The position numbers and the translations under genes are program-made. From a virus, in IMG/VR virus record IMGVR_UViG_3300026184_000139, positions 1 through 27,273 of that record: a stretch of 27,273 nucleotides of DNA. One strand, given 5' to 3'. Positions 1 to 27,273 of this stretch are shown here, piece by piece. The notes beneath the pieces are model-generated. The model had not been told where the DNA came from and ran no database searches. It was given only the letters and a program-made list of their open reading frames with translations. Within the stretch, counting starts at the first letter, position 1. Each line of letters begins with the position of its first letter.

Positions 1-2
1 CA

Positions 3-425
3 TATAGAAAGCACCCGTATGGATGTGTAAAGTTTTGCAATAATTGCAACAAACCTATTTGGGAGCACACGAAAGAAGTGTATGAACTTTGTGATTGTCC
101 AGACAGATATGTAGAAATAGAAGTTAGAAAATATAAGTATGTTGACCATCCAGATTATTACTTTGGAAAGCCAGTAGAAGATGGTTGGGTAACTACAAAG
201 AGAAAACTTCAAAAATCAACATATTACCGTTATGATGTTCAGATGATAGATGGTAAAGGTCATTGGAACACACAAACAAACGCAGGTGTTCGCAAAGATG
301 CGCAGAAATATCGTAACACAAAGTTGCGACAAAAGACAAAGCAAGTTCTTAATGATAGAACAACACCATACGAAGAAATGGTATTTCCTATCAAAAAGAA
401 TGAAGTAGATTGGGATGTATTTTAG
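3..425 (+). CDS. 3' end of an unknown Cys-rich protein (5' truncated)
   Basis: The reading frame is open from the left edge and stops at TAG 423-425, so the real start lies outside the window. About 140 residues are visible. The first part holds closely spaced cysteines (CVKFC, NNC, then CDC about 25 residues on), a pattern that could bind one zinc ion. The rest is basic and rich in aromatic residues (for example YYRYDVQ and GHWNTQT), with no motif I recognise. Its base composition is visibly less AT-rich than that of the endonuclease gene next to it. It ends 6 bases before the tRNA-like element. A GTG at 78 could serve as an internal start, but the Cys-rich part upstream is in frame without a stop, so a longer gene is more likely. 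Function unknown. Confidence 0.7.
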   Translation, partial: YRKHPYGCVKFCNNCNKPIWEHTKEVYELCDCPDRYVEIEVRKYKYVDHPDYYFGKPVEDGWVTTKRKLQKSTYYRYDVQMIDGKGHWNTQTNAGVRKDAQKYRNTKLRQKTKQVLNDRTTPYEEMVFPIKKNEVDWDVF

Positions 426-431
426 GAATAT

Positions 432-508
432 TGCGAGTTGCTTAAGAAGTAGGGAACTTCGGGAGAATCATATCCTCCTAGCTAAGAGTTCGACTCTCTG
501 GCTCGCAA
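432..508 (+). tRNA. tRNA-like element with CAU anticodon loop (Met/Ile2 type), irregular D-arm
   Basis: A 7-bp acceptor stem pairs 432-438 (TGCGAGT) with 501-507 (GCTCGCA), with one G-U pair. The T arm is 484-500, with loop TTCGACT and four good pairs plus one A-G mismatch. The anticodon arm is 462-478 with loop ATCATAT, giving U33 and anticodon CAU; its last pair is A-C. A D-arm GAAG-TAGGGAA-CTTC (446-460) is convincing, but it starts 7 bases after the acceptor stem instead of 2. CCA is not encoded. The T and acceptor parts are hard to explain by chance, yet the D-arm spacing is abnormal, so this may be a decayed tRNA or one altered by the neighbouring endonuclease, whose coding end overlaps 478-508 on the other strand. 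Confidence 0.5.
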
Positions 509-1314
509 CTTTTTAATAATTTTATAAATTCTTTATTTACCTTTTCTTTATTAAATTTTCCTATATCTTTAATAACATATGGGGTATAACCTTTCTTTTT
601 AATTTCTTTAATTTTTATTTTATCCCTATTTTGAACTTGTTTTACTGAATGTTGTTCTGCTATTTTTTCATAATGCCATTTTCCATTCCAAAGTATAGCA
701 TATTTAATATCTTCAATTATTATATCAGCATCCCATCCATTAAAAATAAGTTCGTTGGTTAATACTTTATTAAAATATTCTTTACATTTTCTAGCGAATA
801 ATTTTTCATTTTTGCTTCTTCTATTTTCTGATTGAATTTGTGCTGATTTACGGCCTGATTGAGATTCAATTATTTTTAAACACTTATTAGAACAAGTATT
901 TCTATATCTTTTTTCATAAGGTAATTTGGATTGACATACTTTGCATTTATTTTCATTTTTTTCATATTGCTCTTTGCATTTAATGGAATACTTTTCATTA
1001 GATTTTATTATAGATTCCTTGCCGGAATCGGATAAAACATAATTTATATTTCTTTTTTTATTATTATATGATGCTGAACATGAATTCGAGCAAAATTTTC
1101 TATATGGTTTACCAATGAATTCTTCACTACAATTAGAACATTTAATTTTTTCTTTTTTTGACGTTAATTCAGTTAATGTTAAATTATTTCTATTTATTTT
1201 TTGTTTAATAGAACCTACACTTCTATTTAATATTTTTGATACTTTTTTTGTATTTTTATATTTTTTTAATAAATTTATACATGTATCATATTCAGATTTA
1301 GTCCAGCGTTTCAT
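478..1314 (-). CDS. Vsr-like (EDxHD-type) homing endonuclease with HTH and two zinc fingers
   Basis: A 278-residue protein with modular DNA-binding parts. Residues 1-45 look like a Myb/HTH segment (RWTKSEYD..., then RSVGSIKQKI). Two Cys4 knuckles follow, at C59/C62/C75/C79 and C124/C127/C141/C145. The C-terminal part (about 165-255) resembles the Vsr/EDxHD nuclease fold: E170, D195/D197, an ILWNGKWHYEK segment with W213-H214, D231, then GYTPYVIKD. EDxHD enzymes are homing endonucleases of phage genomes. It is the only minus-strand gene in the window and is even more AT-rich than its neighbours, as expected for a mobile gene. Its last 11 codons are antisense to the 3' half of the tRNA-like element. 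The start is ATG at 1314 with no clear ribosome binding site. Confidence 0.8.
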   Translation of the reverse strand: MKRWTKSEYDTCINLLKKYKNTKKVSKILNRSVGSIKQKINRNNLTLTELTSKKEKIKCSNCSEEFIGKPYRKFCSNSCSASYNNKKRNINYVLSDSGKESIIKSNEKYSIKCKEQYEKNENKCKVCQSKLPYEKRYRNTCSNKCLKIIESQSGRKSAQIQSENRRSKNEKLFARKCKEYFNKVLTNELIFNGWDADIIIEDIKYAILWNGKWHYEKIAEQHSVKQVQNRDKIKIKEIKKKGYTPYVIKDIGKFNKEKVNKEFIKLLKSCEPESRTLS

Positions 1315-1321
1315 AAATTAT

Positions 1322-1350
1322 TTGTAATTTTATTTATATTGTTTTATACT
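1322..1350 (+). promoter_or_regulatory. Sigma70-type promoter for the small-membrane-protein/tmRNA unit, overlapping a T4-late-like octamer
   Basis: TTGTAA (1322-1327), a 17-base spacer and TATACT (1345-1350) make a good sigma70-type site. It is followed at once by TATAAATA (1351-1358), the octamer of T4 late promoters. Transcription would start near 1357 and run into the gene at 1451. In so AT-rich a sequence the octamer alone is weak evidence. Confidence 0.5.
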
Positions 1351-1450
1351 TATAAATATAAGAAAGGATAAAAAATTAGTTCGAAACATAGTATTAGAAC
1401 AATGGTAATTCGATTCCAGATATCGGTACAAATATAAAAATAAAAAAGTT

Positions 1451-1603
1451 ATGAATTACTTAACAAATATTACTTTACTATTTATCATAGTAATTGGAAT
1501 TATTTATTTAGATGATGTGAAACAATTTTTTAAAGAAATATTTGATTCATTAAAATTTGAATCATATGAAGATTTTTTAAATAAAAATAATAAAAATGGG
1601 TAA
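1451..1603 (+). CDS. Small single-span membrane protein (50 aa)
   Basis: ATG at 1451 opens a 50-residue frame ending at TAA 1601-1603. Residues about 3-20 form one hydrophobic helix (LTNITLLFIIVIGIIYL). The rest is charged and contains KQFFKEIFDSL and a short Lys/Asn-rich tail. The next gene starts 8 bases before this stop, which suggests translational coupling and supports it as a real gene despite its size. It is the first gene behind the 1322-1350 promoter. No family recognised; function unknown. An accessory membrane role in infection is only a guess. Confidence 0.5.
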   Translation: MNYLTNITLLFIIVIGIIYLDDVKQFFKEIFDSLKFESYEDFLNKNNKNG

Positions 1604-1805
1604 CATTATGAATGGTAAAATTAAAAATATATTGGATAAGATAAAAAATTCAGGATTTACTGCATTTTTGGCGGGAATCATTGGTGTGTTGTTATTCTTA
1701 GCTGGAGATATGTTTGCTTCTGGTATTGCTTTTGGATTTTTTGTAAAAGCTAATTGGGATTTGATTTCCAATTGGATTGATGAAAAAACTGGTATTAAAA
1801 TATAA
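1596..1805 (+). CDS. Small hydrophobic membrane protein (69 aa)
   Basis: A 69-residue protein with an amphipathic, Lys-rich start (NGKIKNILDKIKNS). A Gly/Ala-rich hydrophobic stretch follows at about residues 20-50 (FTAFLAGIIGVLLFLAG then FASGIAFGFF), which could form two short membrane helices or a hairpin. The tail is hydrophilic (NWIDEKTGIKI). The start may be ATG 1596, which overlaps the previous stop, or the in-frame ATG at 1608. It ends 13 bases before the tmRNA, so one transcript could carry both. The size and Gly-rich helix hairpin recall small phage membrane or holin-like proteins, but there is no lysis gene nearby and I do not assign that role. Confidence 0.6.
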   Translation: MGNIMNGKIKNILDKIKNSGFTAFLAGIIGVLLFLAGDMFASGIAFGFFVKANWDLISNWIDEKTGIKI

Positions 1806-1818
1806 ATATTTACTATAT

Positions 1819-2175
1819 GGGGGCGAACGGCATCGACTAATATAGTAATGATATAATAATAAGTAGTGTTTGATAATACACTTTAAAATTATCATTTTTT
1901 AAATGGCAATGAAAACTTTGCTCTTGCAGCGTAAGCTGGCTGGGTTGGTAACTGACCTCGAAACAGAATAGTTACTTAATTTTTGCACTGCCCATTTGGG
2001 TGGATGCGATGGTAGTTTCACACTTCCGTAATTTGTGGAAAGGGGTGTTATCAATTCTACTCTGATGTGAATTGAACATTATTTGTTAGTATTAATGTCA
2101 AATAAACTAACAAAAACTTATACAATTATTGTATTATTATATATTAACACGCGGGTTCGAATCCCGCCGCTTCCA
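1819..2175 (+). ncRNA. ssrA: Transfer-messenger RNA (tmRNA, one-piece), tag GNENFALAA
   Basis: The element has the full layout of a tmRNA. The acceptor stem pairs 1819-1825 (GGGGGCG) with 2168-2174 (CGCTTCC). The T arm is 2151-2167 (GCGGG, TTCGAAT, CCCGC). Helix P2 pairs 1851-1861 with 2132-2142 over 11 bases. Pseudoknot PK1 has stem 1865-1869/1878-1882, and its loop 1871-1877 (TGATAAT) pairs perfectly with 1888-1894. The tag frame follows: GGC at 1905, then N-E-N-F-A-L-A-A and TAA at 1932-1934, so the peptide added after the charged Ala is GNENFALAA. The ALAA end is the classic ClpXP degron. CCA is not encoded. No SmpB gene is visible, so host SmpB would be needed. The role is rescue of stalled ribosomes, possibly on phage mRNA cut or depleted during infection. 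Confidence 0.95.
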
Positions 2176-2180
2176 CAATA

Positions 2181-2210
2181 ACCTACTATCGAAAGATGGT
2201 AGGTTTTTTT
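2181..2210 (+). terminator. Rho-independent terminator of the tmRNA
   Basis: A 10-bp stem, ACCTACTATC (2181-2190) with GATGGTAGGT (2195-2204), closes a GAAA tetraloop with one G-U pair and runs into seven T residues. It lies 5 bases after the tmRNA discriminator base and ends that transcript. Confidence 0.9.
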
Positions 2211-2254
2211 ATGTTTTTTATATTTATTAAAAATATTAACAAAAATAAATTATT

Positions 2255-2503
2255 ATGATAACACCCGGAGAACACTACGATATACATTCTGATGCACCTC
2301 ATCACGATAATCACTCTGATGCGCCTCATTATGATGTACATTCTGATGGAGCACCATATCAAGATTCACATTCAGATGTAAATGGAGATCCGCATTCTGA
2401 TTCACATTCAGATGTTCCTCACGATGATGTACATTCAGATGCAGCTCACCAAGATACTCATTCAGATACATCTCATTCTGATACACATCAAGATGTAAAT
2501 TAA
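2255..2503 (+). CDS. His/Asp-rich HSD-repeat protein (82 aa)
   Basis: Almost the whole protein is a degenerate tandem repeat built on the tripeptide His-Ser-Asp. There are nine HSD copies, usually spaced 7-10 residues apart in a pattern like PHxDxHSDA. Of 82 residues, 16 are His and 18 Asp by hand count, with no Lys, Arg, Cys or Trp visible. Such a chain could bind divalent metal ions (Zn, Ni, Cu) and is unlikely to have a hydrophobic core. The regular codon-level repeat keeps the frame open on the opposite strand too, but the plus-strand frame matches the surrounding genes. It sits between the tmRNA terminator and the VWA gene with no ribosome binding site. I know of no assigned function; metal storage or a flexible virion appendage are speculations. 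Confidence 0.65.
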   Translation: MITPGEHYDIHSDAPHHDNHSDAPHYDVHSDGAPYQDSHSDVNGDPHSDSHSDVPHDDVHSDAAHQDTHSDTSHSDTHQDVN

Positions 2504-2539
2504 AAAAAATATTTGGAATAAATAAAATAATTTTGTAAG

Positions 2540-2551
2540 ATCTGATCAGAT
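2540..2551. repeat. Perfect 12-bp palindrome ATCTGATCAGAT
   Basis: A perfect dyad, ATCTGATCAGAT, lies in the 165-base gap before the VWA gene, about 40 bases upstream of the -35 box at 2592. It could be an operator for a dimeric regulator. No known consensus is matched. Confidence 0.4.
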
Positions 2552-2591
2552 AATTGAAGAAAAAAATATTTAAAAAAAATCAATTTAGGAC

Positions 2592-2620
2592 TTGACATTG
2601 GTTAAAATATTCCATAAGAT
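2592..2620 (+). promoter_or_regulatory. Sigma70-type promoter of the VWA gene
   Basis: A perfect TTGACA (2592-2597), a 17-base spacer and TAAGAT (2615-2620) precede the start codon at 2669. This is the best sigma70-like site in the window and suggests host-polymerase transcription early in infection. The same octamer TTGACATT recurs at 9328. Confidence 0.65.
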
Positions 2621-2668
2621 CATAGTGTTGAATTGATAATAACCGATTAATCAAATTAAATATAAGCT

Positions 2669-4972
2669 ATGAAACTTCATTCTTCTTTTTGGTTAGATGA
2701 AAAAAACTTCAATAAGCTTGGTAAGCGAGACGAATTAGATCCTATGGAATTGGTTAAATACCAACGTTCTATAGGTAAATTCGTTAAAATACTTACAAAA
2801 GAACATATTCCTGTTACATTTAAAACACGTGATGGGGTGGATGGAAATTCTTATACAGATGGTAAATCGGTTGTTATTGGTTCTAACATCACTCAAAAGA
2901 ATTTTGATTCTGTTGTAGGTTTGGCACTTCACGAAGGTTCTCATATTCTATTATCTGATTTTTCTATCTTTCCTAATTTTAAAAAAGAAATTAGGGAAAT
3001 GTTGGAAAATAGGTTTGGATATGATTATGAAGAATTGACAGGATGGCAAGAAGAATTAGAAAATAATATTCGTATCTTCAAATCCCTTCTTAATTATGTT
3101 GAAGATAGGAGAATTGATTATTATGTTCAAAAGAATTCTCCTGGTTATAAAGGATATTATGAAGCAATGTATGATAGATATTTCAAAGATCATATTATTG
3201 ATAAAGCAATTGCTTCTGATAAATTTACTGATGTAACACTTTCAAGTTATATGTATCGTATTATCAATTTCATTAATGATAATACACGGTTTGATGCGTT
3301 GCCTGATTTGGAAGAAATTTACAATCTTATTTTTGATAATGTTTCTTCTCTGAAATCTATTCAAGATTCAATGGATATTACTTTTAAAATCTATCGAATC
3401 ATTAAAGAAAATGTTAATGAAGCAGAAGAACAAAAAAAGCAAGAAGAAGGTGAAGAAGAATCTGATGAAAATGGAGAAAAAGAAAATGGTTCAGAAGGTT
3501 CAAATTCAACCACAGGCGAGTCCTCTGATGAAGATGGTGTAAATACTTCAATGGATGGAGAAGGGGATTCTATGGAAGAACCTGACAGTTCTAATGATGA
3601 ATCAGAAGATGAAGAATCTGGCGATGATGAATCAGATGAAGATAAAGGTGCTTCTTCTTCAAACGGTTCTGAAACAGATGAAACGGAATCTAGCAATGAA
3701 TCGGATGATGATGAATCTGAAAATGATTCTGATTCTGATGAATCAGAAGATGAAGATTCCGAAAGTGAGTCTGACGAATCAGAAAGTGAATCTGATGATG
3801 AATCTGATAATGAAGATGGTGAATCTGATAATAGTTCTGACGAAGATTCTGAAAGTGAATCTGATGATGAATCAAATGAATCTGATGAAGATAATGAAGA
3901 TGTTGAACGTCCTGAATTAACAGATAGACAGGAAAAAGAACTTTCTAAGAGATTAGAAAAGCAAGAAAAATTCTTAGATGGTGAAATTTATAAACGTACT
4001 GTAGATAAAAAAACTAAAGAATTAGTTGATATTATTTCTGATATAGATTTTGATCAAAAAGAAGTTGAATTCGGTGAATTTAATACAAAAGTTGATGTTT
4101 CGGTTATAAGAGGTTTTAATGATAAAACAATCCAATTAGTTAGAGCAGTTGAGCGACAAAAAGAACGTATTGAAGCAGGTTATTCTGATGGACTGACTGA
4201 TACTGTAAATGAAGGTATTAGATTAGGTCGTCGGTTAGGCAAAAAACTTCAAATTCGAAATCGTGAACGAACTACTACTTACAATCGTAAAAAGAAAGGT
4301 AAGTTGGATAAACGAAGAATTCACGCATTAGGATTCAGAGATGAAAATGTATTTAATCAATACGTAACGGAAAAACATGAAGATGCTTTCATTCATCTAT
4401 CTATTGATGCAAGTGCCTCAATGGACGGAAAAAAATTCAAAAATGCAATAAAATCAGCTGTTGCAATTGCACAAATGGCTGATATGACAAATATTGATGT
4501 TGAAATCTCTTTGAGATACATTACTAAGATTGCTAATAAAGAACAGCCTATTTTGTGGATTGTTTACAATTCTAAAAAAGATTCTATTGATACTATCAAA
4601 AAGAATTTTAAATATCTCGCAGCCACAGAATGTACTCCCGAAGGATTGTGCTTTAATACCATTTTAAAACAGTTACCTAAAGGTTCTGATGTACTTAAAA
4701 CCTATTTCATTAATTATTCAGATGGAATGCCTTACTGGTGGGGTACAGGATATAAAGGAAATGCTGCTATTGAACATACTAAAAAACAAGTCAAAGAAAT
4801 TGAAAAATTAGGTTATACTATTCTTTCATTTTTCATTTCTGATTCCGAATATGATAATAAAGATAAGAAATCTGATTTTCAAAAAATGTATGGTAGGAAT
4901 TCTACTTTTATTAATCCTACTGAATTAACTCAATTGGTTAAAGAATTGAAATCAATGTTTTTAAAAAAGTAA
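2669..4972 (+). CDS. CobT-like metallopeptidase/VWA-domain protein
   Basis: A 767-residue protein in three parts. The N-terminal part has an HExxH zinc site (H88-E-G-S-H92 in LALHEGSHILL) and a downstream VEDRRID segment (E145) that could give the third ligand, as in CobT/VWA-like putative metallopeptidases. Residues about 252-411 are an extreme Ser/Asp/Glu-rich linker. The C-terminal part is a von Willebrand A domain with a complete MIDAS: D580-A-S582-A-S584, T656 in CTPEG, and D685 in YSDGMPY. Proteins of this type usually work with a MoxR/CobS-family AAA+ ATPase as a chelatase-like or remodelling pair; none is in this window. Some large phages carry such pairs, with unknown role. A true cobalt-chelatase role is unlikely without other cobalamin genes. 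A promoter at 2592 drives it. Confidence 0.85.
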   Translation: MKLHSSFWLDEKNFNKLGKRDELDPMELVKYQRSIGKFVKILTKEHIPVTFKTRDGVDGNSYTDGKSVVIGSNITQKNFDSVVGLALHEGSHILLSDFSIFPNFKKEIREMLENRFGYDYEELTGWQEELENNIRIFKSLLNYVEDRRIDYYVQKNSPGYKGYYEAMYDRYFKDHIIDKAIASDKFTDVTLSSYMYRIINFINDNTRFDALPDLEEIYNLIFDNVSSLKSIQDSMDITFKIYRIIKENVNEAEEQKKQEEGEEESDENGEKENGSEGSNSTTGESSDEDGVNTSMDGEGDSMEEPDSSNDESEDEESGDDESDEDKGASSSNGSETDETESSNESDDDESENDSDSDESEDEDSESESDESESESDDESDNEDGESDNSSDEDSESESDDESNESDEDNEDVERPELTDRQEKELSKRLEKQEKFLDGEIYKRTVDKKTKELVDIISDIDFDQKEVEFGEFNTKVDVSVIRGFNDKTIQLVRAVERQKERIEAGYSDGLTDTVNEGIRLGRRLGKKLQIRNRERTTTYNRKKKGKLDKRRIHALGFRDENVFNQYVTEKHEDAFIHLSIDASASMDGKKFKNAIKSAVAIAQMADMTNIDVEISLRYITKIANKEQPILWIVYNSKKDSIDTIKKNFKYLAATECTPEGLCFNTILKQLPKGSDVLKTYFINYSDGMPYWWGTGYKGNAAIEHTKKQVKEIEKLGYTILSFFISDSEYDNKDKKSDFQKMYGRNSTFINPTELTQLVKELKSMFLKK

Positions 4973-5027
4973 ATTTTAATTAAAAATGATAATATATATA
5001 AGAAATATGTAACATAAAAAATAGAAA

Positions 5028-5162
5028 ATGAGCAAAATTAAAAAAAGTAAACCCATACAATTAAGTTGGAAATCACTTAGAGATATGGCTAATAAAGGAA
5101 TAGGACATTCCAATTTAAATAAAATTGCACTAAAAGTTAAGAAACAAAATAAAAAGAAGTAA
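5028..5162 (+). CDS. Small basic protein (44 aa)
   Basis: ATG at 5028 opens a 44-residue frame ending at TAA 5160-5162, just 6 bases before the next gene. It is very Lys-rich at both ends (MSKIKKSKP and KKQNKKK) with a short central helix-like stretch (LSWKSLRDMANKGIG). The charge suggests nucleic-acid contact. No family is recognised. Support comes from its tight fit between two genes and an A-rich leader like that of its neighbours. Confidence 0.5.
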   Translation: MSKIKKSKPIQLSWKSLRDMANKGIGHSNLNKIALKVKKQNKKK

Positions 5163-5168
5163 AAATTT

Positions 5169-5810
5169 ATGGATTATTACGGTTATAGACAATCTCATGG
5201 GCAAAATAATAGCATTACACCATCACATGATAGTGATAAAAATAATGCTATATTTACTAATTCTACATATAATAAATATGGAAATTTTAAACAAGATTCT
5301 ATAAATGATTTATTAAGATGGGTTAATAAATTTGATTCTACTGTTAATGAATATGCTGATCAAAAGTATGCATATGAAAAGGAAAAAGAATTAAAAATTG
5401 AAAATAGAAAGGATAGAAAAAAAATGAAACTAATGGTATCTGACAATAAAGGATTTTTGGAAGATATGAGAAAGGGATTTGATTGGTTTTATAATACATT
5501 CGATTTTTATCCAAGAAAATTTAAACAATTTAAAAAAGAATATTCTATAGAATTAAAACGTTTAAAAAAGTTAAAAAAATATTTAAGCTATAGAGTTAGA
5601 AGTTTGGCTGGAAAGGGGATGTATAATGAACCATCTAAAGATATTTTACAATTTATACGTATAAAAATTGATGCAATCAATATTTTATTTAATCCCAAGT
5701 ATAACGAACGAACGCCTATAGAAGATATATATGGATTGGACAAATTTGAAGATGATGAAACAGATAGTTTAGATGGATTGAACCGGAATCAAATATTTTC
5801 ATATGATTAA
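5169..5810 (+). CDS. Unknown helical, Lys-rich protein (213 aa)
   Basis: A 213-residue protein with a polar start rich in Tyr, Asn and Gln. A long charged, probably coiled-coil middle follows (about residues 60-95, KEKELKIENRKDRKKMK), then a Phe/Tyr-rich segment (about 100-125, FDWFYNTFDFYPRKF) and a second helical stretch. The tail is acidic (DKFEDDETDSLDG). It overlaps the next gene by 8 bases, so the two are probably translated together. No motif links it to a known family. Its place among small unknown genes gives no clear hint of its job. Confidence 0.75.
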   Translation: MDYYGYRQSHGQNNSITPSHDSDKNNAIFTNSTYNKYGNFKQDSINDLLRWVNKFDSTVNEYADQKYAYEKEKELKIENRKDRKKMKLMVSDNKGFLEDMRKGFDWFYNTFDFYPRKFKQFKKEYSIELKRLKKLKKYLSYRVRSLAGKGMYNEPSKDILQFIRIKIDAINILFNPKYNERTPIEDIYGLDKFEDDETDSLDGLNRNQIFSYD

Positions 5811-6234
5811 TTTATTTAAAAAAAATAAAAGAGTTAAAATAGCAGATACTACTTCAAAACATAATTTTAGAGTAGAAAATAATGTGAAAGAAAATGTTAC
5901 TTATTCTGAATCCGCATTAAAATCAATGAAAGATGCAATAGAAACCGAAAAAATATTTGGGCAATTGGGTTCTATTGCAGGAAATGGTGGTGTTAATTTA
6001 ACTAGAGCTACACACAAAGTTACTAATCCCAAATTAAAAGATGGAATTTTAACTTGTGAAATAGAGTTTTTGGAAACACCTTATGTAGAAGAAGCATTGG
6101 GGTATTTAACAGACCATGAATTTGATATATTTACTTTCAAACCAGAAGGAAATGGAGCAGTAGATCCCAAAGAAAAAATTATATATAATTACACTTTAAA
6201 TTCAGTTAATATTTTTATTGAAAGTGATGATTAA
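5803..6234 (+). CDS. Unknown protein (143 aa), weak resemblance to the phage prohead-protease fold
   Basis: A 143-residue protein. A helix with SALKSMKDAIETEK is followed by a Gly-rich turn (LGSIAGNGGVNLTRA). Next comes THKVTNPKLKDGILTCEIEF and LETPY, which reads like the core strands of gp21-type prohead proteases (His, then a GEIEILDTP-like strand). The end (FTFKPEGNGAV, then a hydrophobic strand LNSVNIFIE) also runs parallel to that family. However, the SSRG-like segment carrying the catalytic Ser is not present, so if related it is probably inactive. The similarity is by eye only. The gene starts inside the end of the previous one and is followed by a promoter, so it may be the last gene of its transcript. 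Confidence 0.65.
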   Translation: MINLFKKNKRVKIADTTSKHNFRVENNVKENVTYSESALKSMKDAIETEKIFGQLGSIAGNGGVNLTRATHKVTNPKLKDGILTCEIEFLETPYVEEALGYLTDHEFDIFTFKPEGNGAVDPKEKIIYNYTLNSVNIFIESDD

Positions 6235-6236
6235 AT

Positions 6237-6265
6237 TTGATTAATATTATTATTTTTTGTATATT
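6237..6265 (+). promoter_or_regulatory. Sigma70-type promoter for the small-gene cluster
   Basis: TTGATT (6237-6242), a 17-base spacer and TATATT (6260-6265) lie in the 63-base gap before the gene at 6298. The stretch 6265-6272 (TACTTTCG) is also one base from the Bacteroidota -7 motif TAnnTTTG. Transcription would start near 6272. Confidence 0.45.
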
Positions 6266-6297
6266 ACTTTCGTAACGTGAGAGAGAATATATAAAAA

Positions 6298-6414
6298 ATG
6301 GAAATAAAATTTGTAAAAAGAGAAAATATAATAAATAATATATTAGATAGAATCAATGCTGGTGAAAAAATTGACGATGATTTGATGAAATTATTAAAAG
6401 ACTTAAGTAAATAA
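6298..6414 (+). CDS. Small charged protein (38 aa)
   Basis: ATG at 6298 opens a 38-residue frame ending at TAA 6412-6414. It is predicted helical and charged (MEIKFVKRENIINNIL, then GEKIDDDLMKLLKDLSK). It lies right behind a promoter-like site and a GAGAGAGAA leader (6279-6287) that recurs before the gene at 9556. The spacing and coding-like composition support it, but the size leaves room for doubt. Function unknown. Confidence 0.45.
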   Translation: MEIKFVKRENIINNILDRINAGEKIDDDLMKLLKDLSK

Positions 6415-6433
6415 TAATCAAATACACGGAAAC

Positions 6434-6619
6434 ATGAAAATGTTTAATAAAATAAAAATAAAAACTTTAGCAATTGGAACATTGTTAATAGGCGGTTCTA
6501 TCTATATTGGTAAAAAAATCATTAATAGAAAAAAATCTAATGGAACTTCTAATAAAGAATTACAAAGTATATTAGGAATAGGAGCAAAATCAGTATATGA
6601 AAAAGATTCCAGTACTTAA
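6434..6619 (+). CDS. Small membrane-anchored protein (61 aa)
   Basis: A 61-residue protein with a basic start (MKMFNKIKIK) and one hydrophobic segment at about residues 11-26 (TLAIGTLLIGGSIYIG). A basic, Ser/Asn-rich tail follows, so it probably has one membrane helix near the N-terminus. It overlaps the next gene by 23 bases. No family is recognised. An ACACGG stretch about 7 bases upstream is not a convincing ribosome binding site. Confidence 0.6.
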   Translation: MKMFNKIKIKTLAIGTLLIGGSIYIGKKIINRKKSNGTSNKELQSILGIGAKSVYEKDSST

Positions 6620-6863
6620 AAGATATCCTCCTGGAGATAGATGGATACCATACGAAATAGATGTAGATGAACTAAATGTAGATTCAAAACCATTACCATT
6701 GTTTAATAGTTTAACAGATGGACTGGAATGGATTTACAAAACTTATGATTCTAAAAAATTTATTGTTGATGCTGAACTCCAAATTGTTTATCTTATAGAA
6801 GATGATGAAGAACAGGAATCTAAATCATCTAATAAATCAAAATATTCAATTTACGGCGAATAA
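6597..6863 (+). CDS. Unknown small acidic protein (88 aa)
   Basis: An 88-residue protein beginning with a basic, Pro-rich stretch (MKKIPVLKRYPPGDRW). A mixed alpha/beta middle follows (LFNSLTDGLEWIYKTY, then KFIVDAELQIVYLIE), and the tail is acidic and Ser-rich. It starts within the previous gene and ends 3 bases before the next one, so it is part of a tightly coupled string. The regular hydrophobic pattern suggests a folded single domain. Function not recognised. Confidence 0.65.
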   Translation: MKKIPVLKRYPPGDRWIPYEIDVDELNVDSKPLPLFNSLTDGLEWIYKTYDSKKFIVDAELQIVYLIEDDEEQESKSSNKSKYSIYGE

Positions 6864-6866
6864 TTT

Positions 6867-7310
6867 ATGGCAAGTTATAATTGGTGGAGAAGGAGACCTA
6901 AACGCAAAACCTTAAAAAAATCTGCACCATTAATTGATAAAATAGAACATGGAGATTTTGAAGTTTCTCAATATCTTCGTGAAGCTAATTTTGAATTAAA
7001 ATTAATGGAACGTGAAAAAAGAAAAATACGTAAAAAAGGTGAAGAGGAAAGTTGGGGTAAACAAACAATAGAACATGATATTAGGAAAAAAACAGAACAA
7101 TACAGAAGAAGATACAATAGATTAACAAAAGACTTTTTAAGAGATGATGCAAAAATCTTACAAAAATTAAAAAAAGAATTAAATTCGAAATTTGATGATT
7201 ATTGGGAATATTTATATAATGAATGGTTAGATGGAAATTTAGAAGATTTAACTGTGAAGGAATTATATAAAACTTATGAACTAATAAATAAAAATGATTT
7301 TGAATTATAA
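6867..7310 (+). CDS. Unknown basic coiled-coil-rich protein (147 aa)
   Basis: A 147-residue protein with an unusual start (MASYNWWRRRPKRKTLKK), then APLIDKIEHGDFEVSQYLRE and a long, highly charged helical region at about residues 45-105 (LKLMEREKRKIRKKGEEE and following). The C-terminal part is acidic and aromatic (FDDYWEYLYNEWLDG). The basic, Trp/Arg-rich head could contact nucleic acid or membrane. It overlaps the following frame by 17 bases if that gene starts at 7294. I do not recognise the family. Confidence 0.65.
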   Translation: MASYNWWRRRPKRKTLKKSAPLIDKIEHGDFEVSQYLREANFELKLMEREKRKIRKKGEEESWGKQTIEHDIRKKTEQYRRRYNRLTKDFLRDDAKILQKLKKELNSKFDDYWEYLYNEWLDGNLEDLTVKELYKTYELINKNDFEL

Positions 7311-7647
7311 AGATGTTAATATGAATAAAAATAAATATAAGGAAAAACTTCTTGAAAAAACATTCGCCGTTATTAAAAAAAATATAGATAATGAAAATTT
7401 AAAAAGGCAAGTTTTTTCAGTAGATATATCTCCTGATGAAATTAATAAACCTGAATATTTAAAAATCTCACTGGGTGTTGATGATTATAGTAATGCTCTA
7501 GATACAATAATGGATTATTTTATTGAATATGAATGGTATGAAGATTGTATAACAGTTAAAAATTATAAAAATAAATTAAAAAAGTTACATAATGAACGAA
7601 AAAAATCTACCGAAACTGACATCGAGCCAGTTGAAGCGAAATTATGA
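7294..7647 (+). CDS. Unknown protein (117 aa; start 7294 or 7321)
   Basis: A small mixed alpha/beta protein. ATG 7294 overlaps the previous gene, while the in-frame ATG 7321 begins MNKNKYKEKLLEKTF after it; the second gives a cleaner start and 108 residues. The sequence contains an alternating strand (KRQVFSVDISPDEI), a helix with NALDTIMDYFIEYEWYED and a basic end (KNKLKKLHNERKK). It stops at TGA 7645-7647, 56 bases inside the HD-domain gene, so the two are co-translated. No function recognised. Confidence 0.65.
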   Translation: MILNYKDVNMNKNKYKEKLLEKTFAVIKKNIDNENLKRQVFSVDISPDEINKPEYLKISLGVDDYSNALDTIMDYFIEYEWYEDCITVKNYKNKLKKLHNERKKSTETDIEPVEAKL

Positions 7648-8275
7648 AGTATTAATTGCATTAATAGAAGAAAATATCACTGGAGAACGTAAAGATAAAT
7701 TATTAAAATTATATGATGATTTATCTGATAATATGATATTTGCTCCAGCATCTTCATATGAGCACTATCATTTGGCATTCACAGGAGGTTATTGTTTACA
7801 TGTTAAAAATGTAGTTGATTCTTCTCTTTTAATGACAAAGAATTTTAAACAATTAGGCGGGACAATTGATTTTACAAAAGAAGAATTGGTTTTTTCGGCA
7901 CTAAATCACGATTTAGGAAAAGTCGGAGATTTAGAAAATAGCTTATATGAAGTTCAAACTTCTAATTGGCACAGAAATAAAGGAATTAGATTTAAGTTCA
8001 CAGAAGATATAACTCATATGGGGGTTACAGACAGAAGTTTATTTTTACTTCAACAAGCAGGAGTAACTGTATCTCAAAATGAATGGATAGCTATTAAATG
8101 TTCAGATGGATTGTATGATGATGGAAATAAAACATATCTTAAAAATTTCAGTGCTGCTCAGCAATTGGATACAAATTTAGTTAATATTCTTCATTGGGCG
8201 GATCATATGGCATGCAGAGTTGAATATGATATGTGGTGTAATAATTCATTAGTTGAAAATTATGGAAATGAATAA
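7592..8275 (+). CDS. HD-domain phosphohydrolase
   Basis: A 227-residue protein with the metal-binding pattern of the HD superfamily: H70 in GGYCLHVKNVV, H106-D107 in ALNHDLGKVGD, a further His at 142 and D204-H205 in HWADHMACRVEYD. HD enzymes hydrolyse phosphate esters in nucleotides, alarmones, cyclic nucleotides or nucleic acids; the substrate cannot be told from the sequence. Large T4-like phages often carry a copy of unknown role. The next Met is at residue 48, so ATG 7592 is the likely start although it overlaps the previous gene. It is the last gene before a strong terminator at 8314. Confidence 0.85.
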   Translation: MNEKNLPKLTSSQLKRNYEVLIALIEENITGERKDKLLKLYDDLSDNMIFAPASSYEHYHLAFTGGYCLHVKNVVDSSLLMTKNFKQLGGTIDFTKEELVFSALNHDLGKVGDLENSLYEVQTSNWHRNKGIRFKFTEDITHMGVTDRSLFLLQQAGVTVSQNEWIAIKCSDGLYDDGNKTYLKNFSAAQQLDTNLVNILHWADHMACRVEYDMWCNNSLVENYGNE

Positions 8276-8313
8276 TAATAAATAATAGTTATAATATACG
8301 TCAATGAGGACGT

Positions 8314-8346
8314 AAAAGGGAAAGGGTGAAACTTTTCCCTTTTTTT
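8314..8346 (+). terminator. Rho-independent terminator after the HD-domain gene
   Basis: A 12-bp stem pairs 8314-8325 with 8332-8343, with one G-U pair and loop GTGAAA, and ends in a T tract. A smaller hairpin (ACGTC/GACGT, 8298-8313) directly abuts it. Together they close the 6298-8275 transcript. Confidence 0.85.
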
Positions 8347-8356
8347 AATGTCATAT

Positions 8357-8372
8357 ATATTTATATAAAATT
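8357..8372 (+). promoter_or_regulatory. AT-rich 16-mer shared with 12671-12686; candidate late promoter element
   Basis: The 16 bases ATATTTATATAAAATT end 21 bases before the start at 8394. The identical 16-mer ends 18 bases before the start at 12705. Both follow the end of a transcription unit, so a phage-specific promoter element is plausible. Confidence 0.35.
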
Positions 8373-8393
8373 AAAACTAAATATTACATATAT

Positions 8394-9308
8394 ATGAAAT
8401 TTAAATGGATTATAGCATTATCGGCTCTTTTTATCGCAGGATGTGCTGCATATTTTTCTGTAACGGGGATTTCTATGTTATTCAGTGGTTCGTTATTAGG
8501 TGTTGCTATAATGGCATCTTCTTTGGAGATTGGTAAGTTAGTTGCCGCATCTTATTTACATAGAAATTGGAATAAAATGAGTAAGTTTTTTAAAGTATAT
8601 TTAACCACAGCAGTTGTGGTGTTGATGTTTGTTACATCAATGGGTATATTTGGATTCTTATCAAATGCTTATCAAAAAACTGCTTTAAAGGTAGATCAAA
8701 TTCAAGGCCAGGTGGAACTACTACAAAACCGTAAAGAGGGATTTGCGCAGGATATAAGCAGATATAATAAGAGAATAGAGACATTAAGCAGTCAAAGAAC
8801 ATCGCAAGAGACTAGATATGACTCTTTGGTTGCTGGTGATGATTGGGTTAATGCTAGAAGAACATATAATTTAATTGAGAGTTCTGATAAACAGATAGAA
8901 AAATTAAATTATAATATAACAGCTAATAGGGATAGTATTAATAAAATCCAAACTGAAATTTTAAAAATAAAAAATGATAATCAAGATTTATCAAAAGAAA
9001 TAGGAGGATTTAAATTTGTAGCAGAATCTTTTAATATTCCTATACAAACAGCTGTAAAATATTTTATATTAGTTTTAATATTTGTATTTGATCCGTTAGC
9101 AGTATCATTAGTATTGGCATTTAATTCTTACATAGAAGAAAATATGAACGATGATGGAAATGATTCCATTAATAATTCTGGAAAACCGATCGAAAAAGCA
9201 TTAAATATTAATGAAAAGACATCAGATGCTAATAAGTATTCTGATGAAGATCCGTTGAGTAAAGTTTCACATAAAGCACAAAAGGAGGCAAAGGATAATA
9301 AAAAATAA
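8394..9308 (+). CDS. Polytopic membrane protein with cytoplasmic or periplasmic coiled coil (304 aa)
   Basis: Four hydrophobic segments can be seen at about residues 5-27, 30-52, 68-92 and 220-246. A charged coiled coil of about 110 residues lies between the third and fourth (QIQGQVELLQNRKEGF through QTEILKIKNDNQDLSK). The conserved-looking parts are FSVTGISMLFSGSL, MASSLEIGKLVAASYLH and VFVFDPLAVSLVLAFN-like stretches. I believe similar proteins occur in other large myoviruses without an assigned role. It has its own transcription unit, between the 8346 terminator and the 9328 promoter. The pattern IAGC at residues 14-17 looks like a lipobox but lies inside the first helix. A role in membrane remodelling, superinfection exclusion or lysis control is possible but not shown. 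Confidence 0.75.
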   Translation: MKFKWIIALSALFIAGCAAYFSVTGISMLFSGSLLGVAIMASSLEIGKLVAASYLHRNWNKMSKFFKVYLTTAVVVLMFVTSMGIFGFLSNAYQKTALKVDQIQGQVELLQNRKEGFAQDISRYNKRIETLSSQRTSQETRYDSLVAGDDWVNARRTYNLIESSDKQIEKLNYNITANRDSINKIQTEILKIKNDNQDLSKEIGGFKFVAESFNIPIQTAVKYFILVLIFVFDPLAVSLVLAFNSYIEENMNDDGNDSINNSGKPIEKALNINEKTSDANKYSDEDPLSKVSHKAQKEAKDNKK

Positions 9309-9327
9309 GAAGCAATTTACAAAATAT

Positions 9328-9356
9328 TTGACATTTAAAATTTTAAAATTTATTTT
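9328..9356 (+). promoter_or_regulatory. Sigma70-type promoter upstream of the sigma-factor operon
   Basis: TTGACA (9328-9333), a 17-base spacer and TATTTT (9351-9356). The -35 box shares the octamer TTGACATT with the 2592 promoter. The -10 box lies inside the left arm of the inverted repeat described next, so folding or protein binding there could control it. Confidence 0.5.
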
Positions 9357-9515
9357 CTTGTATAGATCAAGTGACTAGTCCCCCTGAAACTATAATATAT
9401 ATAATTAATACTTGATCAATATAGTTATAAAATAATAAAAGATCAATAATAATAGATCTATATATATAAATTAATATTCTAGATCTAGACAAGAAAATTG
9501 ATTTTTTAAAATTTT
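9337..9515. repeat. Long imperfect inverted repeat in the gap before the sigma-factor operon
   Basis: The left arm 9337-9368 pairs with the right arm 9482-9515: 12 bp, a 4/6-base internal loop, 9 bp, one mismatch, 6 bp. The enclosed 113 bases are AT-rich and hold further dyads: GATCAAG 9365-9371 with CTTGATC 9411-9417, and AACTATA 9388-9394 with TATAGTT 9420-9426. GATC occurs five times and a lone C5 tract lies at 9380-9384. No open frame fills it. It could be an operator, an RNA structure or a replication start. Confidence 0.6.
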
Positions 9516-9555
9516 ATAACTATTTTTTTTTTATAAAAACTTTTGAGAGAGAACA

Positions 9556-9819
9556 ATGGAATATATATTAATTTTATCTATAATACTAAATATTATATTA
9601 TTTTATGTATGTTATAATTTATATAATAAAAACATATCATATGAAGATATTATATTATCAATTCAAAAAGAAATAGCTAATACAGTCAATTTAATGAGAC
9701 AAATTGACTATTCTGGTGCTTTTGAAGCTGATGATGAAGTTGGAAGTACTTTTAAAAGTTTATTAAATATTTTAAATAAACTAGAGGGTATTATTAATGT
9801 CAAAGAAGAAACGGAATAA
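9556..9819 (+). CDS. Small N-terminally anchored membrane protein (87 aa)
   Basis: An 87-residue protein. Residues about 3-22 are a hydrophobic helix (YILILSIILNIILFYVCYNL). The soluble part carries a distinctive stretch, MRQIDYSGAFEADDEVGSTF, then an amphipathic helix. I recall similar IDxxGxFExDDEVG small proteins near late-gene regulators of marine T4-like phages, without known function. It overlaps the sigma-factor gene by 23 bases, so the two are translationally coupled. The GAGAGAGAA leader (9545-9553) just before ATG is shared with the gene at 6298. T4 has a co-activator gene (gp33) beside gene 55, but this membrane-anchored protein does not look like it. Confidence 0.75.
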   Translation: MEYILILSIILNIILFYVCYNLYNKNISYEDIILSIQKEIANTVNLMRQIDYSGAFEADDEVGSTFKSLLNILNKLEGIINVKEETE

Positions 9820-10507
9820 AAAAGGTTATTATTTTACTAAAGAAACTGAAAAGGCTATTATTGAATATAACAATACAAATAATCAAGCTAAGAAAAATAA
9901 AATATATAGAGAAGAACTTGAATGGCCATTAAGTAAATTAGTTGAAAATATATTTAATACATTTAAATTTGAATATTTTTTGGATGATCCTCAAGATGTT
10001 CAAGCAGAAGTTTTAGCACATCTCATAGAAAAATTATATATGTACGATGAAGGTAAAGGAAAAGCCTTTTCATATTTTAGCATTATTGCTAAAAATTATC
10101 TTATTTTAAATAATAATAAAAATTATAAAATGATGAAAATGTATCAGAATATAGATGATACAGATGAAGTCTTTCAGTTGGAAGATCCAAAAGAAAATGA
10201 AAGAATTCATAATCATATAGAAGAATTTGTTGAATTAATGTATCATTTCTGGGATTATAAAATTCCTAGATTATTTAACAAGAAAAGAGATAAAAAAATT
10301 GCATATGCTATTATGGAACTTTTATATAATCACATAGATAGCATAGATGTTTTTAGAAAGAAAACTATTTATTTATACATAAGAGAAATGACTGGGTATG
10401 GTGGGCAATATATAACACCTGTTTTGAATAAAATGAGGCCCATTCAGAGAAAAATTTATGATGATTTTTTGGAAACAGGTAAAATTAAAGAAATAAGGTA
10501 TATATAA
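9797..10507 (+). CDS. T4 gp55-like late-transcription sigma factor
   Basis: A 236-residue protein with a sigma70 region 2-like core: DDPQDVQAEVLAHLIEKLY, then GKGKAFSYFSIIAKNYLIL, the same arrangement as the core-polymerase-binding and -10-recognition helices of T4 gp55-type factors. Region 4 is not evident, as in gp55, which relies on gp33 and the sliding clamp. The basic start (MSKKKRNKKGYYF) and the C-terminal helices (YLYIREMTGYGG, VLNKMRPIQRKIYDD) complete it. The start ATG has a GAGGG ribosome-binding-like site about 8 bases upstream inside the previous gene. The stop TAA overlaps the next ATG by one base. It would direct the host polymerase to late promoters, including those of the structural genes that follow. 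Confidence 0.8.
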   Translation: MSKKKRNKKGYYFTKETEKAIIEYNNTNNQAKKNKIYREELEWPLSKLVENIFNTFKFEYFLDDPQDVQAEVLAHLIEKLYMYDEGKGKAFSYFSIIAKNYLILNNNKNYKMMKMYQNIDDTDEVFQLEDPKENERIHNHIEEFVELMYHFWDYKIPRLFNKKRDKKIAYAIMELLYNHIDSIDVFRKKTIYLYIREMTGYGGQYITPVLNKMRPIQRKIYDDFLETGKIKEIRYI

Positions 10508-10977
10508 TGGGAAGTATTAAAGATAAAGATGATATAATATTTGGTGATAAATCATTATCTGATATTTTTGAAGATATATATATAAACTCAAAAGATAGGA
10601 AAAAAGATATAGATGATACTCTTAAATCTTTTATGAAATTTATTAAGCAAAATAAAGATGTAAGTTTCATCGGGCCTGTGATTAAAGATTTACTTCATGT
10701 ATCAGTTCAAAATGATGAACAGTTGGTTAAAATGGCAACTGTTATCCAACGTATAATGACTAATAATGATAGTGATGAAAATGAATATGGATTAACTGAT
10801 GATATGAAACAACAATTGCTTGATATAGCAAAGAAAAGTAGTGAAGATTTAACTAAATCTATTCCTGATGATTTTGGAGAAATAGAAGAAGTTATGTTAG
10901 GCGATAAAAATCCTGAATTAAATGAAATTGAAGTGGTAGATAGTACAGAAGATGGCGAAGAACAAACTGATAAATAA
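10507..10977 (+). CDS. Unknown acidic helical protein (156 aa) next to the sigma factor
   Basis: A 156-residue, mostly helical and acidic protein. The first half carries LSDIFEDIYINSKDRKKDI and PVIKDLLHVSVQNDEQLVK, a pattern I recall from unassigned proteins near baseplate-hub genes in marine T4-like phages. The second half is very acidic (IPDDFGEIEEVM to VVDSTEDGEEQ). It starts on the last base of the sigma-factor gene and overlaps the spike gene by 26 bases, so it belongs to that operon. A hub-assembly or transcription role would fit the context, but no motif decides it. Confidence 0.75.
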   Translation: MGSIKDKDDIIFGDKSLSDIFEDIYINSKDRKKDIDDTLKSFMKFIKQNKDVSFIGPVIKDLLHVSVQNDEQLVKMATVIQRIMTNNDSDENEYGLTDDMKQQLLDIAKKSSEDLTKSIPDDFGEIEEVMLGDKNPELNEIEVVDSTEDGEEQTDK

Positions 10978-12025
10978 TATTGATTTAGATTTAGCATCTG
11001 CTGAAATTAAAGATTTAATATCTGATATTAAATTATCTATTGCATTTGTTGTTGATGTCAATCACGACGGAGATACTTCTAATAATTTAAATATTGGAGA
11101 AGTATTAGCTAAAAAATTGAGCATGGTTGGTACATCTGAATTAACTGATAATGTGTATAAACCAATAAATGCCAATATTAATGAATATCCATTAGCGGGT
11201 GAATTTGTACTTGTAATTGAAAGTTCATTCGGCCGATATTATATATCATCTATAAATCTTTTTAATAATAAATCTAATAATATAGATATTAAAAATATAA
11301 ATGGTTATGTAAATTTTTCGGATGATGAAAATATTAATAACCGTATTATAAAATCTGATAAAAAAACTCAAAAATCTGTATTAGAAAATAATAAAAAACC
11401 ATTCAATAAATCTTCATTTAATAAAAATCAGACATATAATAGTAGATTTGGAGAAATAAGTTTTGTTGGTAGGTTTGGTAATAAAATTTCATTAACTAAT
11501 TCTGATGAAGAATTACCTGAATTATTATTGTTAAATGATAAAAGTTCCATTGAATTAAAAAATGGTAAACATTCTTATAATTTAAAATCATCTAATAGTA
11601 ATATAAACCCTAAAGTAAATAATAATATTACTCATGAATATGATGGCCAACAAATTTTAGGAAATTCTGATAGATTATTTTTTACAATAGGAGATAAAGG
11701 AATTTATCAAGAAACATCGGGATTAATAAGTTTTATTTCTGATGATGATGTATTTTTTAATTCTAAGTCAAATATTAATATTGAAGGTGAATTGGTGTAT
11801 ATTGGTTCTCAAGCTCAAAATAAATCAGTTTTGGGTAATAATTTTATGAAAGATTTTAAACAATTATTAGATTCTATGACAAGATTTGCTAATAATTTAA
11901 AGAAGCAAGATAAATTAATATCATTATCTAATGCAGCTAATAATTTTTTAACTGATTTGGAACAATTGGGATGGAATAATTTTAATGAAGATGATTATTT
12001 ATCATCAAAAGTATATGTCGAATAA
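10952..12025 (+). CDS. gp5-like baseplate hub/spike protein
   Basis: A 357-residue protein. An N-terminal helix region leads to an OB-fold-like segment (YPLAGEFVLVIESSFGRYYI, about residues 87-106). A low-complexity Asn/Lys/Ser linker follows, then FGEISFVGRFGNKISL (about 166-181), the VGRFG-type signature of phage gp5/spike proteins. Beyond it lie short beta strands with regular turns (about 225-285), which could form the beta-helical needle. The end is helical (FMKDFKQLLDSMTRFANNL). There is no lysozyme domain, unlike T4 gp5. The spike sits at the tip of the tail and pierces the outer membrane. ATG 10952 is inside the previous gene; the stop overlaps the next start (TAATG). Confidence 0.65.
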   Translation: MAKNKLINNIDLDLASAEIKDLISDIKLSIAFVVDVNHDGDTSNNLNIGEVLAKKLSMVGTSELTDNVYKPINANINEYPLAGEFVLVIESSFGRYYISSINLFNNKSNNIDIKNINGYVNFSDDENINNRIIKSDKKTQKSVLENNKKPFNKSSFNKNQTYNSRFGEISFVGRFGNKISLTNSDEELPELLLLNDKSSIELKNGKHSYNLKSSNSNINPKVNNNITHEYDGQQILGNSDRLFFTIGDKGIYQETSGLISFISDDDVFFNSKSNINIEGELVYIGSQAQNKSVLGNNFMKDFKQLLDSMTRFANNLKKQDKLISLSNAANNFLTDLEQLGWNNFNEDDYLSSKVYVE

Positions 12026-12636
12026 TGGGAAGTATAGTAAATCAAATACCACCTCTTAATTTTAATCCTGTTTTAATTATATTTCAGAAATTGAAATATC
12101 AATTTGAAAGAAATAAAAATAATATAGTTTTGGATTTAGACTCCCAATTAAATTCTTTGGATAATGAGATAAGTAATATTGACAAGTCTATTGAAGATGT
12201 AAACAAAGGGAATATAATTGATATTTCTACTTTAAAACAGAATAACGTTAACACAACTGGCTGCTCTGTATCTGATAAAAACAAAAGAGTAGAAAATATA
12301 AAAAATGCATTAGATGTACGAAAGAATGAATTAATAAATAGAAAGGATACTATTCAGTCTGAAAAAAATAAAAATGAAAATTTTTATGATGAAATAATAA
12401 ATATATTTGATGGTATTATTAGTAAATTGGTTAGTTTGTTGAGACAGTTGATAGATACTATAAGTGCAGCTTTAACTGCATTAGAAAGTGCTATTACTTC
12501 TCTTGCCGCGATTCCTTTTGGAGCGGGTGTTGCTGCAAGCACTGCATTGGGTTTTATTAAAGAATTACTTCAAACAAAAATTTATGAACCTGTTTCTGAT
12601 TCTGTATCTCAGCAAGATGTATATGAAACGGGTTGA
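12025..12636 (+). CDS. Unknown coiled-coil protein with a hydrophobic C-terminal segment (203 aa)
   Basis: A 203-residue protein. After a short Pro-rich start (VNQIPPLNFNPVLII) comes a long charged coiled coil (about 40-120) with KNALDVRKNELINRKDTI. Then follows a Leu/Ala-rich amphipathic to hydrophobic region (about 130-185: LVSLLRQLIDTISAALTAL, AAIPFGAGVAASTALGFI). This layout could be a membrane-active or tape-like protein, or a baseplate hub part. It is coupled to the spike gene by a one-base overlap and ends before a 68-base gap that opens the next unit. No family assigned. Confidence 0.7.
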   Translation: MGSIVNQIPPLNFNPVLIIFQKLKYQFERNKNNIVLDLDSQLNSLDNEISNIDKSIEDVNKGNIIDISTLKQNNVNTTGCSVSDKNKRVENIKNALDVRKNELINRKDTIQSEKNKNENFYDEIINIFDGIISKLVSLLRQLIDTISAALTALESAITSLAAIPFGAGVAASTALGFIKELLQTKIYEPVSDSVSQQDVYETG

Positions 12637-12670
12637 TAATATATTAGAATAATAAAAATTCTTTTCTTCA

Positions 12671-12686
12671 ATATTTATATAAAATT
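12671..12686 (+). promoter_or_regulatory. Second copy of the AT-rich 16-mer, before the baseplate operon
   Basis: It is identical to 8357-8372 (ATATTTATATAAAATT) and ends 18 bases before ATG 12705. Its place in the only gap between the spike region and the baseplate operon suggests a late promoter for the 12705-27249 genes. It is A/T only, so chance similarity is possible. Confidence 0.4.
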
Positions 12687-12704
12687 GTAATTAATAAGAT
12701 TGTT

Positions 12705-13301
12705 ATGAGTAAAACTACAACAAAAAAATCATTAATTAATTTAATAGAAAAAATTTCAAAAAAATCTATTAATGATGAAGTTAATGCATTAGTTGAAAAG
12801 CGAATTCAAAAATTGTTGCCTATGTTGGTGGAACATGAGGTTAATAGATTGTTAAAGGAAGAATTAAATGATATACAATCTTCTAATAATATAAATGAAC
12901 AATTAAATACAACTACTGGAAATTCAATAGCTGATGAAGTTATTGATGATACTGAAACCATGGATGATAAAAATGAATTAAGAGAACATTTTAAAAAATT
13001 AATTAGCGGTGGTAGAGGTGCTAATCCTAATGATGTAGGGAGAACCATAAATGCTACATCTAAAAATGTTCATAGTATTGCTGGGAGAAGTAATGGGTTT
13101 AATAATAATATGAACGGAAATCAACAATCATTAACTACACCAGATGGCGTGGCAGTTGATACAAATAATGAAAATGTAAAAAAAGTATTGAATGCAATGA
13201 ATCAAGATTTTAGTAAAAAATTAAAATCTATGGAACATAATTCAAAACAAAGAAATGGCCAACTGACCGGAGGCCAAATTCCAATGGGAGGAAATCAATA
13301 A
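12705..13301 (+). CDS. Unknown protein preceding gp25 (198 aa)
   Basis: A 198-residue protein. The first 70 residues are charged and helical (KSLINLIEKISKKSINDEV, VEKRIQKLLPMLVEHEV). An acidic, Asn/Thr-rich stretch follows, then a short conserved-looking segment (LREHFKKLISGGRGANPNDV, about 92-111). The tail is long, Gly/Asn-rich and probably disordered (NGFNNNMNGNQQSL, GQLTGGQIPMGGNQ). Its stop touches the gp25-like start, so it is expressed with the baseplate wedge. It could be a chaperone or a structural adaptor; nothing in the sequence decides this. Confidence 0.7.
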   Translation: MSKTTTKKSLINLIEKISKKSINDEVNALVEKRIQKLLPMLVEHEVNRLLKEELNDIQSSNNINEQLNTTTGNSIADEVIDDTETMDDKNELREHFKKLISGGRGANPNDVGRTINATSKNVHSIAGRSNGFNNNMNGNQQSLTTPDGVAVDTNNENVKKVLNAMNQDFSKKLKSMEHNSKQRNGQLTGGQIPMGGNQ

Positions 13302-13679
13302 ATGAAACCAATAGGTATTGATATACCCATAAAAAGAGGAAAACAAGGTTTTTTTAAACAAACTTTTACTACAAATAATGCTATTAAGGCGAATATAAAA
13401 AATTTGCTTTTAACTAACAAGGGGGAACGTCCTTTAAATCCTTCTTTTGGGAATGGATTAAATCAAATGGTATTTGAAAATGATGATACTATAACAAAAG
13501 AGTTAATACGTGATAAAATAACAAATACAATTAATAAGTATATCCCATCTGTTCAAATAAATGATATAACATTTGATGATAATTTAAATGATAATTCAAT
13601 AAAATTTAGTATTACTTTTTCTCTAAAACAATATCCAAATTTCATTGACAGAATTCAGATGCAAGTAAATACAGGGTAA
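13302..13679 (+). CDS. gp25-like baseplate wedge protein
   Basis: A 125-residue protein, the usual length of the T4 gp25 family. The hallmark is LLLTNKGERPLNPSFGNGL (about residues 33-51), matching the GERPMRPDFGxGL signature of these proteins, followed by a helix with ELIRDKITNTINKY. A strand pair (INDITFDD, IKFSITFSLK) lies near the end. In T4, gp25 is a sheath-like part of the wedge that links baseplate and sheath. It is directly followed by the gp6-like gene, as in many myoviruses, which strengthens both calls. Confidence 0.9.
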   Translation: MKPIGIDIPIKRGKQGFFKQTFTTNNAIKANIKNLLLTNKGERPLNPSFGNGLNQMVFENDDTITKELIRDKITNTINKYIPSVQINDITFDDNLNDNSIKFSITFSLKQYPNFIDRIQMQVNTG

Positions 13680-13685
13680 TTATAG

Positions 13686-15539
13686 ATGGCTATAAATTCA
13701 ATAAATAAAGATTTTTCAAAAAAACGAAAAGATGTAAATCTATTAGCTAAAGATTTTTCTTCATATAAGCAAAAATTAATAGATTTTTCAAAAACTTATT
13801 TCCCAAATACTTATAATGATTTTACAGAAGGTTCTACTGGGAATATGTTTATAGAATTAGTATCTTATGTTGGTGATGTTCTTTCATATAACATAGATTA
13901 TAATTTTAAAGAATCATTGTTAACTAATGCTTCTGAGGAAAAAAATATTATAAAATTAGCTCAATCATTGGGTTATAAAGTTCCGCTCAGTTCAGGTGCT
14001 GTTACATCATTAAAAATCTATCAGTTACTTCCTGATAATGGAAGTGGTTCTCCTGATTGGAAATATGCATTGAAAGTAAATGATAATATGAAAATTGGTT
14101 CTAATCAAAATTCTGATGTTATCTTTAGAACACTGGAACCTATAGATTTTTCTGATATGAAAGATTTATCAAATGTTGATGATTACTTAGAACTCTATCA
14201 AGAAAATAATGGAACTCCTCAATTTTGGTTAGTTGAATATTACAGGGACATTCCAGTAATAGCTGGGCAAGAAAAGGAATTAACTGTTAATGTTGGCGAT
14301 CCTGAAAAGTTTTATACAGTTGAATTACCTGATGATGATGTAATTGATATTATATCTGTAGTTGATTCGGATGGTAACAAATATTATGAAGTTGATTATT
14401 TAGCTCAAGATAGTATAATATCTCAAATAAAAGTTGATAGAAATGAAGAACCATTTTACCAACCAAAAATATTAAAAGTTCCAAGAAGATTTATTACTAA
14501 AGTAAATAAAAATTTAAAAAAGGTAATTCAATTCGGCGCAGGAACTACAGTTGATATAGATGAAGAAACAATATCTTCTATATTTCAAGCTGATAACAAA
14601 GTTGGAAGTACGGAATTAGCTATAGATCCTTCATCTTTTTCTACATCAAAAACTTATGGAAAAGCTCCAGCTAATACTACATTAACAATAAAATATACTG
14701 TTGGCGGCGGTATTGAATCAAATGTAGGTCAAAATGATTTAACAGATATAAATGAAATTGTATATGCCAACGATACTTCTACATTATCTGATGTAGAAAA
14801 AAATACATTAAATCAGATAAAAACAACTTTAACTGTTACCAATGAATCAAAAGCAAGTGGAGGTAGAGGTAAATTAAGTCCTAATGAAATTAGAGAAAAT
14901 GCTTTGGCATTTTTTAATGCTCAAAAGAGATGTGTGACTGCTAGAGACTATGAATCAAGAATATTCTCTATGCCTTCACGATTTGGAAATATATCAAAAG
15001 TATATGTGGAGAAAAGTAGTGCCCATAAAAATAATACTACAAATTCTCCAACAATAAATTGTTATTTATTATCATACGATAATAATAATAAGTTAACAAA
15101 TTTAAATTCTCAAACAAAAAAGAATGTAAGTATATTTCTGAATGAATTTAGAATGTTGACTGATGGAGTTAATTTACTGGATGGGTACGTAGTTAATATA
15201 GGAGTTGACTTTGAAATATCTGTTTACTCGTCATACAATAAGAGTGAAGTTTTATTAAAAGCTATAGAAACTGTTAAAAATTTCTTTGATATTGATATTA
15301 TGAATTTTAATCAACCTATTTATATTAACGATTTAGAATTACAGCTTGGAAATGTTGATGGAGTTCGAACTGTAAACAGCGTTAAACTGATTAATAAAAC
15401 ATTGGATGATGGTGATTATTCATCAACATACTATCCAATACAATCAGCAACAAGAAATAAAATAGTATATCCATCTGTAGAACCTTCTGTTTTCGAAATT
15501 AAATATCCCAATAGTGATATAAAAGGTAGAGTTAGATAA
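13686..15539 (+). CDS. gp6/Baseplate_J-like baseplate wedge protein
   Basis: A 617-residue protein close to the length of T4 gp6 (660). The N-terminal signature DFTEGSTGNMFIELVSYVGD (about 43-62) with the following helix (LLTNASEEKNIIKLAQSLGY) is typical for gp6/Baseplate_J proteins. So is the later ALAFFNAQKRCVTARDYES (about 412-430) with MPSRFGNISKVYVE. gp6 forms the dimeric ring that holds the six wedges together and relays the conformational change that starts sheath contraction. It starts 6 bases after the gp25-like gene and overlaps the next start (TAATG). Confidence 0.9.
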   Translation: MAINSINKDFSKKRKDVNLLAKDFSSYKQKLIDFSKTYFPNTYNDFTEGSTGNMFIELVSYVGDVLSYNIDYNFKESLLTNASEEKNIIKLAQSLGYKVPLSSGAVTSLKIYQLLPDNGSGSPDWKYALKVNDNMKIGSNQNSDVIFRTLEPIDFSDMKDLSNVDDYLELYQENNGTPQFWLVEYYRDIPVIAGQEKELTVNVGDPEKFYTVELPDDDVIDIISVVDSDGNKYYEVDYLAQDSIISQIKVDRNEEPFYQPKILKVPRRFITKVNKNLKKVIQFGAGTTVDIDEETISSIFQADNKVGSTELAIDPSSFSTSKTYGKAPANTTLTIKYTVGGGIESNVGQNDLTDINEIVYANDTSTLSDVEKNTLNQIKTTLTVTNESKASGGRGKLSPNEIRENALAFFNAQKRCVTARDYESRIFSMPSRFGNISKVYVEKSSAHKNNTTNSPTINCYLLSYDNNNKLTNLNSQTKKNVSIFLNEFRMLTDGVNLLDGYVVNIGVDFEISVYSSYNKSEVLLKAIETVKNFFDIDIMNFNQPIYINDLELQLGNVDGVRTVNSVKLINKTLDDGDYSSTYYPIQSATRNKIVYPSVEPSVFEIKYPNSDIKGRVR

Positions 15540-16573
15540 TGAAATATTTTATAACAAGTTCAAAAGATGCTACAGTATATGATGATCATAAATCACAAAA
15601 TACTGGTATTGACCAAATTTTAGAAGTGAGTAAATGGAGACCTGATACTGGTTATGATAGAATATCACGAGCATTTATTCAATTTGATTTTACAGAAATT
15701 TCTAAATCAATATCCAATGGTGAAATAACAAATCCTACATTTTCATTGGAAATGAAATCAACAAAATTGAGGGAACTACCTTTAGAATTCGATTTGGAAA
15801 TATTGCCTATATCTCATAGTTGGGATATGGGATTAGGTAAACGTCAAGATAATCCATTAACAGTTGATGGTGTGAGCTGGTTATGGACTGATGCATCTTC
15901 TTCTGTTAGTTGGTCAAATGAGGGAGGAGATTTTATAACATCCCAAACAGCCAGTTTTCATTACAATCAATATACAGTTGATTTGAATAAAGATATAACT
16001 AATATTGTTAATAATATTTTAAATGGAGCATTGGTTAACAATGGGTTTGTTATTAAATTCCCTTCCGCATCAGAAGCAGATGGAAATCATTATGGTTCCG
16101 TTAATTTTTTCAGTTCGGAAACAAATACAATTTATAAACCAAAAATATCTGTTGAATGGTATGATAATAGTATATCTACTGGAAGTTTGAATGAAGTTGC
16201 TGATACTGATGATCCATTCGTTACAATAACAAATTTAAAAGCAGAATATAAAATAAATAATACATATAAATTCAGATTACATAGTAGAGAACAATTTCCA
16301 TCATTGACATTTACTTCTGGTTCCGTTCATTCTGTTAATCATTTTTTACCAACAGCGTCAAAATATTCTATAGTTGATAATATTACTGATGAAGTAATTG
16401 TACCATTTAATTCTAATACATTATTAAGTGTAGATAGTAATGGAAATTATTTTAAACAAACATTTAAAGGATGGGAAGCAGAAAGATATTATAGAATTTT
16501 GTTTAAAATAGATGATGGCGATGGAGATGTCAGCATTGTAGATAAAAATTTAATATTTAAATTGGTTGAATAA
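15539..16573 (+). CDS. Virion protein with a DNRLRE-like beta-sandwich domain
   Basis: A 344-residue protein. The first 210 residues resemble the DNRLRE-type beta-sandwich: a start with KDATVYDD and HKSQNTG, then SRAFIQFDFTEIS, a Ser/Trp-rich middle (VSWLWTDASSSVSWSNEG), NNGFVIKFPSASE and the closing FFSSETNTIYKPKISVEW. The rest (about 225-344) is another beta-rich region. Families like this occur in surface and appendage proteins and may bind glycans. Its place in the baseplate operon, with one-base overlaps at both ends, points to a virion part. The precise position in the particle is unknown. Confidence 0.65.
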   Translation: MKYFITSSKDATVYDDHKSQNTGIDQILEVSKWRPDTGYDRISRAFIQFDFTEISKSISNGEITNPTFSLEMKSTKLRELPLEFDLEILPISHSWDMGLGKRQDNPLTVDGVSWLWTDASSSVSWSNEGGDFITSQTASFHYNQYTVDLNKDITNIVNNILNGALVNNGFVIKFPSASEADGNHYGSVNFFSSETNTIYKPKISVEWYDNSISTGSLNEVADTDDPFVTITNLKAEYKINNTYKFRLHSREQFPSLTFTSGSVHSVNHFLPTASKYSIVDNITDEVIVPFNSNTLLSVDSNGNYFKQTFKGWEAERYYRILFKIDDGDGDVSIVDKNLIFKLVE

Positions 16574-17409
16574 TGAGTGATTTTTTAAACCCTTTTTCGC
16601 AATTAAAAATAAGGGAATATAATATAACAAATCTTAAAAAAATTTTAAATATATTTCCTACTCAATTAAAAGTTGAAGAATTGACATCTAATCAACTATT
16701 AGATAAATTACGTTCTATAATTAAAGATAGAGATATTACTATTGAAGAATTATTGGCTCAATTAGCTAACAGGCAAAATGCTTCTGATCAACTTACTGGT
16801 ATAAATGATAAATTATCTGGATTGGCTGATGATTTGAATTTAGGAGAAATTGTTCAACAAACAAGCAAAGATTCGGCTCAGCAAGCAAGAATTCAATCAT
16901 TATTATCTCAAGGGTATGTTCAAATTGGAAATACACCTTTGTATGTGTTGGTAGAATCTTCTCCTACAAGTAATATTAAATTTAATATAAATCATACTGA
17001 TGAAAATGCAGGATTTCCTGAATCAGATTTGAAATCTCCAAGTTCTCTTAAATTTGTAAATGTGAGTAAAACCAATGATGTTTGGTTTATGAAATTTGAA
17101 GATTGGAAATCTAATTTGGATGGTATTTCAATACCAAATGATCCAACGAATGCATTTAGATTAGTTCAATTTACTGATGCTCATAAACGTGCTTATAAAA
17201 TACCCAAAGATTCAGATGTTTCTACATCTGTTAGATTGTATTATAAATCAAAAGGAGATTACAAAGATGCAGGTTTAAAAAGAAGCGGTGAGACAAATGA
17301 ATGGTCTGGGTTTATGAAAATAAGAGCAAAAATTGATAATTCTGATGGTATACATGATATTAAAGGTACTGATATAGGAAATATGAGATTATATAGAGAT
17401 AGAAATTAA
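16573..17409 (+). CDS. Probable baseplate-region virion protein (278 aa)
   Basis: A 278-residue protein. The N-terminal 110 residues are helical with probable coiled coil (LRSIIKDRDITIEELLAQLA). A beta-rich part follows (YVQIGNTPLYVLVESSPTSN, VWFMKFEDWKS) and the end is a strand-rich region closing with GTDIGNMRLYRDRN. It is joined to its neighbours by TAATG overlaps on both sides. The helix-then-beta layout fits a trimeric or elongated baseplate or fibre-attachment component. No named family is recognised. Confidence 0.6.
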   Translation: MSDFLNPFSQLKIREYNITNLKKILNIFPTQLKVEELTSNQLLDKLRSIIKDRDITIEELLAQLANRQNASDQLTGINDKLSGLADDLNLGEIVQQTSKDSAQQARIQSLLSQGYVQIGNTPLYVLVESSPTSNIKFNINHTDENAGFPESDLKSPSSLKFVNVSKTNDVWFMKFEDWKSNLDGISIPNDPTNAFRLVQFTDAHKRAYKIPKDSDVSTSVRLYYKSKGDYKDAGLKRSGETNEWSGFMKIRAKIDNSDGIHDIKGTDIGNMRLYRDRN

Positions 17410-18323
17410 TGGATAGATTAAATTATAAACATATTGAACCAATAGATGATAAAGATTTATCAATTATATTGGATTGTGAGATTCAAGATAATACTGGAAA
17501 TGTCGTTCCTTTGAATGACGTATCTGTAATTATTTCAATATTTGATACTACAAATAATTTCATTAAACAAAAAATTATTTCAGGAAATAATTTTAGATAT
17601 AATTTTCAAAATGAATATCAATTATTGAATTATATATATAATGATATTTTAGACATTGAAGGAAATGATAACTTGAATCCAGGAAAATATAAATTAAGAT
17701 TTTCTTTTATATTAGATACTTTTAATTCTGTTGGTAATAATGATAATAGATTTGTTGTTACGGAAATATCTCCTGATAATACAGAAGTTAGATTGAATCC
17801 TCTTTCTAACGATCAAGATTTTATTGATATATTTAGTAGAATTAAAAATCATAAAAAATCCGATAAAACAATACAATTAAATGAAACGGGATTTATTAAA
17901 TTTAATAGGGATTATATAGATTCTATTTTTTCTGATTCTAATATATCTGATATATTTTCGGATAATCAAATTAAAATAAATGATATGTCATTATCAGATT
18001 ATCTTATTCAGGTTTATAAAAAAAGATCTAATAAATCTACAGAAGCAGAAAAAAAATCTGAGGCTGTTCAGAAAGCAACTGATTCTATTAATAAAATGAA
18101 ATCAAATTTATTATCTAAGAAGGGAGATGCTTTAATATTTATATCAAAATACTTTGAATCAATTAAGAGTGAATTATTTACAAAAATAAATAATACATCC
18201 GTTGATAATCAGCAAAAAATAAATTCAATTATAAATGAATTTAAAATTGACATAAAAAATAAAATGATGGAATTTTTAAATAATTCTATAGATGAAGTTG
18301 TTAATTTAGTTTTGAAAAATTAA
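17409..18323 (+). CDS. Probable baseplate/tail virion protein with Ig-like N-terminus (304 aa)
   Basis: A 304-residue protein. Residues about 12-130 look like one or two Ig-like beta domains (LSIILDCEIQDNTGNVVPL, VSVIISIFDTTNNFIK, PGKYKLRFSFILD). They are followed by FVVTEISPDNTEVRLNPLS, a pattern I recall from tail proteins of marine T4-like phages. The C-terminal 110 residues are helical and Lys/Ser-rich (KSTEAEKKSEAVQKATDSI). It starts on the last base of the previous gene and lies 1 base before the next. A structural role is likely; the exact part is unknown. Confidence 0.6.
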   Translation: MDRLNYKHIEPIDDKDLSIILDCEIQDNTGNVVPLNDVSVIISIFDTTNNFIKQKIISGNNFRYNFQNEYQLLNYIYNDILDIEGNDNLNPGKYKLRFSFILDTFNSVGNNDNRFVVTEISPDNTEVRLNPLSNDQDFIDIFSRIKNHKKSDKTIQLNETGFIKFNRDYIDSIFSDSNISDIFSDNQIKINDMSLSDYLIQVYKKRSNKSTEAEKKSEAVQKATDSINKMKSNLLSKKGDALIFISKYFESIKSELFTKINNTSVDNQQKINSIINEFKIDIKNKMMEFLNNSIDEVVNLVLKN

Positions 18324-18324
18324 T

Positions 18325-18840
18325 ATGGGAATTATACAAACAAATATATCAAAAAATATTACTCAAAATGATAATAAATTATCATTTAAATTGGGTAATA
18401 ATGCAGAATATTTAATGAATATTACGGATGATAAATATTTGATTGGGAAAGATAAACCAGTTGCATATACTACTTATCCTCCTGATAATGTTATTAGTGC
18501 TGGATATAAGGCGAAAATAGTATTCACAGAAAATATAACTGTGGAATTGTATAAAGATGCTGATAATTCTCCATTTTATAAAAAAGATATTGTTGTTAAA
18601 TATTATATACAAACAAAAGATTCTTCATATAATAATACAGTAAATGGAGATACAGGAACGGGTGGTTCGGATACTGGAAGTAATGATACAGGAGGAAGTG
18701 GTGGTTCCGGCACTGGTGATGGTGGAACTGGCGGATCCGGTGGAACTGGTGGAACTGGTAATGGTGATAAAAATATTAGTTTTGATACTGGCAGTATCGA
18801 TGTATTTGGAAAAGATGATAACAGTTTTCAAATTAAGTAA
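18325..18840 (+). CDS. Small virion protein with a Gly/Ser/Thr/Asp-rich linker (171 aa)
   Basis: A 171-residue protein. The first 105 residues form a beta-rich domain (KLSFKLGNNAEYLMNITDD, AGYKAKIVFTENITVELYK, IVVKYYIQTKD). Next is a flexible linker of roughly 45 residues made almost only of Gly, Thr, Ser and Asp (GTGGSDTGSNDTGG and similar units). The last residues form a short strand-like tail (SFDTGSIDVFGKDDNSFQIK). This looks like a folded head tethered by a long spacer. The linker DNA is locally much richer in G than its surroundings. Probably an appendage or adaptor of the large protein that follows 2 bases later. Confidence 0.6.
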   Translation: MGIIQTNISKNITQNDNKLSFKLGNNAEYLMNITDDKYLIGKDKPVAYTTYPPDNVISAGYKAKIVFTENITVELYKDADNSPFYKKDIVVKYYIQTKDSSYNNTVNGDTGTGGSDTGSNDTGGSGGSGTGDGGTGGSGGTGGTGNGDKNISFDTGSIDVFGKDDNSFQIK

Positions 18841-18842
18841 TT

Positions 18843-21800
18843 ATGATAAGAGAAGGAAGTAATAGCATAAAGAAATTTTTTAGTTTACCTGATAAGGTTA
18901 TAGAAGCTCCATTGGATAGGAATATTTTTAATAGAGATAGTAATATTACTATTAAAATTAAAAATAATAATACAGGTACATATGTTGGAAGCAAATCTAT
19001 ACCTATATCTGATGTTTTTGATACTAAAAATTATTTAAGTATTGAATCCGACCATGAAGATAATTTATATACTATATTATTTAAAAGAAATCAAAATGAT
19101 AATATTTCACCATCATCTGTAACTTATAATATTTATGAAAACTTAGAAAATCCAAATGGTACATTTGATAAAAATTCTGTAGCTCAATTCACAATACATT
19201 CTCAGTTTCAAAATGATAAGTTTAGTTATTATATAACTTTAGATAAAAATAACACAAATAGAATATCATTGGATTTCGGTTCATTGGATATAAATACATC
19301 TTATGATTCTAATACTAATGTTACTTTTAACGTTAGTAGTAATAATTACCCATCTTCTATATCAAGAGTTAACCCATCTTCTATATCAAGAGTTATAGGA
19401 ATAGGATTCAAAGAATTTGATAATTCTACAGATAAATCGAAATTTGATTTAAATGCTATTAAAAATGCTATTGAAAATTCTATAGATGATAATTTAAATA
19501 TAAGTAGCAGTAGTGTAAGTGGTTCTGTATCTATAGTAAATAAAGATATTACAGAATCCGAAAGATTTTTGAAATATGGTGTTATTACAAAACAAGGAGA
19601 TAATTTATTAGTTACTAATTGGGTTAATGGTGGGGTGTTGAATCAAGTAAATACTGAAATAGAACCATTAGGTTCCATAGTTTTAAAAATGTATAACAAT
19701 GCGTCTCCATTGAATCTGAAAGATGAAGTTATATTTACAAAATTATATTCTAATGACATTGAATTAGATGTTGATTTTAGTATAGGAGAAATAGGTAATC
19801 AAAAAACACAATTGACTCCTAATTTTAAAAAAGAAGTTGAAAAAAATGTTATATCTGCATTTAATGAATATCAATCATTTGATGAATTAACATTAAGTGG
19901 CTCATCTGTGCAAGATAGAATTATAGATTATTTCTTACAAAATAAAAAAAATAAAGTAGGATTAAATACTGATTTTACTAATTTTAATAATTTTGTAAAA
20001 TTTAGTTCCGCGGAAGAACGATTGGTTAATTTTCATTATAAAATTGAACAGATTGAAACATATACTTCTCAATCAGCTTCCTTATCAGAATCTTCTGCAA
20101 GTACATCATTTATAAAAAATAAATCCACGGATGTAGATGAAAAGATAAGAAATATCAAAAATGGATTTGATGAATACGAATTATTTCTATATAATAATAG
20201 TGGTTCAATTTATGAAAATAAACCATATGTATCATCATCTGATAATATTTTTGCATCATGGCCTAAAAAAACATCTATTGAATTAATATCTGATGGTTCA
20301 TTTGTAACTGCAAGTTTGTGGAATTCGAATGGAGTTAATGATACTGATATAACTCAATCTTTGGCTAGGTTATATAAAAATGGAGAAATTTCTCAAAGTT
20401 TATCATTGAGTTCGAATGAAATATATGTGTTGGAATTTGATGTTGTAAATAATGGATTGCCAGTATCATTTGATTATAATGGAAAAACTATTGTGACTGA
20501 AAAGGTTTTTTCAAGCGGTTCAAATAAATTTGAATTTACAACATCTGGTTCATCTAATTCAAATAATGTTATTTCCATAAAAGGTGCTAATTATGGGGAT
20601 GTAAATAAATTTACTGATATTGATAATATTAGTATTAAAAGGAAGCCAGAATTATATGAAACAACTTCCTCTCAAGTATTAAATTGGTATGATAATTTAA
20701 GAGAAGTTGCAAAGGATTATGATGCAAGAAATAAAGATAGTTTAAAAAATAATACTCCTGAATATATAAGAGATGATGAAGAAAATTCTGATTATATATT
20801 ATTTTTAAATATGATTGGTCATATGTTTGATGGTATATGGTTGTATGCCAATGAGTTAAATAATATATATAATTGGGATAATGATATAACAAATGGATTA
20901 TCAGAAGATTTATCAATTGTTTTATTGGAAGCATATGGAAATAATTTAAATATAGGGTTTTCTGAAAAAGACGCATGGGAATATATTTTAGGAGTTAACG
21001 ATGGCGGAGATAGTATAAGTCAAGATATAGGATTTTCCTTTGAAAAAAGGCAGAAGGAGACTATAAGAAGATTATTAGTGAATCTTCCTTATTTTTTAAA
21101 AAATAAAGGAACATCAAATAGTATTAAAGGATTGGTTCTTTCTTATGGAATTCCATTATCCACAATGTTTATCAGAGAATATGGTACTTTCCAAGGAGTT
21201 AATGGGTTGGAAACAATTTTCACTAAAGAGAAAGAAACAAAAAAATTATATTTAAGTGGAAGTAATAAGAGTATTTCTGTTGATGATGATTACTTAACAT
21301 CTGGATCAAATGCCATTGAGTTTAATTTACAAATATCAGATTACAGTAATTCAGATATAAATTTAGTTAGTGGATCTGATAATGTCAATGGTGGTGGATT
21401 TGAAATTTTTGTGAAATCTGATAGTAATAATACTGGAAGTGTTCATTTATTAATATCTACTGGAAGTAATTCATACGAGTTAAGTTCATCTGTGGGCCCT
21501 CTATATAATGGTAAATTTTGGAATATAGTTGCTCAACAAACGGACAGTGGTTCTTATGAGATTAAAGCATATCAATTTAATAGAGATGATGGCACGTATG
21601 ATTATCAATTAAGTGGAAGTTCATTTATATCATCTTCTATTAGTTCATCAATAGATGATGCCTATAATAGTATTAATAATATACAATTTAATAATTTTAA
21701 TGGATATTTAGATGAATTTAGAATTTGGAATACATCATTTTCTGATGAAGTATTTCAAGAACATGTAAAATTTCCAACATCTGTTAAATTAAATGATCCA

Positions 21801-23225
21801 TTGAAAATACCAAATGCTTTGTTAGCAAGAGTTGATGTGGATTCTTATGATTCAAAATATATAGCAGAAGGTGAAAATAAATTACCTAATTTAGTATTTA
21901 ATCCGTTATATCCAACTAAAGTTACAGCAAGTGGGTTTACTGTAGATGATTTCAAAACTTATACAAGAACTGATTTTATTAGATCTACAAATATTGGAAA
22001 TGAAAAATTAGGTAATAATAAAGTTAGATATCAGTTGACTCAGTCATTAAATGGAGGAGTTCTGACACCTAATTTCAATGAATCATCTGATAACAATGAA
22101 AATGTAAGTTCAGTAAGTGATAGTTATAAATTAACTATAGGATTTTCACCTACAGATATAATAAATGAAATTATTTTACAACATTTCGGTGGAAATAATT
22201 TATTGGATGAATTTGGAGATCCTACCGATAAATATAATGAAACATATTCTGAATTACAGAATACAGTAGAATCATTTTTTAATAATATATCTGAAAATAA
22301 AAAAACAAAATTCTTTATAAATTATATAAGGAATTTTGATAAAACATTATTTGATAATATACATGAATTTGTTCCAGAGAGATCTGATTTATCTACATCT
22401 ATTTTTATAGAACCTCATTATTTAGATAGAAGTAAAGCAAAAAGATTAGGTCAATCTCAAACAGAAGATTTGGCACAACCAGAGGGAGTAGAATCTAATA
22501 CAAATAATGCTTCATCTACAGAAAACACAAATACTAATGATGGAAATCCATTAGTAACAACTACAGAAGAAACATTGGTATCTGATGTATTGTCAGAAGC
22601 AAACGTAAATCAAGCATTAACAGTTATTTCTGAAAATGAAATATTGGATTATTTGAATCAATCTACAGATGTTGTTATATTACAAGATGGGTTTGAATCG
22701 CAAGTATTAAGAAATAATGTTTGGGAAAGTGATTCATCTATTACGATTACAAATAAATACGGAGAGAGATTTAAATTTAAAGTATATAAATTTGATTATA
22801 CTATAGAACTTCAAAACTTAGAAAATCAAATAGGTGCATATTTAAGTAATAATGATTTAGGACATATAGATCCACAAACGGGTAAATTGGTATATGGAAC
22901 TGATAAAACTTATAGTGATTTATCTAGATTATGGAAAAAATATTTTAAATTAAATGATACATTGTTCTTATTAAATTATGATGTAAATCCTATTGATAAT
23001 GCAGTGTTAGTAACATATGAAGATCTTCCAACTTGGTTGCAAGAAGATTTAATATTAAGTGGAGGGACAACATCTCAAAATAAAATTGTTACTAAAAATG
23101 GAATTACATATGAAATTTCTGATGATACTGTGGATGGTGGTTCTGTGGTTGTTACAACAACAACACAAGATAGTAGAACTATTGTTACTGATCCAAATGG
23201 AGATGTGAAATTAACTGTAGAATAA
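18843..23225 (+). CDS. Giant baseplate/tail virion protein with carbohydrate-binding-like and LamG-like domains (1460 aa)
   Basis: The largest gene of the window. Domains by eye: a beta-rich N-terminal third; a CBM-like jelly roll at about 475-600 (IELISDGSFVTASLWNSN ... GEISQSLSLSSNEIYVLEFD ... FTDIDNISIKR); a helical core at about 614-780 with ILFLNMIGHMFDGIWLY and RRLLVNLPYFLKNKGTSNS then YGIPLSTMFIREYG; a LamG/concanavalin-like domain at about 806-977, closing with GYLDEFRIWNTSFSDEV. Later parts include a low-complexity Asn/Thr/Glu stretch (about 1210-1240) and a beta-rich end. I recall the NLPYFLKNKGT segment from large tail proteins of marine myoviruses. T4 gp7 has a similar size and operon place, but homology is not shown. 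The sugar-binding-like domains suggest contact with host surface glycans. A 24-base tandem duplication lies near residue 170. Confidence 0.75.
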   Translation: MIREGSNSIKKFFSLPDKVIEAPLDRNIFNRDSNITIKIKNNNTGTYVGSKSIPISDVFDTKNYLSIESDHEDNLYTILFKRNQNDNISPSSVTYNIYENLENPNGTFDKNSVAQFTIHSQFQNDKFSYYITLDKNNTNRISLDFGSLDINTSYDSNTNVTFNVSSNNYPSSISRVNPSSISRVIGIGFKEFDNSTDKSKFDLNAIKNAIENSIDDNLNISSSSVSGSVSIVNKDITESERFLKYGVITKQGDNLLVTNWVNGGVLNQVNTEIEPLGSIVLKMYNNASPLNLKDEVIFTKLYSNDIELDVDFSIGEIGNQKTQLTPNFKKEVEKNVISAFNEYQSFDELTLSGSSVQDRIIDYFLQNKKNKVGLNTDFTNFNNFVKFSSAEERLVNFHYKIEQIETYTSQSASLSESSASTSFIKNKSTDVDEKIRNIKNGFDEYELFLYNNSGSIYENKPYVSSSDNIFASWPKKTSIELISDGSFVTASLWNSNGVNDTDITQSLARLYKNGEISQSLSLSSNEIYVLEFDVVNNGLPVSFDYNGKTIVTEKVFSSGSNKFEFTTSGSSNSNNVISIKGANYGDVNKFTDIDNISIKRKPELYETTSSQVLNWYDNLREVAKDYDARNKDSLKNNTPEYIRDDEENSDYILFLNMIGHMFDGIWLYANELNNIYNWDNDITNGLSEDLSIVLLEAYGNNLNIGFSEKDAWEYILGVNDGGDSISQDIGFSFEKRQKETIRRLLVNLPYFLKNKGTSNSIKGLVLSYGIPLSTMFIREYGTFQGVNGLETIFTKEKETKKLYLSGSNKSISVDDDYLTSGSNAIEFNLQISDYSNSDINLVSGSDNVNGGGFEIFVKSDSNNTGSVHLLISTGSNSYELSSSVGPLYNGKFWNIVAQQTDSGSYEIKAYQFNRDDGTYDYQLSGSSFISSSISSSIDDAYNSINNIQFNNFNGYLDEFRIWNTSFSDEVFQEHVKFPTSVKLNDPLKIPNALLARVDVDSYDSKYIAEGENKLPNLVFNPLYPTKVTASGFTVDDFKTYTRTDFIRSTNIGNEKLGNNKVRYQLTQSLNGGVLTPNFNESSDNNENVSSVSDSYKLTIGFSPTDIINEIILQHFGGNNLLDEFGDPTDKYNETYSELQNTVESFFNNISENKKTKFFINYIRNFDKTLFDNIHEFVPERSDLSTSIFIEPHYLDRSKAKRLGQSQTEDLAQPEGVESNTNNASSTENTNTNDGNPLVTTTEETLVSDVLSEANVNQALTVISENEILDYLNQSTDVVILQDGFESQVLRNNVWESDSSITITNKYGERFKFKVYKFDYTIELQNLENQIGAYLSNNDLGHIDPQTGKLVYGTDKTYSDLSRLWKKYFKLNDTLFLLNYDVNPIDNAVLVTYEDLPTWLQEDLILSGGTTSQNKIVTKNGITYEISDDTVDGGSVVVTTTTQDSRTIVTDPNGDVKLTVE
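19349..19395 (+). repeat. 24-base direct tandem duplication inside the giant virion gene
   Basis: The unit CCCATCTTCTATATCAAGAG+TTAA at 19349-19372 is repeated at 19373-19395 without a mismatch until the last base. It encodes PSSISRVN followed by PSSISRVI. Being in frame, it adds eight residues to a beta-rich region. Confidence 0.9.
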
Positions 23226-23273
23226 AATTTTATATACTTATATTTATAATAAAGAAATTAAAGAAAGAAAAAT

Positions 23274-23903
23274 ATGGCGTATCTTAATAATAAAACTCAA
23301 ATAGTAGATGCCGTTCTTACCAACAAAGGTAGAGAATTGTTGGCAACGGGTCAATTTAATGTAACTAAATTTGCATTAGCTGATGATGAAATTGATTATT
23401 CATTATATGATTCATCACATCCGCTGGGAAGTGCCTTTTATGGAACAGCGATTGAAAATTTACCTGTAACGGAAGCAGTTCCTGATGAAACTCTTTTGTT
23501 GAGATATAAATTAGTGACTCTTCCAGCAAATACAAAGAAAATTCCTAAAATTGTTTTGGGCACTTCTTCTGTTAATGTAACTGCTGGTGAAAAAGAATAT
23601 ATCGATTTGGGTATATCTACTACACCTCAATTAGATGGAGATAATTTCGGATATACTGCTACTTTATCTGATACTAGGTTGGGAAGATTAGAAGTTGCGC
23701 CTAACGGAACACAATTCGGTGAATCTAGGTTAATTGAAGATCAAGGAGCATCTCGTATCGTACAATCCGTTTCAGCAACTGCTATTAGATTTTATCCATC
23801 TACAGTTGTAAATGTAACTAGAAATGGTACTATTAGAATTACTGGAAATGAAAGTGGTGCTTCTTCTACTATAGATATTACAGTTAAAAAACAAACAAGT
23901 TAA
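23274..23903 (+). CDS. Conserved phage virion protein (209 aa)
   Basis: A 209-residue, beta-rich protein. The start is highly characteristic: NKTQIVDAVLTNKGRELLAT, then FNVTKFALADDEIDYSLYD, PLGSAFYGTAIENLPVTEA. I recall this pattern (DAVLTxxGRxxLA, KFALxDDEIxY) from structural proteins next to baseplate genes in many marine T4-like phages, without a clear assigned role. The rest is a Ser/Thr-rich beta domain ending in TIDITVKKQ. A 48-base gap with an AT-rich leader precedes it, so an extra promoter may exist there. The next gene follows after 16 bases. Confidence 0.7.
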   Translation: MAYLNNKTQIVDAVLTNKGRELLATGQFNVTKFALADDEIDYSLYDSSHPLGSAFYGTAIENLPVTEAVPDETLLLRYKLVTLPANTKKIPKIVLGTSSVNVTAGEKEYIDLGISTTPQLDGDNFGYTATLSDTRLGRLEVAPNGTQFGESRLIEDQGASRIVQSVSATAIRFYPSTVVNVTRNGTIRITGNESGASSTIDITVKKQTS

Positions 23904-23919
23904 GAGTTTAAGGTAAATT

Positions 23920-24984
23920 ATGGCGAACACATTTAAATTATTTGACCCAGAAGATATTGTAACTATTAAAAAAGAAGTAACTAAAGGTGTATTTACTGGG
24001 AATGCATCTGAATTAACATCTTTTTTTACTGGTTCGGAGGCTGATGAAACTGGTTCTTTGGGTAGAGCAAATTATCATTTGGATGTATATCAAACAGGGA
24101 GTACATTATCTACAGCTGCAGTACAATTTTCATTAAGTTATGGAAATTATTATGGATACGGTTCACCAGCTTTATCTACTGATAGTAGTTCTAGATTACC
24201 AACACAAGCAGTTTATAAACAATATTCAAATACATTACTTCCTGTTGGTACTGATAAATTTACTTTTTATACAGGTTCTACAGCAGACGGTCATACTTCT
24301 GATGATGCTTTTATAATTAATTTCAGTAGAGCTAGAATTAAAGAGAGATTGGATGCGGGTAATTTTGAATTGCATGTAAGTGGAGCTAATGGAGTATTTA
24401 AATTTGTAGATGATTCATTGGATATATCTAATCCTACAATTGAACCAGGTGGAGTTGTTTATAATTTGGGTAGTGGTTCAATTGATACCTCTACTACAGG
24501 TTCTGATATTACAACTTATACAGCATCAAATGGAGAAGGATATGGTAAAATTTATCCTGAAAGTGGTGTTGTTATTCTTAATCCATCTGCTATAGCGGAT
24601 ACTATTGGAAATGTTGGTTCTGTAGATATATCTGGTTCAACCTCACATACATCAGTTGGTGTTTATGAAAATCTTCATTATGATTTTTATGATAGTTTAG
24701 TTGGAGGTGCTTATATAAAAGCAAGAAGTTCTGAAAATGTAAGTTCTCAAAATTTCTTTGTTAGAGTTAGAAATACTGAATTTAATTTCTCCAATAATCC
24801 AACTTACGTAACTGGTTCGGATAATCAAATTATTGATGATTTATACAATGAACCTGTTACGTATATATCTACAGTTGGATTGTATAATGATAATAATGAA
24901 TTGTTAGCTGTTGCGAAAGTAAGTAAACCTATACTGAATGGCAGGGATTCAGAATCATTAGTAAAAATAAAAGTAGACTTTTAA
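23920..24984 (+). CDS. Virion protein, short paralogue without the inserted domain (354 aa)
   Basis: A 354-residue, Ser/Thr/Gly-rich beta protein. The start contains FKLFDPEDIVTIKKEVTKG. The C-terminal block is EFNFSNNPTYVTGSDNQI followed by YISTVGLYNDNNELLAVAKV and a short strand. The protein at 25390-26763 carries the same block (EFNYSTN, then TVGFYNDIGDLLAVGKL), so the two are paralogues or share a terminal domain. Many TGS and SGS turns suggest a repetitive beta structure, as in fibres or decoration proteins. A ribosome-binding-like AAGGTAA lies 4-10 bases upstream of the ATG. Exact place in the virion unknown. Confidence 0.65.
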   Translation: MANTFKLFDPEDIVTIKKEVTKGVFTGNASELTSFFTGSEADETGSLGRANYHLDVYQTGSTLSTAAVQFSLSYGNYYGYGSPALSTDSSSRLPTQAVYKQYSNTLLPVGTDKFTFYTGSTADGHTSDDAFIINFSRARIKERLDAGNFELHVSGANGVFKFVDDSLDISNPTIEPGGVVYNLGSGSIDTSTTGSDITTYTASNGEGYGKIYPESGVVILNPSAIADTIGNVGSVDISGSTSHTSVGVYENLHYDFYDSLVGGAYIKARSSENVSSQNFFVRVRNTEFNFSNNPTYVTGSDNQIIDDLYNEPVTYISTVGLYNDNNELLAVAKVSKPILNGRDSESLVKIKVDF

Positions 24985-24986
24985 TT

Positions 24987-25376
24987 ATGGCATTTAATTT
25001 AAAAAAATATTTAACGGAAAATAAATTAACAGATATATCCAAACGATTGGACGAAGTTCATCCAAAAGTAAAAGAGGCTGAAAAAAGATATAAGGATTGG
25101 AAAAACCTAGGCGGGGAAGTTAGAATAGACGGTAAAATAACAAAGATGGTTCCTAGAGGAGTTTATAATGTTGTTGAATCTGATGGAGGAGGTATGTATG
25201 ATTATCCCAAATTTACTATAAGAGTAACAGAAAAAATGGATCCTTATAATTTAGCATTACAAATGGCAGAGGCATTTGGTTATATATCTTCTTGGAATTA
25301 TATTGCATTGGAGAAATCTAATAATTCTCCAAAAAATCCATCTTTTCCGTTAAAACAAACATCATTAAATTTGTAA
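24987..25376 (+). CDS. Unknown small protein between the two paralogues (129 aa)
   Basis: A 129-residue protein. It starts with MAFNLKKYLTENKLTDISK, similar to the short N-terminal helix seen on several small proteins of marine T4-like phages. A charged helix follows (HPKVKEAEKRYKDWKNLGG), then a beta part (VRIDGKITKMVPRGVYNVVE), KFTIRVTEKMDPYNLALQMA and a polar tail. It sits 2 bases after one paralogue and 13 before the other. A virion minor protein or an assembly factor for the adjacent proteins is possible; no family is recognised. Confidence 0.65.
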   Translation: MAFNLKKYLTENKLTDISKRLDEVHPKVKEAEKRYKDWKNLGGEVRIDGKITKMVPRGVYNVVESDGGGMYDYPKFTIRVTEKMDPYNLALQMAEAFGYISSWNYIALEKSNNSPKNPSFPLKQTSLNL

Positions 25377-25389
25377 TTTATAATGATAC

Positions 25390-26763
25390 ATGAAAGCATT
25401 AAAACCAGGAGATTTTACAAGAACTGATGTTGAAACCAATAAGCAGTTTACATTAACAGAAACTAGTAGTTTATTAACTTATCTTCAAGGTAGAAAATTC
25501 TCTGGCTCTTTTTACACTGGAAGCTCATCTAAATTTAATGATGTGTATGAAGGACCTTTTTATGGTTCTGTAAAATCTCAATTTTACTTAGAAGATTATA
25601 AACCACAAACAACACAGTCTTTGGGGGATTTTATTGGTGTTATTCAAGTTTCTCAAAATGCGTTTGATGAAAAAATTAAAGAAGGTTCTGTTTCATTAGT
25701 TTCATCATCTGTAACATTTTTAGATGATTCTCAAGGAAATTTATATTTGAGTGGTTCGGAAAGTACTAAAATAGGAAATGTATTCTATGAATTTGGAACT
25801 ATAGTTATAACTGATACAGGTTCGTACCAAAATGTTGGTTCAGGTTCATTCGAATTAACATTCAGAGCAACTCATATCAAAACGGAATTAAATTTCTCTG
25901 CTACTGTTTTACCAAATGAATTTAATTATTCAACAAACAAATCAGCAAGAATCAACGGAAAAACAACATTAGTTAGACCGAGATTTGAATATGATATTTC
26001 AGAAGTTAGTAGTTCGTATGGAGAAACTATAACATCTCAAAGTATTATACCTGAATTTTTTGGTATATATCCTAGAGATAGAGTGAAGAAAACATATATT
26101 ACTAATTATGTTTTACGCTCGACTCCAAATGTTAGTAGTAGTGATTGGGTTGAGAATGATGGGACTGGTTCTATGCAAGAAACATTAAATGCAGCTGCAC
26201 CTCCGCTATCGGGTAGTTGGTCTACATCTGCAAGTGCTTATATTTATTCTGGTTCCCAGAAAAATTTATTACAAGCTAATTTAGGTAGGGTGTGGAAAGA
26301 TAATGAACCCTTTGCAGTTAGTTTATATGTAAAATCAGATCAAACGGGTTCGGAATTATCTATAGATGTATCTGAGGATGAATCACAAAATATAACTGTA
26401 GGAACAGATTGGACTAGAATTCAATACACATCAAGCGGGAAAAATCCAGCAAGAGGTGATTATAGTGATGCGGATATTCAACTAATAACTGAAAATGCTA
26501 CATTTTATTTATGGGGTTTTCAAGTTGAATATGGTTCTACAGTTCATGATTTTGTGGAAACTACTGGTTCGATGGCAACTACAATATCATCATCAAATGT
26601 TGTTAGAAATATTGGGCCTGATGCTCCTAGATTAACACCATATGCTACTACAGTTGGATTTTATAATGATATTGGAGATTTATTAGCAGTTGGAAAATTG
26701 GCATCTCCTACACCAATACCTGATGATTTTCCTATAACATTTAAAAGTAGAATTGATATATAA
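25390..26763 (+). CDS. Virion protein, long paralogue with an inserted carbohydrate-binding-like domain (457 aa)
   Basis: A 457-residue beta-rich protein. Residues up to about 185 form the first part, ending in FRATHIKTELNFSAT and NEFNYSTN. The last 40 residues (TVGFYNDIGDLLAVGKL and after) match the end of the 23920 protein. Between them, about 230 residues have no counterpart there. The second half of this insert (about 250-400) looks like a jelly-roll carbohydrate-binding module: FAVSLYVKSDQTGSELSIDV, TDWTRIQYTSSG, then FYLWGFQVEYGSTVHDFVET, the usual closing pattern of such modules in tail fibres. It may be a host-recognition protein. The GIY-YIG gene follows after 3 bases. Confidence 0.7.
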   Translation: MKALKPGDFTRTDVETNKQFTLTETSSLLTYLQGRKFSGSFYTGSSSKFNDVYEGPFYGSVKSQFYLEDYKPQTTQSLGDFIGVIQVSQNAFDEKIKEGSVSLVSSSVTFLDDSQGNLYLSGSESTKIGNVFYEFGTIVITDTGSYQNVGSGSFELTFRATHIKTELNFSATVLPNEFNYSTNKSARINGKTTLVRPRFEYDISEVSSSYGETITSQSIIPEFFGIYPRDRVKKTYITNYVLRSTPNVSSSDWVENDGTGSMQETLNAAAPPLSGSWSTSASAYIYSGSQKNLLQANLGRVWKDNEPFAVSLYVKSDQTGSELSIDVSEDESQNITVGTDWTRIQYTSSGKNPARGDYSDADIQLITENATFYLWGFQVEYGSTVHDFVETTGSMATTISSSNVVRNIGPDAPRLTPYATTVGFYNDIGDLLAVGKLASPTPIPDDFPITFKSRIDI

Positions 26764-26766
26764 GTT

Positions 26767-27249
26767 ATGAGTAATTGGAAATATAAAGGAAAAGTTATTA
26801 AAGAATTAGATGATATGCCAGATGAAGTATTTGGGTTCATTTATAGAGTCACACATAAACCAAGCGGAAAAAAATATTTAGGTAGAAAACAATTAATATA
26901 TGAACGTAAACGAAAGATTGGTAAACGAGAAACAAAACGTTTAAAAGAAGAAAAAAAAGAAGCTGGTGAAGATCATTGGTGGATAGTTCCTAAATATAAA
27001 TATGTTAAAAAGGAATCGGATTGGAAATCTTATTATGGTTCTGCCGAAGATATTCAAAAATTATTAGAAAAAGATGGAGAAGATGCCTTTGATAGAGAAA
27101 TTTTGGATTTTGCTTATCACAAAAAACAATTGAATTATAAAGAAGTTAAATTGTTGTTTGAGCAAAACGTTTTGGAAGATGATTTATATATAAACTCAAA
27201 TATTCAAGGTAAATTTTATCCAAAAGATGCATTAGACCAAATTGAGTAA
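26767..27249 (+). CDS. GIY-YIG nuclease-like protein (160 aa)
   Basis: A 160-residue protein. The GIY-YIG core reads GFIYRVTHKPSGKKYLGRKQ (residues 23-42), with Y26 and Y37-L-G39 as the two motifs and R40 close by. A basic insert (RKRKIGKRETKRLKEEKKE) follows, then DWKSYYGSAEDIQKLL, AFDREILDFAY and LNYKEVKLLFEQNVL, where E126 could be the metal-binding Glu. This matches the Seg/I-TevI-type nuclease layout, without an obvious separate DNA-binding domain beyond the basic insert. It lies at the end of the structural operon, on the same strand and only 3 bases after the previous gene. It may be a homing enzyme or a domesticated nuclease. Confidence 0.75.
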   Translation: MSNWKYKGKVIKELDDMPDEVFGFIYRVTHKPSGKKYLGRKQLIYERKRKIGKRETKRLKEEKKEAGEDHWWIVPKYKYVKKESDWKSYYGSAEDIQKLLEKDGEDAFDREILDFAYHKKQLNYKEVKLLFEQNVLEDDLYINSNIQGKFYPKDALDQIE

Positions 27250-27273
27250 AAATTGATTTTTTATTCATCCTAT

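Follow-up and report, generated by a model that had tools for sequence, protein, structure and literature searches.

In trans-translation, stalled ribosomes are freed by alanine-charged tmRNA in association with SmpB, and the incomplete protein is marked for degradation by a tag; the G3-U70 pair is the identity element for alanine, and a tag ending in LAA is a ClpXP-type degron, whose recognition by ClpXP has been established in E. coli. One-piece tmRNAs of phages, to which the RNA described here is likened by way of the literature and not by sequence, are known from mycobacteriophages Bxz1, Cali and Wildcat and from Bacillus phage G (PMC4131195). A permuted two-piece tmRNA is encoded by OM43 phage Melnitz (PMC9004378), and the sole viral precedent that we found for a tmRNA consisting of the TLD only is mycobacteriophage DS6A (PMC4131195, PMC11915505). 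Huge phages may carry tmRNA as well as SmpB (PMC7162821). Altogether, tmRNA was reported for 402 of 18,146 phage genomes, i.e. about 2.3%, and for its role there are suggestions only (PMC9004378).

Here, we analyzed a stretch of 27,273 bp (IMG/VR record IMGVR_UViG_3300026184_000139; hereafter the window), which is a fragment of a larger T4-like phage and carries a real, complete, phage-encoded one-piece tmRNA. Phage tmRNAs as such are already known; the addition made by this analysis is a slot for tRNA or tmRNA genes that recurs in a group of phages.

A complete one-piece tmRNA gene

ARAGORN reported a single RNA gene for the window, a one-piece tmRNA with the tag GNENFALAA. The Rfam scan yielded a match to RF00023 at positions 1819-2178, which covers the full model (1-374) with 73 bits (gathering score 47, E 8e-27), while no other Rfam family reached its own cut-off in the window. 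Hence, both tools agree on one complete gene. A preceding sequence-only reading had described acceptor stem, T arm, P2, PK1, tag and terminator between 1819 and 2175, and this is borne out by ARAGORN, the RF00023 match and a check of the helices. Its coordinates and tag were right: position 2175 is the discriminator base, and the gene called by ARAGORN extends to 2176, giving a length of 358 nt. The gene ends with ...CCACAA, and the 3' CCA is not encoded. Features are compiled in the table.

Features of the window and contents of the corresponding slot in relatives
Feature	Position	Strand	Details
One-piece tmRNA (ssrA) gene	1819..2176	+	ARAGORN, RF00023, fold z
Acceptor stem, 5' strand	1819..1825	+	GGGGGCG, pairs with CGCUUCC (2168-2174), 7/7, includes G3-U70
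P2, 5' side	1838..1864	+	Pairs with 2116-2146; 25 standard pairs in three blocks
PK1	1865..1894	+	S1 AGUGU/ACACU 5/5; S2 UGAUAAU/AUUAUCA 7/7; checked letter by letter
Tag frame GNENFALAA + UAA	1905..1934	+	Resume codon GGC; ARAGORN coding part 87-116
PK2 (plausible)	1942..1976	+	GGGUU/GACCU with G-U pairs; GGUAACU/AGUUACU; inferred from complementarity
PK3 (plausible)	2042..2075	+	S1 GGGGU/ACUCU weak, two G-U pairs; S2 UCAAUUC/GAAUUGA; inferred from complementarity
PK4 (plausible)	2076..2114	+	S1 ACAUUA/UAAUGU 6/6 by reading letters; S2 UUUGUUAG/CUAACAAA 8/8
T arm	2151..2167	+	GCGGG-UUCGAAU-CCCGC; stem 5/5; matches RF00023
Intrinsic terminator	2180..2205	+	11 bp stem, then T run; 1 found, 0.2 expected by chance
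VWA-domain protein	2669..4972	+	CobT_C-like below Pfam cut-off; phrog_1576; marks syntenic slot in relatives
Conserved phage gene, synteny anchor	9797..10507	+	Homologues across phage group; function unproven
Slot content, L043			Met/Glu/Asp tRNAs
Slot content, L044			Glu tRNA
Slot content, L239			Glu/Asp/Pro/Lys tRNAs

The RNA belongs to RF00023 by its model score, by a TLD with G3-U70 and T arm, by PK1 together with an in-frame tag and stop codon, and by the LAA end. Its order is 5'TLD-tag-3'TLD with the 5' strand of the acceptor first, which is not that of the permuted two-piece type (RF04321/RF01849). With 358 nt and a tag, it also differs from the DS6A-type TLD-only RNA, which lacks a tag frame and comprises about 110 nt. 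The strand encoding the tmRNA folds with a z-score of -5.1, none of 100 shuffles being equally stable, and the core helices are intact in a phage genome with a GC content of 27%. Start sites of pseudoknot-like elements number 13, compared to a mean of 2.7 in shuffled sequences, and as many were reached in one out of 200 shuffles.

The stop codon of a small gene lies 13 nt upstream of the tmRNA start. No promoter for the tmRNA could be singled out in the window; a T4-type late promoter motif (TATAAATA at 1801-1808) was considered and rejected, as its frequency in the window shows no enrichment (12 occurrences, 12.3 expected). Transcription would probably occur by read-through from the small upstream gene or from a nearby promoter and end at the terminator, and the 5' end would be trimmed by host RNase P and the CCA added by the host.

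Tag, host and origin of the RNA

The sequence-only reading had regarded the tag as possibly new and its initial glycine as a pointer to the host group. The former did not hold, as GNENFALAA turned up in 12 viral contigs besides the window. Of these, 11 matched the model of permuted tmRNA above cut-off, and ARAGORN confirmed the tag frame in seven. The letters of the tag were not mentioned in the literature that we searched. As for the host, the exact tag is present in none of 395 sampled Bacteroidota genomes. Because the identical tag occurs in permuted tmRNAs of viral contigs, it names no host by itself, and an assignment from the tag alone was rejected. In two contigs with a permuted GNENFALAA tmRNA, a manA RNA motif scored just above cut-off (L048:3533-3740 and L052:6965-7172).

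Nonetheless, Bacteroidota are the best-fitting host, as suggested by the G-starting ALAA tag, the UAAAY-GGC context at the start of the tag and the absent CCA. Confidence in this assignment is only moderate, since the exact tag was found in 0/395 Bacteroidota genomes but in 12 viral contigs. The cellular Bacteroidota tags that we collected are mostly GENNYALAA and nearly all end with ALAA, like the tag in the window, a tally which is biased by a collecting pattern that required a G-starting tag of the YALAA/FALAA type. The CCA is encoded in 9 of 105 collected tmRNA genes, those of Bacteroidota being mostly devoid of it, like the gene in the window.

A close homologue of the RNA was not found, and it is far from every tmRNA collected. 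Comparison with 102 Bacteroidota tmRNAs returned short matches only, the best with 23.6 bits over about 60 nt. Likewise, scoring of profiles against three sets of tmRNAs produced short local matches and no clear parent lineage. As this applies to whichever set was used, it is unlikely that the gene was recently captured from a host among those sampled. A nucleotide search of annotated phages detected solely two weak matches to Streptomyces phages over the tag region. These data bear on the idea that the gene was recently taken up from a host or is a prophage remnant without a role in infection. Cellular ssrA is indeed a common integration site, and host-like GENNYALAA tmRNAs are present in some viral contigs. 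However, the short matches to Bacteroidota tmRNAs, the location ahead of baseplate and tail genes of the T4-like type, the gene's own terminator, the lack of an integrase among the proteins scanned and the occupation of the slot by tRNAs in relatives make this idea very improbable.

The tRNA/tmRNA slot in a phage group

T4-like baseplate wedge genes are located at 13302-13679 and 13686-15539 in the window. Among annotated sequences, the wedge protein of 617 aa has its best relatives in Microcystis phage Mel-JY01 (41%), the uncultured phage LR756508.1 (37%) and Flavobacterium phages immuto (35%). Three relatives are closer: two of them share about 65% identity in the wedge protein, and the third shares 62.5% in the protein encoded at 9797-10507. 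In these three, the slot preceding the VWA gene homologue is occupied by one to four tRNA genes, in the window by the tmRNA, and therefore the tmRNA is not essential to this type of phage. A query with the VWA protein against the viral contigs gave no matches. Between tmRNA and VWA gene, an 82-aa ORF (2255-2503, +) is present, which is rich in His, Ser and Asp and contains 27-bp repeats.

Two endonuclease genes are also encoded in the window, an HNH-type enzyme on the opposite strand, which precedes the tmRNA by about 500 bp (478-1314, -; phrog_1271, E 2.7e-9) and a SegE-like GIY-YIG enzyme (26767-27249, +; PF19835, E 3.3e-28). They would fit a scenario in which tRNA and tmRNA genes are kept as landmarks for integration or recombination, i.e. 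because homing endonucleases encoded nearby target them, and not for a role in translation. Homing would not, however, preserve tag frame, pseudoknots and G3-U70 in so divergent an RNA, and we give this scenario very little credence.

To look beyond the closest relatives, we collected 80 loci with homologues of the anchor gene, and 47 records, partial ones searched over their whole length, were scanned for tmRNA. Scores above cut-off were obtained in 19 of the 47, a figure which may include near-duplicate records and should not be read as the number of independent events. All 19 tmRNAs are on the strand of the anchor and 18 of them are located 4.9-16.5 kb upstream of it, the distance in the window being 7.6 kb. 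Tags of tmRNAs in this phage group (L319-L337, L267, L274) are long and differ from that in the window, e.g. AEDNVISYDFSYDDVVALAA and ANNVIAYDFTPEGVEAEYAVA. The earlier statement that phage tmRNAs are uncommon holds overall, at 402 in 18,146 genomes (PMC9004378), but in this related group 19 of 47 records have one. The anchor gene itself was considered as a late sigma factor, which was rejected: one weak match to Sigma70_r2 (E 0.044) emerged among seven homologues, and PDB provided nothing useful.

As a tentative proposal, for which we see somewhat less than an even chance, the slot might represent an old and fast-changing translation-support locus of a widespread T4-like group, at which tRNAs, tmRNAs with phage tags and possibly minimal tmRNAs interchange at one position. 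If so, trans-translation would be routinely under phage control in this group and not an oddity.

Proposed function and comparison with known tmRNAs

The absence of SmpB from the window, as noted in the initial reading, was confirmed by a search with PF01668; it is established for this 27 kb fragment and not for the whole phage. Another 19 phage records, among which are the deposited genomes of Mel-JY01, immuto and LR756508.1 (484 kb), likewise yielded no SmpB. The same search found SmpB in a Maribacter genome and in 10 of 14 named control genomes. It is plausible that the phage tmRNA makes use of host SmpB.

We consider it likely, in view of the complete gene with its structure, tag and terminator and of its setting in related phages, that the phage tmRNA is functional, being charged with alanine and rescuing stalled ribosomes together with host SmpB during infection. 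Following alanylation via G3-U70 and loading with host SmpB, the RNA would enter ribosomes that have stalled on broken mRNA of the host or the phage and add GNENFALAA. The ribosome would be released and the tagged product degraded by ClpXP-type proteases of the host. The phage may keep the tmRNA as part of a cassette of the tRNA type that supports translation. Counting against this explanation are the D-loop (GGCAUCGAC), which is unlike the usual GGUUUCGAC/GGAUUCGAC, the lack of a promoter that could be singled out, the lack of a close homologue of the RNA and the tRNAs that fill the slot in the three closest relatives.

Tagless TLD-only genes of about 105-125 nt were also detected above the RF00023 cut-off, in LR756508.1 (414804-414915, corresponding to L238:5805-5916) as well as in L341, L342, L344, L345, L346, L348, L350 and L351. 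Several TLD-only tmRNA-like genes are within tRNA arrays, and three further contigs (L353, L354, L356), which lie outside the set scanned with RF00023, look alike by sequence. One contig with a TLD-only tmRNA additionally contains a match to the Pistol ribozyme (L342:10932-11017; 39.5 bits, cut-off 34.5).

Such genes show that phages do encode tagless tmRNAs, and inhibition of tmRNA by TLD-only RNA has been demonstrated (PMC4131195, PMC11915505). By analogy to DS6A, the RNA in the window might mainly titrate host SmpB, EF-Tu or AlaRS and thereby dampen or redirect host trans-translation, and SmpB is not co-encoded in the records searched. Yet, the RNA retains tag frame, stop codon, PK1 and PK4, which are needless for a decoy, and we regard a titrating role as unlikely compared with ribosome rescue. 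The role of phage tmRNA is not established; with 19 of 47 records carrying it at a conserved position, exchangeable with tRNAs, the group offers a natural comparison set for ribosome recycling versus interference with host rescue.

Compared with known tmRNAs, the RNA shares with RF00023 ssrA of the Bacteroidota type the full-length match, G3-U70, P2, the PK1-PK4 layout, the G-starting ALAA tag, U-A-A-A-Y preceding the GGC resume codon and the usual lack of an encoded CCA. In contrast, Bacteroidota-type ssrA mostly comprises 390-400 nt with the tag GENNYALAA, the D-loop GGCAUCGAC distinguishes the window RNA, and there is little sequence identity. One-piece phage tmRNAs in viral contigs L196-L222 are likewise complete and likewise lack SmpB in the contigs searched, but their phages are of a type unrelated to the window phage and their tags differ (e.g. 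ANKQFALAA, GTTNYALAA). The permuted viral tmRNAs of L047-L058 are phage-encoded and specify the identical tag, whereas all except L051 match the permuted models RF04321/RF01849 and the gene in the window is not permuted. Similar in setting is huge phage LR756508.1, which is related in gp6 (37%), has no SmpB and carries a tmRNA that, like the one in the window, precedes gp6 by about 12 kb. This tmRNA (LR756508.1:92434-92880, L237:6435-6881) differs, however, by its length of 447 nt and by an apparent 36-codon tag ending with KPAAV instead of LAA, and ARAGORN calls a different short tag for it; moreover, the genome has a second, TLD-only gene. As the vicinity of the 447 nt tmRNA yielded no homologue of the VWA gene, strict orthology with the tmRNA in the window is not claimed.
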